Assembly (NCBI RefSeq): GCF_002848265.1
Contig: NZ_CP025422.1
Coordinates: 620,001-684,000 of the forward strand
Length of the DNA: 64,000 bases
Direction of reading: 5' to 3'
Source: Zhihengliuella sp. ISTPL4
Lineage (GTDB): Bacteria; Actinomycetota; Actinomycetes; Actinomycetales; Microbacteriaceae
Shown here: positions 1-64,000 of the stretch, one piece after another
Layout of the letters: each line of letters starts with the position of its first letter
How positions within the stretch are numbered: the stretch's first letter is position 1
Translations under genes and position numbers: made by a program
The notes under the pieces: model-generated
Databases searched by the model: none
Seen by the model: only the letters and a program-made list of their open reading frames with translations
What the model was told of the DNA's origin: nothing

Positions 1-828
1 GGGCCGGGTCCTTCACGCCGGTGGACGCCCACAGCGGACGCTGGAGGTTCGCGCCGAGCTTGAGGAGGTCCTGCGCGCGCTTCTCGGCGAACTTCTGCTC
101 GAAGAGCTCGTACGCCAGGCGCGCGTTGGCGAGACCGGCCTTGCTCTTGAGGGCCTCAGCCTCGGGGGTGCCGATCGCCGACAGTCGCTTGTCCGTCTCG
201 GTGTCGACCCGGGAGACGAAGAACGAGGCGACCGAGTGGATGCTCGACAGGTCGAAATCGCCGCTGTGCGCGCGCTCCAGGCCGGTCAGGTAGGCGTCGA
301 TGACCTCGGCGTAGCGCTCCAGGCTGAAGATGAGGGTCACGTTGACGCTGATGCCGTTCGCGATCGCCTCGGTGATCGCAGGGAGGCCCGCCTTCGTGGC
401 CGGGATCTTGACCAGGAGGTTGGGGCGGTCGATGGTCTTCCACAGCTCCTTGGCCTGCGCCACGGTGCCGTCGGTGTCGTGCGCGAGGTCGGGGGAGACC
501 TCGATCGAGACGCGGCCGTCGACGTGTCCGGACTCCTCCCACACCGGGCGGAAGACATCGAGCGCGGCCCGGACGTCCTGGGTCGTCGCGGCGAACACGG
601 CGTCCTCGGCGGAGGACCCGGACGCGGCGAGCTCGGAGACCTGCGCGTCGTAGGACGTGTCGTTCTTGTCGGTGATCGCGTTCGCGAAGATGGTCGGGTT
701 CGTGGTGACGCCCACGACGTTGCGCGACGCGATCAGCTCGGCGAGGTTGCCGGAGGAGATGCGGGTGCGCGAGAGGTCGTCGAGCCAGATGCTGACGCCG
801 GCGGCGGCGAGCTGGGCGGTGGGGGTGC

Positions 829-832
<4 letters not shown>
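1..832 (-). CDS. tal: Transaldolase (3' end outside window)
   Basis: Transaldolase of the non-oxidative pentose phosphate pathway; it moves a dihydroxyacetone unit between sedoheptulose-7-phosphate and glyceraldehyde-3-phosphate in the cytosol. The start ATG at 832-830 overlaps the tkt stop codon (ATGA), so the two genes are translationally coupled. The sequence shows TTNPTIF at residues 43-49 and the Schiff-base lysine at K142 in [11 protein letters not shown]. About 277 residues are visible; the family is about 370 residues in actinobacteria, so the last quarter runs off the left edge. The identification is very secure. Confidence 0.96.
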
Positions 833-2931
<2,099 letters not shown>

Positions 2932-3173
2932 GCCCTTTCCGACAGTTTCGAGGGCGCCCGTATTCCCTGGCGCATCCGCAACTTCCCTAGCGCATCCCGC
3001 ATCGTCGAGGAGACGGGCGGGTTGTGCGCAGCACCGGGCGCGCGAGTGCTCTCAGCATAGCGGGGACGGTCCTCCCGGCAGGGGGCCGGAAGGCACGGAA
3101 CGCGTCACGGCGTGTCATACACTGGAGAGGTTGTCCGGTAACGCGCGCGGAGGAGGCGATCGAGATCTCGACG

Positions 3174-4079
3174 ATGTCTGATCAGACCGTACGGAAGTCG
3201 TCCATCGGTCGCACGGTGAGCGCTTACGTCACTCTGACGAAGCCCCGAGTCCTCGAACTCCTCCTCGTCTCGACCGTTCCGGTCATGTTCCTCGCGCAGG
3301 GCGGACTGCCCGATCTCTGGCTGGTCCTCGCGACCGTCATCGGCGGATCGATGAGCGCGGGTTCCGCGGGTGCGTTCAACATGTACCTCGACCGCGACAT
3401 CGACGCGCACATGCATCGCACGGAGAACCGGCCGCTCGTGACCGGCGAGGTCAGCCCGCGCGGCGCCCTGATCTTCTCCTGGACGCTCGCGATCCTCTCC
3501 ACCGTGTGGCTCTGGTTCACCACGAACCCGCTCACGGCGATCCTCTCGGCTTCCGCGATCTTCTTCTACGTCGTGATCTACACGATGATCCTCAAGCGCC
3601 GCACCGAGCAGAACATCATCTGGGGCGGCATCGCCGGGTGCTTCCCGGTGCTGATCGGCTGGTCCGCCGTCACCGGGTCGCTCGACTGGCCGGCCTTCAT
3701 CCTCTTCCTGCTCGTCTTCCTTTGGACGCCGCCGCACTACTGGCCTCTGTCGATGAAGTACAAGGACGACTACGACGACGTCGACGTGCCCATGCTCGGC
3801 GTCACCCGCAACGCGTCCCAGGTCGGCCTGCAGGTCATCCTGTACGCGTGGGCCACGGTCGCCTGCTCCCTGTTGCTGGTGCCGATCGCCGGCATGGGCC
3901 TCGTCTACACCGTCTCCGCCCTGGTGTTCGGCGGCTGGTTCATCTACGAGTCGCACCGCCTGTACAACCAGGCGGTCCGGGGGACCGAGGCGCGGCCGAT
4001 GCGGGTCTTCCACGCCTCGATCACCTACCTGACGCTGCTGTTCGTCGCGGTCGCCATCGACCCGCTGCTGCCCTTCTGA
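3174..4079 (+). CDS. ctaB: Protohaem IX farnesyltransferase (haem O synthase)
   Basis: Polytopic membrane prenyltransferase that adds a farnesyl group to protohaem to make haem O for the aa3 cytochrome oxidase. The two Asp-rich motifs of UbiA-family enzymes are present: [19 protein letters not shown] near residue 66 and [10 protein letters not shown] near 199. I start at ATG 3174 ([10 protein letters not shown]) rather than the in-frame ATG 150 bases upstream, because the extra residues look non-coding. A GGAGGAGG stretch lies at 3149-3156, somewhat far upstream. Its last 55 bases overlap the end of the convergent gene at 4025. Confidence 0.95.
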
Positions 4080-4510
4080 TCCTCGTCGGTCTGGGGCTCC
4101 GCGGACGCCGGCTCCGCATCGACCTGCGGCTCTGCGAACTCTGCGGCGGCCGTCGGGAGAGCGGGCTCCTCGCGCGGGACTGAGACCGTCTCGACCGTCT
4201 CCTCCTCGATGATCGACGTCTCCTGCTCGCCGATCCGCGCGGCGGTGACGGGGATGGTAACCAGCGTGCGCGCGGCGGCGAGGCCGAGCGACAGGAGCAG
4301 GCCCACCAGGCCCGCGCCGAGGACGACCGCGCCGACGACGACGAGCGACTGACCGACGTACACCTCGACGCCGGTCGCGGTGCCGTCCATCAGGGTCGTG
4401 GTCATGGTGCCGATCTGTCCGGCGATCAGCCAGCCGCCGACCGCGGTCGCGGCAAGCGAGATGACGATGAGGAGCCAGAAGCCGGCGCTGCGGGTGAGTG
4501 TCTTGTTCAT
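4025..4510 (-). CDS. Small membrane protein, function unknown
   Basis: A protein of 161 residues with two predicted membrane helices (about residues 8-28 and 50-75), followed by a long acidic, Glu/Ala/Pro-rich tail that is probably cytoplasmic and disordered. I choose ATG 4510 ([10 protein letters not shown]); a GTG nine bases upstream is an alternative. The tail is encoded on top of the last 55 bases of convergent ctaB, an unusual but not rare arrangement. Proteins of this shape occur in Microbacterium and have been labelled dinucleotide-utilizing enzyme without a visible nucleotide fold; I do not accept that name here. Confidence 0.7.
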
Positions 4511-4577
4511 GCCGACCACGATGGCCGACGCGATGATGAGCCCCCGATGCGGGCGCTATGGATTCACTGTGCGGTGG

Positions 4578-5699
4578 TCAGTCGGCCGTCGCCGGTACGA
4601 CGGACGCGGTGCGCTTGAGGTGCAGCACGACGACCGTGTAGGTCGCGGCCGACAGCGATGCCAGGACCATGTGGATGCCCACGAGCACGGGCGGCAGTCC
4701 CTCTCTCGCCTGCCAGACGCCGACGGCCACCTGCACGAGGATCGCGATGACGAGGACGAGCAGCCACCGGCGGGGCTCGAGGCGCAGGACCCAGGCGGAC
4801 ACCGTCAGGAAGAGCACGAGCGCAGCGAGGATGTAGCCCGGCCAGGAGTGGACGTGGGCGAGGACCGTGGCGTCGAAGCCGCGGCGCAGCACGTCGGCGT
4901 CGCCCGAGTGCGGTCCCGATCCGGTCGTCAGCACGCCGAACAGGATCGTCACGGCCAGGGCGAGGCCGGTGACGTGCGTCACGATCGCGAACCAGGTCGG
5001 TACGGCGCGCTCGCGCGGCCCGTCCGGCGTCGCCAGCCGCACGAGGAACGCCGCGGTGATGCAGACGAGCAGGAGCGACGACGTGTAGTGGAACCCGACG
5101 ATGAACGGGTTCAGACCCGTGAGCACCGTGATGCCGCCGACCAGAGCCTGCGCGACCACGCCGATCAGCACGAGCCAGGCGAGAAGGACGAGATCCCGCC
5201 GGGCGGGCGTCGTGCGCACCGAGTGGACCGCAGCCGCGATCACCGCGACCAGGAGCACGGCGGACGCGACGGGGAAAGCAGGGAAGTCGGTGAGCGAGAC
5301 CAGGGCGAAGGCGACCGCCGCCCCGGCCAGGCCGCCGACCGCGAACCACAGGGCGTTGATGAGCGCCCGGCGGCCGCTGATGGTGTGCAGGACGAGCAGG
5401 ACGACGGCGATTGCGATGATCCCGACCACGCCGGTCATCAGCCGGTTGCCGAACTCGATCATCCCGTGGATGCCCTGCACCTCGACGATCGGCACCAGGG
5501 ACTCCGGCGTGCACAGCGGCCACTCGGTGCAGCCGAGGCCGGAGCCGGTGAGCCGCACGGCGCCGCCGGTGCCGATGATGATCGTCTCGCTGAGGAACGA
5601 CAGCCACGCGAAGACGGTGAGCGCACGACCCCACACCGCGGAGCGGGGGGAGGCCGTCGCCCTGGTCGTCGAACGGGCGGGGATGGTCGTCTCGGGCAT
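4578..5699 (-). CDS. ctaA: Haem A synthase (COX15/CtaA family)
   Basis: Integral membrane haem A synthase that oxidises the C8 methyl of haem O to a formyl group, completing the pathway begun by CtaB. The 373 residues contain about eight hydrophobic helices. The conserved extracytoplasmic loop has the cysteine pair CTEWPLC near residues 59-65, typical of the Gram-positive type, followed by EVQGIHGMIEFGNR with one of the haem-ligand histidines. It is separated from the convergent ctaB by one small membrane gene, and its promoter lies in the 232-base gap shared with sufB. Confidence 0.95.
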   Translation of the reverse strand: MPETTIPARSTTRATASPRSAVWGRALTVFAWLSFLSETIIIGTGGAVRLTGSGLGCTEWPLCTPESLVPIVEVQGIHGMIEFGNRLMTGVVGIIAIAVVLLVLHTISGRRALINALWFAVGGLAGAAVAFALVSLTDFPAFPVASAVLLVAVIAAAVHSVRTTPARRDLVLLAWLVLIGVVAQALVGGITVLTGLNPFIVGFHYTSSLLLVCITAAFLVRLATPDGPRERAVPTWFAIVTHVTGLALAVTILFGVLTTGSGPHSGDADVLRRGFDATVLAHVHSWPGYILAALVLFLTVSAWVLRLEPRRWLLVLVIAILVQVAVGVWQAREGLPPVLVGIHMVLASLSAATYTVVVLHLKRTASVVPATAD

Positions 5700-5931
5700 A
5701 AGTCCTCCGGCCCGTCGAAGACGTGGCGCACGGCCCGTCCGTCAGGCGGAACCTGTAGAATCGGATTGTTGCGATGAGCGCTGACAGCGCTGAAGCATCG
5801 TCAACAGTTTAGGCGCGATGGAAGCGCCCGTGATGAGGGCCCCACCAACGGCACCCGCTCCCGCAGACTCGACGGGGATCAGGTGTGTCGGGGCGGATGA
5901 CACCGTTTGGGACCTGTGAGGAGAGTGTTGC
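5700..5931. promoter_or_regulatory. Divergent ctaA / suf promoter region
   Basis: A 232-base gap between divergent ctaA and sufB. On the plus strand TGTAGAAT at 5753-5760 resembles an extended -10 element. The region contains the repeated hexamer AGCGCT-GAC-AGCGCT near 5775. A Shine-Dalgarno-like GAGGAGAG precedes the sufB ATG. No SufR gene lies next to the operon, so the regulator of this promoter is not visible here. Confidence 0.4.
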
Positions 5932-7350
5932 ATGTCGGATGTGCTGATCGACCGCCCGGAGCTCGATGGTCTGGGGGTGTACGAATTCGGCTGGCACGAT
6001 GAGGATGCCGCGGGTGCCGTCGCGAAACGCGGGATCTCGGAAGAGGTCGTCCGCGGGATCTCGGCTCTCAAGAACGAGCCGGAGTGGATGCTGAAGACCC
6101 GTCTCAAGGGCTATCAGCTCTTCGGCCGCAAGCCGATGCCGACCTGGGGTGCCGACCTCAGCGACATCGACTTCGACAACATCAAGTACTTCGTCCGCTC
6201 CACGGAGAAGCAGGCGCAGAGCTGGGAAGACCTCCCCGAGGAGATCCGCGAGACGTACGAGCGCCTGGGCATCCCCGAGGCCGAGCGTCAGCGTCTCGTC
6301 GCCGGTGTCGCCGCGCAGTACGAGTCCGAGGTCGTGTACCACCAGATCCGCGAGGACCTGGAGGCCCAGGGCGTCATCTTCATGGACACGGACACGGCGC
6401 TGCGCGAGCACCCCGAGTTCTTCGAGGAGTACTTCGGCACCGTCATCCCGGCGGGCGACAACAAGTTCGCCGCGCTGAACACGGCCGTCTGGTCGGGTGG
6501 CTCGTTCGTCTACGTCCCCAAGGGCGTGCACGTGGAGATCCCGCTGCAGGCCTACTTCCGGATCAACACCGAGAACATGGGCCAGTTCGAGCGGACCCTG
6601 ATCATCGCCGACGAGGACAGCTACGTCCACTACATCGAGGGCTGCACGGCTCCGATCTACAAGTCGGACTCCCTGCACTCCGCCGTCGTCGAGATCATCG
6701 TGAAGAAGAACGCCCGCGTGCGCTACACGACGATCCAGAACTGGTCGAACAACGTCTACAACCTGGTCACCAAGCGTGCCGTGGCGCACGAGGGCGCGAC
6801 CATGGAGTGGGTCGACGGCAACATCGGCTCCAAGGTGACGATGAAGTACCCGTCGATCTACCTGATGGGCGAGCACGCGAAGGGCGAGACGCTGTCGGTG
6901 GCCTTCGCCGGTCCCGGTCAGCACCAGGACGCCGGCGCGAAGATGATCCACATGGCGCCCTACACGCAGTCCTCGATCGTCTCGAAGTCGATCGCGCGTG
7001 GCGGTGGTCGTGCCGGCTACCGCGGCGAGGTCCGTGTCGACGCCGCTGCACACCACTCCGCCAACACCGTCCGCTGCGACGCGCTGCTCGTGGACACGAA
7101 GTCCCGCTCCGACACCTACCCGGCGATCGACATCCGCGTCGACGACGTCCAGCTCGGCCACGAGGCCACGGTCTCCAAGGTCAGCGAGGAGCAGCTCTTC
7201 TACCTGCAGTCCCGCGGCATGCCTGAGGACGAGGCGATGGCGATGATCGTGCGCGGCTTCATCGAGCCGATCGCGCGGGAGCTGCCGATGGAGTACGCGA
7301 TGGAACTGAACAAGCTCATCGAGATGGGCATGGAAGGATCGGTCGGCTAA
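5932..7350 (+). CDS. sufB: Fe-S cluster assembly scaffold SufB
   Basis: SufB, the central scaffold of the SufBC2D complex on which Fe-S clusters are built in the cytosol. The 472-residue length and the sequence throughout (for example [20 protein letters not shown] near 62 and [19 protein letters not shown] near 236) are diagnostic. It is the first gene of the suf operon, preceded by a GAGGAGAG ribosome site, and its stop codon is immediately followed by the ATG of sufD. In many actinobacteria a sufR repressor lies just upstream; here it is absent. Confidence 0.97.
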
Positions 7351-8556
7351 ATGGCGGCCTCGACGACAGCGCCCAGCGAGGCGCAGCACACGAACGCGCA
7401 CATCGACCCGGCCGCCCAGGTGGCGGACGCCGGATTCGTCCCCGTGCAGACCCGCTCGGAGCGGCCGCACTCGTTCGATCCGGACGACTTCGGCGCGCCG
7501 ACCGGTCGCGAGGTGAACTGGAAGCACACGCCGGTCGCCGCGCTCACGCCGCTGTTCCGCACCGCGGAAGGCGAGGAGGGCGTGCAGTACTCCTTCACGT
7601 CCGGTGAGCAGTACCTCGCCGCACCTCTTACGGCCGGAACCGCTCCGCGCGGCGAGGTCTTCCTCGCCGAGGACATCACGGCCGCCGTCGCGTGGCAGGG
7701 CGCCGCCGAGGCGCTGCACATCCGCATCCCGCGCGAGGAGGAGGTCGCAGCGCCGGTCTTCGTGTCCCTCACGGGCACCGGAGCCGACCGCCGGGCGGAC
7801 GCCCACATCGTGATCGAGGCCCTCGAGCACAGCGCCGCCACCGTGGTGCTGCAGCACAAGGGTTCGGCGCAGTACGCCCAGAACGTCGAGATCATCGTCC
7901 GCGACGGAGCGAAGCTCACCGTCGTCTCCGTGCAGCAGTGGGACGACGACGCGGTGCACGCGGCCGCCCACCAGGCGCGGGTCGCGGCGGACGCCACGCT
8001 CAAGCACTTCGTCGTGAGCTTCGGCGGCGGCGTGGTGCGCGTGAACCCGAGCGTCGAGCTCGCCGGTGCCGGCTCCGAGGGCTACCTGTACGGGCTGTCC
8101 TACGCCGACTCCGGTCAGCACCTCGAGAGCCAGGTGTACCTGCACCACAAGGGCGCGCACACGACCGGCGACGTGCTCTACAAGGGCGCGCTGCAGGGGG
8201 AGAGCGCCCACAGCGTGTGGATCGGCGACGTGCTGATCGGGGCGGACGCCACCGGCACCGACTCCTACGAGGCGAACCGCAACCTGGTGCTGACGGAGGG
8301 CGCGCGCGCCGACTCCATCCCGAACCTCGAGATCGAGACGGGCGACATCGTCGGCGCCGGGCACGCGAGTGCCACCGGCCGCTTCGACGACGAGCAGCTC
8401 TTCTATCTCCAGGCTCGCGGCATCCCGGAGGACGAGGCCCGCCGCCTGGTGGTGCTCGGCTTCCTCACCGACATCGTGCTGCGCCTCGGCATCCCCGACC
8501 TGGAGTCGGAGCTGCTGGCCGCCATCGAGGCCGAGCTCGCCGAGGTGGACGCGTGA
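7351..8556 (+). CDS. sufD: Fe-S cluster assembly protein SufD
   Basis: SufD, the paralogue of SufB that completes the SufBC2D scaffold and helps iron entry. It has 401 residues and shares the right-handed beta-helix core with SufB; the C-terminal signature DEQLFYLQARGIPEDEARRLVVLGF matches the equivalent segment of SufB (in two runs DEQLFYLQARG and IPEDEARRLV). The start ATG directly abuts the sufB stop codon, and its own stop overlaps the GTG of the ferredoxin gene, so translation is coupled along the operon. Confidence 0.95.
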   Translation: MAASTTAPSEAQHTNAHIDPAAQVADAGFVPVQTRSERPHSFDPDDFGAPTGREVNWKHTPVAALTPLFRTAEGEEGVQYSFTSGEQYLAAPLTAGTAPRGEVFLAEDITAAVAWQGAAEALHIRIPREEEVAAPVFVSLTGTGADRRADAHIVIEALEHSAATVVLQHKGSAQYAQNVEIIVRDGAKLTVVSVQQWDDDAVHAAAHQARVAADATLKHFVVSFGGGVVRVNPSVELAGAGSEGYLYGLSYADSGQHLESQVYLHHKGAHTTGDVLYKGALQGESAHSVWIGDVLIGADATGTDSYEANRNLVLTEGARADSIPNLEIETGDIVGAGHASATGRFDDEQLFYLQARGIPEDEARRLVVLGFLTDIVLRLGIPDLESELLAAIEAELAEVDA

Positions 8557-8879
8557 CCGCGCAGCGCGTCTGCGGCGTCTCCGAGCTGGAGCAGGACACG
8601 CCGCTGCGCGTCGAGCCGGACGGTGTGCCGATCACGGTCATCAAGGACGGCGAGGGTGTCATCCACGCCATCGGCGACACCTGCACCCACGGCGACATCT
8701 CGCTGTCCGAGGGCTTCGTGGAAGGCGACACGGTGGAGTGCTGGGCTCATGGCTCGGCCTTCTCCCTGATCACCGGCAAGCCCCAGAATCTCCCCGCATA
8801 TGAGCCCGTCCCGGTCTACGTCGTCGAGATCGACGGCGACGACGTGCTCATCGATCCCGCTGTGACGAAGGAAGTCTGA
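8553..8879 (+). CDS. Rieske-type [2Fe-2S] ferredoxin in the suf operon
   Basis: A 108-residue non-haem Rieske ferredoxin. The cluster ligands are visible as CTHG at about residue 44 and CWAHG about 18 residues later, the C-X-H...C-X2-H Rieske pattern; no membrane segment is present, so it is soluble. It starts at GTG 8553, overlapping the sufD stop by four bases, and lies between sufD and sufC. A small Rieske protein in this slot is common in actinobacterial suf operons. It may supply electrons for cluster assembly, but that role is inferred from position. Confidence 0.92.
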   Translation: MTAQRVCGVSELEQDTPLRVEPDGVPITVIKDGEGVIHAIGDTCTHGDISLSEGFVEGDTVECWAHGSAFSLITGKPQNLPAYEPVPVYVVEIDGDDVLIDPAVTKEV

Positions 8880-8882
8880 AGA

Positions 8883-9653
8883 ATGTCTGTTCTCGAGATC
8901 CGCGACCTGCATGTGACGGTCGAGACCGAGGCGGGGACCACCCCGATCCTCAACGGAATCACCCTCACCATGAACACCGGTGAGACCCACGCCATCATGG
9001 GCCCCAACGGCTCCGGCAAGTCCACCCTGGCCTACACGATCGCCGGCCACCCGAAGTACACGGTCACCTCCGGCTCCATCACCTTCGATGGTGAGGACGT
9101 CCTGGCGATGAGCGTCGACGAGCGGGCCCGCGCCGGTCTGTTCCTCGCCATGCAGTACCCGGTCGAGATCCCCGGCGTGACCGTGACGAACTTCCTGCGC
9201 ACCGCGAAGACCGCGCTCGACGGCGAGGCGCCGTCGATCCGCCAGTGGACCAAGGACGTCAAGGAGTCCATGGCGAACCTCCGCATGGACCCGAAGTTCG
9301 CGCAGCGCAACGTCAACGAGGGCTTCTCGGGCGGCGAGAAGAAGCGCCACGAGATCCTCCAGCTCGAGGTGCTCAAGCCGAAGTTCGCCGTGCTCGACGA
9401 GACCGACTCCGGCCTCGACGTGGACGCGCTGAAGATCGTCTCCGAGGGTGTCAACCGCGCGAAGGAGTCCACCGGTCTCGGTGTGCTGCTCATCACGCAC
9501 TACACCCGGATCCTCCGCTACATCCGTCCGGACTTCGTGCACGTGGTCGTCGCGGGCAAGATCGTCGAGGAGGGCGGACCCGAGCTCGCCGACCGTCTGG
9601 AGAACGAGGGCTACGACCGGTTCCTCGACCCCTCCGCTCCCATCGAGGCGTAG
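8883..9653 (+). CDS. sufC: Fe-S cluster assembly ATPase SufC
   Basis: ABC-type ATPase of the SufBC2D complex that drives conformational change during cluster assembly. It has 256 residues, Walker A GPNGSGKST near residues 40-48, the SufC-specific signature FSGGEKKRHE, a Walker B LDETDSGLD, and the H-loop in LLITHYTR. It follows the ferredoxin gene by three bases. Its TAG stop at 9651 is also the beginning of a TAGGCT hexamer placed six bases before the next gene, a possible internal promoter. Confidence 0.97.
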   Translation: MSVLEIRDLHVTVETEAGTTPILNGITLTMNTGETHAIMGPNGSGKSTLAYTIAGHPKYTVTSGSITFDGEDVLAMSVDERARAGLFLAMQYPVEIPGVTVTNFLRTAKTALDGEAPSIRQWTKDVKESMANLRMDPKFAQRNVNEGFSGGEKKRHEILQLEVLKPKFAVLDETDSGLDVDALKIVSEGVNRAKESTGLGVLLITHYTRILRYIRPDFVHVVVAGKIVEEGGPELADRLENEGYDRFLDPSAPIEA

Positions 9654-9662
9654 GCTGATCGC

Positions 9663-9992
9663 ATGACAGCGACCCTGACGGACGAGAAGTACGACGCGGT
9701 CACCGAGGCCCTCAAGGACGTGATGGATCCTGAGCTCGGGATCAACGTCGTCGACCTCGGACTCATCTACGACCTCGCCTGGGATGACGAGAACGACGCT
9801 CTCGTCATCCACATGACGCTGACCAGCGCGGGCTGCCCGCTCACGGACGTCCTCGAAGACCAGACGGCGCAGGCCCTCGACAACGTCGTGGACCGCTTCC
9901 GCATCAACTGGGTGTGGATGCCGCCGTGGGGCCCCGAGCGGATCACGGATGACGGGCGCGACATGATGCGCGCGCTCGGCTTCGCGATCTGA
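9663..9992 (+). CDS. DUF59 / SufT-like Fe-S assembly factor
   Basis: A 109-residue MIP18/DUF59 family protein, related to SufT and PaaD, thought to help mature Fe-S proteins. The family motifs DPELGINVVDLGLIYDL (near 20-36) and the reactive cysteine in TSAGCPLTDVL (near 57) are clear. It is the last gene of the suf operon. There is no Shine-Dalgarno sequence; instead TAGGCT at 9651-9656 lies six bases before the ATG, so the gene may also be expressed from a leaderless transcript. A strong hairpin follows at 10019. Confidence 0.92.
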   Translation: MTATLTDEKYDAVTEALKDVMDPELGINVVDLGLIYDLAWDDENDALVIHMTLTSAGCPLTDVLEDQTAQALDNVVDRFRINWVWMPPWGPERITDDGRDMMRALGFAI

Positions 9993-10018
9993 CCGGCTCC
10001 GGTCACCTGACCACCAGT

Positions 10019-10049
10019 CGAAGCGGGCGTGCCGGGCACGCCCGCTTCG
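10019..10049. terminator. Hairpin terminator after the suf operon
   Basis: Perfect 14-bp inverted repeat with a three-base loop: arm 10019-10032 begins CGAAGCGGGCGTGC and the matching arm is 10036-10049. No T-tract follows, as is usual for strong GC hairpins in actinobacteria. It separates the suf operon from the PatB-like gene, whose ribosome site starts 33 bases downstream. Confidence 0.8.
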
Positions 10050-10091
10050 CCGTCTCCGCAGCGGTGCGGAAAGAGAATCCCGGGAGGACGA

Positions 10092-11246
10092 ATGCTGTCG
10101 GTCAAGGCCCTGCCCCTGTCGGAGCTGCGCGAGCGGACCAGTGAGAAGTGGCGGGAGTATCCCGAGGACGTGCTGCCGCTCTTCGTGGCGGAGATGGACT
10201 TTCCGCTCGCTCCGACCATCACCGCTGCTCTGCAGCGCGCACTGGATCTCGGGGACACGGGGTACATCGCGTCGCGGACACCGCTCGCGGAGGCGTACGC
10301 GGATTTCGCGGAGCGTCGCTTCGGCTGGCGTCCCGACCCGGGGCGGATGCGCAGCACGGCGGACGTGAGCATGGGCATCGTGGAGATCCTCCGCCGTGTC
10401 ACACAGCCGGGGGAAGGCGTCATCGTCACGCCGCCGGTCTACCCGCCCTTCTACGACCTCGTCGCCGAGGCCGGTGCCGAGGTGCAGCGCGTCCCGCTGC
10501 GTGACACGGGGACCCGGTGGGAGCTCGACCTCGACGGGATCCGCGCCGCCTTCGAGGACGGCGCGACGGCGATGCTGCTCTGCAACCCGCACAACCCGAC
10601 CGGCACCGTGCACGATCGGGAGACGCTGTCCGCGCTGGCTGAGCTGGCTGACGAGTACGGCGCGACGATCGTCTCGGACGAGATCCATGCGCCGCTCGCC
10701 CAGCCCGGCGCGGGCTTCACGCCGTTCCTCGCCGCGAGCGACGCGGCGGCTCGGGTCGGCTACGCCGTCGTCAGCGCGAGCAAGGCGTTCAACCTCGCGG
10801 GGTTGAAGTGCGCGCTCATGGTCACCGCCGCTGAGGACACGGCCGGGGTCGTTCGCGACCTGCCGGTCGAGGTGGAGTGGCGGACGGGGCAGTTCGGTCT
10901 GCTCGCCGCCGTCGCTGCGTTCTCCGAGGAGAGCGATGCCTGGCTCGACGGCCTCCTGTACACGCTCGACGAGAACCGCGTCCTGCTCGAGGACCTGCTC
11001 GCACGTCATCTCCCCGCGGCGCGCTACCGGATTCCCGACGCGGGATACCTCGCCTGGATCGACCTCTCCGCCCTCGGCTGGGGCGACAACCCCGCCCGGC
11101 GGATCCTCCGTGAGGCGAAGGTCGCACTGCACTTCGGCCCGGCCTTCGGGGAGGAAGGGGCCGGGCACGTACGGCTGAACTTCGGCACGAGCCCCGAGAT
11201 CCTCACCGAGGCGATCGAGCGCATCGCCGCGCTCGTCGAGCGATGA
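10092..11246 (+). CDS. PatB/MalY-type PLP C-S lyase (cystathionine beta-lyase like)
   Basis: Fold-type I PLP enzyme of 384 residues, the MalY/PatB subgroup that cleaves C-S bonds in cystathionine, cysteine S-conjugates or cystine and releases pyruvate, ammonia and a thiol. LPLFVAEMDF near residue 30, NPHNPTGTV, SDEIHAPL and the PLP lysine in SASKAFNLAGLKCAL are diagnostic. It starts at ATG 10092 behind GGGAGG at 10082-10087 and is separated from suf by a terminator, so it is not part of that operon. Its stop overlaps the ATG of the MFS gene. Substrate is not determinable from sequence. Confidence 0.88.
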   Translation: MLSVKALPLSELRERTSEKWREYPEDVLPLFVAEMDFPLAPTITAALQRALDLGDTGYIASRTPLAEAYADFAERRFGWRPDPGRMRSTADVSMGIVEILRRVTQPGEGVIVTPPVYPPFYDLVAEAGAEVQRVPLRDTGTRWELDLDGIRAAFEDGATAMLLCNPHNPTGTVHDRETLSALAELADEYGATIVSDEIHAPLAQPGAGFTPFLAASDAAARVGYAVVSASKAFNLAGLKCALMVTAAEDTAGVVRDLPVEVEWRTGQFGLLAAVAAFSEESDAWLDGLLYTLDENRVLLEDLLARHLPAARYRIPDAGYLAWIDLSALGWGDNPARRILREAKVALHFGPAFGEEGAGHVRLNFGTSPEILTEAIERIAALVER

Positions 11247-12613
11247 CGGGGGCGCAGCCCGCCGCCACGATCTGGGACCGCAGCAGGGTCTGGGTGACCC
11301 TGGGCGCCGTCGCCCTGATCTTCCTCGCCGCGATCGAGGCCCTGGCGGTGACGACGGTCATGCCGATCGTCAGCGACGCCTTGGACGGGCAGTCACTGTA
11401 CGCCGTCGCCTTCGCCGGCACGCTCGCGACCAGTGTGATCGGGATGGTCGCGGCGGGGTCCTGGTCGGACGCGCGTGGTCCGCGGGGCGCGCTGTACGCC
11501 GCCGTCACCCTGTTCATCCTGGGTCTGCTGATCTCCGGGTTCGCGACGACGATGCCCCAGTTCCTGATCGGACGCCTGGTGCAGGGACTCGGCGCGGGTG
11601 GTCAGACCGTCGCGCTGTATGTCGTGGTCGCCCGGCTGTACCCGCCGCACCTGCACGGGCGGGTGTTCGCGGCCTTCGCGGCCGCCTGGGTGGTGCCGTC
11701 GATGATCGGCCCCTTCCTCGCGGGAGCAGTGGCGGAGTACCTCGACTGGCGGTGGGCGTTCCTGGGCGTGGCGGTCCTGACGGCGATCGCGTTCGTGATG
11801 ATCGCGATCCGCTTGCGCGGTGTCGACCTCGGCCGCGGGGAGCCGCAGGACCGTCGTGCGCTGCTCACCCGCCTCTCGCTCGCCGTCGTCGTGGCTGTTC
11901 TCGCGGTGGTGATCGGACTGTCCGCCGAGCTCGATCCGGCGATCGGCTGGCCGGTGGCGCTGGGGGCCGTGCTCGCGATCGGAGTCGTCGTGCTGCCGCT
12001 CCTGCCACGACGGACGCTCCGCGCCGGCGCCGGGCTTCCCAGCGTCGTACTCATGCGCGGCGTGGCGGCCGGGGCGTTCTTCGCCGCGGAGGCCTACATC
12101 CCGTACCTGCTGATGCGGAAGTTCGACTTCTCCGCCACCTGGGCCGGGGTCGCGCTGATGCTGGCGGCCTTCGCGTGGGCCGGTGCTTCCGGGGCGCAGG
12201 GCCGCTACGGCGAGCGTCTCGGCAACCACCGCATCACCGCCCTCAGCATGGGCGCACTGCTGGTCGCGATGCTCTGCGTCCTGGCCGCGGCCGCGTTCGA
12301 TGTCTCCCCGGTCCTCGTGATCGTCGGATGGGCGTTCGCCGGGGGTGGGATGGGGCTGCTGTATCCGCGGCTCACCGTGCTGACGCTCGCCTATTCCGAC
12401 GAGACGAACCAGGGATTCAACTCCTCGGCGCTCTCGATCTCGGATGCGACGGGTTCGGCGGTCGCGATCGCCCTGGCAGGACTGGCCGTGGCGACACTCG
12501 GCGGCGGCGCGGACGCATTCGCAGTCGTGTTCGTCCTCGGTATCGGGCTGGTGCTGCTCGCGGTGATCCCCGGGCTCAGGCTCGGGCACGCCGCGGAGTC
12601 ATCGGTGCGCTGA
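11243..12613 (+). CDS. MFS transporter (drug/metabolite exporter type)
   Basis: Major facilitator superfamily protein, 456 residues, with 12-14 predicted membrane helices. TTVMPIVSDAL near residue 33, the loop 2-3 motif SDARGPRGALY and the motif-C-like PSMIGPFLAGAV resemble DHA-type proton-coupled exporters. The start ATG overlaps the stop of the PatB-like gene (ATGA), so the two are co-translated; a C-S lyase paired with an exporter could reflect export of an amino acid, thiol or xenobiotic, but this is inference. The last 38 bases overlap the end of the convergent TetR gene. Confidence 0.87.
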   Translation: MTGAQPAATIWDRSRVWVTLGAVALIFLAAIEALAVTTVMPIVSDALDGQSLYAVAFAGTLATSVIGMVAAGSWSDARGPRGALYAAVTLFILGLLISGFATTMPQFLIGRLVQGLGAGGQTVALYVVVARLYPPHLHGRVFAAFAAAWVVPSMIGPFLAGAVAEYLDWRWAFLGVAVLTAIAFVMIAIRLRGVDLGRGEPQDRRALLTRLSLAVVVAVLAVVIGLSAELDPAIGWPVALGAVLAIGVVVLPLLPRRTLRAGAGLPSVVLMRGVAAGAFFAAEAYIPYLLMRKFDFSATWAGVALMLAAFAWAGASGAQGRYGERLGNHRITALSMGALLVAMLCVLAAAAFDVSPVLVIVGWAFAGGGMGLLYPRLTVLTLAYSDETNQGFNSSALSISDATGSAVAIALAGLAVATLGGGADAFAVVFVLGIGLVLLAVIPGLRLGHAAESSVR

Positions 12614-13160
12614 GGTCGCCGGCCAGGGCGATCACGCCGAGGTCGAACACCCGGTCCAGGCCGGCGGTGACATCGACCTCGCCGGAGGCCGGGAGTGCGC
12701 CATGGCTGTCGGCGTGCATCCGCTGCTGCACGAGGGTGGCGTGGCCGAGCACGAAGTGCAGGATCGCCGCCCCGCGGTCCTCGGCGTCCGTGGCCCCCTC
12801 CGCGTGGAGGGCGGCGACCAGGGCGTCGCGGGCATGCGCGGAGCCGAGCTGCAGCGCGTACGTGCTGAGGACGAGCTCGGCGCCGTCCCGGTAGGCGAAG
12901 AGGGCGTCGCGGAGCGCGCGGGCGGTCGCGAGCACTCCCTCCGCTCCGTCCGGGACGGTCGCGGTGATCCGATCGGCGAGGTCGGCGAGGAGTTCCTGCT
13001 TGTTCGCCACGTGCCAGTAGAGAGCGCTGGGCTGCACGTCGAGCCGGGCCGCGATGCGCCTCATCGAAAGGTCGGCCAGCCCCACCTCATCGAGAAGCGC
13101 GAGGGCGGTCCGCGCGACGCTCTCCCGGTCGTGACGGGCGGGATTCGTCTCGGGACTCAT
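12576..13160 (-). CDS. TetR-family repressor, BioQ-like
   Basis: A 194-residue TetR regulator with an N-terminal helix-turn-helix (MRRIAARLDVQPSALYWHVA near residues 38-57) and an all-helical ligand domain. It is divergent from two ECF transporter genes. Between them are two 13-bp TGAAC-N3-GTTCA palindromes that resemble the published binding site of BioQ, the biotin-regulon TetR repressor of corynebacteria and mycobacteria. A TATAGT hexamer lies six bases before its ATG, so the message is probably leaderless and self-repressed. BioQ identity rests on operator and context, not on a characterised match. Confidence 0.75.
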   Translation of the reverse strand: MSPETNPARHDRESVARTALALLDEVGLADLSMRRIAARLDVQPSALYWHVANKQELLADLADRITATVPDGAEGVLATARALRDALFAYRDGAELVLSTYALQLGSAHARDALVAALHAEGATDAEDRGAAILHFVLGHATLVQQRMHADSHGALPASGEVDVTAGLDRVFDLGVIALAGDLSAPMTPRRARA

Positions 13161-13173
13161 GCCCCCACTATAG

Positions 13174-13186
13174 TGAACGGCGTTCA
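13174..13186. promoter_or_regulatory. Operator 1 (BioQ-like)
   Basis: Perfect odd-centre palindrome TGAACGGCGTTCA. It lies one base upstream of the TATAGT -10-like hexamer of the divergent TetR gene (13167-13172 on the minus strand), where a bound repressor would block polymerase. Confidence 0.7.
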
Positions 13187-13188
13187 GG

Positions 13189-13201
13189 TGAACGGTGTTC
13201 A
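13189..13201. promoter_or_regulatory. Operator 2 (BioQ-like)
   Basis: Second copy, TGAACGGTGTTCA, exactly 15 bases downstream of operator 1 and ending on the ribosome site AGGAGG (13201-13206) of the ECF ATPase gene. Arms TGAAC and GTTCA are conserved; the centre differs. Confidence 0.7.
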
Positions 13202-13210
13202 GGAGGGTGC

Positions 13211-13927
13211 ATGCGCTGGTGGCAGCGGGAGGCGACGGCCACGATCGCGGAGCCGGGAACGGTGCGCGTCCAGGGCGTGCGCGTGACGGTCGACGATCGG
13301 GTGCTGCTCGACGACGTGACGCTGGAGCTCACCGCACCGCGCATCGCCGTGATCGGAGAGAACGGCTCGGGGAAGTCGACGTTCGCGCGGCTGCTGAACG
13401 GCCTCGTGGCGCCGACCGCGGGCACGGTCACCGTCCACGGCCTGGACGTCGGCCGACACCTGACCGCGGTGCGCCGGCGAGTGGGATTCGTCTTCACCGA
13501 TCCCGACGCTCAGATCCTGATGCCGACCCCGGCCGAGGACCTCGCCCTCTCCCTCCGAGGACGGCCCCGCGAGGAGGTCGCCGCCCGCGTACACGAGACC
13601 CTGGCGCGGCACGGTCTCAGCGACCACGCCGATCTGCCGGCGTCGTCCCTCTCCGGAGGGCAGAAGCAGATGCTGGCTCTCGCGGCCGTCCTCCTCGCCG
13701 AGCCGGCGCTCATCGTGGCGGACGAGCCGACCACGCTCCTCGACCTGCGCAATGCGCGGCGGATCGGGAACCTGCTGCTGTCGCAAGAGGCGCAGGTCCT
13801 GATCGTCACCCACGATCTCGAGCTCGCCGCGCGCTGCGACACCGCCGTTCTGTTCGATGGCGGACGGGTCGTCGCGCAGGGACAGCCGGACGCCGTCATC
13901 GCCCGCTACCGGCGGCTGTGCGGATGA
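13211..13927 (+). CDS. ECF transporter ATPase (A component, BioM-like)
   Basis: ATPase of an energy-coupling factor vitamin transporter, 238 residues. Walker A GENGSGKST at 49-57, the ECF-type Q-loop FTDPDAQI, signature LSGGQKQML and Walker B LIVADEPTT are present. It starts at ATG 13211 behind AGGAGG, and its stop overlaps the start of the T component. The BioQ-like operators immediately upstream suggest biotin as substrate and the name BioM; without the operators I would call it only an ECF A component. No S component is encoded next to it. Confidence 0.88.
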   Translation: MRWWQREATATIAEPGTVRVQGVRVTVDDRVLLDDVTLELTAPRIAVIGENGSGKSTFARLLNGLVAPTAGTVTVHGLDVGRHLTAVRRRVGFVFTDPDAQILMPTPAEDLALSLRGRPREEVAARVHETLARHGLSDHADLPASSLSGGQKQMLALAAVLLAEPALIVADEPTTLLDLRNARRIGNLLLSQEAQVLIVTHDLELAARCDTAVLFDGGRVVAQGQPDAVIARYRRLCG

Positions 13928-14517
13928 TCGCACCTCCTGTCGTCGGTGCGGGGTTCCTCCATCGGGTACCGGCCGGCCCGAAGCTGGCGGCCCTCGCGGT
14001 CGCTGCGCTCGCACTGACGCTTCCCCCGCAGGACCCGGTCAGCATCGCCGTCTGCCTCCTTGCCGTGCTCGCGCTCTACCCGATCGGGGGCGTGCCGCTC
14101 ACCGCCGCCGGCGCCGAGCTGTGGCGGCTCCGCGCGATCCTGCTGGTGCTGGCGATCGCCCTCACCGTCTTCGTGTCTCCCGCCGCTGCCTGGGTGAGCA
14201 CAGGGCGGGTCGCCGCCCTGCTCCTCCTCGCTGCGCTGCTCACGTCGACCACGCGCATGTCCGACCTCCTGGCAGTGCTGCAGCGTCTCCTGGGTCCGCT
14301 GCGCCGGTTCGGGGTGGAACCGGAAGCGGTGTCGATGGCGGTCTCGCTCACGCTGACGATGGTGCCCGTCGTGGCGGGCTTCGCGCAGCGGGTGCGGGAC
14401 GCGGAACGGGCCCGAGGGGTACGACTGGGCGTGCGGGGCGTGGTGCCGCTGCTCGTCATGACGCTGCGCCACGCGGATCAGGTCGGCGATGCCCTCGCCG
14501 CCCGCGGGGTCGCCTGA
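13924..14517 (+). CDS. ECF transporter transmembrane T component (BioN-like)
   Basis: EcfT-type membrane protein, 197 residues, with about five helices. The two cytoplasmic Ala-Arg-Gly coupling motifs that dock onto the ATPases are visible (AERARGV near residue 160 and LAARGVA at the C-terminus). ATG 13924 overlaps the TGA of the ATPase gene. Together they form an A-T pair; the substrate-binding BioY subunit expected for biotin uptake is missing from this locus and must be elsewhere, or the pair serves another S component. Confidence 0.86.
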   Translation: MIAPPVVGAGFLHRVPAGPKLAALAVAALALTLPPQDPVSIAVCLLAVLALYPIGGVPLTAAGAELWRLRAILLVLAIALTVFVSPAAAWVSTGRVAALLLLAALLTSTTRMSDLLAVLQRLLGPLRRFGVEPEAVSMAVSLTLTMVPVVAGFAQRVRDAERARGVRLGVRGVVPLLVMTLRHADQVGDALAARGVA

Positions 14518-14520
14518 CGG

Positions 14521-15831
14521 TCACGCCAGGGCCGTGCGCGGCGTGGCACCGACCCCGGGGCGTCCGGCCAGCCGTAGTGCCGCCATCAGCAGCAGCACGG
14601 CGAGGATGGCGGTCGAGACCGTCGTGCCGAGGACGAGGAGCAGCACCACTCCGACGAGGCCCAGCACGGTCCCCAGCGCGAGGCGGCGATGCGAGGCCGT
14701 CACCTCCGGCGAGGGGTGGTTCTCGAACCGGTCGACACGCACCGCGACGAGAGCGGTGAGCGCGAGCGCCGTCACGAGCCACAGCGGCCGGACTGCCCAC
14801 CACTCCGCGCTGTCCAGCGCGGGCAGCTCGATCCCGCCGGCCAGGGCGGCCAGCGCCGTCGCGCCGGCCATGACCAGGAGCACCGGCATGTGCCAGAGGT
14901 AGATGGTCATCGTGCGGCGGGTGACGAAGCCGGTGAAGGCAGCAACGGCGCCGCGTCGGCTGAAGCGCCGGATGCGATCGCGGTACAGGGAGTAGAGCGT
15001 CGTGTGCACCAGGCCCACCAGCAGCAGGGCGGCGGTCGGCGGGTTGATGTTGGCGATGAGGTCGGGGGAGTACACGCCCAGGAGGAAGAGCGTGACGAGC
15101 AGCACGAGAGCGCCGGCGCCGACGCCGATGCGAGTGCTGCGGCGCAGGGCATGCACCCGGCCGTCGGCGAGGAAGAAGCCGAGCTGCTGCATCGTCAGCC
15201 AGACGAACGCGAGGTTGAGGAAGCCGACGGCGTCGTTCCCGGTCGCGGCGCGGAGCACGTCGACCGCCACGGCGGCCGCGGCGAGGAGACTGATGGTCCG
15301 CAGGGGCGCGCGTTCGTGCAGGGCGACGAAAGCGGGCAGGAGCGCCTGGCACAGCAGGAAGACGCCGAGGAACCACAGCGGTTGCCCGTAGCGGAAGCCC
15401 GCGACGGCGATGAGGTCGGGGGCGACGCCCACGACCGTGAGGACGGCGAGCGCGACACCCACGGCGGCGATCACGAACAGCGCGGGGCGCAGGAGCCGGT
15501 GCACGCGACCGGCGACGAAGGCGGTCGCGCTTCCGCCGCGGTCACGGAGGCGCCGGTAGGCGAGGAGCCCGGAGAATCCGCCGATGACGAAGAACAGCGG
15601 CATCACCTGCAGCAGCCAGCTCAGGGGTGCGATCCACCCCGTGCCGTCGCTCGCGTTCTCGAACACCGGTCCGGCCTCGGACACCGTGACGCCCACCATG
15701 ACGGCGTGCAGTAGGACGACGCCGAGCACGCAGAGGGCCCGCACGAAGTCGATGCCGGTGTCGCGGTGGCCGCTGGGGGCGGAAACGGTGGATGTGGGGG
15801 TGCTGAGGCGCGGAGCCGCGGCGATGACCAT
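14521..15831 (-). CDS. Acyltransferase-3 family membrane protein
   Basis: A 436-residue polytopic protein of the acyltransferase-3 family (OatA/WecH-like), which moves acetyl or other acyl groups onto cell-surface carbohydrates. About ten helices are predicted; the N-terminal GIDFVRALCVLGVVLLH near residues 27-43 contains the conserved Arg and His of the family. A Shine-Dalgarno AGGAGG precedes the ATG. It is convergent with the ECF genes and stands alone; the acceptor is unknown. Confidence 0.82.
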   Translation of the reverse strand: MVIAAAPRLSTPTSTVSAPSGHRDTGIDFVRALCVLGVVLLHAVMVGVTVSEAGPVFENASDGTGWIAPLSWLLQVMPLFFVIGGFSGLLAYRRLRDRGGSATAFVAGRVHRLLRPALFVIAAVGVALAVLTVVGVAPDLIAVAGFRYGQPLWFLGVFLLCQALLPAFVALHERAPLRTISLLAAAAVAVDVLRAATGNDAVGFLNLAFVWLTMQQLGFFLADGRVHALRRSTRIGVGAGALVLLVTLFLLGVYSPDLIANINPPTAALLLVGLVHTTLYSLYRDRIRRFSRRGAVAAFTGFVTRRTMTIYLWHMPVLLVMAGATALAALAGGIELPALDSAEWWAVRPLWLVTALALTALVAVRVDRFENHPSPEVTASHRRLALGTVLGLVGVVLLLVLGTTVSTAILAVLLLMAALRLAGRPGVGATPRTALA

Positions 15832-15927
15832 GAGTCCTCCTGGGAACGGTGTCCTCGGAGGCTATGGACGCGGTGGTCGGTCGGACATCACCCCGTGGTG
15901 TCGACCTGACCCCTACGGCGGGGTGAT

Positions 15928-16599
15928 TCAGGCGGAGGGCTCGACCAGACCGGTGTCGTAGGCGAGGATCACGGCGTGCACACGGTCGCGGAGGCCGAGC
16001 TTGGCGAGCACCTTGCCCACGTGCGTCTTGACGGTCTGCTCGGCGATGTACAGGTCGCCGGCGATCTCCGTGTTCGATCGACCTTTGCCGATGAGGACGA
16101 GCACCTCGCGTTCGCGGTCGGTGAGCTCAGCGAGAGCGGAGGTGGCGCGGCGCGTGTTCGGCCGTCGCCCGGCGAACTGCTCGATCATGCGGCGGGTCAC
16201 GCTCGGCGCGAGGAGCGCGTCGCCCCCCGCCACGACCCGCACCGCGTGCACGAGCTCCTCCGGCAGCGCGTCCTTGAGGAGGAACCCGCTGGCCCCGGCG
16301 GCGAGCGCGTCGTACACGTAGTCGTCGATGTCGAACGTGGTGAGCATGAGGATCCGCGGTATGTGCGCTGCCGGGTATGACGGGCCGAGAATCCGCCGGG
16401 TGGCCTCGATGCCGTCGAGTTCCGGCATGCGGACGTCCATGAGGATGACGTCGGGATCGAGCCGCGCCGAGAGCCGGACGGCCTCAGCGCCGTTGGCAGC
16501 CTGCCCGACCACCTGAACGCCCTCGTGGGCGTCGAGCAGGGCGGCGAAGCCGGCGCGGACCATCGCCTGGTCATCGGCGATGAGCACGCTGATCGTCAC
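15928..16599 (-). CDS. NarL/LuxR-type response regulator
   Basis: Two-component response regulator, 223 residues: an N-terminal receiver domain with acidic pair D9-D10 (ADDQ), phospho-acceptor D54 (ILMDVRMPE) and the conserved lysine in FLLKDAL, then a LuxR helix-turn-helix (LTDREREVLVLIGKGRSNTEI). It starts at GTG 16599, overlapping the kinase stop by four bases, behind AAGGAGA. It forms a kinase/regulator pair with the gene upstream; the signal and targets are unknown. Such pairs in actinobacteria often respond to envelope stress. Confidence 0.92.
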   Translation of the reverse strand: MTISVLIADDQAMVRAGFAALLDAHEGVQVVGQAANGAEAVRLSARLDPDVILMDVRMPELDGIEATRRILGPSYPAAHIPRILMLTTFDIDDYVYDALAAGASGFLLKDALPEELVHAVRVVAGGDALLAPSVTRRMIEQFAGRRPNTRRATSALAELTDREREVLVLIGKGRSNTEIAGDLYIAEQTVKTHVGKVLAKLGLRDRVHAVILAYDTGLVEPSA

Positions 16600-17867
16600 G
16601 GGTTCTCCTTGTCTTCCACCCCGGCAGCGAGGGAGGGGGCGAGCGGGGAAGTGGTCGAGGACAGCGGCAAGGTGGCGTCGACCGTCCACCCCCCGTCGGC
16701 GGACGGGCCGGCCGCGAGGCTTCCGCCGAGCAGCTCGGCGCGCTCGCGCATGCCGCGAAGGCCATAGCCGCCGGGGTGCGCCTCCGCCGGTTGCGGCGGT
16801 GCCGCGTTGCGCACGCGGATATGCAGGCTGTCGGCGTCGGCGTGAAGGCGAACCGTGACACCCGCACCGGGGGCGTGCCGGACGGCGTTGCTCAGCGCCT
16901 CTTGCACGATACGGAACGCGGCGATCTGCACCCCGGGCCCGGCTGCGGCGGTCTCGATCCCCTCGAGCACCAATCCGACCTCCACTCCCGCGCGCCGCAT
17001 GGTGTCGACGAGGGCCGGCACGTCGTCGAGCCCCTGCTGCGGGGAAAGCTCGGCCGTCTGGTCTTCCGTGCGGAGCACCCCGAGCATGCGGCGCATCTCG
17101 GTAAGGGAGGTGCGCGCCGTCGCGGCGATGTCGTCGAACTCGGCCGCCGCGTCGGTGTCGAGATCCGCGATCCGATACCGCGCCGTCGAGGCCTGCACCT
17201 GGATGACCGACATGCTGTGTGCCACGACGTCGTGCAGCTCCCTGGCGATCCTGGTGCGCTCCTCCACGAGGGCCCGCCGGGACTCCTCCAGGGCGCTGTG
17301 CTCCTTCTCCCTCGTCAACTCGGCAGCGACCCGCACCCGACCGGCGACGAGGACGGCGATGAGGAACATCGCGGCGGCGACCGAGGTCGTCACGATGAGG
17401 TTCGCGGTGGCGCTGCCGGAGCTCGCGGGCGTCGCGACCATGTCCGGGCGCAGGAGCGGGGCCGTCAGCGAGGTGAGGGCACCGATCACGAGGGTGAGCG
17501 CGCCGAGGCGGGCGCCCTGCACGAAGGACATCACGCCCACGAAGAGGACGAAGGCGAGCAGTGCCGGCACGGACCACGGCCAGGGGGATTGGATCGCCCT
17601 GCCCGGCTCGACGAGGAGCGGCAGTACGAAGGCACCGCCGGTGAAGACGATGATCGCCGTCCGAGGACGGGACGAGACGAGCAGGGGAGCGCCGCAGAGG
17701 GCGGCGCCGAGCAGGAAGGACAGGGCCAGCGGCGTACCCGACAGTACCGTCTGCAACGGGACCAGGAGCGCGTACAGCACGACGACCGCCGCGGTCAGCG
17801 CCACGAGGGCGCCGGTACGACGGTTCATCCGTGGCGGGCGCGGGGTGCGCTCTCGGCGGCGTGCCAT
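16596..17867 (-). CDS. Sensor histidine kinase (HisKA_3 type)
   Basis: Membrane histidine kinase, about 423 residues: an N-terminal block of six or so helices, a short coiled coil, the HisKA_3 dimerisation box with the phospho-histidine in ARELHDVVAHSMSVIQ, and a C-terminal ATPase domain with the N box IVQEALSNAVRHA and G box GGYGLRGMRERAEL. I choose ATG 17867, which has AGGATGA about eight bases upstream; ATG 17876 overlaps the DedA stop and ATG 17828 is also possible. It is in an operon dedA-kinase-regulator. Confidence 0.9.
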   Translation of the reverse strand: MARRRERTPRPPRMNRRTGALVALTAAVVVLYALLVPLQTVLSGTPLALSFLLGAALCGAPLLVSSRPRTAIIVFTGGAFVLPLLVEPGRAIQSPWPWSVPALLAFVLFVGVMSFVQGARLGALTLVIGALTSLTAPLLRPDMVATPASSGSATANLIVTTSVAAAMFLIAVLVAGRVRVAAELTREKEHSALEESRRALVEERTRIARELHDVVAHSMSVIQVQASTARYRIADLDTDAAAEFDDIAATARTSLTEMRRMLGVLRTEDQTAELSPQQGLDDVPALVDTMRRAGVEVGLVLEGIETAAAGPGVQIAAFRIVQEALSNAVRHAPGAGVTVRLHADADSLHIRVRNAAPPQPAEAHPGGYGLRGMRERAELLGGSLAAGPSADGGWTVDATLPLSSTTSPLAPSLAAGVEDKENP

Positions 17868-17872
17868 GCGTC

Positions 17873-18529
17873 TCATCCTGCCAGGTGGGGGACCGGGGTA
17901 CGGCGGCGACGGAGCGCGGCGATCCGGTCGATGACGACGCCCACGATCAGGGCGACGACGATGCCGATGCCGGCGCTGAGCACGGGCTGGTCGTGCAGCC
18001 AGGCGCCGGCGAGCAACCCGATCGCGAGGCTGAAGATGCTCCAGCTGACCCCGGCGATGAGGCTCAGGGGGAGGAAGCGGCGCCACGCGAATCCGAGCGC
18101 GCCCGCGGACATGTTCACTGCGACGCGTCCGACCGGGATGTATCGGGCCCCGAGGATCAGCGTGGCGCTCCGGCGATCGAGCGCCCGCTGCGCGTACGCG
18201 AACGCGGCCGCGATGCGAGGGCGGCGCATCCACGCGAATCTCGTGGTGCCCAACCGTCGGCCGATGAGGAAGGTGATGTTGTCGCCGATTGCGGCGCCGA
18301 CGGCCGCGACGACGCCGAGCAGCAGGATGTTCCCATCGCCGGTGGAGGCGGCGACGGCCGCGGCGGCGACGAGCACGGTCTCGCTGGGGATCGGGGGGAA
18401 GAACCCGTCGATCACGGTGACCGCGAACAGCACCGCGTACAGCCAGGGCGAGGCGATCGCCTGCAGGATGAGGTCGTTGAGGATGTCCACTTCAGCACCG
18501 TAGGCAGCGGGTGCGGGGCGGGACATCAC
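17873..18529 (-). CDS. DedA/SNARE-associated family membrane protein
   Basis: DedA-superfamily membrane protein, about 218 residues, a family now linked to undecaprenyl-phosphate or phospholipid flipping and membrane homeostasis. FFPPIPSETVLV near residue 45 and the conserved GARYIPVGRVAVNMSAG segment near 128 are typical. The start is uncertain: GTG 18529, ATG 18526 or GTG 18490 (VDILNDLIL) are all in frame. It leads the operon with the histidine kinase and response regulator, which suggests envelope-related signalling. Confidence 0.86.
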   Translation of the reverse strand: MMSRPAPAAYGAEVDILNDLILQAIASPWLYAVLFAVTVIDGFFPPIPSETVLVAAAAVAASTGDGNILLLGVVAAVGAAIGDNITFLIGRRLGTTRFAWMRRPRIAAAFAYAQRALDRRSATLILGARYIPVGRVAVNMSAGALGFAWRRFLPLSLIAGVSWSIFSLAIGLLAGAWLHDQPVLSAGIGIVVALIVGVVIDRIAALRRRRTPVPHLAG

Positions 18530-18653
18530 TCCCCGGTATCGCGTCCGTCACCCTGCAGAGGGATCTTGTCGGCCGACGAGGGCGCTGCGGCGGCATATAC
18601 TGGGAGGCTGGCCGCTCGGCCACTCCCTCCTCCCGAACGAACGGACGTCCGCT

Positions 18654-20252
18654 GTGCTTGCCGTGCACGACCTCGAGATCCGCGTTGGCGCGCGCCTGCT
18701 GATGGAGAACGTCTCGTTCCGTGTGTCCGACGGCGACAAGATCGGCCTCGTCGGGCGCAACGGCGCGGGCAAGACCACGCTCACCAAGGTGCTCGCCGGC
18801 GACGTGCTGCCCTCCGGTGGGAGCGTCACCCGCTCCGGCGAACTCGGCTATCTGCCGCAGGACCCGCGTTCGGGGAACCCCGAAGACCTCGCCCGCACCC
18901 GCATCCTCGACGCCCGCGGCCTCGGTCAGCTCAACCTCGGCATGACGGAAGCTTCGCTCGCGATGGGCTCCGACGACCCCGGGGTGGCGGCCAAGGCGAT
19001 GAAGCGGTACGCGGCACTCACCGAGAAGTTCGAGGCCCAGGGCGGCTATGCGGCCGAGGCCGAGGCGGCATCGATCGCGCACAACCTCTCGCTGCCGGAC
19101 CGTATCCTCGACCAGCCGCTGTCGACCCTCTCCGGCGGCCAGCGCCGTCGTATCGAACTCGCGCGCATCCTCTTCTCCGACGCGCAGACGATGATCCTCG
19201 ACGAGCCGACCAACCATCTCGACGCAGACAGCGTGGTGTGGCTGCGCGAGTTCCTCAAGAACTACAAGGGCGGGCTGATCGTCATCAGCCACGACGTCGA
19301 GCTCGTCGGCGAGACGGTCAACCGGGTCTTCTACCTCGACGCCAACCGCCAGGTCATCGACATCTACAACATGAACTGGAAGAACTACCTTCGGCAGCGC
19401 GCCGCGGACGAGGAGCGTCGCAAGAAGGAGCGAGCCAACGCCGAGAAGAAGGCGACCACCCTGCAGCAGCAGGCGGCGCGATTCGGCGCGAAGGCGTCGA
19501 AGGCGGCAGCCGCGCACCAGATGCTCGCCCGTGCCGAGAAGCTCCTCTCGGGGCTGGAGGACGTGCGGCAGGAGGACCGCGTCGCGAAGCTCCGGTTCCC
19601 GAAGCCCGCGCCCTGCGGCAAGACCCCGCTCATGGCGTCCGGGCTGTCGAAGTCGTACGGCTCGCTGGAGATCTTCACCGACGTGGACCTCGCGATCGAC
19701 CGCGGTTCGAAGGTCGTCGTGCTCGGACTGAACGGTGCGGGCAAGACGACGCTGCTGCGGATGCTGGCGGGCGTCGACCAGCCGGACACCGGACAGCTCG
19801 AGCCCGGGCATGGTCTCAAGGTCGGGTACTACGCGCAGGAGCACGAGAACCTCGACGTCAGCCGCTCGGTCCTGGAGAACATGGTGTCGGCTGCCCCGCA
19901 CATCACCGAGACCGAAGCGAGGAAGGTCCTCGGTTCCTTCCTCTTCACCGGCGACGACGTGCTCAAGCCCGCGGGTGTGCTGTCCGGCGGGGAGAAGACC
20001 CGGCTCTCGCTGGCGACCCTCGTCGTGTCCTCGGCGAACCTGCTCCTGCTCGACGAGCCCACGAACAACCTCGATCCGGCCTCCCGCGAGGAGATCCTCG
20101 GGGCCCTGGCCCACTACGAGGGAGCCGTGGTGCTCGTGTCGCACGACCCGGGCGCCGTGCAGTCGCTGAACCCCGAGCGGGTCCTCATCCTGCCCGACGG
20201 CGTCGAGGACATCTGGAGCCAGGAGTACCAGGACCTCATCGAGCTCGCGTAG
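18654..20252 (+). CDS. ABC-F family ATPase (ribosome-associated)
   Basis: A 532-residue soluble protein with two ABC domains in tandem and no membrane segment, the ABC-F layout. Walker A sites are GRNGAGKTT near residue 33 and GLNGAGKTT near 358; signatures LSGGQRRRIEL and LSGGEKTRLSL follow. The charged linker between domains (EERRKKERANAEKKATT near 260) is the P-site-tRNA interaction region of ribosome-binding members. It begins at GTG 18654. Members either gate translation or protect from antibiotics; which applies here cannot be told. Confidence 0.9.
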   Translation: MLAVHDLEIRVGARLLMENVSFRVSDGDKIGLVGRNGAGKTTLTKVLAGDVLPSGGSVTRSGELGYLPQDPRSGNPEDLARTRILDARGLGQLNLGMTEASLAMGSDDPGVAAKAMKRYAALTEKFEAQGGYAAEAEAASIAHNLSLPDRILDQPLSTLSGGQRRRIELARILFSDAQTMILDEPTNHLDADSVVWLREFLKNYKGGLIVISHDVELVGETVNRVFYLDANRQVIDIYNMNWKNYLRQRAADEERRKKERANAEKKATTLQQQAARFGAKASKAAAAHQMLARAEKLLSGLEDVRQEDRVAKLRFPKPAPCGKTPLMASGLSKSYGSLEIFTDVDLAIDRGSKVVVLGLNGAGKTTLLRMLAGVDQPDTGQLEPGHGLKVGYYAQEHENLDVSRSVLENMVSAAPHITETEARKVLGSFLFTGDDVLKPAGVLSGGEKTRLSLATLVVSSANLLLLDEPTNNLDPASREEILGALAHYEGAVVLVSHDPGAVQSLNPERVLILPDGVEDIWSQEYQDLIELA

Positions 20253-20274
20253 CCGACATGGCATAGTCGGACGC

Positions 20275-20877
20275 ATGGCGGAATCCTCGAACCTTCCTCC
20301 TTCCGAGCTCGGCGTGTGGTTGCGCGCGCAGCCCACGCTCACCGGCGCTGCACCACCGCTGGTCGTCGAGGATCTCCCCGACGACCCCGTCCCTCTCTTC
20401 CTCGACTGGCTCCGATCGGCGACCGCCGCTGGCGTCCCTGAGCCCCATGCCGCGACATTGGCCACGGTCGATGAAGACGGCCTGCCGGACGCACGCACCC
20501 TGATCCTCAAGGACGTGGACGCGCGCGGGTGGGCGTTCGCCGGAGCACGGTCCTCGCGGAAGGCCGCGCAGCTCGGCGCGAGTCCGGCCGCGGCTCTGAA
20601 TCTCTGGTGGCAGCCGCAGCGGCGCGCCGTGCGGGTGCGGGGATCCGTGCAGGAGGCGTCGCCCGCGGAGAGCGACGCCGATCTCGCGGCGCGCTCCGAG
20701 AGCGCCCGCGGCGGTCTCCATCCGGGCGACTGGGTGCTGTGGCGCGTGGTGCCGACGCGGATCGAGTTCTGGCAGGGGTCCCCGGATCGAAACCACACCC
20801 GGATCGTCTACGACCGTGTCGACGGCCGCTGGCAGCACGCCATCACCGGCGCCGATCTCGGCTCCAGCGCTCGATAA
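20275..20877 (+). CDS. pdxH: Pyridoxine/pyridoxamine 5'-phosphate oxidase (PdxH-like)
   Basis: FMN-binding split-barrel protein, 200 residues, similar to PdxH, which oxidises PNP and PMP to pyridoxal 5'-phosphate. The FMN-site pattern PDARTLILKDVDARGWAF near residue 72 and the C-terminal WRVVPTRIEFWQGSPDRNH match PdxH, although the segment is shorter than in E. coli and some substrate residues may differ. There is no Shine-Dalgarno; CATAGT lies seven bases before the ATG, suggesting a leaderless transcript. Confidence 0.82.
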   Translation: MAESSNLPPSELGVWLRAQPTLTGAAPPLVVEDLPDDPVPLFLDWLRSATAAGVPEPHAATLATVDEDGLPDARTLILKDVDARGWAFAGARSSRKAAQLGASPAAALNLWWQPQRRAVRVRGSVQEASPAESDADLAARSESARGGLHPGDWVLWRVVPTRIEFWQGSPDRNHTRIVYDRVDGRWQHAITGADLGSSAR

Positions 20878-20900
20878 CGCTCCGCCCCATCACGCGGACG

Positions 20901-21035
20901 GCCCGTTCTCGATCCCTCACCGTCGTCGCGCGCGGGATCGAAAACGTGCGTCCGGTCGCTTGCGAATGCCCGATTCCGATCCCGCACCTGCGGCGGACAA
21001 CCGCGCGGGATCGGAAGGGTGCCTGGAAGCGCGCG
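20901..21035. repeat. Twin tandem inverted repeats upstream of the InlB-like gene
   Basis: Two imperfect direct repeats with a period of 67 bases (beginning GCCCGTTCTCGATCCC at 20901 and GCCCGATTCCGATCCC at 20968). Each contains its own inverted repeat: CGATCCC 20910-20916 with GGGATCG 20934-20940, and the perfect 12-bp arms TTCCGATCCCGC 20974-20985 with GCGGGATCGGAA 21005-21016. They fill the gap between pdxH and the large surface-protein gene. The rest of the gap up to 21161 holds the promoter and the ribosome site GGAGGGGGA. Confidence 0.75.
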
Positions 21036-21161
21036 GGGAAGAGCGTTTTCGAGCTTCGCCGGGACAGTGGAGAAGGGTGAGGGCGGGGGGTGAGAAGGGG
21101 TGGTGTCCGGTCGGGCCGGGTGGCACACTGTAGCGATCTGCTCGTCGGAGGGGGACGACAC

Positions 21162-24100
21162 ATGCGCATGGCACGACGACGGGCGCTCGCGGCCGCGTTG
21201 GCACTCCTCCTCGGAGTCGGGGGCGCCGTCGTCACCGCGGCTCCGGCTCTCGCGGCCGCCCCGGTCGGCGGTCCGACGACCCCGGGCATTTGGGATTACC
21301 ACACTGTCACCTTCGAGTCCCTCGGCCGCACGGTGGCCGAGGTCGCCGTCGTGGATGGCGGGCTCGCGCCGCGACAGCCGGCGCCGACATCCACGGAGGG
21401 ACCTTTCGACGGGTGGGTGACCGGCCCCGAGGGTGCAGACGAGCCGTTCCGATTCGACAGCACGGTCGTCACCGCGGACATGGTCGTGCGAGCGACCTTC
21501 GGCGACACGCGGGTGGTGCAGTTCCTCGCCGGTCCCGCGGGGGCGGACGCGGAACGCATCATCGATGCCGATGAAGTGCGGGACGGCGAGCCGCTGGGCG
21601 AGATCGCTCCGGATGTCGCTCAGGTCCCGGAGGGGCAGGTCTTCACGGGCGAGTGGTACCGAGAGGATGACCCCTCCCGCACTCCCTATGACTTCGCTGC
21701 TCCCGTCACGGAGAACTTCCGGTTGGTTCCGATCCTCGTCTCCGGTTTCGCGGTGTCCTTCGTGACGGACGGTACCGCGGTGACCCCGGAGTTCGTCGTC
21801 GAGCCCGACACGGCCTTCACCGCGGCGGATCTCGCGGCCATCCCCCCGCCGACGAGGACCGGTTACTCGTTCACCCAGTGGTGGGCCGATGCCGCGCGCA
21901 CGCAACCCGTCGACCTTCCGCTGACGGATACGGCCACGCTCTACGCCGGCTGGGAGGGGCAGGACGTCGAGTATCACGTGAGCTACTGGCTCGAGAAGCC
22001 GAACGTCGTCCCGGAGTCGTACCCGGCGCCGGTGTTCACGGCGGCGGGAGGGACACCGCCCGCGTGGGCCGACGCCGACGGAAGGCTCAGCGACGCGCAG
22101 CTGGCGGATCCGGCGAACTTCCTCTTTCTCGACGACATCGCGTCCTCCGCGACCGCGGGTTCCGCCGTCGGGGGCCCGACGGTGAAGGACGACCTCCCGA
22201 CGCCCATCAAAGAACTCGTGCGCGCGCAGCTCGACCCCGCCGTCGTGCAGCCGGATCCTCTGACCTTCGCCGACCTGGCAGTGAGTCAACAGGATGTCAC
22301 GGTGCAGGGCGACGGGTCGACGGTGGTGAACGTCTATCTGACGCGGGCGCTGTGGCGCACGGACTTCCGGCTCATCGCCCCGGGGAGCTCGGCCAATGTG
22401 CCCGCCGCGTGCGCCGCGGCCGGCACCTACGACGTCACCATGGATGTGGGCGGCACCACCTACTTCGCCTCCACCGTGTCGGGTGGCGCGCAGCTCCTCG
22501 GCACGCTCTCGGTCCGCGAGAAGATCGGTTTCGACATGCAGGCGGCGGGCGTCGCACCGGTCCCGTTGTCGCAGACGGACGGCTCCGGCCTGATCACCGC
22601 CTACGACGCGGGGACCGAGAACCAGAGCTGCGTCCTTCGCGGCTGGGGGCCGCAGCAGTTCACCCCGCTGGTCTTCACCGCGGTCTACACCGGCGCTGCG
22701 GCAGACAGCGGTTCCGTCGATCTCGCGACGCGCACGACGACGATGACCGGGAAGATGGCGGCCGCACGCACGCAGAACCTCACGCAACGGTTCGAGTATG
22801 CCGAGGAACTGGACCAGGGGCAGCCCGCGCCGGATGCCGTGCTCGGGCCGGACGGCACACCGAACGATCCTTTGCGGGTGGAGACGCTGTACGCCAACAA
22901 CAAGAGCGCTGTCCGCGCCTCCGTGCCCGCCGGACATCAGGTCTTCGGTCAGTACCGCACTGCGTGGTACTGGGCATCGAACGGCGATCGGCAGGTCGCG
23001 AGCGTCATCGACGGCTTCACGTCGTACGTCGGCTACGGCACCGGGGCGAACACCCAGGGCAACTATTTCCAGCTCGACCAGGCATCCGGTCATCTGTATC
23101 AGCTCAACAACAGCGGGAACGTCAATGACCGGTACCGCTACCAGTTCTACAGCCGCAACACCTACACGCTCAGCTTCGTGACGGGCGGCGGCTCGACGAT
23201 TCCCGCCGTCGCGGGTATCCCGTTCGAAACCTCTCTCGATTCATCGGCGCCAGCCGACCCCACGCGGGGGCGGGACGTCTTCCTCGGCTGGTACACCGAC
23301 TCCCAGTTCAACGTGCCGTTCACGTTCGACGGAGCGACCATGCCCGCCAGCAACCTCGTGCTCTACGCGCGGTGGCTGACCGACCCGCACACCGTCCGGT
23401 TCTCCGAGCATCCGTCCAGTCCGGAGCCGATTGCGGAGCTGACGCAGACTGTCGAAGATCAAGGGACGGCGGCCGTGCCGGATCCCCTTCCTCCGCAGCC
23501 CGACGGCCAGACGTTCCTCGGGTGGTACCAGCGGACGATGGCCGGCTACTTCGTGTCCTATGACTTCGACACGCCGGTCGGCGCCGACCTCGATCTCTAC
23601 GCCCGGTGGCAGCAGCCGGAGGCGGCGCCGTTCACCCTCCGCTACGACGGGGACGGTAACACGGGCGGCACGGTGCCTGTGGATCCCCTCGGGTACGACG
23701 CCGGGGCGAGCGCGATCGTCGTCGACGGGGCGGGGCTGACCCGGGGCGACGAGGTGTTCGTCGGGTGGCGGAACACGGCGACCGCCGTCGCGCGCATCAT
23801 CACGAGCCCTGTCCCGACGGACGGTCTCTACCAGGCGGGGCGCACGGTGCGCTTCCCCGGACGGGACATCACCTTGACCGCCGCCTACTCGGACCCGTCG
23901 CCGTCGTTCGTGGTGACCTTCGCGGAGAACGGCGGCCGGAACGCCGCCGTCACGTGGGACGGCCCTCCGGGGGCGTCGATCACATACCCGGGGGCTATCG
24001 ACCTGCTCTTCGCCGGGCCGGGCACGACGCTCCTCGGCTGGTCCACCTCTCCGGACGCCACCGTCGCTGATCCGGCGTTCGACCGTCTGAGCATCTCGAC

Positions 24101-24320
24101 CCTCACCGCCGACCTCGTGCTCTACGCCGTCTGGGAGGAGGCGCCCCTTCCGCCCTCGCCGCCACCGACTCCGCCGGCGGACGGCTCAGCAACGGGCCCG
24201 GGCGACGGCACCCTTCCCCGCACCGGAGGCGACCCGTGGGGCACGCTGCTCCTCGGCGCCCTCCTGCTCGCCACGGGCATCGCGGCGGTGGTGGCGCGGC
24301 GTCGGCGGCACCGCGTCTGA
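21162..24320 (+). CDS. LPXTG surface protein with InlB-type B-repeats
   Basis: A secreted, cell-wall-anchored protein of 1052 residues. A signal peptide occupies about residues 1-32 (RRR, then a hydrophobic stretch, ending ALA). The body holds six or so copies of the Listeria-Bacteroides InlB B-repeat, recognisable by closing motifs LYAGWE, LYARWL, LYARWQ and LYAVWE. The C-terminus has LPRTGG near 1018, a hydrophobic helix and an RRRRHR tail, the complete sortase signal. B-repeats are common in bacterial surface proteins; binding partner unknown. The start ATG 21162 has GGAGGGGGA upstream. No sortase gene lies in the window. Confidence 0.9.
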   Translation: MRMARRRALAAALALLLGVGGAVVTAAPALAAAPVGGPTTPGIWDYHTVTFESLGRTVAEVAVVDGGLAPRQPAPTSTEGPFDGWVTGPEGADEPFRFDSTVVTADMVVRATFGDTRVVQFLAGPAGADAERIIDADEVRDGEPLGEIAPDVAQVPEGQVFTGEWYREDDPSRTPYDFAAPVTENFRLVPILVSGFAVSFVTDGTAVTPEFVVEPDTAFTAADLAAIPPPTRTGYSFTQWWADAARTQPVDLPLTDTATLYAGWEGQDVEYHVSYWLEKPNVVPESYPAPVFTAAGGTPPAWADADGRLSDAQLADPANFLFLDDIASSATAGSAVGGPTVKDDLPTPIKELVRAQLDPAVVQPDPLTFADLAVSQQDVTVQGDGSTVVNVYLTRALWRTDFRLIAPGSSANVPAACAAAGTYDVTMDVGGTTYFASTVSGGAQLLGTLSVREKIGFDMQAAGVAPVPLSQTDGSGLITAYDAGTENQSCVLRGWGPQQFTPLVFTAVYTGAAADSGSVDLATRTTTMTGKMAAARTQNLTQRFEYAEELDQGQPAPDAVLGPDGTPNDPLRVETLYANNKSAVRASVPAGHQVFGQYRTAWYWASNGDRQVASVIDGFTSYVGYGTGANTQGNYFQLDQASGHLYQLNNSGNVNDRYRYQFYSRNTYTLSFVTGGGSTIPAVAGIPFETSLDSSAPADPTRGRDVFLGWYTDSQFNVPFTFDGATMPASNLVLYARWLTDPHTVRFSEHPSSPEPIAELTQTVEDQGTAAVPDPLPPQPDGQTFLGWYQRTMAGYFVSYDFDTPVGADLDLYARWQQPEAAPFTLRYDGDGNTGGTVPVDPLGYDAGASAIVVDGAGLTRGDEVFVGWRNTATAVARIITSPVPTDGLYQAGRTVRFPGRDITLTAAYSDPSPSFVVTFAENGGRNAAVTWDGPPGASITYPGAIDLLFAGPGTTLLGWSTSPDATVADPAFDRLSISTLTADLVLYAVWEEAPLPPSPPPTPPADGSATGPGDGTLPRTGGDPWGTLLLGALLLATGIAAVVARRRRHRV

Positions 24321-24333
24321 GAGTCGATCCGCG

Positions 24334-25143
24334 TCAGCGCGCGTCGAGCAGCTCGTCCTCGACGTCCGCATCGCGGTCGCGCCGCTTCGGCGCCTTCACC
24401 GGTGTCGGCGTGCCCTCGACCTCTTCGCGGTGCTTCACGATCTCCGTGCGGATGATGTACCCGATGAAGATGAAACCCATGATGGCGAACAGGATCCACT
24501 GGATCGCGTAGGACAGATGCGGCCCCGGATCGTCGGTGGGGGACTCGAAACCGCCCAGCGCGGCATCGGCGGCGGGCTGCTCCTCGACCAGGCGACCGTA
24601 GGCCCCGGTGATGACGTCGTCTCCGACGAGATCTCCGATGGAAGGGAGGTGGATGGTCGGCACCTGGCCGTCCGGAGCGCCTCGCCCGGACGCGGGAAGC
24701 GGCTCGCCGGGACGCAGTCGGACGGTCACCGTGACCTCGCCCGAAGGTGGGGAGGGAATCGCGTCCGGGAGCTGGCCCTCGCCCGGGGGCACCCAGCCGC
24801 GGTCGACGATGAGGACGCGTCCGTCCGCGTCGCGGAAAGGGACGAGCACCTCGAACGCGCTCGTGCCGCCGTGCGGACGATTGCGGACCAGGAGCTGCTC
24901 GTCGGCCAGATACTCGCCCTGCAGCGTGACCGGGCGCCATTCGTCGGCGGGGTCGAGGTCATCGTCGGCGACCACATCGGCGAGCGGCACGGCGGGGGCA
25001 TCGTAGTTCTGCTCCACGAGCGCGATCTGCTCAGCCCGGGACTCGTTCCGCTCGAACTGCCAGTTCGACAGGAAGACGCAGGCGATCGCGAAGCCGATGG
25101 CGATGAGGACGTAGACGCCCCAGCGGGTCAGGCGGTTGCTCAT
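24334..25143 (-). CDS. SURF1-family cytochrome oxidase assembly protein
   Basis: Membrane protein of 269 residues that assists assembly of haem a-copper cytochrome c oxidase. One helix near residues 8-28 leads into WQFERNESRA, and a second lies near 215-235; between them is the extracytoplasmic domain with LLVRNRPHGGTSAFEVLVPF and VDRGWVPPGE, the SURF1 signatures. ATG 25143 overlaps the stop of the small upstream gene. It complements CtaA and CtaB encoded 20 kb away. Confidence 0.92.
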   Translation of the reverse strand: MSNRLTRWGVYVLIAIGFAIACVFLSNWQFERNESRAEQIALVEQNYDAPAVPLADVVADDDLDPADEWRPVTLQGEYLADEQLLVRNRPHGGTSAFEVLVPFRDADGRVLIVDRGWVPPGEGQLPDAIPSPPSGEVTVTVRLRPGEPLPASGRGAPDGQVPTIHLPSIGDLVGDDVITGAYGRLVEEQPAADAALGGFESPTDDPGPHLSYAIQWILFAIMGFIFIGYIIRTEIVKHREEVEGTPTPVKAPKRRDRDADVEDELLDAR

Positions 25144-25334
25144 GAGGGCACCCCGTCTCGCACCGTCACCGGAAAATCCCGAGCGGCCAGGTAGTCGTGA
25201 AGGAAGCCGACGTGCTCCTCGCACGCCAACCAGATCTTCTCGCGGTCGGCGGCGTGGATACGTGGATTGCGCCAGACGACCTGCTTCGTGGCCGCGTTCC
25301 GGCATCCGGCGCGCGAGCAGATGAGCTCGCTCAT
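25140..25334 (-). CDS. Small Cys-rich protein upstream of SURF1
   Basis: A 64-residue soluble protein with four potential metal ligands: C6, C11 (CSRAGC) and CEEH near residue 39, resembling a minimal zinc-binding knuckle. It sits between a DUF3099 gene and SURF1 with four-base ATGA overlaps on both sides, so all three are co-translated. Proteins of this kind in actinobacteria are sometimes called acetone carboxylase, which is not supported by size or sequence. Function unknown; context suggests oxidase assembly or metal handling. Confidence 0.8.
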   Translation of the reverse strand: MSELICSRAGCRNAATKQVVWRNPRIHAADREKIWLACEEHVGFLHDYLAARDFPVTVRDGVPS

Positions 25335-25675
25335 CGCTCCGTGCGGCCTTCGCGGATGGTGATGATGTCGGGGGCGATCTGAGGTGCGGGAGCCGGCGCC
25401 GCAGGTGCGTCGATCTCGCGCAGCGGCGACTCGGCGGCCGTCTCCGTACTGTCGCTGCCGGCATTGGCGAAGACGACGGCGATGTACGGCAGGACTGCGG
25501 CGGCCAGAGCGAAGACCCAGGTCCACCAGCCGAAAGGCTGGACGAAGAACATCAGCCCGAAGCAGACGATGCGGATCGTCATGGTCAGGGCGTATCGGCG
25601 CACACGGTGGTCACCCTCATCCCGCGGGGACTGTGGGAGAGAGGTGACGGCCGGGACTCGACGTGCGTGCTTCAC
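25331..25675 (-). CDS. DUF3099 membrane protein
   Basis: A 114-residue protein with two membrane helices (about residues 32-48 and 51-68) and an Ala/Pro-rich tail. The RRYALTMTIRIVCFGLMFFV segment and VLPYIAVVFANAG match the actinobacterial DUF3099 family, whose function is unknown. It is first of a three-gene operon ending in SURF1, with a four-base overlap to the next gene. Confidence 0.85.
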   Translation of the reverse strand: MKHARRVPAVTSLPQSPRDEGDHRVRRYALTMTIRIVCFGLMFFVQPFGWWTWVFALAAAVLPYIAVVFANAGSDSTETAAESPLREIDAPAAPAPAPQIAPDIITIREGRTER

Positions 25676-25872
25676 GATGGTTCCAGCCTACGCCGCTGCG
25701 GCCACATCGGCATGCGGTCGTCAAGCGTCAGTGCGCGTAGACGAAGGGCCGCGTGAAGGCGCCGAAGACGCCCCGTCTGTCGAACGGGCGTCGTGTAGGC
25801 GGCACGGCAACGTCGCTAGGATCGATCACGGCCCGGAACCCCGGCCCTCGACCCCAGACCCAGGAGTGTCCC
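25676..25872. promoter_or_regulatory. Promoter region between DUF3099 and fabG
   Basis: A divergent 197-base gap. On the plus strand TAGGAT at 25818-25823 resembles a -10 element; AGGAGTG directly before the fabG ATG is its ribosome site. No operator-like palindrome is evident. Confidence 0.35.
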
Positions 25873-26583
25873 ATGAGCGCGGAGCGCGTCGTCCTCGTCA
25901 CCGGAGGCAACCGCGGCATCGGCCGCGCCATCGCCGAACGCTTCGTCCGGGAGGGATACCGGGTGGCGGTGACCGCTCGCAGCGGAGAGGGCCCGGAGGG
26001 CACCCTCACGGTGCGCGCTGACGTCACGGACGCCGCCGCTCTCGACGCGGCCTTCACCGAGGTGGAGCAGCAGCTGGGACCGGTGGAGATCGTCGTCGCG
26101 AACGCCGGCATCACCAAGGACACGCTCCTCATGCGCATGAGCGAGGACGACTTCGACAGCGTCGTGGCGACGAACCTCGGCGGCACGTTCCGGGTCGTCA
26201 AGCGAGCGTCGAAGGGGATGCTGCGTGCCCGGTTCGGACGCGTCATCCTCATCTCCAGCGTCGTCGGCCTCTACGGCTCCGCAGGACAGACGAACTACGC
26301 CGCTTCCAAGAGCGCGCTCGTGGGCTTCGCCCGCTCGCTCACGCGTGAGCTCGGCGGACGCGGCATCACGGCCAACGTCGTGGCGCCCGGGTTCATCGAG
26401 ACCGACATGACCGCGGAGCTCCCCGAGGAGACGCAGAAGCAGTACAAGGCGAACATTCCCGCGGGGCGCTTCGCCACGCCGGATGAGGTGGCCGGCGTCG
26501 TGACCTGGCTGGCGAGCGACGATGCCGGCTACATCTCCGGCGCCGTCATCCCGGTCGACGGTGGACTCGGCATGGGGCACTGA
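25873..26583 (+). CDS. fabG: 3-oxoacyl-ACP reductase (FabG family SDR)
   Basis: Short-chain dehydrogenase of 236 residues that uses NADPH to reduce 3-oxoacyl-ACP. The cofactor motif TGGNRGIGRA lies at residues 10-19, NAGIT near 76, catalytic Ser in ISSVVGLYGS, and Y-X3-K in YAASKSAL. The ending AVIPVDGGLGMGH is characteristic of FabG. ATG 25873 follows CAGGAGTG. It is separate from the fab cluster at 39-43 kb, as is usual in actinobacteria, where FabG is more often near an InhA-type reductase; no such gene is seen here. Confidence 0.9.
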   Translation: MSAERVVLVTGGNRGIGRAIAERFVREGYRVAVTARSGEGPEGTLTVRADVTDAAALDAAFTEVEQQLGPVEIVVANAGITKDTLLMRMSEDDFDSVVATNLGGTFRVVKRASKGMLRARFGRVILISSVVGLYGSAGQTNYAASKSALVGFARSLTRELGGRGITANVVAPGFIETDMTAELPEETQKQYKANIPAGRFATPDEVAGVVTWLASDDAGYISGAVIPVDGGLGMGH

Positions 26584-26598
26584 CCAAGCACACCGCTG

Positions 26599-27294
26599 TC
26601 AGCGGTCGATGGCGCGCACGAGGAGCTCGCTGAGACGCTCGGGGACCGAGAACTGCGGCCAGTGTCCGGATCCGATCCGGACCACCTCGGCATCGTCGAT
26701 CGCCCGATACTCCTCCGCATACGGTCCCCACTGGCTGATCACCTCGTCGAACGCGGACTGATCCAACCCGCCCATCAGCAAGGTGACCGGGATCCGGTGC
26801 CGCGCGGGGTCGTTCAGCGGGAGCTCGTCGGTGGGCACCCGCGCAGGGATGCTGTGAGTGAGGGCAGCGGTGCGCGCTCTCGTCTCGTCGTCCAGATCGT
26901 GCACATCCTCATCGGGGAAGAACTCCCAGCCGGGGAAGGCGACCACGCCATCCTGCACGGGGAACTCGCTGATACCGCTGCCGGAAGGCGGCGGCACCGT
27001 GTCGACGAGGACGACCCGGGCGACGCGGCCCGGTCGCGCGTCGGCGACGCCCCAGGCGACGTTGCCCCCGCCGCTGTGTCCGACGACGACCACCTCACCC
27101 TCCGCGGCATCCACGGCGGCGACCGCGGACGCCACCCAGTCGTCGATCCCGATGTCCGCGGCCGTCTCCGCGGTGGCGTCGAGTCCGGGCATGGTCAGGG
27201 GACGGGCGCGGTGGCCCGCCTTCTCGAGAGCGGGGACGACGTCGTCCCAGCTCGACGCGTCGAGCCAGAGGCCGGGGATGAGGATGATGTCCAT
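26599..27294 (-). CDS. Alpha/beta-fold hydrolase
   Basis: A 231-residue alpha/beta hydrolase. The nucleophile elbow is GHSGGG near residue 76, with an acid in the C-terminal half and the catalytic histidine in GSGHWPQF near 210. No signal peptide. The substrate is unknown; size and sequence resemble esterase/salicylate-esterase-like enzymes. TACGGT lies six bases before the ATG and there is no ribosome site, so translation is likely leaderless. Convergent with fabG. Confidence 0.82.
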   Translation of the reverse strand: MDIILIPGLWLDASSWDDVVPALEKAGHRARPLTMPGLDATAETAADIGIDDWVASAVAAVDAAEGEVVVVGHSGGGNVAWGVADARPGRVARVVLVDTVPPPSGSGISEFPVQDGVVAFPGWEFFPDEDVHDLDDETRARTAALTHSIPARVPTDELPLNDPARHRIPVTLLMGGLDQSAFDEVISQWGPYAEEYRAIDDAEVVRIGSGHWPQFSVPERLSELLVRAIDR

Positions 27295-27332
27295 GACCCG
27301 ACCGTAGCGGCGACCACCGACATCGACCAGGG

Positions 27333-27968
27333 TCAGGGGAGCAGGGGGATGACAGCGCTGAGGTCGACGGGGCCGATGACCAGGCTCGCCGATTCGCGCA
27401 CCGCCGGCTTCGCGTTGAACGCGAGCCCCACACCGGCGACCGCCATCATCGGCAGGTCGTTGGCGCCGTCGCCGATCGCGATCGTCGCCCGCGGGGCCAC
27501 GCCGAGCTCCTCTGCCCAGGTACGCAGCCAGGACGCCTTGGCCGCGCCGTCGACGATGTCACCGTCCACCTCCCCGGTGAGCACGCCATCGGCGACCACG
27601 AGGCGGTTCGCGCGCCACCGGTCGACGCCGAGTCCCGGCGCGATGTCGTCGAGGATCTCATGGAACCCTCCCGAGACGACGCCGACCACGCCACCGCGCG
27701 CGTGCACGGCGGCGGTGAGGTCGCGGACACCGGGGGTGGGTTCGATGCGCGCGCGAACCCGGGCGAACGCCTCGACGGGAACCCCCTGAAGCGCGGCGAC
27801 CCGAGAACGGAGGCTCGTCGCGAAGTCGATCTCGCCGCGCATCGCGGCTTCGGTGGCCGCCTGCACCTCGGCGCGACGACCGGCCTCCTCCGCGAGGAGC
27901 TCGATCACCTCGTTCCGGATCAGCGTGGAATCGGCATCGAGGACGACGAGGAATCGCGCGGTGGTCAC
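27333..27968 (-). CDS. serB: Phosphoserine phosphatase (SerB, HAD family)
   Basis: HAD-superfamily phosphatase, 211 residues, catalysing the last step of serine synthesis. The nucleophile motif is DADSTL (VVLDADSTLI, D-X-D-S-T) near residue 10, motif II SGGF in GVVSGGFHEI near 100, and motif IV GDGANDLPM near 166. Bifunctional long SerB forms carry an N-terminal ACT domain; this one does not. I use GTG 27968, which has TAGGCT seven bases upstream and so looks leaderless. Confidence 0.9.
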   Translation of the reverse strand: MTTARFLVVLDADSTLIRNEVIELLAEEAGRRAEVQAATEAAMRGEIDFATSLRSRVAALQGVPVEAFARVRARIEPTPGVRDLTAAVHARGGVVGVVSGGFHEILDDIAPGLGVDRWRANRLVVADGVLTGEVDGDIVDGAAKASWLRTWAEELGVAPRATIAIGDGANDLPMMAVAGVGLAFNAKPAVRESASLVIGPVDLSAVIPLLP

Positions 27969-28017
27969 GCCATCGAGCCTAGCGACCGGACGGCGGGGCT
28001 CCGCGCCGCATGACGCC

Positions 28018-29259
28018 TCAGCGCTCGATGAACACGCCCTTGCCGACCACCGTGATCCCGGACTCCGTGACGGTGAACCCGCGGGCGAGATCCCTCTCCC
28101 TGTCGACCCCGACCGTCGCGCCGTCAGCGAGGACGACGTTCTTGTCGAGGATCGCGCGATGCACGCGGGCGCCCTGGCCGACGTGGACATGATCGAACAC
28201 CACGGAGTCCGTGATGGTCGACCCGCCACCCGCGAGCGTCCATGGACCCACGACGCTGCGTTCGAGATGGGTGCCGGAGAGCACCGAACCCAGCGAGACG
28301 ATCGAGTCGATCGCGTTCCCGATCCGCCCCACGGAGTCGCGGACGAATTTCGCCGGCGGGGAGTTGACCGCCTGCGAGTGGATCGGCCACTCCATGTTGT
28401 AGAGGTTGAAGATCGGCAGGGTCGAGATGAGGTCCCGGTGCGCGTCGAAGAACGAGTCGATCGTCCCCACGTCGCGCCAGTAGGAGCGGTCTCGCGGCGA
28501 GGACCCGGGGACCTCGTTCTGCTTCATGTCGTAGTAGCCGGCTTCGCCGCGATCGACGAAGTACGGCACGATGTCGCCGCCCATGTCGTGGCTCGAGGTG
28601 GGAAGCTCGCCGTCGGCCTCGACGGCCGCGATCAGCGCGTCCGTGTCGAAGATGTAGTTGCCCATGGAGGCCAGAACCTCGTGCGGGGAGTCCGCAAGTC
28701 CCGTGGCATCGGTCGGCTTCTCCAGGAACTGCCGGATGCGCCCGGACTCCGGGTCGGCGTCGATCACGCCGAACTGCGAGGCCAGTGCGATCGGCTGACG
28801 GATCCCGGCCACCGTCGCCTTGGCGCCGGACTCGATGTGCGCCTCGAGCATCTGGCGGAAGTCCATCCGGTAGACGTGGTCCGCGCCGATCACGACGACG
28901 ATGTCGGGCTTCTCGTCGTTGATGAGGTTCATGCTCTGCAGGATCGCGTCCGCGGACCCCGAGAACCACCGCTTGCCGAGGCGCTGCTGAGCCGGGACCG
29001 AGGCGACATACGAGTCGAGCAGCGCCGACATGCGCCAGGTCTGGGAGATGTGCCGGTCGAGGCTGTGCGACTTGTACTGGGTCAGCACGACGATCTGTCT
29101 GAGCCCGGAGTTGATGAGGTTCGAGATGGCGAAGTCGATCAGGCGGTACTGCCCGCCGAACGGCACGGCGGGTTTCGCGCGGTCGGCCGTCAGCGGCATG
29201 AGTCGCTTGCCCTCGCCGCCGGCGAGGATGATCCCGAAGACCTTCTTTGGAGCGGACAT
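28018..29259 (-). CDS. glgC: Glucose-1-phosphate adenylyltransferase
   Basis: Makes ADP-glucose from ATP and glucose-1-phosphate. The 413-residue protein has the nucleotidyl-transfer motif [13 protein letters not shown] at residues 12-24, the substrate region [15 protein letters not shown] and a C-terminal left-handed beta-helix. It is divergent from glgA. The ATG at 29259 has TATGGT six bases upstream, giving a leaderless layout. In actinobacteria ADP-glucose feeds GlgA/GlgM and the GlgE route of glycogen-like glucan synthesis. Confidence 0.95.
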
Positions 29260-29328
29260 GGGTCCACCATAGATGCCGTCCGGCACGCGGAACTAGCATC
29301 TGGACAAGCCGCTCGATAGCGTCTAGGC
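29260..29328. promoter_or_regulatory. Compact divergent glgC/glgA promoter pair
   Basis: Only 69 bases separate the two starts. Each gene has a -10-like hexamer exactly six bases before its start codon: TATGGT at 29266-29271 (minus strand) for glgC and TAGCGT at 29317-29322 for glgA. Neither has a Shine-Dalgarno sequence, consistent with two leaderless transcripts fired back to back. Confidence 0.6.
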
Positions 29329-30513
29329 ATGCGAGTCGAGATGATCACCAAGGAGTATCCGCCGGAGATCTACGGAGGCGCGGGTGTGCACGTGGCCGAG
29401 CTCGTCTCCGCGCTGCGGCGTGACATCGACGTGACGGTGCGCGCGTTCGGTGCGCCGCGCGAGGAGGACGGCACCTTCGCCTATCGCGTTCCCGAGAGTC
29501 TCTCCGCCGCGAACCCGGCGCTGCAGACCCTCGGAACCGACCTGGAGATCGTGTCGGCGATCGCCGGCGCCGACGTCGTGCACAGCCACACCTGGTATGC
29601 CAACTTCGCCGGCCACCTGGCCTCCCAGCTCCACGGCATCCCGCACGTGCTCACGGCTCACAGCCTCGAGCCCCTCCGGCCCTGGAAGGCGGAACAGCTC
29701 GGAGGGGGCTACGCCGTCTCGAGCGGGATCGAGAAGCTCGCCTATGAGAACGCCGCCGCGGTGATCGCGGTGAGCGCGGGCATGCGTGCCGACATCCTGC
29801 GCAGCTACCCGCAGGTGGATCCCGCGCGCGTCCGCGTGATCCACAACGGGATCGATGTGGAGCGGTGGCGGCCCGTGCAGGATGCTGCGTTCCTCTCCTC
29901 GATCGGCATGGACCCGGACCGTCCCTCAGTGGTCTTCGTCGGACGCATCACGCGGCAGAAGGGGCTGCCGTACCTCCTGCAGGCGGCCCGGCTGCTGCCG
30001 CCGGAGGTCCAGCTCATCCTGTGCGCCGGAGCCCCGGACACGCCGGAGATCATGGCGGAGGTCCAGGAGGGGGTTCGTCTGCTGCAGCAGACCCGCGAGG
30101 GCGTGGTGTGGATCGAGCGGATGCTGCCGCGCGACGAGCTGTCGGCGATCCTGGCCGCGGCGACCACCTTCGTGTGCCCCTCCGTGTACGAGCCGCTCGG
30201 GATCGTGAACCTCGAGGCCATGGCCTGCGGGGCGGCGGTCGTGGGGACCGCGACCGGCGGTATCCCCGAGGTCGTCGACGACGGCGTGACGGGCCGACTC
30301 GTCCCGATCGAGCAGGTGCAGGACGGTACGGGCACGCCGACCGACCCGGACCGCTTCGTCGCGGATCTCGCGGCAGTCCTCACCGAGGTCGCCACGGATC
30401 CGGCGCGGGCTCGGGAGTACGGGGAAGCCGGCCGCGAGCGCGCTCGTGCGCAGTTCAGCTGGGGCGCGATCGCCGACGAGACCCGCGCGCTCTACGCAGA
30501 GCTGTCCGCCTGA
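29329..30513 (+). CDS. glgA: GT4-type glycogen synthase / maltose-1-phosphate synthase
   Basis: Retaining glycosyltransferase of family GT4, 394 residues. The N-terminal MITKEYPPEIYGGAGVHV contains the ADP-glucose loop, and the C-terminal domain has the E-X7-E motif in SVYEPLGIVNLEAMACG. In Mycobacterium the orthologous enzyme (GlgM) joins ADP-glucose to glucose-1-phosphate to make maltose-1-phosphate for GlgE; the same chemistry is likely here, but classic glucan elongation cannot be excluded. Divergent from glgC. Confidence 0.92.
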   Translation: MRVEMITKEYPPEIYGGAGVHVAELVSALRRDIDVTVRAFGAPREEDGTFAYRVPESLSAANPALQTLGTDLEIVSAIAGADVVHSHTWYANFAGHLASQLHGIPHVLTAHSLEPLRPWKAEQLGGGYAVSSGIEKLAYENAAAVIAVSAGMRADILRSYPQVDPARVRVIHNGIDVERWRPVQDAAFLSSIGMDPDRPSVVFVGRITRQKGLPYLLQAARLLPPEVQLILCAGAPDTPEIMAEVQEGVRLLQQTREGVVWIERMLPRDELSAILAAATTFVCPSVYEPLGIVNLEAMACGAAVVGTATGGIPEVVDDGVTGRLVPIEQVQDGTGTPTDPDRFVADLAAVLTEVATDPARAREYGEAGRERARAQFSWGAIADETRALYAELSA

Positions 30514-30530
30514 GCCGATAGGCTTTCGGT

Positions 30531-31316
30531 ATGCCGATCGCTCTGGAGTTCACCGACGTCGTCGTGCGCCGAGAGGGGCGCAACATCATCGATCACGTGA
30601 CCTGGCAGGTCTCGGACGATCAGCGATGGGTGATCCTCGGGCCGAACGGTGCCGGCAAGACGACGCTGCTGCAGCTCGCCGACACGCTCATGCACCCGAC
30701 GTCGGGCACGGTGACCGTCCTCGGCGAGACCCTCGGACGTACCGACGTCTTCGAGGTGCGACCGCGGATCGGATTCGCGTCCACCGCGATGGCCAAGCGC
30801 ATCCCGCGCGACGAGACGGTCCTCAACACGGTCCTCACGGCGGCGTACTCCGTGCTCGGACGCTGGAACGAGAGCTACGAGGACATCGACGAGCGGCGTG
30901 CGCTTCGGGTGCTGGGGGACTGGCGCCTCGCGCACCTCGCCGACCGCACGTTCGGCACACTCAGCGACGGCGAGCAGAAGCGGGTGCAGATCGCGCGGGC
31001 GGTCATGACCGACCCCGAGCTGCTGCTGCTCGACGAGCCCACGGCCTCGCTCGACCTCGGGTCGCGCGAGGAGCTGCTGGCCCTGCTCGGCGGATACGCT
31101 TCGGCCCCGACGACGCCCGCGATGCTCATGGTGACGCACCACGTCGAGGAGATCCCGGTCGGCTTCACGCACGTGCTGCTGATCCGCGACGGCGCCGTGG
31201 TCGCCGCGGGCCCGATCGCCGAGACGCTCACCGCGGACGCCCTCAGCGAGACCTTCGGCATGCCGATCGCACTCAGCAGCGAAAACGGACGCTACTCCGC
31301 CCGCGCCGCCTCCTGA
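30531..31316 (+). CDS. Stand-alone ABC transporter ATPase
   Basis: ABC ATPase of 261 residues without a linked permease. Walker A GPNGAGKTT near residue 38, signature TLSDGEQKRVQIAR (LSDGE instead of LSGGE), Walker B LLLLDEPTAS and the switch histidine in MVTHHVEE are present. It resembles the ModF/YlmA group of single ATPases, whose partner or role is unclear. TAGGCT lies six bases before the ATG (leaderless layout). The TGA stop is the first three bases of the tandem repeat array that follows. Confidence 0.85.
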   Translation: MPIALEFTDVVVRREGRNIIDHVTWQVSDDQRWVILGPNGAGKTTLLQLADTLMHPTSGTVTVLGETLGRTDVFEVRPRIGFASTAMAKRIPRDETVLNTVLTAAYSVLGRWNESYEDIDERRALRVLGDWRLAHLADRTFGTLSDGEQKRVQIARAVMTDPELLLLDEPTASLDLGSREELLALLGGYASAPTTPAMLMVTHHVEEIPVGFTHVLLIRDGAVVAAGPIAETLTADALSETFGMPIALSSENGRYSARAAS

Positions 31317-31382
31317 GCTCGGTTCCGCCGGGTTACTGAGCTCGGTTCCGATGGGTTACTGAGCTCGGTTCCGATGGGTTAC
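31314..31382. repeat. Tandem array of 23-bp repeats (3 units)
   Basis: Three contiguous 23-bp units, 31314-31336, 31337-31359 and 31360-31382, each beginning TGAGCTCGGTTCC and ending GGGTTAC; units 2 and 3 are identical and unit 1 differs at two bases (CC for AT). The first TGA is the stop codon of the ABC ATPase. The array runs directly into a hairpin repeat at 31380. Confidence 0.9.
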
Positions 31383-31398
31383 TGAGCTCGTCGAAGTA
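31380..31398. repeat. Dispersed hairpin repeat, copy A
   Basis: Stem TACT / AGTA around the invariant 11-nt loop class GAGCNNGTCGA (here GAGCTCGTCGA, 31384-31394). Lies between the tandem array and the rpmE promoter. Same loop and a covarying stem in five other copies in this window. Confidence 0.75.
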
Positions 31399-31399
31399 C

Positions 31400-31481
31400 T
31401 GGTAGAATCGATCCTTGGTGCGTTCGTACCACAGACTTCCCTCGTCCCTGGCACAATCCAGGGCAGCAACAAAGGAATCCC
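31400..31481 (+). promoter_or_regulatory. rpmE promoter and structured leader
   Basis: TAGAAT near 31403 is a plausible -10 element. About 40 bases downstream a hairpin forms between CCCTGG 31446-31451 and CCAGGG 31458-31463, close to the ribosome site AAAGGAA. Autoregulatory L31 leaders are known in actinobacteria; whether this matches that class needs a covariance-model search. Confidence 0.5.
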
Positions 31482-31739
31482 ATGAAGACTGACATTCACC
31501 CCGAGTACAAGGCTGTCGTGTTCCGCGACCTCGGTTCGGGCGAGACCTTCCTCACCCGCTCCACCGTCACCAGCGACAAGACGGTCGAGCTGGACGGCGT
31601 GGAGTACCCGGTGATCGACGTCGAGATCTCCTCGGCCTCGCACCCCTTCTACACGGGCAAGCAGCGCATCATGGACTCGGCCGGTCGCGTCGAGAAGTTC
31701 AACCAGCGCTTCAAGGGCTTCGGCGGCTCCTCCAAGTAA
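31482..31739 (+). CDS. rpmE2: 50S ribosomal protein L31, zinc-free type B
   Basis: Ribosomal protein bL31 of 85 residues, beginning [16 protein letters not shown]. The CxxC zinc-binding motifs of the type A protein are absent (there is no cysteine at all), and the length is that of type B. Type B copies usually replace the zinc-containing paralogue during zinc shortage under Zur control; in several actinobacteria the type B copy is the only or main L31. No clear Zur site is seen. A strong terminator follows. Confidence 0.94.
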
Positions 31740-31748
31740 GGACCGCCC

Positions 31749-31786
31749 ACGAAGGCCCCGCATTCCGAGGAGTGCGGGGCCTTCGT
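31749..31786 (+). terminator. rpmE terminator
   Basis: A 14-bp stem, ACGAAGGCCCCGCA (31749-31762) with TGCGGGGCCTTCGT (31773-31786), ten-base loop. Starts ten bases after the rpmE stop and may also stop the convergent small gene at 31808. Confidence 0.88.
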
Positions 31787-31807
31787 CCTGCCCGGGGGCC
31801 GCGTCGC

Positions 31808-32092
31808 TCACACGTCGATGACGATGCGTCCGCGATCGATGCGGCTCGGCGGATCTCCGGGGCTCGGAGCCGGAGCGGTGCGCTGGGTCTGGCGGTCCCG
31901 CTCCTGTGCCGCCTCGTGCGCCGTGGGAGACCAGACGGCGTCGAAGACACCGACGAGGCCGCCGGAGCCGGCCTGCTCGTACTTCTCCTCGACCGGCCGA
32001 CGGGAGAGCGAGTGCCGGATGCCCACGAAGAACAGCACCGGCCCCGTGCCGAGCACGACGACGATCGTCGACCATCCGAGCAGATGCTCCAT
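31808..32092 (-). CDS. Small single-pass membrane protein, unknown
   Basis: A 94-residue protein with one helix at about residues 6-24 and a charged, Pro-rich cytoplasmic tail. No domain is recognised. It is supported as a gene by its TAGGCT hexamer six bases before the ATG, identical in layout to neighbouring genes, and by clean spacing between a terminator and the next gene. Similar small proteins occur in Microbacterium. Function unknown. Confidence 0.65.
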   Translation of the reverse strand: MEHLLGWSTIVVVLGTGPVLFFVGIRHSLSRRPVEEKYEQAGSGGLVGVFDAVWSPTAHEAAQERDRQTQRTAPAPSPGDPPSRIDRGRIVIDV

Positions 32093-32145
32093 GCGCCCAG
32101 CCTAGATCGGCGATCGATGGGACGGTAGCCGTCTCGCGACGGATG

Positions 32146-33402
32146 TCAGCGGACGCGGCGTCCCTGAGCGAGATCGATCAGGCGCGCCAGCACGGGCCCG
32201 GTGCGCAGGCCGTTGTGCTCGTGCTCGCTGGTCACCCAGGGCGTCACTCCGGGGAGAAGACGCGCGGTCTCCAGCGAGAATTCCAGCGGCACGTAGACAT
32301 CGTTCACATACACCGCGGCCGCGCCGGTCGCCCCGGAGGCGGCGAGAGCCTCAGGCTCGTAGATCCGTGGCCATACGTGGTCCGCCAGGATCGACGTCAC
32401 GTCGCGCCACGGCTGCAGCCCGGGGACGGTGTCCGCCCACTCGCGACGGATGTGTTCGCCCGTGAAGAGGGTGGGGTCGTCGCGGAAGTCGTCCGGCTCG
32501 ACGCGCTCCGCCGACCACCGCGTGGCGTGGCCGCTCGCGTAGCTCGACTCGTGGAAGGCGTAGTACAGCGGATTGCGTCCCCCGAAGGGCATGGCGTGCG
32601 CGAGGTCATAGCGGAAGGCGTTGGAAGAGGGGTCGCGCTCGAGGAGCGACCAGACCGTCTGCCAGCCGTCGTCGGTGCCGAGGGCGGAGCCGACGGAGCG
32701 CAGCCGGGAGCGCGACACGACCTCGCCGTCGGGGAGGATGAGGTCGCCGGCATCCGCGAGGTCGATGAGGCGACGCATGACATCGCGGTGCTCCGGGAAG
32801 CGGCGGTAGTACCGCTCGGACGCCAGGCGCATCTTGTCGTAGCAGAGGGCGTAGACCTCGTCCGGGTCGCGCTCGACCGTGCTGAGCCCACCGGTGATGA
32901 AGACATCGTCGAGGGAATCCGCATGGGTCGACAGGTAGGACAGGGTCGTGAAGCCGCCGAAGGACTGCCCGAGAACGCTCCAGCTCGACGCGCCCAGGTG
33001 CTCCCGCAGCGCCTCGCAGTCGCGCACGATGGCATCGGCCCGCAGGTGCGTCAGGTGCTCGGCGACGGCTGCGGCGCCCCGCGCGAGGTCGCCGTCGCCG
33101 ACGGGGGAGGACAGCCCCGTCCCGCGCTGGTCCAGGAGGACGAGTCGGTAGTGCGCGAGGGCCTGGTCCAGCCACGCGGGCGCTGTGGAGGCATGGAAGG
33201 GACGCGGGGCCTCGTGCCCGGGCCCGCCCTGCAGGAACACCAGATAGGGGAGCGTCTCGCCCCCGTCCCGTGCCACCACGCGGGCGAACACGTCGATCGT
33301 GCGGGTGTCCGCCGGGTCTTCCCAGACGAGGGGCACCGTGAGCGTGTGCTCCTCGACGGCGAGGTCGAGCAGGCGGCGGCGGATGACAGTGGTCATGGTC
33401 AC
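32146..33402 (-). CDS. Proline iminopeptidase-like alpha/beta hydrolase (S33)
   Basis: A 418-residue hydrolase of the S33 peptidase/prolyl iminopeptidase group. The oxyanion region LQGGPGHEAPRP near residue 53, LDQRGTGLSSP near 89 and nucleophile elbow GQSFGGF near 144 are all typical, and the catalytic His is in EHEHNG near 390. It starts at GTG 33402, which overlaps the stop of the DUF262 gene (GTGA) and has GGGA seven bases upstream; ATG 33396 is an alternative. Family members remove N-terminal proline or act on small amides. Its coupling to a nuclease gene is unexpected. Confidence 0.85.
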   Translation of the reverse strand: MTMTTVIRRRLLDLAVEEHTLTVPLVWEDPADTRTIDVFARVVARDGGETLPYLVFLQGGPGHEAPRPFHASTAPAWLDQALAHYRLVLLDQRGTGLSSPVGDGDLARGAAAVAEHLTHLRADAIVRDCEALREHLGASSWSVLGQSFGGFTTLSYLSTHADSLDDVFITGGLSTVERDPDEVYALCYDKMRLASERYYRRFPEHRDVMRRLIDLADAGDLILPDGEVVSRSRLRSVGSALGTDDGWQTVWSLLERDPSSNAFRYDLAHAMPFGGRNPLYYAFHESSYASGHATRWSAERVEPDDFRDDPTLFTGEHIRREWADTVPGLQPWRDVTSILADHVWPRIYEPEALAASGATGAAAVYVNDVYVPLEFSLETARLLPGVTPWVTSEHEHNGLRTGPVLARLIDLAQGRRVR

Positions 33403-35402
33403 ATCACATTCCCGATGTAGGAGTACTTCACGAAGACTTCGGCGGCGATACCGGACTCGTCGAGGACCCCCTGAACGGCGGTCATCATGTAGTTCGAATC
33501 CCAGCCCATGTAGAGGAAGTGCGTGTCGTCGAGGTCGTCCCACTGCCCCTTCCACGCCTTGTCGCGGTAGATCGGGCCGCCGTGCGCCGCGCAGTACGCG
33601 AGAGCGGCCTCGGTGGTGTCGGTCCAGGCACGTCGGAACACGCGGTTGAACAGGTGCTTGACGTCGTAGACCTCCCACCGCTCGCCCCGGTACTCGACGT
33701 AGTCGAACTCGCGCTCCCATCCGGCCGGCCAGCCGCGGCGGCGGACCGCGTCGAGGATCGGGGTGAGACCGTCGTCGTCGATCTCCGGCAGGGCGGGACG
33801 CGCCCAGACGCGGACCAGATCCGCCGTCAGGGCCACCGTGCGTGCGGTGATCGCCGCCGTGCCCCAAGAATCCTGGGCGGCGAGGGCGCGGGTGGCCGGC
33901 ACGGCGCTGCGAGCGTAGGCATCGTCGCGCTTGCGCGGGAACGAGGCGCCGAACACCCGCTCCGTGAGACCCTGCTCGAGCAGCGTGAGGTTGCCGAGGG
34001 TCGGTGCGAGGGCACGGTGGCTGTTCTGCTCGTCCTCGGAGTACTCGCTCCAGGGACGCACACCGTCGCCGGACCAGGCGTCGCCGGGGACGGCGGGCAC
34101 GACGTGCTCGACGTCGAAGCCGTCCACGTCGTCGACCCCCTCGAGCCGGCCGAGAACGTAGGCCGGATACGGCAGCTCGCTGTACTTGAGTACGGCGCTG
34201 ACCCTCTCGTCCGACGGGGTGATGCGCGCGATGGCGCGGGCGAGGGCGTCGTGTCCGTCGCGACGGGCACGGCAGAGACGGGCGATCAGGCGCTCAGCGG
34301 GAAGGTTCACGAGCGCGCGGCGAAGGAACATCGCCTGGAGCCACTCGAGCGTCTCGAGGAGCTGGCTGCGGTCGATGAGGCCACGCGCGTGATCGCTGTA
34401 TGCGCTCATGACCAGCGGGGAGGAGGAGCGTCCGAACGTGTTCACGTACCCCAGCTGCCGCGCGATCTCCGGGTCCTGCTCCTTCGACGGATCGAGGAGG
34501 ATGCCGTAGATCTCCGCATAGTGCCGCCACGTCTCGGCGTCGGCCTGCAGGTGGGCGACGTCGACGCGCGGGAACGACTGGCGGAAGGCGCTGTACACGC
34601 CGTGCTCGCCGTTCGCCGCCACCTCTCGCCCTGTCACGAGCACGAGGTAGTGGCGCCAGAACGCGCCGATCGCCTCGCCCGTGTGCTGCTCGATCGGCAG
34701 CCAGAACCGCGCTTCCACATCCATCTGCTCGGCGTGGTTCAGCCCCATGAGGATGTAGTTGTGGATCAGTTCGTGATCCCGCAGCGGCTCGCCGGTGGAG
34801 TTCAGGCTCTCGAAGATCTGCTGCGCGTTGGCCTGGGCGCCGAGCGTGATCGAGACGTGCTCCAGTCGCTGCAGCCCCTGCCAGATGAACGGCACCTCGT
34901 CGGCATGGATCTGGCTGCGGAAGAACGCGTAGTTGTCGTCGAAGCGCGATTCGCGGTCGAGGTCGTCGCGACGGTCGAGCACGACCGACTCGTACAGATC
35001 GGCCCACGCGTCGTGCGGCCGCAGCTTCGTGCGCTGGGGGTCGTCGGGGCGGACCAGTACCCGGGCGAGGTCGGCGGCCAGCTCCGGGTTCCGGTCGCGC
35101 ACGGAGTGGTGCAGCGCGGCGACGAGGAGCATGAGCGTGGTGAGCCGCTGTTGTCCGTCGATGAGGATGAGGTCGGCGTCCGGGCCGGAGCCGTCCTCGG
35201 CGGAGAGGATCGACCCGATGAAGTGGCGGTGCGCATCGTCCTCGGCGGCCACCGCCCTCACGTCGGAGAGGAGCCGCTCGCACCCGCCGATGTCCCAGCG
35301 GTACTGCCGCTGGTAGACCGGGACGACGATGGTCGTGCGTCCCGCCGCGAGCCATTCGATCGTGTTGACTGCCGTCGCCTCGACGTTGGTCGCGGTGCTC
35401 AT
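33399..35402 (-). CDS. GmrSD-type DUF262-DUF1524 nuclease (probable type IV restriction)
   Basis: A 667-residue protein with the fused layout of GmrSD-like modification-dependent enzymes. The N-terminal DUF262 domain has YQRQYRW at 30-36, the nucleotide-binding motif DGQQR at 82-86 and FESLNSTGEPL at 198-208; the DUF1524 His-Me nuclease part has EHVVP (H433) and LGNLTLLEQ (N471). Family members cut DNA with modified cytosines, such as glucosylated phage DNA. The last 100 or so residues are a further domain that I do not recognise. ATG 35402 (MSTATNVEA) chosen. It overlaps the hydrolase gene downstream. Confidence 0.85.
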   Translation of the reverse strand: MSTATNVEATAVNTIEWLAAGRTTIVVPVYQRQYRWDIGGCERLLSDVRAVAAEDDAHRHFIGSILSAEDGSGPDADLILIDGQQRLTTLMLLVAALHHSVRDRNPELAADLARVLVRPDDPQRTKLRPHDAWADLYESVVLDRRDDLDRESRFDDNYAFFRSQIHADEVPFIWQGLQRLEHVSITLGAQANAQQIFESLNSTGEPLRDHELIHNYILMGLNHAEQMDVEARFWLPIEQHTGEAIGAFWRHYLVLVTGREVAANGEHGVYSAFRQSFPRVDVAHLQADAETWRHYAEIYGILLDPSKEQDPEIARQLGYVNTFGRSSSPLVMSAYSDHARGLIDRSQLLETLEWLQAMFLRRALVNLPAERLIARLCRARRDGHDALARAIARITPSDERVSAVLKYSELPYPAYVLGRLEGVDDVDGFDVEHVVPAVPGDAWSGDGVRPWSEYSEDEQNSHRALAPTLGNLTLLEQGLTERVFGASFPRKRDDAYARSAVPATRALAAQDSWGTAAITARTVALTADLVRVWARPALPEIDDDGLTPILDAVRRRGWPAGWEREFDYVEYRGERWEVYDVKHLFNRVFRRAWTDTTEAALAYCAAHGGPIYRDKAWKGQWDDLDDTHFLYMGWDSNYMMTAVQGVLDESGIAAEVFVKYSYIGNVM

Positions 35403-35507
35403 GCTGGTGTCTCGTCCTCCCGTAGCGACAGGCGCCACGGACGCGCCGGGTGCCCCGCCCAGTCTATTCGCTTATCCACGGCGACCCTCCGGGGGAGGGC
35501 CAGGTCC

Positions 35508-35526
35508 CGCTGTTAGCCTTGCCTTA
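35508..35526 (-). promoter_or_regulatory. Candidate DtxR/IdeR iron box
   Basis: Read on the minus strand, TAAGGCAAGGCTAACAGCG agrees at 14 of 19 positions with the degenerate iron-box consensus TWAGGTWAGSCTWACCTWA, the good half being the first 15 bases. It lies 53 bases before the start of a putative iron-dependent oxygenase. Confidence 0.4.
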
Positions 35527-35540
35527 TCAGGGCCTGTTAA
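35524..35540. promoter_or_regulatory. 17-bp near-palindrome
   Basis: TTATCAGGGCCTGTTAA, symmetric about its central G except for one T/T mismatch. It abuts the candidate iron box and precedes the oxygenase gene by 38 bases; a possible operator for an unknown regulator. Confidence 0.4.
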
Positions 35541-35578
35541 AACGTGCTGGCCCCCGATGAAAGGAACATGACTCGATC

Positions 35579-36352
35579 ATGGGATACATCAAGTCCGCAG
35601 CGCTGGAGGAGAAGGGCTTCGTCGTCCTCGACAGCTACGACCAGGAGGCTGACCCCAAGGAGTGGCTCGACATCGAGTACGTCGACTGGAAGTCCTCGGG
35701 CGACACCCGCTTCGCGCCCCTCGCCAGCGCCTTCGGCGACATCGAGTGCAACGGCTTCTGGAACCACAAGCCGCCGCGCACCGACAAGGACGGCGTCTGG
35801 ATCGACGAGCAGACCGCCAAGGCCCCGAACCTCACCCGTCGTGCGCAGGAGCCCGGTGCGAACGTCGGCCGCTGCCGCGTCATCGAGCTGCAGCCGACCC
35901 CGTACGGCGACTGCCTCTACAACCTCCACCAGGACGACAACAACCGCCTGAACCCGGACGGCACCGGCTGGGTCGTCCGCGGGTTCTTCAACCTGACCGA
36001 CGACAAGGACAGCTACTTCGTCCTGCGCGAGAACCGCACGGACCCCAGCATCGAGTACCGCATCGCCCTCCCGGCCGGCGCGCAGCTCATCGTCGACACC
36101 CAGCGTCTGTGGCACGCGGCCACGCACAACGGCACCGACCCGCGCTACTGCCTCATCACCTCGTGGACCTCCGGTCCCGAGCTCGACGCCTACATCGAGA
36201 AGTACCACGGCACCGACGACGTCCCGAACGTCGAGGTCCCGCAGGACGTGCTCGAGTTCGGCTACGCCGAGCAGGCCCGCAAGGACGCCGCCCGCGCGGC
36301 CTACTACGCCGCGAAGGGCCAGCAGGTCAAGCAGGCCATGAGCGAGGCCTGA
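35579..36352 (+). CDS. Putative Fe(II)/2-oxoglutarate-type oxygenase, uncharacterised
   Basis: A 257-residue soluble protein with no family I can name with certainty. A metal triad of the double-stranded beta-helix oxygenases can be proposed: H-X-D in NLHQDD near residue 117, a distal histidine in QRLWHAATHNG near 179, and a following Arg in DPRYCLITSW that would bind the co-substrate. The start ATG 35579 lies 14 bases after AAGGAA; a second ATG at 35568 is out of frame. A candidate iron box and palindrome lie upstream, and a dispersed hairpin and terminator follow. Confidence 0.7.
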   Translation: MGYIKSAALEEKGFVVLDSYDQEADPKEWLDIEYVDWKSSGDTRFAPLASAFGDIECNGFWNHKPPRTDKDGVWIDEQTAKAPNLTRRAQEPGANVGRCRVIELQPTPYGDCLYNLHQDDNNRLNPDGTGWVVRGFFNLTDDKDSYFVLRENRTDPSIEYRIALPAGAQLIVDTQRLWHAATHNGTDPRYCLITSWTSGPELDAYIEKYHGTDDVPNVEVPQDVLEFGYAEQARKDAARAAYYAAKGQQVKQAMSEA

Positions 36353-36363
36353 GCTCCCCATCT

Positions 36364-36389
36364 GGGTCGCTGAGCTTGTCGAAGCGCCC
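36364..36389. repeat. Dispersed hairpin repeat, copy B
   Basis: Inner stem CGCT / AGCG closes loop GAGCTTGTCGA (36372-36382); GGG and CCC extend it past a single unpaired T. Lies 11 bases after the oxygenase stop, directly before the terminator. Confidence 0.75.
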
Positions 36390-36420
36390 GAAGGCCCCGG
36401 TCCGCGGACCGGGGCCTTCG
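36389..36420 (+). terminator. Perfect 32-bp palindrome terminator
   Basis: A fully symmetric sequence of two 16-base arms (first arm CGAAGGCCCCGGTCCG), followed by TCGTCG. A strong GC hairpin without T-tract, ending the oxygenase transcript. Confidence 0.85.
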
Positions 36421-36426
36421 TCGTCG

Positions 36427-36444
36427 AATCACATGCTTGTGATT
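36427..36444. promoter_or_regulatory. AT-rich palindrome upstream of DUF3145
   Basis: AATCACATGCTTGTGATT: 7-bp arms AATCACA and TGTGATT around TGCT. Lies 99 bases before the DUF3145 start in an unusually AT-rich patch. Possible operator; it has the half-sites of a CRP/GlxR box in the reverse arrangement. Confidence 0.45.
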
Positions 36445-36542
36445 TCGCGGGAACTCGGCGAGAATGGGCGCACAACCGCATATTGTCGCCACTTCGTGGT
36501 TCAGGTCGTAGGGGAAGACGCACCTGATGAAACGGAGAGATC

Positions 36543-37046
36543 ATGGCGACGGCTTACGCACGCGGAGTGGTGTTCATCCACTCGGCGCCTCGCGCGCTCT
36601 GCCCGCACCTGGAATGGGCGGTAGGTCGCGCTATAGGGCGTGCGGTGAACTTCGACTGGACCGAGCAGCCCGTGCTGACCGGCGCACGCCGCGCCGAGTT
36701 CTACTGGGACGGTCCCGTCGGTACCGGCGCTGCCCTCGCGACGGCGATCCGCGGCTGGGAGCACCTCCGGTTCGAGGTGACCGAAGACCCGACGCCGCGC
36801 AGTGACGGCGGTCGATGGCTGCACACGCCGGACCTCGGCATCCACTACGCCCAGACCGATGCCGCCGGCAACATCGTCATCGGCGAGGACCGCATCCGCT
36901 ATGCGATGGAGATCGCCGCGGGCAACGCCGTCGAGCTGCAGCGCGAGCTCGACATCGCCCTGGGCTCCGCCTGGGACGAGGAGCTGGAGCCCTTCCGTCA
37001 CGCCAGCGACGACGCGCGCGTCGTCTGGCTCCACAAGGTCGGCTGA
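36543..37046 (+). CDS. DUF3145 protein
   Basis: A 167-residue protein of the actinobacterial family DUF3145, recognisable from its start MATAYARGVVFIHSAPRALC and central WEHLRFEVTEDPTP. No membrane segment or catalytic motif is evident. The family is widespread in Actinomycetota and single-copy, which suggests a housekeeping role that is still unknown. GGAGAG lies just before the ATG at 36543. Confidence 0.85.
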   Translation: MATAYARGVVFIHSAPRALCPHLEWAVGRAIGRAVNFDWTEQPVLTGARRAEFYWDGPVGTGAALATAIRGWEHLRFEVTEDPTPRSDGGRWLHTPDLGIHYAQTDAAGNIVIGEDRIRYAMEIAAGNAVELQRELDIALGSAWDEELEPFRHASDDARVVWLHKVG

Positions 37047-37062
37047 CCGACCGTCGATACCG

Positions 37063-37132
37063 GGAGCGCGGAGGCGTGAGTATCGGATTCCGGTGAGTGA
37101 TCCCGGACGCTGAGAAAGCGAATCCGCGCTCC
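37063..37132. repeat. Long-range 10-bp inverted repeat
   Basis: GGAGCGCGGA at 37063-37072 and its complement TCCGCGCTCC at 37123-37132, 50 bases apart, between the DUF3145 stop and the terminator. May be a second folding element of the 3' region or chance in GC-rich DNA. Confidence 0.4.
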
Positions 37133-37138
37133 GCTCGA

Positions 37139-37176
37139 CGAAGACCCCGCTCCGGGCGACCCGGGCGGGGTCTTCG
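37139..37176. terminator. Bidirectional terminator between DUF3145 and MocR genes
   Basis: CGAAGACCCCGC (37139-37150) pairs with GCGGGGTCTTCG (37165-37176); the 14-base loop has an inner CCGGG/CCCGG pairing. It serves the convergent DUF3145 and MocR genes. Confidence 0.85.
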
Positions 37177-37186
37177 TCTGCGCCGG

Positions 37187-38590
37187 TCAGATCACGGCCG
37201 CGTGCGCGAGGTCGTCGACGGTGTTCACTCCACCGCCGCGCACGTCCGCCCAGGCCTGCGCCAGGCGCGTCATCGCCTCCGCCGCACGCTCGGGCGGGAG
37301 CGTGATCGGGACCCGGAGTCGCCGCTCCAGCACGCCGCCGGTCGTGAAGCGCGGTCCGGGTGGCAGGATGAGTCCCCGTTCGCGGGCAGCGAGGGAGAGC
37401 GTCGTCGACAGGGGAGCGCCGAGATCGATCCAGGCGGAGAGGCCGCCGGGCGTCTCTGGCATCCGCATCCCCGGGATCCCGGCGATTCCCGCGGCCACGG
37501 CATCCCGCCCGGCCGTGAGACGTCGCCGGACGTGCTGGGTCAGTGCCGGGACGTCGTCGAGCAGCTCCACGGCGATGCACTGCTCGAGGAGGGCCGTGCC
37601 GAGCTCGAACGAGGGGCGGACGGCCAGGAGCCGGGCGATGACCGAGCGCTCGGCGCGGACCCAGCCGATGCGCATGCCTCCCCAGGCGATCTTCGACATC
37701 GATCCCACCGTGATCACGTTCGGGCCATCGGCCGCCATCGGCGCCGGTGCCCATCCCCGGTCGATGTCGAGCTCTGCCGTCGTCTCGTCGACGATCAGGT
37801 GCGTGCCGGTGTTGCGGGCCGTCGTCGCGATCCGGGACCGCTCCTCCTGCGGCAGCGTCGCGCCGGTGGGGTTGTGGAAGTCCGGGATGAGGTACGCGAC
37901 GTGCGGGCGCGCGGTCCGCAGGGTGTCGGTGAAGTGCCGGGTGTCCCAGCCGTCGGTGTCGACCGGTGTCGGCACCAGCCGGTAGCCGTGCCGGTGCAGA
38001 GCCTCGAGCGCATGCGGGAAGGTCGGCTGCTCCACGAGGGCGCGTTCGCCGCGGCGGCCGATCGCCGTGAGGATGAGGTTGACGGCGTTCAGGGCGCCGG
38101 AGGTGATCATGATCTCGTCGGCCGAGGTCGCTGCGCCGCGTTCGGTGAACCGGCGGGCCACGGCTTCGCGGAGCTCGGGAAGGCCCTGCAGCGAATAGCC
38201 GCTCGTCCCGCGCAGGGCCGCCAGCCGGGGGAGGGATCGCACGGTCGCGTCATACAGGCCGGGGGTCGAGTCCATCGAGGCGATCGACAGATCGATCGCC
38301 TCGTCGTCCCGGTCCGGGGCCGCCGCGGACGGGCCATGCGGCAGAGCCACTCTGGTGCTTCCGCCGTGTCGCCGGTTCACGTAGCCGCCAGCTTCGAGAA
38401 CGCCGTAGGCGCGGGTGATGGTCGAGCGTGACCGCCGCAGCTCGAGCGCGAGGGCGCGCTCGCTCGGCAGCCGCTCGCCGACAGTGAGTCGTCCATCGAG
38501 GATGAGCGCCCTGATGCGGTCGGCCAGGCCCGACGCTGAGGCGTCGTCGATGTCCTGCGTACCGAGCTGGGTGACGAGACGGGAGGCCAT
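37187..38590 (-). CDS. MocR-type regulator (GntR HTH + aminotransferase domain)
   Basis: A 467-residue MocR/PdxR-family regulator. An N-terminal GntR winged helix (LADRIRALILDGRLTVGERL, then SERALALELRRSRSTITRAY) is fused to a fold-type I aminotransferase-like domain with NPTGAT and the PLP lysine in GSMSKIAWGGMR. Such proteins sense PLP or amines and usually control the adjacent divergent gene, here yczE. ATG 38590 chosen; upstream in-frame codons lie within the operator region. MocR-YczE pairs (YczR-YczE) are described in Bacillales. Confidence 0.9.
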   Translation of the reverse strand: MASRLVTQLGTQDIDDASASGLADRIRALILDGRLTVGERLPSERALALELRRSRSTITRAYGVLEAGGYVNRRHGGSTRVALPHGPSAAAPDRDDEAIDLSIASMDSTPGLYDATVRSLPRLAALRGTSGYSLQGLPELREAVARRFTERGAATSADEIMITSGALNAVNLILTAIGRRGERALVEQPTFPHALEALHRHGYRLVPTPVDTDGWDTRHFTDTLRTARPHVAYLIPDFHNPTGATLPQEERSRIATTARNTGTHLIVDETTAELDIDRGWAPAPMAADGPNVITVGSMSKIAWGGMRIGWVRAERSVIARLLAVRPSFELGTALLEQCIAVELLDDVPALTQHVRRRLTAGRDAVAAGIAGIPGMRMPETPGGLSAWIDLGAPLSTTLSLAARERGLILPPGPRFTTGGVLERRLRVPITLPPERAAEAMTRLAQAWADVRGGGVNTVDDLAHAAVI

Positions 38591-38608
38591 GCCTCCAGCC
38601 TGCCGCAA

Positions 38609-38648
38609 AGTGGCCTTCCTTGTGCAGACCACTTTTCGCTCAGTGGTC
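38609..38648. promoter_or_regulatory. Three-site MocR operator region
   Basis: Three copies of the heptamer AGTGGYC between the divergent MocR and yczE genes: 38609-38615 (plus, AGTGGCC), 38627-38633 (minus, AGTGGTC) and 38642-38648 (plus, AGTGGTC). The two direct copies are 33 bases apart, about three helical turns, as expected for a multi-site MocR dimer complex. Confidence 0.6.
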
Positions 38649-38685
38649 GGCCTCGTCACGCCTTCGCACGGGCCACGATGGAGAG

Positions 38686-39363
38686 ATGCTCTTCCGTGCC
38701 GTCTTCCTGCCGTTCACCGCGACCAGCCGTCGAGACCTGGTCGAGCGGCTGGTGCAGCTCGTGGGCGGGCTCTTCCTCTACGGCGTCGCCCTCGGCTTCA
38801 TGGTGCGCGGCGGCATCGGCGTCGCGCCCTGGGACGTGCTCTCGCTGGGCGTCGCGCGCTGGACGGGACTCGGGTACGGAGTCGTCACGGTGCTGATCTC
38901 GATCGTCGTCCTGCTGCTGTGGATCCCGCTCCGTCAACGGGTGGGTCTCGGCACCCTGCTCAACGCGTTGCTCATCGGACCGTTCGCCGATCTCACGCTC
39001 CTCGTGCTGCCGGCACCGGGGTCGGTCTGGGCGGGGGCGCCCATGTTCGTTTTCGGACTCGTGCTGCTGGCGTTCGCCACCGGTCTCTACATCGCGGCGG
39101 ACTTCGGCCCTGGACCGCGCGACGGACTCATGACGGGGCTCGTCCGGGTGACCCGGTGGCCGGTCTGGTTGGCGCGGACGGTCATCGAGGGCTCCGTGCT
39201 GCTCGTCGGGTTCCTTCTCGGCGGTCCGGTGGGCGTCGGCACCGTCCTGTTCGCGTTCGGCGTCGGCCCGCTGATCGGCTGGTTCCTCCCGCGGATCGAG
39301 CGCCGCCGCCGTGCCCGTTCGCAGCGCCTCGCCGTCCTGCCGAGCGCGCCCCTGGGTCCCTGA
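38686..39363 (+). CDS. YczE/YyaS/YitT-family membrane protein
   Basis: A 225-residue protein with five or six membrane helices; GFMVRGGIGVAPWDVLSLG near residue 40 and GPGPRDGLMTGL near 142 are the repeated glycine-rich motifs of the YczE group. Function unknown, possibly small-molecule transport. It is divergent from, and probably controlled by, the MocR regulator. ATG 38686 follows GGAGAG. The TGA stop lies inside dispersed hairpin copy C, so the C-terminus may have been reset by insertion. Confidence 0.85.
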   Translation: MLFRAVFLPFTATSRRDLVERLVQLVGGLFLYGVALGFMVRGGIGVAPWDVLSLGVARWTGLGYGVVTVLISIVVLLLWIPLRQRVGLGTLLNALLIGPFADLTLLVLPAPGSVWAGAPMFVFGLVLLAFATGLYIAADFGPGPRDGLMTGLVRVTRWPVWLARTVIEGSVLLVGFLLGGPVGVGTVLFAFGVGPLIGWFLPRIERRRRARSQRLAVLPSAPLGP

Positions 39364-39379
39364 GCCTGTCGAAGGGCTC
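39354..39379. repeat. Dispersed hairpin repeat, copy C
   Basis: Stem CCCT / AGGG with loop GAGCCTGTCGA (39362-39372), extended by GGG pairing with CTC. Its internal TGA is the stop codon of the yczE-like gene. Confidence 0.78.
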
Positions 39380-39399
39380 GAGCGGCCCGCCGTCATGAG

Positions 39400-39432
39400 G
39401 AAGGCCCCCGGGAGATCATCCCGGGGGCCTTC
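39400..39432. terminator. Bidirectional terminator between yczE and fabF
   Basis: Perfect 13-bp stem GAAGGCCCCCGGG (39400-39412) with CCCGGGGGCCTTC (39420-39432), seven-base loop, between two convergent genes. Confidence 0.88.
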
Positions 39433-39450
39433 GTCAGGAAGGGGAAGCGG

Positions 39451-40689
39451 TCAGTCGACGCTGCCCAGCACGAGCACGGCGTTGTGTCCGCCGAAGCCGA
39501 ACGAGTTGCTGATGGCGATCTGCGGGCCGTCGCCGAGCGGAGCCGCCTCTCCGGACAGACGGAACGGCACCTCCGGGTCCGGCTCGGTCATGTTGATCGT
39601 CGGCGGGGCCACGCGGTCCCGCAGCGCGAGGAGGGAGAAGATCGCCTCCAGCGCGCCGGTCCCGCCCAGCAGATGGCCGGTCGACGCCTTGGTGGCCGAC
39701 ACCGGGATCTCATCGATCCGGTCGCCGAAGACGTTCTTCAGCGCGACGTACTCGTTGGGGTCGCCGACCGGCGTCGAGGTCGCGTGGGCGTTGATGTGCG
39801 TCACCTGGTCGGGGGTGATCCCGGCCTCTTCGAGGGCCTGGACGACCGCACGGGCCGCCCCCTTGCCCTCGGGGTCGTTGCCGGTGATGTGGTAGGCGTC
39901 GGCGGTCACGCCGCCGCCGAGGATGTAGCCGTAGATCTTCGCGCCGCGGGCCTTGGCGTGCTCCTCGGTCTCGAGGATGAGGGCGGCAGCGCCCTCGCCC
40001 ATCACGAAGCCGTCGCGGTCGATGGCACCGGGTCGGGAGGCGTGGGCCGGGTCGTCGTTGCGACGTGACAGCGCCTGCGCGGAGGCGAACGCGGCCATAG
40101 TGATCGGGTGGATCGCCGACTCGGTGCCGCCGGCGATGACGACGTCGGCCAGGCCCTCCTGCAGGTGGTGGAAGGCGTGGATGATCGACTCGGTGCTGGA
40201 GGCGCAGGCGCTGACGACGGTCTGCGCGTAGGCGCGGGCCTCGAACTGCAGCGACAGGTTGCCGGCGGCCGCATTCGGCATCAGCATCGGCACCGTCAGC
40301 GGCATGACCCGGCGTGGGCCCTTCTCGCGCAGGGTGTCCCAGGCGTCGAGCAGTGTCCACAGACCGCCGATGCCCGTCGCGAAGTCGACGCCGAGACGCT
40401 CGGGAGCCACCTCGGGCGAGCCGGCGTCCTCCCAGGCCTCACGTGCCGCGATGAGGGCGAACTGCGACGAGGGGTCGAGACGCTTCGCCTCGTGGCGGGG
40501 CAGCACCTCTTCCGGGCGGACGATCGCGGAAGCGGCGAACGTGACGGGCAGGTCGTACTCTTGCACCCAGTCGTGCTCGATCGTGCGGGCGCCGGAGGCA
40601 CCGGCGAGCAGGTTGGTCCAGTTCTCCGGGGCCGTTCCGCCGATGGCGGAGGTGGCGCCGATGCCGGTGACGACGATGCGCTTGGTCAT
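39451..40689 (-). CDS. fabF: 3-oxoacyl-ACP synthase II
   Basis: Condensing enzyme that elongates acyl-ACP with malonyl-ACP. The 412-residue protein has the catalytic cysteine in VVSACASSTESI near residue 170 and the two histidines in HINAHATSTPVGD and TGHLLGGTGALE. It is last in the fasR-fabD-fabH-acpP-fabF cluster. ATG 40689 is chosen over an upstream in-frame ATG because MTKRIVVTGIG is the usual start. A shared terminator follows. Confidence 0.96.
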   Translation of the reverse strand: MTKRIVVTGIGATSAIGGTAPENWTNLLAGASGARTIEHDWVQEYDLPVTFAASAIVRPEEVLPRHEAKRLDPSSQFALIAAREAWEDAGSPEVAPERLGVDFATGIGGLWTLLDAWDTLREKGPRRVMPLTVPMLMPNAAAGNLSLQFEARAYAQTVVSACASSTESIIHAFHHLQEGLADVVIAGGTESAIHPITMAAFASAQALSRRNDDPAHASRPGAIDRDGFVMGEGAAALILETEEHAKARGAKIYGYILGGGVTADAYHITGNDPEGKGAARAVVQALEEAGITPDQVTHINAHATSTPVGDPNEYVALKNVFGDRIDEIPVSATKASTGHLLGGTGALEAIFSLLALRDRVAPPTINMTEPDPEVPFRLSGEAAPLGDGPQIAISNSFGFGGHNAVLVLGSVD

Positions 40690-40786
40690 GGGGTGTGGTT
40701 CCTTGTCGAAACGAGTTCGTGCGGGGGATGGGCAGGGCCGGAGGATGCCACGCCTCGCGCAGGGCGAGGGTGGCATCCTGCCGGGA

Positions 40787-41035
40787 TTACTCCTGGCCCG
40801 CGACGATGAAGTTGACGGCGTCGCCGACGGTCTTCAGGTTCTTGACCTCGTCGTCGGGGATGGTGACGCCGAACTTCTCCTCGGCGTTGACGACGATCGT
40901 CATCATCGAGATCGAGTCGATGTCGAGGTCGTCCGTGAACGACTTCTCCAGGGCGACCTCGCTGGCGTTGATGCCGGTCTCGTCGGTGATCAGCTCTGCG
41001 AGGCCGGCGAGGACCTCATCGTTGGTGAAAGCCAT
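40787..41035 (-). CDS. acpP: Acyl carrier protein
   Basis: Acyl carrier protein, 82 residues, acidic. The phosphopantetheine serine lies in DLDIDSISMMTI (DSI where DSL is usual). It sits between fabH and fabF and carries the growing acyl chain. An AAGAGGAAG stretch precedes the ATG. Confidence 0.96.
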   Translation of the reverse strand: MAFTNDEVLAGLAELITDETGINASEVALEKSFTDDLDIDSISMMTIVVNAEEKFGVTIPDDEVKNLKTVGDAVNFIVAGQE

Positions 41036-41104
41036 GGTGGTCTTCCTCTTTCTTACGGGTTGTATTCGGAACCGTGGAACAGTCTAGGGAAGGTCGGTGC
41101 GTCT

Positions 41105-42106
41105 TCAGGGGAGGACGACGACCTGGGCCGCGAAGACGAGGCCGGCACCGAAGCCGATCTGCAGGGCGAGCCCGCCGGAGAGCTCCGGGTGCTCGGTCAT
41201 GAGACGGTGGCTGGCGAGCGGGATCGAGGCAGCCGACGTGTTGCCGGTGGTCTCGATGTCACGGGCGATGACCGTCGTCTCCGGCAGGCCGAGCTGCTTG
41301 GCGAACTCGTCGATGATGCGCATGTTTGCCTGGTGCGGGATGAAGGCGGCGAGGTCGGTGGCCTGGATCCCGGCCTTCTCCAGTGCCTCGCGTGCGACCT
41401 TCGCCATCTCCCAGACCGCCCAGCGGAAGACCGTCGGGCCCTCCTGACGGAGCGTCGGCCACGGCACCACGCCGTCGCGGAAGTCGGTGAGGGTACCGTT
41501 CATGCCGACCGCGTCGGCCTTGGAGCCGTCGCTGCCCCACACGGCGGGGGCGATGCCCGGCGTGTCGCTGGGACCGATGAGCGCGGCGCCGGCGCCGTCG
41601 CCGAGGAGGAACGAGATGCTGCGGTCGGTCGGGTCGACGACGTCGGAGAGCTTCTCCGTGCCGATCACGAGCGCGTGGCGCGCGGCGCCGGCCTTGATGA
41701 GCGCGTCCGCCTGGGCGACGGCATAGGCATAGCCGGCGCAGGCCGCGTTGATGTCGTACGCCGCCGCCGGGTTGGCCCCGACCCGGTCCGCCACGATCGC
41801 GGAGACCGACGGCGTCTGCTTCGGGTTGCTGATGGTCGCGACGATGACGAGGTCGACCTGGTCGGCCGGCACACCCGACTTCTCGATGGCCTCGGCCGCC
41901 GCCGCGGTCGCGAGGTCGATGGCGTCCGTCCCCTTGTCGGCCCGGGCGCGGGTGATGATGCCGGTGCGCTGCCGGATCCACTCATCGCTCGAGTCGATCG
42001 GGCCGATGAGGTCTTCGTTGGGCACCGCGTTCTCGCCGCGGGCTGCGCCGAACGCGTAGATGCGTGTGTAGGCGGGCCCGGCGATCTGGGCGAGGGAGGC
42101 GGTCAT
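41105..42106 (-). CDS. fabH: 3-oxoacyl-ACP synthase III
   Basis: Initiates fatty-acid synthesis by condensing an acyl-CoA with malonyl-ACP; in actinobacteria branched primers are common. The 333 residues include the catalytic Cys in INAACAGYAYAV near 121, His in PHQANMRI and Asn in TTGNTSAASIPL. ATG 42106 overlaps the fabD stop (ATGA). Confidence 0.96.
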   Translation of the reverse strand: MTASLAQIAGPAYTRIYAFGAARGENAVPNEDLIGPIDSSDEWIRQRTGIITRARADKGTDAIDLATAAAAEAIEKSGVPADQVDLVIVATISNPKQTPSVSAIVADRVGANPAAAYDINAACAGYAYAVAQADALIKAGAARHALVIGTEKLSDVVDPTDRSISFLLGDGAGAALIGPSDTPGIAPAVWGSDGSKADAVGMNGTLTDFRDGVVPWPTLRQEGPTVFRWAVWEMAKVAREALEKAGIQATDLAAFIPHQANMRIIDEFAKQLGLPETTVIARDIETTGNTSAASIPLASHRLMTEHPELSGGLALQIGFGAGLVFAAQVVVLP

Positions 42107-43023
42107 GCGGCTTCTCCGTTCAGCAGCGCGACGGCGGCTTCGAGGTCTTCGGGGGTCTTCACGGCGACGGTCGGCACGCCGCGCAGGCCGCGCTTGGCGA
42201 GACCGACGAGGGCGCCGGCGGGGGCGAGCTCGATCACGCCGGTCACTCCGGCGTCGGCGAACGAGGTCATGCAGAGGTCCCACCGGACGGGGGAGGAGAC
42301 CTGGTCGACGAGGTAGTCGAGCGCTGTCCGGCCGTCGGTCACGACCGAGCCGTCGCGGTTGGTCCAGAGCGTGATCTCGGGGTCTCCCGGCTGCACATCG
42401 GCGACCGCGTCGCGGAGGGTCGAGACGGCGGAGGACATGTAGTCGGTGTGGAACGCGCCGGCGACCTGGAGCGGCACCACGCGCGTGCCCCTGACCGGCT
42501 CCTCGGCGAGGGCCGACAGGGCCGGAAGCGGACCGGCGACGACGATCTGCCCGCCGCCGTTGAAGTTCGCCGGCGCGAGGCCGAGTTCGGCGAGGCGGGC
42601 GAGGAGTGTCTCCTCGTCACCGCCGAGGACCGCGCTCATCCCCGTCGGAGTCTGGGCGGCGGCATCGGCCATCGCCCGCCCGCGGATGCCGACGAGGCGC
42701 ATGCCCGTCTCGGCGTCCAGCACGCCGCTGCCGACGAGCGCCGCGATCTCCCCGACGGAGTGTCCGGCGATGCCGTCCGCGCGACGACCGGCGGACGCCA
42801 CGAGAGCGTCACCGGCGACGAGGGAGGCGGCCACGATCAGCGGCTGGGCGACGCGGGTGTCGCGGATGGTGTCCGCGTCCGATTCGGTGCCGTGCGCGCG
42901 GAGATCGACCTGCGCGGCTTCGGAGTAGGCGGCGAGACGCTCCTCGACTCCGTCGAGCTCGAGCCAGGGGGCGAGGAATCCGGGGGTCTGCGAGCCCTGT
43001 CCAGGGCAGACGACGACAATCAC
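42103..43023 (-). CDS. fabD: Malonyl-CoA:ACP transacylase
   Basis: Loads malonyl groups onto ACP. 306 residues with the active serine in GHSVGE near 93 and the early PGQGSQ motif. It starts at GTG 43023 (VIVVVCPGQG) with only a weak ribosome site. It is first of the fab genes proper, and a 97-base gap from fasR leaves room for its own promoter. Confidence 0.95.
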   Translation of the reverse strand: MIVVVCPGQGSQTPGFLAPWLELDGVEERLAAYSEAAQVDLRAHGTESDADTIRDTRVAQPLIVAASLVAGDALVASAGRRADGIAGHSVGEIAALVGSGVLDAETGMRLVGIRGRAMADAAAQTPTGMSAVLGGDEETLLARLAELGLAPANFNGGGQIVVAGPLPALSALAEEPVRGTRVVPLQVAGAFHTDYMSSAVSTLRDAVADVQPGDPEITLWTNRDGSVVTDGRTALDYLVDQVSSPVRWDLCMTSFADAGVTGVIELAPAGALVGLAKRGLRGVPTVAVKTPEDLEAAVALLNGEAA

Positions 43024-43068
43024 CCACCCAGTCTGCCAACGATCGCGGCAGAACGGTGGATGATCCAT

Positions 43069-43093
43069 CACAAGATTGCGCGAAACCCTTGTG
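43069..43093. promoter_or_regulatory. Candidate operator in the fabD promoter
   Basis: Inverted repeat CACAAG (43069-43074) and CTTGTG (43088-43093), 13 bases apart, 46 bases upstream of fabD. In Streptomyces the FasR activator binds the fabD promoter; this is the best symmetric site in the corresponding gap. Confidence 0.4.
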
Positions 43094-43120
43094 TGTGGCG
43101 CACAGATCTCGCGTCGCCGG

Positions 43121-44341
43121 TCAGCGCGAAGGGCGGCGCAGCGGCGGACGGCGCCGAACCTGCTCGGCTGCCCCGATCGAACCGAGGATGAGCGCGGTCT
43201 GCAGGATGAGCGCCTCGCGGGGCCCGGTCGCGTCCCAGCCGATGACCTCGCTGACCCTCTTGAGGCGGTAGCGCACGGTGTTGGGATGCACGAAGAGCTC
43301 GCGGGCGGTCGCCTCGAGGGACCGGCCGTTGTCCAGGTAGCTCCAGAGCGTCGTGACGAGGTCGGTCGAGTGCGCCTGCAAGGGGCGGTAGATGCGCTCG
43401 ATGAGAGTCTGCTTCGCGAGCGGGTCGCCAGCCAGGGCGCGCTCCGGCAGGAGGTCGTCGGCTTCGACCGGCCGCGGGGCGCTGCGCCAGGCGCGGGCGA
43501 CCGCGAATCCGGCCAGGGCCGCACGAGCACTCTGGCTGGCGTCGACGAGGGCGGCGACAGCGGGGCCCAGCACGACGAAGCCCGGGCCGAACGACGGCTC
43601 CAGCCTCGTGGCGATCTCCTGGAACCCGAGCTCCTCGTCCTCGCCCTCCTGGCCCTCGACGCGCGCGCGTCCGAGCACGAGCACGAGCCGCGAGCCCTGC
43701 ACGCCGATCAGGACGTCGACCGCAAGCTTCCGCGCGGTGCGGCGCACGAGATCGACGTCGAATTGCGGAGGCGTGGTGCCGACGAGGACCGCGACCTCTC
43801 CGTGACCGTGCCACCCGAGAGCGGCGATCCGGCTCGGCAGCTCTTCGTCGGCCTCGCCCGTGAGGATCGAGTCGACGACGAGGGCTTCGAGCCGCGCGTC
43901 CCAGAGCCCGCGGGCCTCGGCGGCACGCGCGTAGACGTCGGCGGCGGCGAATGCCACGTCCCGCGAGTAGAGGAGGATGGCCTCGCGCAGATGCTCACCC
44001 TTGCCGGCCACCCGTTCCTCGGTCACCTCGACCGTGACGCGGATGAGCTGGAGCGTCTGCTGCAGACTGACGCTCCGCAGCAGCTCACGAGGAGCGGCGG
44101 CGAAGATGTCTGCGGCGATCCACGGCGTGGACGTGGGGTCGTCGTACCACTGGATGAACGACGTGATGCCCGCCTGAGCCACCAGCCCGACCGCGGAGCG
44201 GCGGGCCGGTGGCATGTCGGCGTACCAGGGGAGGGTGTCCTCCAGCCGCTTGATCGTCACCGTGGCGATGTCACCGGAGATCCGGCGCAGCCAGGTGAGC
44301 GTGGCGGCCTTGTCCATGCCGGCGGCGGAGGCAGCTGTCAC
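43121..44341 (-). CDS. fasR: PucR-type transcriptional activator FasR
   Basis: A 406-residue regulator with a C-terminal PucR helix-turn-helix (LEATARELFVHPNTVRYRLK near 350) and an N-terminal sensory region. Its place directly before fabD-fabH-acpP-fabF is the same as that of FasR of Streptomyces coelicolor, which activates those genes. GTG 44341 is used, seven bases after the aceE stop; ATG 44317 (MDKAATLTW) is a possible alternative. The corynebacterial protein also named FasR is a TetR and unrelated. Confidence 0.85.
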   Translation of the reverse strand: MTAASAAGMDKAATLTWLRRISGDIATVTIKRLEDTLPWYADMPPARRSAVGLVAQAGITSFIQWYDDPTSTPWIAADIFAAAPRELLRSVSLQQTLQLIRVTVEVTEERVAGKGEHLREAILLYSRDVAFAAADVYARAAEARGLWDARLEALVVDSILTGEADEELPSRIAALGWHGHGEVAVLVGTTPPQFDVDLVRRTARKLAVDVLIGVQGSRLVLVLGRARVEGQEGEDEELGFQEIATRLEPSFGPGFVVLGPAVAALVDASQSARAALAGFAVARAWRSAPRPVEADDLLPERALAGDPLAKQTLIERIYRPLQAHSTDLVTTLWSYLDNGRSLEATARELFVHPNTVRYRLKRVSEVIGWDATGPREALILQTALILGSIGAAEQVRRRPPLRRPSR

Positions 44342-44348
44342 CGAGGGC

Positions 44349-47075
44349 TCAGCTTTCGCCGCCTGCGTTGCCGCTGGTGCCGGCGTTCACGTCGTGCAGG
44401 CGGTACTTCTCGATGGCCTGGGCAGACAGGCCGCGGTCGACCTTGCCTTCCTCAGCCAGTGCCTGCAGTGTGCGCACGACGATCGACGGTCCGTCGATCT
44501 TGAAGAAGCGGCGGGCTGCGGCGCGCGTGTCCGAGAAGCCGAAGCCGTCCGCGCCGAGCGTGGCGAAGCGGTTCGGGACCCACGGGCGGATCTGGTCCTG
44601 CACGGCGTGCATGAAGTCGCTGACCGCGACGACGGGACCTTCAGCGCCCTGGAGTTTCTGCGTGAGGTACGCGGTGCGCGGCTCCTCCTCCGGGTGGAGG
44701 AAGTTGTGCTCGTCGGCGGCGAGGCCGTCGCGGCGCAGCTCGGTCCACGAGGTGACCGACCACACGTCGGCGACGACACCCCAGTCCTTCTTCAGCAGCT
44801 CCTGCGCCTCGAGCGCCCACGGCAGACCGACGCCGGAAGCGAAGAGCTGGGCGCGGGGACCGTCGCCTTCGCCGACGGCGACGCGGTGGATGCCGCGGAC
44901 GATGCCGTCCACATCCACGTCGGCCGGCTCGGCGGGCTGCACCATCGGCTCGTTGTACACCGTGAGGTAGTACATGACGTTCGGGTCTTCGTGCTGCCCG
45001 CCGTACATCCGCTCGAGACCGGAGCGCATGATATGCGCGATCTCGTAGCCGTACGCGGGGTCGTAGGAGACCGTCGCGGGGTTGGTCGAGGAGAGCAGGT
45101 GGGAGTGGCCGTCGGCGTGCTGGAGGCCCTCACCCGTCAGAGTCGTGCGGCCGGCCGTGGCGCCGATGATGAAGCCGCGCGCCATCTGGTCGCCGGCGGC
45201 CCACTGGGCGTCGCCGGTGCGCTGGAAGCCGAACATCGAGTAGAAGATGTAGATCGGGATCAGCGGTTCGCCGTGCGTCGCGTACGACGTACCCGCGGCG
45301 GTGAACGCCGCGAGAGCGCCGGCCTCGTTGATGCCGACGTGGACGATCTGGCCCTGCGGGCTCTCCTTGTAGGCGAGCAGCAGTTCCCGGTCGACCGACG
45401 TGTAGTGCTGGCCGTTGGGGTTGTAGATCTTCGCGGTCGGGAAGTACGCGTCCATGCCGAAGGTGCGCGCCTCGTCGGGGATGATCGGCACGATCCGGTG
45501 GCCGAACTCCTTGGAGCGCAGCAGGTCCTTCAGCAGACGGACGAACGCCATGGTCGTGGCGATCTCCTGGGTGCCGGACCCCTTCTTCGGCAGCGCGTAG
45601 GCGTTCTCCTCGGGGAGGGAGAGTCCGACGTGCGTCGAACGGCGCTCCGGGAGGAAGCCGCCGAGAGCCTTGCGGCGCTCGAGCATGTACTGGATCGTCT
45701 CGTCCTGCGGTCCCGGGTTGTAGTACGGGGGCAGGTACGGGTTCTCCTCGAGCTGCGCGTCCGTGATCGGGATGTGCATCGCGTCGCGGAACGTCTTGAG
45801 GTTGTCCAGCGTCATCTTCTTCATCTGGTGGGTCGCGTTGCGGCCCTCGAACTGCGGGCCGAGTCCGTAGCCCTTGACGGTCTTCGCGAGGATGACGGTC
45901 GGCTTGCCCTTGTGCTCGGTCGCGGCCTTGAACGCGGCGTAGACCTTGCGGTAGTCGTGGCCACCGCGCTTGAGGTTCCAGATGTCGTCGTCGGAGTAGT
46001 CCTTGACGAGCGCGGCGGCGCGCTCATCGCGGCCGAAGAAGTGCTCGCGGATGTACGCGCCGGACTCGGCCTTGTACGTCTGGTAGTCCCCGTCGGGGGT
46101 GACGTTCATGAGGTTGAGCAGCGCGCCCTCGGTGTCCCGGGCGAGCAGGTCGTCCCACTCGCGGCCCCAGACCACCTTGATGACGTTCCAGCCCGCGCCG
46201 CGGAAGAACGACTCGAGCTCCTGGACGATCTTGCCGTTGCCGCGCACCGGGCCGTCGAGACGCTGCAGGTTGCAGTTCACGACGAAGGTGAGGTTGTCGA
46301 GGCCCTCGTTCGCCGCGACCTGGAGCTGCCCGCGGCTCTCGACCTCGTCCATCTCGCCGTCGCCGAGGAACGCCCAGACGTGCGACTGCGAGGTGTCCTT
46401 GATGCCGCGGTTCTCGAGGTACTTGTTCGACATCGCCTGGTAGATGGCGTTGATCGGGCCGAGACCCATCGACACCGTCGGGAACTGCCAGTACTCCGGC
46501 ATCAGGCGCGGGTGCGGGTACGACGGGATGCCGTTCGGCGCGTGCGACTTCTCCTGGCGGAAACCGTCCAGCTGGTCCTCGGTCAGGCGACCCTCGAGGA
46601 ACGAGCGGGCGTAGGTGCCGGGGGAGGCGTGGCCCTGGATGAAGATCTGGTCGGCGCCACCCGGGTGGTCCGCGCCCTTGAAGAAGTGGTTGAAGCCCAC
46701 CTCGTACAGCGCCGCGGAGGACGCGTAGGTCGAGATATGACCGCCGACGCCGATGCCGGGGCGCTGGGCGCGGTGCACCGTGATGGCGGCGTTCCAGCGG
46801 ATCCAGGCGCGGTAGCGGCGCTCGATCTCCTCGTCGCCGGGGAACTCCGGCTCATTCTCCGGGGCGATGGTGTTGATGTAGTCGGTGGTCGGAACCATCG
46901 GCACGTTCAGGTGCAGTTCCTTGGAGCGCTTGAGCAGGCTGAGCATGATCTCGCGCCCGCGGCCGTGGCCCTTGGCATCCACCAGCTCGTCGAGCGACTG
47001 CTGCCACTCACCGGTCTCTTCCGGATCGCTGTCGAGGGGGCCCTGAGAGTACGGATCCTGATCGTGGACGGTCAC
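44349..47075 (-). CDS. aceE: Pyruvate dehydrogenase E1, homodimeric
   Basis: Thiamine-diphosphate E1 component that decarboxylates pyruvate for acetyl-CoA synthesis. About 908 residues, the homodimeric AceE type. [14 protein letters not shown] near residue 240 is the cofactor motif, and [19 protein letters not shown] near 109 is the substrate region. I choose GTG 47075 because AAAGG lies seven bases before it; a TTG at 47093 is also in frame. It lies directly upstream of fasR, so acetyl-CoA production and fatty-acid initiation may be transcribed together. E2 and E3 are not in the window. Confidence 0.95.
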
Positions 47076-47228
47076 GGGGGAACCTTTCGTCAAGCTGGCA
47101 GGTCATGCCAAGGAAACGGGAAGCGACACGGGCAGCCTTGTCGGCCGTGCACAACGCGCGCCGACCTCAGCCTATCCCCCTTCCACGACACAGGTGCGCA
47201 TCCGCGCCCGGATAGACTGAGCGCACCA

Positions 47229-47301
47229 GGGCCTTTAGCTCAGCTGGTAGAGCGCCACGTTTACACCGTGGATGTCGTCGGTTCGATCCCGGCAGGGCCC
47301 A
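47229..47301 (+). tRNA. tRNA-Val (anticodon TAC)
   Basis: A 73-nt cloverleaf: acceptor GGGCCTT pairs with AGGGCCC, D-arm TAGCTCAGCTGGTAGAGC, anticodon stem CCACG/CGTGG around loop TTTACAC (anticodon TAC), T-arm GGTTCGATCC. CCA is not encoded. TAGACT at 47213-47218 is a plausible -10 element, the same hexamer as before rnpB. Confidence 0.96.
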
Positions 47302-47405
47302 CATCGATTCTCACCTCCTCCGCAGTGGAGCACCCTTGTCCTCGCGGCGCGCGCTGGATAAGGTGCAGCCATCCTTCGGGGGGACACGAGGAGGCGGGTC
47401 GTGTG

Positions 47406-48092
47406 ATGGGTTCGGCGGGATCGGAGAGGCGTCAGGCAGGTGGCCCCGCGCGCGCCGTGGGCGCGCCGGTGCGGGTCGCCCTCTTCACGACGCGGGACAT
47501 GATCTGGCGGGGGTTGCGATCGATCCTGATGGACTCCGAGGATCTGCAGCTCGTCGAGGATCCCCTCTCCGGCTTCGAAGCAGGCCCCAGCCGTCCTGCG
47601 GACGTGATGATCATCGACGCCGGCGGGGAGCCCGGCACCGCCCTGGAAGGCGCGCGACGGCTGCGCCGCCAGGACCCGCGGCTTCCCGCCGTGATCCTCG
47701 GGCATGACGTCGGTGAGGCGCGCGCGGCGGGACGGGGAGCTCACGCCTACCTCCTCGACAATGCGCCGCCGACGCTGATCCGCGGGATCATCCGCGAGGC
47801 GGCCGGCCGCTCGTCGACGGCCGGCCTGACCGATCCGGAGGACCGGTCGGAGCAGGAAGCGCAGTTGACCCTCCGGGAGGCGCAGGTTCTCGGGCTCATC
47901 GCCGAAGGTCTCACGAACCGCGAGATCGGGCAGCGGCTGGGCCTCGCCGTCAAGACGGTGAAGAACTACAGCACCTCGCTCTTCGCCAAGCTCCACGTCG
48001 AGCATCGCACGCAGGCGGTGATCTACCGGCTCTCGGGTCATCGCGGTGTGGTCGGTTCCGTCGGCGAGCGCACCGAGTCCGACGGGACCTAG
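47406..48092 (+). CDS. LuxR-type regulator with atypical receiver domain
   Basis: A 228-residue regulator: N-terminal receiver-like domain and C-terminal LuxR helix-turn-helix (LTLREAQVLGLIAEGLTNREIGQRL in two parts). The expected acidic pair at the end of beta-1 is missing (VALFTTRDM), although an aspartate remains at the phospho-acceptor place (MIIDAGGEP). This suggests phosphorylation-independent control. No kinase is adjacent. GAGGAGG lies upstream of ATG 47406, and GTG 47403 is equally possible. The next gene encodes a surface adhesin, which could be a target. Confidence 0.82.
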   Translation: MGSAGSERRQAGGPARAVGAPVRVALFTTRDMIWRGLRSILMDSEDLQLVEDPLSGFEAGPSRPADVMIIDAGGEPGTALEGARRLRRQDPRLPAVILGHDVGEARAAGRGAHAYLLDNAPPTLIRGIIREAAGRSSTAGLTDPEDRSEQEAQLTLREAQVLGLIAEGLTNREIGQRLGLAVKTVKNYSTSLFAKLHVEHRTQAVIYRLSGHRGVVGSVGERTESDGT

Positions 48093-48178
48093 GACCCTGG
48101 TGAGGACCCCACGAGCACGGGAAGGTGTCGTCATCCACAGCATCGGTCCTCCGAGGACGAGGCGAGAGGGGATGTCCG

Positions 48179-50251
48179 ATGGTCTTCTTCGGCAGCACGC
48201 GCGCACACGCCACGGAACGGCGGCCGTCTCCGCGAGGCGGGATCCTCGGTGGAGGCGGCATTCTCGTGGCTCTGCTGCTCGCCTTCGGCGCCGTGCAACC
48301 CGCGCAGGCCAATCTCGACACAGAGAACCCCACGGTGGAGACCGAGGTCGGCCCCAATACGGAGATCCGGATCACCTCGCTCGGCGCGGGGCTGACGCTC
48401 ACAGGCCTTCAGCCGGCGACGCCCATCTCCCAGGACCCGCTCGCTCCCTACCCGGCCGCGGACCCTGCGGGATTCGTCGCCACCAGTACCTATGCCGGAA
48501 TCATCAACGCCGTCAGTCTGTCCGATCCCTCTCTCGTCGCAGAGATGTACTGCATCAACCTCCGGGTCGAGACCTACATCGGGATCGGCTACGAGTCGGG
48601 AACGTGGGACGAGTCGAACGTGCCCAATGTCGACTACGTGGCGTACATCCTCAACAACTATCACCCCACGACGTCGGAGCCGAGCGGCCTGCCGGTCGCG
48701 CAACGGGCAGCCGCCGTGCAGTCCGCCATCTGGTACTTCACCGACGGTTTCGTCGTCGCGAACACTCCGGCGAACGCCGCCGTGCGGGCCGCGACCGCAG
48801 CGATCGTGCAGGATGCGCAGATCAACGGACCCGTCGTGGAGCCGCCGCAGCCGGTGGTCGAGGTGACTCCGGCCCTCGCGACGGCTCCGACAGACGACGC
48901 GGCGGGGCCGTTCACGGTGACGGCCGAAGGGGCCGCGGAGGTGACGGTCTCCGTTCCGTCCGGCTTCACGATGCACGACAGTGCGACCTCGACGACGCCG
49001 TTGCCCAACCCGTCGACCGTCGCGCCAGGAAGCCAGATCTGGCTGCGGAGCGAGACCGAGGAGGCGAGCGCCGGGACTCTCAGCGCGCGAGCCGCGGTCA
49101 CGGTGCAGCGTGGGTCCGTGTACCTCTACGACGGGAACAGCCCGGATTACGCGGACGCTCAGCGCCTCATCCTCGCCGACACCACCGAGCTGGACGCGGT
49201 GGCCTCGGCGGCGGCGGAGTTCTTCGCTGCCGGCTCCCTCCGGATCGACAAGACGTTCGCCGGCGAAGCGGTCGGATCGCAGGGACCCATCCAGCTCGCG
49301 GTGGACTGCGGCGAGGCGGGCACGTTCGCCTATGACATCGCGGCGGGGGAGACCGAGGCACAGAGCTTCACCGTCGAGGACCTGCCGTTGGGAACGTCGT
49401 GCACGGTGAACGAGCCGCTCACCGGCGAGACCGCCACCGTCATCGCCACGAACAATCTCCCGCAGACGACGGCCGTCACCGCGGAGGGCGCTGTCGTGAC
49501 CGCTCTCAACACCCTCACCTTCCAGCCCGGCTCCCTGCGGGTGGTGAAGACCCTCGCCGGCGCGGCAGCGGGGGCCCAGGAGGCGATCACCCTCACCGTC
49601 GATTGCGGCGAGGCCGTGCAGGAGACGATCAGCATCCCGGCGGGCAGCGCTGCGGGGGAGTATGCGCAGACCTATTCCGACCTCCCGGCCGGAACGGCGT
49701 GTGTGGTGACCGAGACCGCGTCGGGTGAGACCGCGGAGGTCGCTGTCGAGCCGTCTGCACCGGTGGACGTGGAGATCCTGCCCGCCGCCACTGTGGATGC
49801 CGTTCTCCTGAACTCCATCACCTATCGGCCGGGGGAGTTGCGCGTGGTGAAGTCCATCACGGGCACCGGGGCCGGCGCACAGGACGCGATCGTCCTCTCG
49901 ATCGACTGCGGGAGCGCGCTGAACGAGACGTTCACGATTCCGGCGCGATCATCCGCGGGCGAGTACACCCAGACCTTCGGCCCCCTTCCTGCCGGCACCG
50001 CGTGCACGGTGACCGAGACGGAGATTGGATCCGCAACGGGTGTCCAGGTCGACGCGGATGGGCCGGTCACCGTCACCGTTCCGGCCGGTGCCGCTATCGA
50101 CGCCGTTCTCGCGAACGAGGTGACGGCGATGTCCGCGGCGGGGCTCGCGTCCACCGGTGGTCAGTGGAGACTCGACATCCTGCTCCTCGGAGTCGGCACG
50201 GTGCTGCTGGGGGTGTGGGTCGTCGCCCGCCGGCGCCGGATCGTGACCTGA
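48179..50251 (+). CDS. Thioester-domain surface adhesin with LAXTG anchor
   Basis: A 690-residue secreted protein. A signal peptide ends near residue 44 (PAQA). Residues 95-220 form a thioester domain: C125 (EMYCINL) and Q181 (VQSAIWYFTDGF) would form the Cys-Gln thioester that lets adhesins bond covalently to host or other surface amines. Three repeated DUF5979-type beta domains follow, each opening with GSLR or GELR and V-K. The C-terminus has LASTG, a membrane helix and RRRR: a LAXTG signal typical of class E sortases. ATG 48179 is nine bases after GAGAGGGG. Confidence 0.9.
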   Translation: MVFFGSTRAHATERRPSPRGGILGGGGILVALLLAFGAVQPAQANLDTENPTVETEVGPNTEIRITSLGAGLTLTGLQPATPISQDPLAPYPAADPAGFVATSTYAGIINAVSLSDPSLVAEMYCINLRVETYIGIGYESGTWDESNVPNVDYVAYILNNYHPTTSEPSGLPVAQRAAAVQSAIWYFTDGFVVANTPANAAVRAATAAIVQDAQINGPVVEPPQPVVEVTPALATAPTDDAAGPFTVTAEGAAEVTVSVPSGFTMHDSATSTTPLPNPSTVAPGSQIWLRSETEEASAGTLSARAAVTVQRGSVYLYDGNSPDYADAQRLILADTTELDAVASAAAEFFAAGSLRIDKTFAGEAVGSQGPIQLAVDCGEAGTFAYDIAAGETEAQSFTVEDLPLGTSCTVNEPLTGETATVIATNNLPQTTAVTAEGAVVTALNTLTFQPGSLRVVKTLAGAAAGAQEAITLTVDCGEAVQETISIPAGSAAGEYAQTYSDLPAGTACVVTETASGETAEVAVEPSAPVDVEILPAATVDAVLLNSITYRPGELRVVKSITGTGAGAQDAIVLSIDCGSALNETFTIPARSSAGEYTQTFGPLPAGTACTVTETEIGSATGVQVDADGPVTVTVPAGAAIDAVLANEVTAMSAAGLASTGGQWRLDILLLGVGTVLLGVWVVARRRRIVT

Positions 50252-50339
50252 GTCCTGCGGCGAGCGCGCTACGATCGGGGCAGTCCGCCGCGACCGTCCT
50301 GCACCCGAGGACTGCGGCACGACCGGATCAGGAGCGGCA

Positions 50340-51227
50340 ATGGCGCGACGCATCGTCATCAGCGGGGCATCGGGACTCATCGGGTCCGCGCTCGCCGCGT
50401 CCCTGCAGGCGGACGGGGTCGAGGTGAGCACCCTGGTCCGGCGGACCCCGCAGGCGGAGGGCGAGATCGAATGGGCTCCGGGGGAGGCGCCGCTGGATCC
50501 CGATGCACTCGACGGGGCGGAGGCCGTCGTCGCCCTGGGCGGTGCGAGCGTCGGACGCCTGCCGTGGACCCGTGGGTATCGCCGCCAGCTGGTCGAATCG
50601 CGGCTCGACGCGACGAACACCCTCACCACCGCCCTGCGTGCCCTGCGCACCGACGCGCCGGCCTTCCTCTCGGCCTCCGCCGTCGGCTACTACGGTTCGG
50701 CGCCGGGCGAGGTGCTCACCGAGCACTCCGGCCCCGGGAGCACCTTCCTCGCCGACCTCACCGTGCGCTGGGAGACGGCGGCGCGACGGGCCGAAGACCA
50801 TACCCGGGTCGCCCTGCTGCGGACGGCACCGGTGATTCACCGCCGGGGCGTGCTCCGGCCGATGATCACGCTGACGAAGCTCGGCGTTGCCGGCCCCTTG
50901 GGGCCGGGCACGCAGATCTGGCCGTGGGTCTCGTTGGACGACGAGGTGCGCGGCATCCGCCATGTCCTCGATGAGAAGCTCGCGGGTCCCGTCAATCTCA
51001 CCGGACCGACGCGGGCGTCGGCGAACGACATCGGCCGCGCGCTCGCGCAGCGGATGCACCGTCCGTTCTGGCTGCCCGCTCCGCGGTGGGCGCTGCGTCT
51101 CGCCCTCGGCGACGCCGCCGACTCATTGCTCCTCCCGGATGCCGATGTGCGGCCCGAGGCTCTCCAGCAGTCCGGATTCCGGTTCACCCATCGCACAGCA
51201 GCCGAAGCGGTCGCCGCCGCGATCTGA
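50340..51227 (+). CDS. TIGR01777-family NAD(P)-dependent epimerase/oxidoreductase
   Basis: Extended SDR of 295 residues in the TIGR01777 (YfcH/SDR39U1) family. The cofactor loop is ISGASGLIGSALAASL near residue 7; the family marker YYGSAPGE near 118 and the C-terminal DUF1731 segment (PALQQSGF-like PEALQQSGFRF) are present. The reaction is not established. AGGAG lies just before ATG 50340. Confidence 0.87.
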   Translation: MARRIVISGASGLIGSALAASLQADGVEVSTLVRRTPQAEGEIEWAPGEAPLDPDALDGAEAVVALGGASVGRLPWTRGYRRQLVESRLDATNTLTTALRALRTDAPAFLSASAVGYYGSAPGEVLTEHSGPGSTFLADLTVRWETAARRAEDHTRVALLRTAPVIHRRGVLRPMITLTKLGVAGPLGPGTQIWPWVSLDDEVRGIRHVLDEKLAGPVNLTGPTRASANDIGRALAQRMHRPFWLPAPRWALRLALGDAADSLLLPDADVRPEALQQSGFRFTHRTAAEAVAAAI

Positions 51228-51291
51228 CGAGCCGGCGATTCTCCCGGCGAGACCCCTGCCGTCACGGCGCCCGCGCTGTCAGGATGGGCGC

Positions 51292-52245
51292 ATGGAGATC
51301 ATCGAGAATTCGAAGCTCACCGTCGTCGGCGCGGGAAGTGTCGGATCCAGCGTCGCCTACGCGGCGCTCATCCGCGGCTCGGCCCGCCACGTCGCCCTCT
51401 ACGACATCGCGACCGAGAAGGCCGAGGCCGAGGTGCTGGACCTCGCGCACGGCACGCAGTTCACCGGCAGCAGCGACATCATCGGCGGCAGCGACATCTC
51501 CGTGGCGGCGGGCTCCCACGTCGTGGTGATCACCGCGGGGGCGAAGCAGAACCCCGGACAGACCCGCACCGAACTCGCCGGAGTGAACGCCGGGATCATC
51601 CGGCGCATGATGCCGGAACTCCTCGCGGTCGCGCCGAACGCCGTCTACGTCATCGTCACGAACCCGTGCGACGTGCTCACGGTCATCGCGCAGCAGGAGA
51701 CGGGGCTTCCCGCGGAGCGCATCTTCGCCTCCGGCACGGTCCTCGACACATCCCGGCTGCGCTGGAAGCTGGGAGAGCGGGCGGGCGTGTCCACGGCGAG
51801 CGTGCACGCCCACATCATCGGTGAGCACGGCGACACCGAGTTCCCGCTCTGGTCGCGGGCCACGATCGGCACCGTCCCGATCCTGGACTGGGAGACGCCG
51901 GGGCACCCGCGCTTCACTCTGGAGGAGCTGGACGAGATCGCCGTCGACGTCCGTGACGCCGCTTACAAGGTGATCCAGGGGAAGGGCGCCACGAACTACG
52001 CGATCGGGCTCTCCAGTGCGCGCATCGTGGAGGCGATCCTCCGGGACGAGCATGCGGTGATGCCGGTGAGCACGGTGCTCCACGACTTCCACGGGATCGA
52101 TGGTGTCGCCCTGTCCGTGCCGTCGATCGTCAGCGCCGCCGGCGCGGTGCCGATCCGCACGACCGCATTCTCGGATCGGGAGCTCGGACTGCTGCGGCAG
52201 TCCGCCGACGCGCTCACCGCGGTCGCCGCATCCCTGCAGGGGTGA
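51292..52245 (+). CDS. ldh: L-lactate dehydrogenase
   Basis: NAD-dependent L-lactate dehydrogenase, 317 residues. The Rossmann motif VGAGSVGSSVAYA lies near residue 11, substrate arginines in NPGQTRTEL and near VTNPCDVLT, and the catalytic histidine in IGEHGDTEFPLW near 180. CAGGAT lies six bases before ATG 51292 and there is no ribosome site, so the message is likely leaderless. A hairpin terminator follows and is shared with the convergent SDR pseudogene. Confidence 0.93.
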   Translation: MEIIENSKLTVVGAGSVGSSVAYAALIRGSARHVALYDIATEKAEAEVLDLAHGTQFTGSSDIIGGSDISVAAGSHVVVITAGAKQNPGQTRTELAGVNAGIIRRMMPELLAVAPNAVYVIVTNPCDVLTVIAQQETGLPAERIFASGTVLDTSRLRWKLGERAGVSTASVHAHIIGEHGDTEFPLWSRATIGTVPILDWETPGHPRFTLEELDEIAVDVRDAAYKVIQGKGATNYAIGLSSARIVEAILRDEHAVMPVSTVLHDFHGIDGVALSVPSIVSAAGAVPIRTTAFSDRELGLLRQSADALTAVAASLQG

Positions 52246-52249
52246 CGGT

Positions 52250-52273
52250 GGTGGGGCGGTCAGCCGCCCCACC
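52250..52273. terminator. Terminator between ldh and SDR
   Basis: Perfect 10-bp stem GGTGGGGCGG (52250-52259) with CCGCCCCACC (52264-52273), loop TCAG, between convergent genes. Confidence 0.8.
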
Positions 52274-52277
52274 GTGC

Positions 52278-53037
52278 TCACCGGCCGTGCGGATCCGTGC
52301 GGTTGAGCACCGCGACGACCTCGTCGTAGTCGCCTCGCGCCTCGCCGTAGCGGAGGAACTTCACCCGCTCGACCTGGATCTCCGTCGCGTCGGGCTGGGT
52401 CTCGAGGAGGGTCATGACCTCGTCGACGAACGCATCGAGGGGCAGAGCGGCCTCGTTCTCCGCATGCCCGGGCATGAGATCCGTGCGCACGGCGGGCGGT
52501 TCGAGCTCCTGGACCGCCACGGTGGTCCCTGCGAGCTGGAGCCGGAGCGACTCGCTGAGCATGTGGATCGCCGCTTTGCTCCCGTTGTAGGTGGGCGTGG
52601 CCCTCAGGGGCGCGAAGGCCAGACCGGAGGAGACGGTCATGATGGTCGCCGCGGGCTGCGCGAGAAGGTGCTCGACGAAGGCCGCGATGAGGCGGATCGG
52701 ACCGAGGATGTTCGTCGTGACGGTCTCCTCGGCGGTGGAGAGGAAGCCGGCCGGCGTGGTCCAGTCCTCCGCCCGCATGATGCCCGCCATCGTGATCAGC
52801 ACGTTCAGCGTCGGGTGGGCGGCGAGGACCACGGCGGCTGCCTCGTCGATGCTCGCCGGTTCCGCGGTGTCGATGCGGACGGTGCGGAGTTCGGGATGCT
52901 CGGCGGCGATCGCGGCCAGCCGCTCCTCGCGGCGCCCGCCGACGATCACGGTGTTGCCGCGCATTTGCAGCCGCAAGGCCAGCGCCAATTCCGCTCGTCG
53001 CGCCGGGGATGAAGATGGTGTTTCCGGTGATGTCCAT
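52278..53037 (-). pseudogene. Short-chain dehydrogenase (DltE-like), frameshifted
   Basis: The reading frame is broken. The N-terminus MDITGNTIFIPGATSGIG is encoded from ATG 53037 in one frame, and the rest (LALRLQMRGNTVIVGGRR onwards, with the Y-X3-K in YNGSKAAI) in another; the switch lies near 52985-52992. Intact relatives read SGIGLALALRLQ, so about five bases are missing right after the Gly-rich NAD loop. Otherwise the gene is full length, with all other SDR motifs intact. It is either a recent pseudogene or a sequencing error. The neighbouring MmyB-type regulator is its likely controller. Confidence 0.85.
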
Positions 53038-53137
53038 GGCCTCAGCCTCGACGCTGCGTCGGCGCCGTTCCAGAGACGGCTGATCGGGGGATCGGCGGTC
53101 CCTGGATCCCCTCCCGCGTCCGGGGCATACTGCACGG

Positions 53138-53974
53138 ATGGATCGCGATGCCCTGGCCGACTTCCTCCTGCGCCGTCGGGAGGCGCTGCGCCCTGCCGAC
53201 GTGGGCCTGCCGGAGGGGCCGCGTCGCCGGACGGCCGGGCTGCGCCGGGAGGAGGTCGCGCAGCTGGCGACCATGTCGACGGACTACTACACGCGGCTGG
53301 AGCAGCGCCGGGGCCCGCAGCCGAGCGCCCAGATCCTCGCCGCCCTCGCCCGCGCGCTGCGGCTGTCCTCGGACGAGCGTGACTACCTCTACCGGCTCAG
53401 CGGGCTCAGCGCTCCCGATCGGGCGGTGATCACCGACTACGTCCGTCCCGGCATCCTCCGCGTGCTCGACCGTCTGCACGACACCCCGGCGTTCGTGGTC
53501 TCGGCTCTCGACGAGGTGCTGGTGCAGAACGACGCCTCACGGGCGCTGATCGGAGACGCGAGCGGTCTGACCGGGCTCGACCGGAGCGGCATCCATCGCT
53601 GGTTCGCGCGACCGGAGGAGGAACGGCGTCGGTACCGGGAGGTCGATCACCCCCGGCAGTCACGGGCGCTGGTGGCGGCGTTGCGCGCGGCGTACGGCAC
53701 CATGGGCGCGCGGTCACGGGCGGGGGAGATCGTGGCGGATCTGTCGGAACGGAGCTCCGAGTTCGTGCGGCTCTGGGCGGCCCACGAGGTCGCCCGTCGC
53801 TTCGAGCAGCACAAGGTGATCGTGCATCAGGAACTGGGGGAGATCGAGGTGGACTGCCAGGCGCTGTTCACGGAGGACGAGTCGCAGGCGCTCATCGTCC
53901 TGACGGCGCAGCCCGGGAGCGAGGCGGCCGGGAAGCTGGAGTTCCTGCGCGTGCTCGGCACGCAGAGCGTCTGA
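53138..53974 (+). CDS. XRE-family regulator with MmyB-like ligand domain
   Basis: A 278-residue transcriptional regulator: N-terminal helix-turn-helix (TAGLRREEVAQLATMSTDYYTRLEQ, in two parts near residues 31-55) and a C-terminal MmyB-like PAS-type domain that binds fatty-acid-like ligands in characterised members. It is divergent from the SDR, the standard pairing for this family. CATACT lies six bases before ATG 53138 (leaderless layout). Confidence 0.88.
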   Translation: MDRDALADFLLRRREALRPADVGLPEGPRRRTAGLRREEVAQLATMSTDYYTRLEQRRGPQPSAQILAALARALRLSSDERDYLYRLSGLSAPDRAVITDYVRPGILRVLDRLHDTPAFVVSALDEVLVQNDASRALIGDASGLTGLDRSGIHRWFARPEEERRRYREVDHPRQSRALVAALRAAYGTMGARSRAGEIVADLSERSSEFVRLWAAHEVARRFEQHKVIVHQELGEIEVDCQALFTEDESQALIVLTAQPGSEAAGKLEFLRVLGTQSV

Positions 53975-53984
53975 GCCCTCGCGC

Positions 53985-54824
53985 TCACGACTCCTCGTGC
54001 ACAGCGGGATCGCCGTCGAACAGGCGCCCGTCCACGCGTCCGAGTGCGGTGATCGCCGCGACCTCCGCGTCATCGAGCACGACGGCGGCGGCGGCGAGGT
54101 TCGCGGCCTGGTGCTCCGCGCACGACGCCTTGGGGATCGCGACCGTCTCCCTGGCCACGTGCCAGGCGAGGACGGTCTGTGCGGGGGTGATGTCGTGAGC
54201 GGTGGCCACCTCGCGGACGACGTCCTCGTCGAGGAGGGCCTGCGCCCGCCCCAGCGGGCTCCACGCCTGGGTGAGGATGCCCCGCTCCCGGTGGTAGGCC
54301 AGCTGCTCCTCCTGCGGGAAGTAGGGATGCACCTCGATCTGGTTCACGACCGGTCGGACCCCCGTCTCCCGTTCGATGCGCTCGAGATGCTCGGGCAGGA
54401 AGTTCGAGACGCCGATCTGGCGGACGACGCCCCGCGCCTGGGCGTCCACGAGCGCCTCCCATGCCTCGACGTACTCGTCCTGGCTCGGGTTCGGCCAGTG
54501 GATGAGGTGCAGGTCGGTCGCGTCGAGACCGAGGCGGGAGCGGCTCTCCTCGATGCTGGCGGTCGCCGTCACGCGGGCATGGTGCCGTCCGGGGAGCTTC
54601 GTCGTCACGATGACCTCGGAGCGGGGGACACCCGAGGACGCGACGCCACGGCCGACGGACCCCTCGTTCTCGTAGTTGAAGGCCGAGTCCACGAGGCGGT
54701 AACCCCCACGGAGCGCCTCGGAGACCGCGTCGGCTCCGGCGTCGCCGTTCAGGCGATACGTGCCGAGGCCGAGAGCCGGCAGGGTGTAGCCGTTGTGGGC
54801 GCGGAAGGTGGGGACAGTGGTCAT
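53985..54824 (-). CDS. Aldo/keto reductase
   Basis: NADPH-dependent (beta/alpha)8 aldo/keto reductase of 279 residues. The catalytic tetrad is visible as D (LVDSAFNYENE), Y in the same motif, K (VTTKLPGRHH) and H (HLIHWPNP), followed by IGVSNFLPEHLERI and the cofactor segment AIPKASCAEHQAAN. It is divergent from the PadR gene and the palindrome between them, so it is probably repressed by PadR and induced by a toxic aldehyde or phenolic compound. Confidence 0.9.
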   Translation of the reverse strand: MTTVPTFRAHNGYTLPALGLGTYRLNGDAGADAVSEALRGGYRLVDSAFNYENEGSVGRGVASSGVPRSEVIVTTKLPGRHHARVTATASIEESRSRLGLDATDLHLIHWPNPSQDEYVEAWEALVDAQARGVVRQIGVSNFLPEHLERIERETGVRPVVNQIEVHPYFPQEEQLAYHRERGILTQAWSPLGRAQALLDEDVVREVATAHDITPAQTVLAWHVARETVAIPKASCAEHQAANLAAAAVVLDDAEVAAITALGRVDGRLFDGDPAVHEES

Positions 54825-54863
54825 GGTTGCTCCTCCGTTGGCGTGTCTCCAGCGTAGGGCCTT

Positions 54864-54898
54864 GTCTCCATATATACCTCAAGGGTATATATGGAGAC
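54864..54898. promoter_or_regulatory. Perfect 15-bp-arm palindrome (PadR operator)
   Basis: Arms GTCTCCATATATACC (54864-54878) and GGTATATATGGAGAC (54884-54898) match at all 15 positions around TCAAG. The palindrome ends one base before the PadR start codon and lies 40 bases upstream of the aldo/keto reductase start. TATATA at 54886-54891 inside the right arm is the probable -10 of the PadR gene. Confidence 0.85.
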
Positions 54899-55423
54899 AT
54901 GCAGTTCCTTCTCCTCGGACTCCTCCTCGACGGTTCGGCGACGCTCTACGACCTGCACAAGCGCTTCGGTGCTGGCATCTCGCTCTTCTATGCCGCGAGT
55001 TTCGGCAGCATCCAGCGAGCGCTCCGACAGGCGGAAGCGCAGGGGTGGGCACGATCCGAGGAGACGATGCACGGCGCTCGCCGCAAGCGGTTCTATGCGA
55101 TCACGCATGAGGGTAGGACGGTGTGGCGGTCGTGGATGCTCTCGGCTCTCAGCGGGTCGGACCCGGAGCCGCTGATGCTCGCGCGCATCTACCTCCTCGG
55201 GCACCTCACGACGGCGGAGCGCACGGCATGCATCGCGGTGATCCGGTCGCGCCTGGCGGAGGATGAGGAGCGCCTGCGCACTCTCGCGCAAGAGCTCGAC
55301 GCGGTCACGATTCCGGACGAGGCCGCGGACCACTACCGCTATCGCCGCGCGACCCTCGACTACGGGCTGCGCTCCCACAACCTCGCGCTCGCGTGGCTCG
55401 CGGACGTCGAGCGTGCCCCGTGA
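54899..55423 (+). CDS. PadR-family transcriptional regulator
   Basis: A 174-residue PadR regulator: N-terminal winged helix (LLLGLLLDGSATLYDLHKRF near residues 4-23, and FGSIQRALRQAEAQGW) and a C-terminal coiled-coil dimer domain. The start ATG directly abuts the palindrome described above, and seven bases after TATATA, so the gene should be leaderless and autorepressed. PadR proteins respond to phenolic acids or other small toxic molecules. Confidence 0.9.
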   Translation: MQFLLLGLLLDGSATLYDLHKRFGAGISLFYAASFGSIQRALRQAEAQGWARSEETMHGARRKRFYAITHEGRTVWRSWMLSALSGSDPEPLMLARIYLLGHLTTAERTACIAVIRSRLAEDEERLRTLAQELDAVTIPDEAADHYRYRRATLDYGLRSHNLALAWLADVERAP

Positions 55424-55448
55424 ACGACCGAACCCGTCGGAGGCCCTG

Positions 55449-55826
55449 ATGATGCACGTCGCGCTCACGATCGTGCTGGCCCTGCTGACCGCGCTCACCC
55501 TCTTCCAGATCGCACTGATCTGCGGAGCGCCGTGGGGCCGGCTCGCGTGGGGAGGCGCCCACCGGGTGCTGCCTGCGCGGCTGCGCGTCGGCAGCGGCGT
55601 CTCGATCCTCTTGTACGCAGCGTTCGCCGTGGTGTTGCTGGCACGGAGCGGAGCACTGCCCGGGGAGGACTCCGCCGTGGTCGTCGTGCTGACATGGGTG
55701 CTTTTCGCGTACTTCCTGGCCGGCATCGTCCTCAACGGCATCTCCCGGAGCCGGCCGGAGCGGTGGACGATGACTCCGGTGTGCGCGATGCTGGCAGGCA
55801 TGACCCTGATCGTCGCGCTCTCATGA
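55449..55826 (+). CDS. Small four-helix membrane protein, unknown
   Basis: A 125-residue protein with about four predicted helices and short loops. No catalytic motif or named family is evident. It begins MMHVALTIV at 55449 behind GGAGG and overlaps the ATG of the YchJ-type gene by four bases, so they form a pair after padR. Function unknown. Confidence 0.7.
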   Translation: MMHVALTIVLALLTALTLFQIALICGAPWGRLAWGGAHRVLPARLRVGSGVSILLYAAFAVVLLARSGALPGEDSAVVVVLTWVLFAYFLAGIVLNGISRSRPERWTMTPVCAMLAGMTLIVALS

Positions 55827-56206
55827 CGGAGTCCGCCCGCTGCCCCTGCGCCTCGGGGGATTCCTTCGCCGCCTGCTGCGCACCGCTCCTCGACGGCGCC
55901 CCCGCGCCGACCGCCGAGCGCCTGATGCGCTCCCGGTACACCGCGTTCGTGCGGGAGGACGAGCCATACCTGCTGCGCACCTGGCACCCGGAGACGCGAC
56001 CGGAGACGCTCACCTTCGAGCCGGACCTCGAGTGGCGGCGGCTGGTGATCGTGGACCGCGTGGCGGGTGGCCCTTTCGACACGGAGGGCGTGGTCGAGTT
56101 CGAGGCCTTCTGGCGTCAGGGCGGCACGCGCGGATCGCTGCACGAACGCAGCCGCTTCGTCCGCGAGGACCGGACGTGGCTCTACGTGGACGGCGCCATC
56201 CGGTGA
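55823..56206 (+). CDS. YchJ/UPF0225 family SEC-C protein
   Basis: A 127-residue protein of the YchJ family. The N-terminal zinc-binding SEC-C motif is CPCASGDSFAACCAPLL near residues 8-24, followed by LMRSRYTAFV and an NTF2-like domain ending WLYVDGAI. Function unknown. ATG 55823 overlaps the previous stop codon. Confidence 0.9.
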   Translation: MTESARCPCASGDSFAACCAPLLDGAPAPTAERLMRSRYTAFVREDEPYLLRTWHPETRPETLTFEPDLEWRRLVIVDRVAGGPFDTEGVVEFEAFWRQGGTRGSLHERSRFVREDRTWLYVDGAIR

Positions 56207-56243
56207 TGCGGGGCAGGCGCCCGCAGCGACTAGATTTGAGAGC

Positions 56244-56981
56244 GTGAACGCCACCCCGGAGAACCAGCGCACCCTGCTCGACATCGCGGACCTCGACCGG
56301 CGCATCGCGCAGGCGGAGCGCGCCCGCACCCGGCCGAGCCAGGCGGGCCGGATCGCCGAGCTCGTCGCCATCCGTCAGGAGCAGCTCCGCGAGCTCACGG
56401 TCCTGACCGGTGCCAGGGACGACGCCCGCACCGAGCTCTCGCGGCTGGAATCCGATGTCGCGCTGGCCGAGCAGCGTCGTGACCGCGACGCCCAGCGCCT
56501 TGCGGCGGCCACGAATCCGAAGGAGGCGCAGGCTCTGGAACATGAGCTCGCCAGTCTCGCCAAGCGGCTGAGCGACCTGGAGGATGCGGAGCTCGATGTC
56601 ATGGGTCGGGTCGAGGAAGCCGATGCAGCCGTGGCCGCGCAGCAGGCGCTGCTGGATGCGACGACCGCGGAGGGCAGTGCCCTCACCGCCCAGGGCAAGG
56701 CCGACGTCGCTGCGGCCACGGAGCTCGGCGCCCAGCTCGCCCGCGACCGGGAGGCCGTCGCCGCCACCGTTCCCGCGCCGCTGCTCGCGGAGTACGACCG
56801 GCGTGCGGCCAACAGCGCCGGAGCCGCGCTGCTCACCCGCGGAACCTGCGAGGGGTGCCGCATGATGCTCCCCGGCACCGATCTCAACGAGATCCGTCGA
56901 GCACCCGAGGACGAGGTGGTCTCGTGCCCCGAGTGCGGCTGCATCCTCGTGCGCACCGAGGAGTCGGGACTCTCGTCGTGA
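56244..56981 (+). CDS. Coiled-coil protein with C-terminal zinc ribbon
   Basis: A 245-residue protein: a long coiled coil over residues 15-170, rich in Ala, Glu and Arg, and a C4 zinc ribbon with CEGC near 206 and CPECGC near 232. This is the actinobacterial counterpart of CT398/HP0958-type (FlgZ-like) proteins, which have nucleic-acid or chaperone roles in other phyla. TAGATT lies seven bases before GTG 56244 and no ribosome site is seen. It precedes the polymerase gene by 22 bases. Confidence 0.85.
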   Translation: MNATPENQRTLLDIADLDRRIAQAERARTRPSQAGRIAELVAIRQEQLRELTVLTGARDDARTELSRLESDVALAEQRRDRDAQRLAAATNPKEAQALEHELASLAKRLSDLEDAELDVMGRVEEADAAVAAQQALLDATTAEGSALTAQGKADVAAATELGAQLARDREAVAATVPAPLLAEYDRRAANSAGAALLTRGTCEGCRMMLPGTDLNEIRRAPEDEVVSCPECGCILVRTEESGLSS

Positions 56982-57003
56982 GCGCATCCACCGCGCGCCG
57001 CCC

Positions 57004-58704
57004 GTGACGGCGCCGGCGTCGGGCCCGGAGCGACGCCTCGCGCTCGTCGGTCTCGGTGCGGGGGAGTACGCCGCGATCGAGCTGGACGAACACGACGAGG
57101 AGCAGCAGCGCACACTCCTCCCCGCGGCGGAACTCGCCGGCTGGGTCGCAGCGGTCGAGGCCGCCGACGCCCCGCGGTGGATCATCCGCAGTGCGGCCGA
57201 GATCTACGCGCTGCTCCTGAGCGAAGGCGTGAGGATCACGCGCAGCCACGATCTCGTCCTCTGCCACGCGATCCTGCGCGACACGGCGATGGTGTCCACG
57301 CCTCTGGCACCCGCCGCCGCCTGGGAGCGCCGTGACCCGGTGGACACCACTCCCTCCTTGTTCGACGTCCTCGACGAGGAGTCTGGGGAGGACGCCATCA
57401 CCGCGGCGCTCGAGCAGTACCGCGCGCAGCGGACCGTGATGGCGGAGGCCGCGGACGGCCGCCTGACCCTGCTCTGTGCTGCGGAGTCGGCGGGCGGGCT
57501 GATCGCGGAGGAGATGCGCGTCGCGGGGCTCCCGTGGGACGCCGGGGTGCACGACGCGATCCTCACCGAGACGCTGGGTGCGCGGCCGGCCGCGGGCGGG
57601 CTGCCCCGGCGGATGGTGGAGCGCGGCGACGAGGTGAGGGCACTGCTCGACGACCCCACGCTGCACCTGGACAGCCAGCCGAAGCTGCTGCGGGCACTGC
57701 ATCGCGTCGGCGTGTCGGTGGAGTCCACGAGCAAGTGGGAGCTGTCCGCGCACGAGCACCCGGTCATCGAACCCCTTCTCGCCTACAAGAAGCTGTCTCG
57801 ACTGCTCAGTGCGAACGGTTGGACCTGGCTGTCGGAATGGGTGCAGGACGGCCGCTTCCGCCCGGTGTACATCCCCGGCGGCGTCGTGACCGGACGGTGG
57901 GCGTCGGCCGGCGGCGGGGCGCTCCAGCTGCCGCGCAACCTCCGCCCCGCGGTGCGCGCGGATCCGGGCTGGGCGCTCGTCGTCGCGGATGTGGCGCAGC
58001 TCGAGCCGCGGATGCTCGCGGCCATGGCGTCCGACGAGGCGATGGCGGACGCAGCGCGTGGCGGCGACCTCTACGCGGGGGTCGTCGCGTCCGGTGCCGT
58101 CGCGACGCGCGAGGAGGCGAAGTACGCGGTGCTGGGAGCGATGTACGGCGCCACCAGCGGCGACAGCGGGCGGCTGGTTCCGCGGCTGCGAAAGGTCTAT
58201 CCGCGCGCGATGGCGCTCGTCGACGACGCGGCGCGCGCGGGAGAGGACGGCGGCATCGTGTCCACGTGGCTCGGGCGCTCCTCGCCGCGTCCGTCCACGG
58301 AGTGGATGCGTTTGCAAGCTGATGCGACGGGCGCGGACGCCGACCCCGCCGTGGTCTCCCTCGCCCGCCGCCGCGCGCGGGAATGGGGGCGCTTCACCCG
58401 GAACTTCGTCGTCCAGGGCACCGCCGCGGAGTGGTCGCTCATCTGGCTCGCCGAGATCCGCCACCGCCTGGCGCAACTCCCCGAGGTGTTCGGAGCAGCC
58501 GAGGCATCCGGGCCGTTCGCCCGGGAACCGCACCTGGCGTTCTTCCTGCACGACGAGGTCATCCTGCACACGCCGCAGGAGCACGCGGAGGCCGCTGCCG
58601 ACGCCGTCCGCGAGGCTGCTGCCGTCGCCACCACCCGCCTGTTCGGCACCTTCCCGATCGACGTGCCGCTCGACCTGCGCATCGCGGACTCCGCGGAGAA
58701 GTGA
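57004..58704 (+). CDS. Stand-alone family-A DNA polymerase (bifunctional exonuclease/polymerase type)
   Basis: A 566-residue protein with the Pol I polymerase motifs but no 5' nuclease domain. Motif A is VVADVAQLEPRMLA near residue 330 (Pol I has DYSQIELR), motif B EEAKYAVLGAMYGATSG near 377, motif C FLHDEVILH near 518. The N-terminal 200 residues have a degenerate exonuclease-like fold. Known in actinobacteria as a bifunctional 3'-5' exonuclease/polymerase beside the true PolA; probably a repair enzyme. It starts at GTG 57004, close behind the zinc-ribbon gene. Confidence 0.9.
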   Translation: MTAPASGPERRLALVGLGAGEYAAIELDEHDEEQQRTLLPAAELAGWVAAVEAADAPRWIIRSAAEIYALLLSEGVRITRSHDLVLCHAILRDTAMVSTPLAPAAAWERRDPVDTTPSLFDVLDEESGEDAITAALEQYRAQRTVMAEAADGRLTLLCAAESAGGLIAEEMRVAGLPWDAGVHDAILTETLGARPAAGGLPRRMVERGDEVRALLDDPTLHLDSQPKLLRALHRVGVSVESTSKWELSAHEHPVIEPLLAYKKLSRLLSANGWTWLSEWVQDGRFRPVYIPGGVVTGRWASAGGGALQLPRNLRPAVRADPGWALVVADVAQLEPRMLAAMASDEAMADAARGGDLYAGVVASGAVATREEAKYAVLGAMYGATSGDSGRLVPRLRKVYPRAMALVDDAARAGEDGGIVSTWLGRSSPRPSTEWMRLQADATGADADPAVVSLARRRAREWGRFTRNFVVQGTAAEWSLIWLAEIRHRLAQLPEVFGAAEASGPFAREPHLAFFLHDEVILHTPQEHAEAAADAVREAAAVATTRLFGTFPIDVPLDLRIADSAEK

Positions 58705-58721
58705 GGCCCCGTAGACTGGAG

Positions 58722-59115
58722 GGGCGAATGGGTCGACTGGACGGTCGCGTGGCGGGCAACCGCACCGAGGAACGTCCGGGCTCCACAGGGCAGGGCGGTG
58801 GGTAACACCCACCCGGAGCGATCCGCGAGAAAGTGCCACAGAGAGCAGACCGCCCGTTCGGTCCCTGAGCTTGTCGAAGGGCCCGAAGGGGTAAGGGTGA
58901 AAGGGTGGTGTAAGAGACCACCGGGGGCCGTGGTGACACGGCCCGCCAGGTAAACCTCGCCCGGAGCAAGGTCAGACAGAGGATGATGACGCGGCCCGCC
59001 GAGTCCTCGGGTAGACCGCTGGAGCGGCACGGCAACGTGTCGCCGAGAGAGATGGCCGTCGAAGGGGCGAAGAACCCCGGAACAGAACCCGGCGTACAGG
59101 TCGGCCCATTCGCCT
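58722..59115 (+). ncRNA. rnpB: RNase P RNA (type A)
   Basis: The catalytic RNA that trims tRNA precursors. Ends pair as P1: GGCGAATGGG (58723-58732) with CCCATTCGCC (59105-59114). Conserved core segments GAGGAACGTCCGGGCTC, ACAGAGAGCAGACCGCC, GTAAGGGTGAAAGGGTGG and the 3' GGAACAGAACCCGG are all present. TAGACT at 58712-58717 is the likely -10. The P12 position (58857-58887) is filled by a copy of the dispersed hairpin repeat. Confidence 0.97.
58857..58887 (+). repeat. Dispersed hairpin repeat, copy D, inside rnpB
   Basis: Inner stem CCCT / AGGG closes loop GAGCTTGTCGA (58867-58877); after one T/C mismatch the outer stem TTCGG / CCGAA continues, giving nine base pairs. It takes the place of helix P12 of RNase P RNA. 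Confidence 0.85.
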
Positions 59116-59124
59116 CGAACGAGA

Positions 59125-59156
59125 AAGGCCCCGATGACTCACGTCATCGGGGCCTT
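59125..59156. terminator. rnpB terminator
   Basis: Perfect 14-bp stem AAGGCCCCGATGAC (59125-59138) with GTCATCGGGGCCTT (59143-59156), loop TCAC, ten bases past the RNase P RNA end. Confidence 0.9.
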
Positions 59157-59164
59157 CCCGCATC

Positions 59165-59209
59165 GGGTCCCTGAGCCCGTCGAAGGGCCCTGAGCCGGTC
59201 GAAGGGTCA
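59165..59209. repeat. Dispersed hairpin repeat, tandem copies E1 and E2
   Basis: Two abutting hairpins: CCCT/AGGG with loop GAGCCCGTCGA (59173-59183) and CCCT/AGGG with loop GAGCCGGTCGA (59192-59202). The second runs into the TGA stop codon of ppgK on the minus strand. Confidence 0.78.
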
Positions 59210-59953
59210 GTCGCCGGCGAGCGAGGCCGCGCCGATGATGCCGGAGTTGTTGCGGTGGATCGCCGGGACGATCGGCGTCTTCAGGTCGAGCAGAGGCAGG
59301 AAGTCGCCCGCGTTCTTCGACACGCCGCCGCCGACCACGAACAGGTCGGGGCTGAACAGGAACTCGATGTGCGAGTAGAACGCCTGCAGGCGCTCGGCCC
59401 ACTCCTCCCAGCTCAGGCCCTCGCGCTCGCGCGCCGAGGTGGCCGCATAGGTCTCGACGGACTCGTACTCGCGGAAGTTCAGATGACCGAGCTCCGTGTT
59501 CGGCAGCAGGACGCCGTCATACAGGAACGCGGACCCGATCCCGGTGCCGAGCGTGGTCAACAGCGTGAAGCCGAGCACGTCGCGCGCCGCGCCGTGGCGG
59601 GCCTCCGCGACGCCGGCGGCGTCCGCGTCATTCACGAAGACGATGTTCCGGCCGAGGCCGTCGCGGAAGAAGCGCTCGGCATCGAAGTCGATCCACTCCT
59701 TCGAGACGTTGGCGGCGGACAGCGTCTTGCCGCGCTTGACGATCGCGGGGAACGCCACACCGAGCGGCAGGGTCGACTCGTGCACGTCGAGCGTCTTCAG
59801 GACGGTCTGCACCGCGACCAGCACGTCTTCCGGCGCCGCGCCGGCCGGAGTGGGCACGCGCACCCGATCCGAGGCCATGGTGCCGTGTTCGAGGTCGACG
59901 ATTCCCGCTTTGATGCCCGTGCCGCCGATGTCGACGCCGATCGCTTTTGCCAT
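59207..59953 (-). CDS. ppgK: Polyphosphate glucokinase (ROK family)
   Basis: Phosphorylates glucose using polyphosphate or ATP. 248 residues with the phosphate motif GVDIGGTGIKAGIVD at 6-20, DADAAGVAEARHGAA near 120, and TTLGTGIGSAFL. Actinobacterial PpgK proteins carry this extra acidic-basic insertion before the second motif. TAAGCT lies seven bases before the ATG (leaderless layout). Its stop codon adjoins a hairpin repeat. Confidence 0.93.
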   Translation of the reverse strand: MAKAIGVDIGGTGIKAGIVDLEHGTMASDRVRVPTPAGAAPEDVLVAVQTVLKTLDVHESTLPLGVAFPAIVKRGKTLSAANVSKEWIDFDAERFFRDGLGRNIVFVNDADAAGVAEARHGAARDVLGFTLLTTLGTGIGSAFLYDGVLLPNTELGHLNFREYESVETYAATSAREREGLSWEEWAERLQAFYSHIEFLFSPDLFVVGGGVSKNAGDFLPLLDLKTPIVPAIHRNNSGIIGAASLAGD

Positions 59954-60034
59954 GGCCGATAGCTTAGCGACCACGGTGCACGCCAGTAGGATCGATGACA
60001 TCACCCCAACCGCTCGCGGGAAGAAGGAGCAGCC

Positions 60035-60274
60035 ATGACCGACGGCGATCACAAGTACTGGTACAACTCCGCCACGGGCGAGGTCGAGTTCGGCATGCTG
60101 TCGCCGTCCATCGACCGCATCGGTCCGTTCGACACCGAGGCCGAGGCGCACCGCGCCCCCGAGGTCCTCAAGGAGCGGTCGCGTGCCTGGGCCGAGGAAG
60201 AGGCCGCGGAGCAGGGCTGGGACGCGAAGCCCTCCAGCGGTTTCGGTGCAGAGAAGGGCCAGGGCGCAGAGTAG
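60035..60274 (+). CDS. Small conserved actinobacterial protein
   Basis: A 79-residue acidic protein: KYWYNSATGEVEFGMLSPSI then a Glu-rich helical region. Small proteins like this occur next to glnA2 or map genes in actinobacteria and are sometimes labelled SPOR-like or methionine aminopeptidase, neither of which the length supports. AAGGAG lies eight bases before the ATG. The stop is two bases before the glnA2 start, so they are co-transcribed. Function unknown. Confidence 0.8.
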   Translation: MTDGDHKYWYNSATGEVEFGMLSPSIDRIGPFDTEAEAHRAPEVLKERSRAWAEEEAAEQGWDAKPSSGFGAEKGQGAE

Positions 60275-60276
60275 CC

Positions 60277-61614
60277 ATGGACAAGCAGAGGGACTTCGTC
60301 CTCCGGACGATCGAGGAGCGCGGCGTCAAGTTCGTGCGCCTCTGGTTCACCGACGTGATCGGCACGCTCAAGTCCGTCGCCATCGCGCCGGCCGAGGTCG
60401 AGGGCGCCTTCGCGGAGGGTATCGGGTTCGACGGCTCCGCCATTGAGGGGCTGACCCGCACCTACGAGTCCGATCTGCTCGCCCAGCCCGACCCGACGAC
60501 CTTCCAGACGCTGCCGTGGCGGGGGGAGATCGATCCGACCGCTCGCATGTTCTGCGACCTCACGACGCCCGACGGGCAGCCTGCCGTGGCCGATCCCCGT
60601 CACGTGCTGAAGCGGACGCTCGCGAAGGCCGCCGATGCGGGCTTCACGTTCTACACGCACCCCGAGATCGAGTTCTACCTGCTCAAGTCGTCCTCGTTCG
60701 GACCCGAGGGTCCCGTGCCCGTCGACTCCGCCGGCTACTTCGACAACGTCCCCGGCGGCACCGCCCACGATTTCCGTCGGCGCTCCGTCCGCATGCTGGA
60801 GGACCTCGGCATCTCCGTCGAGTTCAGCCACCACGAGGGCGGCCCCGGCCAGAACGAGATCGACCTGCGCTACGCCGACGCCCTCACCACCGCGGACAAC
60901 GTGATGACCTTCCGCACAGTCATCAAGGAGGTCGCGATCGAGCAGGGCGTGTACGCGACGTTCATGCCGAAGCCTCTCAGCGGCCAGCCCGGCAGCGGCA
61001 TGCACACGCACATGTCGCTGTTCGAGGGTGACCAGAACGCCTTCTACGAGGAGGGCGCGAAGTACCAGCTCTCCAAGACAGGCCGTCACTTCATCGCAGG
61101 CCTGCTCAAGCACGCCAACGAGATCTCCGCCGTGACCAACCAGTTCGTCAATTCGTACAAGCGACTCTGGGGTGGCGACGAGGCGCCCAGCTTCATCACC
61201 TGGGGTCACAACAACCGGTCCGCGCTCGTCCGCGTCCCGATGTACAAGCCGAACAAGGGACAGTCGTCGCGCGTCGAGTACCGCGCGCTCGATTCCGCAG
61301 CGAACCCGTACCTCGCGTACGCGCTCATGCTCGCCGCCGGCCTCAAGGGCATCGAGGAGGGGTATGAGCTTCCGCCGGAGGCGGAGGACAACGTCTGGGC
61401 GCTGAGCGATGCCGAGCGCCGGGCGCTGGGGTACTCCGCCCTGCCGGCGAGCCTCGACCACGCCCTGGAGTACATGGAGGCCTCGGAACTCGTCGCGGAG
61501 ACGCTGGGGGAGCAGGTGTTCAACTACGTGCTCCTCAACAAGCGCAAGGAGTGGGAGGCGTACCGCGGGCAGGTCACGCCGCTGGAGCTGAAGAACAACC
61601 TCGAGCTCCTCTGA
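60277..61614 (+). CDS. glnA2: Type I glutamine synthetase, GlnA2 class
   Basis: ATP-dependent glutamine synthetase, 445 residues, with the GlnA2 length. The early loop GFDGSAIEGLTRTYESD near 49, metal-site EIEFY, GSGMHTHMSLF near 240 and HNNRSALVRVP near 309 are the GSI signatures. The adenylylation-loop region reads GYELPPEAEDNVW, the GlnA2 form, and a tyrosine is kept. It lies directly before glnE, the enzyme that modifies GlnA1. ATG 60277 is two bases after the small gene stop. Confidence 0.94.
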   Translation: MDKQRDFVLRTIEERGVKFVRLWFTDVIGTLKSVAIAPAEVEGAFAEGIGFDGSAIEGLTRTYESDLLAQPDPTTFQTLPWRGEIDPTARMFCDLTTPDGQPAVADPRHVLKRTLAKAADAGFTFYTHPEIEFYLLKSSSFGPEGPVPVDSAGYFDNVPGGTAHDFRRRSVRMLEDLGISVEFSHHEGGPGQNEIDLRYADALTTADNVMTFRTVIKEVAIEQGVYATFMPKPLSGQPGSGMHTHMSLFEGDQNAFYEEGAKYQLSKTGRHFIAGLLKHANEISAVTNQFVNSYKRLWGGDEAPSFITWGHNNRSALVRVPMYKPNKGQSSRVEYRALDSAANPYLAYALMLAAGLKGIEEGYELPPEAEDNVWALSDAERRALGYSALPASLDHALEYMEASELVAETLGEQVFNYVLLNKRKEWEAYRGQVTPLELKNNLELL

Positions 61615-61621
61615 GCGCGGC

Positions 61622-64000
61622 ATGGCTCGCCCGGACGCCTCCGTCTCTCTGTCGGCCCTCGCCCGGCTGGGCTTCGCCGAACTGAGCGACGCCGCGGCGT
61701 CGCTGGCGGAGCTGGAGAGTCTGCTCGGCGTGCCGCGCGCGATGCTGCTCGAGGCGGCGGTCGCGGCGGACCCGGATGCGGCCGTCCGCGGGATGCTGCG
61801 GGTGGCGCGACGAGACCCCTCGGCGTTGCAGGCGCTTGTCGACGACGAGGAGACGCGTCGGCGCGTCTGGCGCGTCTTCGGCGCCTCCGTGGGCCTGGCC
61901 GAGTTCTTCCTGCGCCACCCCGATGAGCTCGGCGTCCTTGCAACTCGGACCGAGGCGCTGCCCGCGGCGGACGTGTGGCGCGATCGTCTTCTCGCCGCCG
62001 TCGGGGCGGAGGACGGATTCGCTGCCTCGGCAGAGGACGAGACGGTCGTGGCCCTGCGCGTCGCGTATCGCCGGAACCTCGCGGAGATCGCGGCGTTCGA
62101 TCTCAGCCACCCGCGACCCGAGGATGTCGTCGCCGCGGTTGCGGCTTCGCTTGCGGACCTCGCCGGCGCCGCCCTCGAGGCTTCGCTCGCGATCGCCCGC
62201 ACCCGCCAGGCGCCGTCGGCGGGGCGCGACGCCGTCGCCACGGCCCAGCTGGCCGTGATCGGCATGGGGAAGGCCGGCGCCAGGGAGCTCAACTACGTCA
62301 GCGACGTCGATGTCATCTTCGTCGGCGGCACGTCCGACGAGGAGGCGCTGTCCGAGCCGCAGGCGATCGACATCGCCACGCGTCTGGCCAGGGACACCAT
62401 GCGCCACCTCAGCGCCATCGAGGTCGAACCGCCGCTCTGGGAGGTCGATGCGGCGCTGCGTCCCGAGGGCAAACAGGGCGCCCTCGTCCGCTCCCTCGCG
62501 TCCCACGTCGCGTACTACGACCGGTGGGCGAAGAGCTGGGAGTTCCAGGCGCTGCTGAAGGCTCGTCCTCTCGCCGGCGATCCCGCACTGGGCGCCGCCT
62601 ACATCGATGCCGTGCAGCCGCGCGTGTGGTCGAGCGCCGCCAGGGAGGAGTTCGTCGAGAGCGTCCAGCGGATGCGCGAGCGGGTCATGGAGCACATCGA
62701 CCCGGAGGACGCCCCGTACCAGCTCAAGCTCGGCGCTGGCGGGCTGCGCGACATCGAGTTCACGGTGCAGCTCCTGCAGCTCGTGCACGGTCTCACCGAC
62801 GAGTCGCTGCGCACGCGTGGCACGCTGGAGAGCCTTGACGCGCTGGTCGCCGGCGGCTACATCGGTCGGGCGGATGCGGGGACCTTCGCGGACGACTACC
62901 GCGTGCTGCGGCTCATGGAGCACCGACTGCAGCTGCGCGACCTCAGCCGCACCCACCTCATGCCCAAGACGCCGGCGGGGCTGCGCATCCTGGCCCGCAG
63001 CACGAAGCTGGCGGACACGGGCGAGGGCGTCTGGGCCCGCTGGGAGAGCGTCCGGCGCGAAGTGCGCGACATCCATACCCGCCTCTTCTACCGCCCGCTG
63101 CTGAGCGCCGTGGCCGGGCTGCCCGAGGAGGAGCGCACCCTTTCCGCGGAGCAGGCCCACGACCGGCTCGCTGCGATCGGCTTCCGCGACCCGGCGGGAG
63201 CACTGCGGCACATCGGCGCGTTGACACGGGGACTCAGCCGCAAGGCGACGATCCAGCGGCACCTGATGCCCGTCATGGTGCGCTGGTTCGCCGATGGCAG
63301 CGACCCCGACTACGGTCTCCTGGCCTTCCGCCGCATCAGCGAGCGACTGGGCGACACATCGTGGTTCCTGCGCATGCTGCGGGATTCGTCCGGGGCAGCC
63401 GAAAGCCTCACTCGGCTGCTGTCGTCTTCGCGGTACATCGGGGAGCTGCTGGAGTGGATCCCGGAGTCGGTGGCCTGGCTGGACAGCGCCGAACGGCTGC
63501 GTCCACGCAGCGCGCGAGCGCTGGACGAGGAGGCCCGAGCGATCCAGACGCGCCATGAGACGGTCGCCGACGCGCTGCGGGCCGTGCGGGCTCTGCGGCG
63601 TCGCGAACTCCTGCGGACCGCCATGGCCGCGGTGCTCGACGTCGTCACCATCGAGGAGGTGGCCACCGCGCTCACCGACATCACGGATGCGACGATCCAG
63701 GCCGGCCTCCGCGCCGTTCTCCGCGAGGCCGTCCCGCCGGAGGACGCAGCGCTCGACTTCGCGGTCATCGGCATGGGGAGGTTCGGCGGTGCGGAGCTCG
63801 GCTTCGGGTCCGATGCGGACGTCCTTTACGTGTACGACGCGAACGGCGTCGACCCCGGCAGGGCGGAGAAGCTCGCGACGAGGATCGTGGCGGGTCTGCG
63901 CGAGCATCTGACCGATCATCGCCTTCCACTCGACCTCGACGCGGGTCTGCGGCCGGAGGGGCGCAACGGTCCGATCGTGCGGTCCATCGACGCCTACGCG
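61622..64000 (+). CDS. glnE: Glutamine synthetase adenylyltransferase (3' end outside window)
   Basis: Bifunctional enzyme that adds and removes AMP on glutamine synthetase according to nitrogen state. 793 codons are visible with no stop, and the family is about 950-1000 residues. The N-terminal deadenylylase nucleotidyltransferase motif is IGMGKAGARELNYVSDVDV near residue 205; the second, adenylylating domain has IGMGRFGGAELGFGSDADV near 717. Both Asp pairs are intact. It starts seven bases after glnA2 and is in the same operon. Confidence 0.95.
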   Translation, partial: MARPDASVSLSALARLGFAELSDAAASLAELESLLGVPRAMLLEAAVAADPDAAVRGMLRVARRDPSALQALVDDEETRRRVWRVFGASVGLAEFFLRHPDELGVLATRTEALPAADVWRDRLLAAVGAEDGFAASAEDETVVALRVAYRRNLAEIAAFDLSHPRPEDVVAAVAASLADLAGAALEASLAIARTRQAPSAGRDAVATAQLAVIGMGKAGARELNYVSDVDVIFVGGTSDEEALSEPQAIDIATRLARDTMRHLSAIEVEPPLWEVDAALRPEGKQGALVRSLASHVAYYDRWAKSWEFQALLKARPLAGDPALGAAYIDAVQPRVWSSAAREEFVESVQRMRERVMEHIDPEDAPYQLKLGAGGLRDIEFTVQLLQLVHGLTDESLRTRGTLESLDALVAGGYIGRADAGTFADDYRVLRLMEHRLQLRDLSRTHLMPKTPAGLRILARSTKLADTGEGVWARWESVRREVRDIHTRLFYRPLLSAVAGLPEEERTLSAEQAHDRLAAIGFRDPAGALRHIGALTRGLSRKATIQRHLMPVMVRWFADGSDPDYGLLAFRRISERLGDTSWFLRMLRDSSGAAESLTRLLSSSRYIGELLEWIPESVAWLDSAERLRPRSARALDEEARAIQTRHETVADALRAVRALRRRELLRTAMAAVLDVVTIEEVATALTDITDATIQAGLRAVLREAVPPEDAALDFAVIGMGRFGGAELGFGSDADVLYVYDANGVDPGRAEKLATRIVAGLREHLTDHRLPLDLDAGLRPEGRNGPIVRSIDAYA

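Follow-up and report, generated by a model that had tools for sequence, protein, structure and literature searches.

A REP-like hairpin repeat at the tip of RNase P RNA helix P12 and its probable recurrent capture in Microbacterium

Introduction

The RNase P RNA gene (rnpB) in a 64,000-nucleotide stretch of Zhihengliuella sp. ISTPL4 (NZ_CP025422.1, positions 620,001 to 684,000; hereafter the window) raises the question of how a hairpin that is dispersed through a genome also comes to be a helix of an essential ribozyme. A sequence-only reading of the window had placed such a hairpin inside helix P12 of rnpB, and had proposed that the repeat was inserted into, or captured as, this peripheral helix. 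Our analysis of the window, of its genome and of rnpB in relatives from the genus Microbacterium confirms the observation and partly supports the interpretation. With a probability of roughly three in four, we propose that a REP-like hairpin enters the loops of P12 and P19 and persists there under a filter acting at the level of the RNA, with many of the observed changes of state being separate captures.

Results

The gene and the hairpin at its P12 are defined by the following features, all on the plus strand.

58729..59112, +, rnpB, bacterial type A RNase P RNA (RF00010, 274 bits, whole model 1-367)
58852..58892, +, P12 with the repeat as its tip (RNA fold and model placement)
58863..58881, +, captured repeat core CCCT-GAGCTTGTCGA-AGGG (19-mer match; the identical core is dispersed genome-wide)
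58858..58862, +, site of the repeat's 5′ tag, TCGGT here against TGGGT (column counts in 76 copies)

The covariance model score of 274 bits, against a gathering score of 100, identifies the gene as a type A RNase P RNA. The only bases that RF00010 cannot place are those of a hairpin tip between ACAGAGAGCAGACCGCC and GTAAGGGTGAAA, where the sequence reads GTTCGGTCCCTGAGCTTGTCGAAGGGCCCGAAGG. The model itself labels no helices, and we take the hairpin at 58852-58892 to be P12 and the region at 59064-59078 to be P19. The P12 RNA folds as a single stem-loop (-22.9 kcal/mol, z -2.14, with 7 of 200 shuffles equally low) through pairing of 58852-58855 with 58889-58892, 58857-58861 with 58883-58887, and 58863-58866 with 58878-58881. 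The hairpin placed at 58857-58887 by the sequence-only reading was thus found as described, with the extra bases at its tip. Bases 58858-58861, which occupy the position of the tag, pair with the 3′ side of P12. This P12 holds one hairpin unit and no tandem short repeats. Despite the repeat, the remainder of the RNA matches the model end to end, which bears out the proposal that the repeat was captured as a tip with the catalytic core left intact. The complete genome has a single rnpB match, which implies, as far as sequence can indicate, that the ribozyme would stay active with the repeat in place. Two RNase P RNA matches were seen in one genome of the family, G285.

Outside rnpB, a search for the degenerate loop GAGCNNGTCGA flanked by 3 bp or more of stem found all five further copies that had been reported for the window, their loops lying at 31384, 36372, 39362, 59173 and 59192.

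31375..31398, +, copy with a TACT/AGTA stem and the loop GAGCTCGTCGA
36363..36386, +, copy with a compensated CGCT/AGCG stem and the loop GAGCTTGTCGA
39353..39376, +, copy with a CCCT/AGGG stem and the loop GAGCCTGTCGA
59164..59187, +, copy that follows rnpB after some 50 bases, with the loop GAGCCCGTCGA
59188..59206, +, dispersed copy adjoining the copy at 59164..59187, loop GAGCCGGTCGA

The exact loop GAGCTTGTCGA occurs twice in the window against a mean of 0.00 in shuffles, and the 19-mer with at most three mismatches occurs five times, P12 included, where 0.01 is expected. Across the 3.53 Mb genome, the 17-base sequence CCTGAGCNNGTCGAAGG has 53 exact copies, 23 on one strand and 30 on the other, and a reversed control has none; with at most one mismatch there are 71 copies against one for the control. 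Absence of the loop elsewhere in the genome, which the sequence-only reading had named as fatal to the insertion idea, is therefore not what we see.

Seventy-six copies, the one in P12 included, were read from 37 fetched regions and the window. They define a dispersed unit consisting of a tag, TGGGT, followed by CCCT-GAGCYTGTCGA-AGGG. The five bases 5′ of the stem are a conserved unpaired tag (T in 58, G in 65, G in 69, G in 73 and T in 63 of the 76), and the 3′ flank is weakly C-rich and has no fixed 3′ partner. The stem is exactly 4 bp in 61 of the 76 and is mostly CCCT or CGCT with AGGG or AGCG, a compensated change, around the loop GAGCNNGTCGA. The two variable letters of this loop are CT in 43 copies, TT in 13, CC in 9, TC in 7, GT in 2 and CG in 2. 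TTCGG/CCGAA, which had been described as a part of the dispersed repeat, proved to be peculiar to the P12 copy, as the extension is present there alone among the 76. The copies are many and lie partly in small clusters (L218, L225 and L247), as in REP-like elements. Within one of these, at G000:C1 ~580576-580816 (L218 425-664), seven tandem copies stand about 37 bases apart, mostly with the CGCT/AGCG stem, and this array suggests that local duplication may be another way for the repeat to grow.

Relatives differ in whether P12 carries the repeat. The motif lies between the P12 flanks in 28 of 366 genomes of the genus and the exact antisense motif in none, both counts being lower bounds, as an exact match of flanks and loop was required. 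A P12 of this same sequence in all relatives, the other outcome that the sequence-only reading had held against insertion, is thus not found. An rnpB match was obtained for 146 of the 149 genus genomes sampled first; P12 was read in 157 loci, comprising 144 from this sample and 13 further carriers from the search of 366 genomes. Among the 157, 28 carry the motif, L120 has a one-base variant, and the remaining 128 have different hairpins, 10 to 50 bases long and in many cases ending in a GCAA or TTCG-like loop. The sole sign of an antisense copy in these loci is a degenerate one, CCCCTCGACAAGGTCAAGGGG, in L178 (G417). A genomic repeat is therefore present in rnpB of some relatives and absent from that of sister species, as is the case for the cyanobacterial STRR.

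Comparison of filled and empty alleles locates the point of entry. L180, the nearest sister of the window lineage (L075 and L080), has the empty P12 CCCGCAAGGG. By eye, both ends of CCCGCAAGGG are kept in L080 (CCCG ... AAGGG) around the repeat, which replaces the middle C and so sits within the GCAA tetraloop. L083 shows the same ends and 3′ half as L080 and belongs to another subclade, in which CCCGCAAGGG is again found in L171 and L182; this identity across subclades speaks for sharing by recombination in that part of the tree. Elsewhere, the TGGG tag still adjoins the stem in P12 of L062, L068, L074 and L081, which are spread over three distinct places in the tree (L062/L081, L068 and L074). 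In L086, TGGG stands 8 bases from the stem and was not counted as an intact tag.

Some P12s carry CTCG-type loops (L049, L128, L151, L164, L185, L188, L039 and L121). These were considered as a second repeat family and the idea was rejected, as their pattern, TNCGCTCGTCGNA, is not clearly dispersed: in each of 20 genomes it matches 3 to 12 times, where a control matches 2 to 7 times, and the range is 3 to 12 in the 8 genomes that have such a P12 and 4 to 12 in the 12 that do not. Most CTCG-type tips have Watson-Crick pairs at the positions of the repeat's G.A/A.G mismatches, and L049 is a very close sister of the repeat-bearing L066 and L076. The position of L049 beside these two suggests that CTCG-type P12s may be old captures turned into a regular helix.

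Trees were used to count how often the P12 state has changed. The main tree was built from the two proteins that flank rnpB, for 153 loci with at least one of them, and its 28 filled rows are 27 carriers and L120. It requires 20 state changes, 15 of them forced by well supported branches, where shuffled labels give a mean of 26.1. Midpoint-rooted parsimony resolves the changes into 19 gains and one loss, and a single gain would cost 62 losses. A second tree of 11 filled loci and 11 empty near neighbours gives 11 changes (5-95% of 200 bootstrap trees, 11-11) and rejects one filled clade (p-AU 8e-74); because the neighbours were chosen after the first tree, it merely confirms the interleaving. 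A tree of the rnpB core without P12 is poorly resolved, with 25 changes over 29 filled rows, 9 of them forced, and 53 of 500 shuffles as low. The P12 state has thus changed many times, through fresh captures, rnpB recombination between species, or both. We infer that many of these changes are separate captures and not the passage of a filled rnpB between species. The 3′ half AGGGCCCGAAGG, however, is common to the filled P12s of L075, L080, L083, L070 and L088, which lie in different subclades of one 29-locus clade, and there a single capture spread by recombination fits better than several captures.

Carriers are also distinguished by the number of repeats in the rest of their genomes. All 28 have other copies (2 to 329, median 50.5), whereas 51 non-carriers have a median of one copy and 24 of them have none (Mann-Whitney p 1.1e-9); the non-carriers were hand-picked from the first sample before copy number was known. 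With correction for kinship and a threshold of 10 copies, 13 independent pairs give 7.9 in agreement against 0.1 in disagreement (median p 0.008). The median p is 0.03 at a threshold of 5 copies and 0.01 at 20, and a threshold of one copy is not significant (0.125). Five genomes, G327, G364, G376, G344 and G366, are rich in copies and have none in P12; counts among such non-carriers, in descending order, are 158, 83, 54, 37 and 32. The existence of such copy-rich non-carriers indicates that copies alone are insufficient for capture.

P12 is not the only helix of the ribozyme with a copy. A second region of the window is empty, and the corresponding P19 is filled in a related clade.

59064..59078, +, P19 region GGGGCGAAGAACCCC, empty in the window, occupied by the hairpin repeat in a related clade (sequence; P19 of 156 relatives)

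In 5 of 156 rnpB genes, P19 ends in the repeat instead of its own terminal loop; all five copies are sense, four with TT and one with TC. An empty P19 reads GGGG-CTCACG-CCCCC or GGGG-TTTCGA-CCCCC, and a filled one GGGG-TTCCTGAGCTTGTCGAAGGAA-CCCCC (L061) or GGGG-TCCCTGAGCTTGTCGAAGGG-CCCCCC (L120). L050, with the empty TTTCGA, and L061, with TTCCTGAGCTTGTCGAAGGAA, are a sister pair. Degenerate copies are present in P19 of L121 and L085, and these two loci and L064 belong to the one clade that holds all P19 carriers. The P19 of L064 is CCCTAAGGG, as though the loop had been lost from a copy, and L085 is a very close species. The stem of the recipient P19, GGGG/CCCC, resembles the GGGT of the tag and the C-rich tail of the repeat, which makes copying through shared runs plausible. 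In the 157 rnpB loci, no part of the gene other than P12 and P19 showed the exact loop motif; an antisense match in L071 lies a few bases past the 3′ end of the gene (counted by hand). In tmRNA, GAGCNNGTCGA was absent from one gene in each of 30 repeat-bearing genomes. One genome, G410, has two strong tmRNA matches (G410:C1:1010441 and G410:C4:12295).

The copies in P12 are uniform in their loop as well as in strand. All 28 of those in the genus have a CTTG loop (TT), in a search that left the two middle letters free, and among the 1817 further copies in these genomes TT is found in 388, a pooled frequency of 21% from which ancestral pools may have differed. At this frequency, 15 independent captures would all have TT with a chance of about 1e-10; if all P12 copies come from one capture, the uniformity needs no explanation. 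Folding energy was rejected as a cause, as TT and CT both give -6.8 kcal/mol in the nearest-neighbour model. CUUG is an unusually stable tetraloop. Because the P19 copies and other taxa also mostly show TT, we lean towards selection as the source of the loop bias.

Beyond the genus, a scan of a genome collection gave 23 P12 hits, 22 of them with TT. Fourteen are in the genus and overlap the 28 carriers; the other nine are five from Nocardioides/Nocardioidaceae, Novosphingobium, Henriciella, a Phycisphaerae and a Bacteroidetes. The loop is the same on stems that differ, GGTC/GACC or GACC/GGTC in Nocardioides/Nocardioidaceae and TCCT/AGGA in Novosphingobium and Henriciella. Of the seven actinobacterial and alphaproteobacterial genomes, six were searched, and the repeat is abundant in them, with 30 to 161 matches where the control has 1 to 15. 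TT was counted by eye in 29 of the first 100 matches listed for one Nocardioides genome and in 12 of 50 listed for one Nocardioidaceae genome. The L089 and L100 genomes have 8 and 9 matches, and the control has 4 and 2 there; L100 (Bacteroidetes), with a CTAG loop, is the one hit without TT. These two distant hits are probably chance resemblance or convergence.

Discussion

Our comparison suggests how a dispersed element may become an arm of RNase P RNA. A REP-like hairpin (TGGGT, CCCT/AGGG, GAGCYTGTCGA) would enter the terminal loop of P12 or, more rarely, that of P19, and become the new tip of the helix, after which its tag and flanks would change until they are paired. The ribozyme core would remain untouched because both helices are peripheral. 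What persists would then be decided by a filter at the RNA level, which would retain nearly only sense copies and, in the genus, those with U at the first variable position of the loop (CUUG, once CUCG). Entry itself could proceed by template switching, in which short GGG...CCC runs common to both would let the repeat be copied into a hairpin loop already present; we think this at least as likely as transposition.

Several other histories would account for parts of this pattern. The uniform loop and strand, the 3′ half AGGGCCCGAAGG that recurs across subclades, and the near-identical sequence flanking P12 in the loci read are all expected if a single ancestral capture was followed by exchange of the filled P12 between species through homologous recombination over its conserved flanks; the CTTG loop and the sense strand would then be inherited and not selected. 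Against this history stand the outer stems, which by eye fall into roughly a dozen or more dissimilar types, the intact TGGG tag in three separate parts of the tree, and the genomic copies present in every carrier. In addition, P19 and the P12s of Nocardioides and Alphaproteobacteria, which have their own stems, cannot descend from such a capture, and yet mostly share its loop. We regard one ancestral capture as rather unlikely. Convergence, in which P12 would resemble the repeat by chance or through a shared stable RNA fold, has in its favour that other P12s also use short loops such as GCAA and TTCG, and that L089 and L100, found in copy-poor genomes, are probably of this kind. As an account of the carriers it is highly improbable, given that nineteen bases match, that carriers are confined to repeat-bearing genomes (28 of 28), and that some P12s also carry the tag.

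The remaining alternative concerns what moves the repeat. The sequence-only reading had taken the repeat for a mobile or replicating small hairpin, and a short tagged hairpin present in dozens to hundreds of copies in many genomes, on both strands and in clusters, does have the look of a REP as described in the available text of PMC3733652. We rejected a RAYT-type transposase as the mover, since PF01797 (Y1) has no match in 80 genomes, among them that of the window and one with 329 copies outside P12, in a search that found matches in 5 of 14 control genomes. An undetected, REP/RAYT-like transposase that targets hairpin loops is rather unlikely in view of this same search and of the by-eye comparison of P12 and P19 sites, in which no target duplication was seen.

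The hairpin in P12 and P19 provides a counted, within-genus case of an essential ribozyme gaining the tip of an arm, with empty and filled alleles in sister species and a known source element. Nature has also recorded here the strand and the loop sequence that last in the RNA, and the origin of peripheral helices becomes directly testable. As a tentative generalization, to which we give somewhat less than even odds, the loops of P12 and P19 may be recurrent docking places for a hairpin of Actinobacteria and Alphaproteobacteria, with the RNA as a sieve that retains only the strand and the CUUG loop which fold well in it, and such repeats may be the main source of the variation seen in the peripheral helices of structured RNAs. 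If so, one element would live under two regimes, spread at the DNA level and fitness at the RNA level. In practical terms, P12 and P19 should be masked in rnpB phylogenies, and genome-wide repeat masking will strike this RNA gene.

Among known small palindromes, Rickettsia palindromic elements are repeats that enter genes and are kept in the product, the familiar cases being protein genes. They are likewise gene-entering palindromes, compared here by name and not by sequence. RPE-4 and RPE-6 are counted among the CGTC-tagged REPs in the available text of Di Nocera et al. 2013 (PMC3733652), which describes the latter as short tagged palindromes without a dedicated transposase, predominant in alphaproteobacteria and found also inside genes. 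That group has, by the same text, the tag CGTC, a stem of 8-9 bp and a loop of 4-5 bases, whereas the present repeat has TGGGT, mostly 4 bp and 11 bases; it has neither a CGTC, TGTC or CCTC tag nor an 8-9 bp stem. The main text of PMC3733652 does not name Microbacterium, Actinobacteria or RNase P. The same source describes GTAG REPs as a tag and an imperfect hairpin in high copy number, moved by RAYT transposases. Our repeat shares the tag-plus-hairpin design and the high copy number, but its tag is TGGGT and none of 80 genomes has the transposase domain PF01797. In the part of PMC12974513 available to us, the P12 tip often expands in archaea and eukaryotes, and the expansions add protein binding sites. 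Growth occurs at the same tip, but these expansions are not described there as copies of a genomic repeat.

The closest precedent is found in cyanobacteria, where, like here, a genomic repeat lies in rnpB of some relatives. This repeat reportedly lengthens P12, was gained recently and independently, and is dispensable for activity in vitro. STRR within the RNase P RNA of heterocystous cyanobacteria were published by Vioque 1997 (Nucleic Acids Res 25:3471), as cited in PMC2858038 and PMC7593598, and P12 is dispensable in cyanobacteria according to the passage of PMC2858038 that cites this work. The sequence-only reading had called a repeat within an essential ribozyme unusual, a claim that these published cases limit. 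In the literature searched, which leaves most subscription papers outside, the letters of our repeat were not found, and for a genomic repeat within rnpB there was nothing beyond citations of Vioque 1997. STRR are short tandem repeats by the title of that paper, whereas the present element is a single tagged hairpin unit with near-fixed orientation and loop, and occurs also in P19. Repeats within rnpB are thus already known from heterocystous cyanobacteria, and the hairpin in P12 and P19 of Microbacterium is a new variant.
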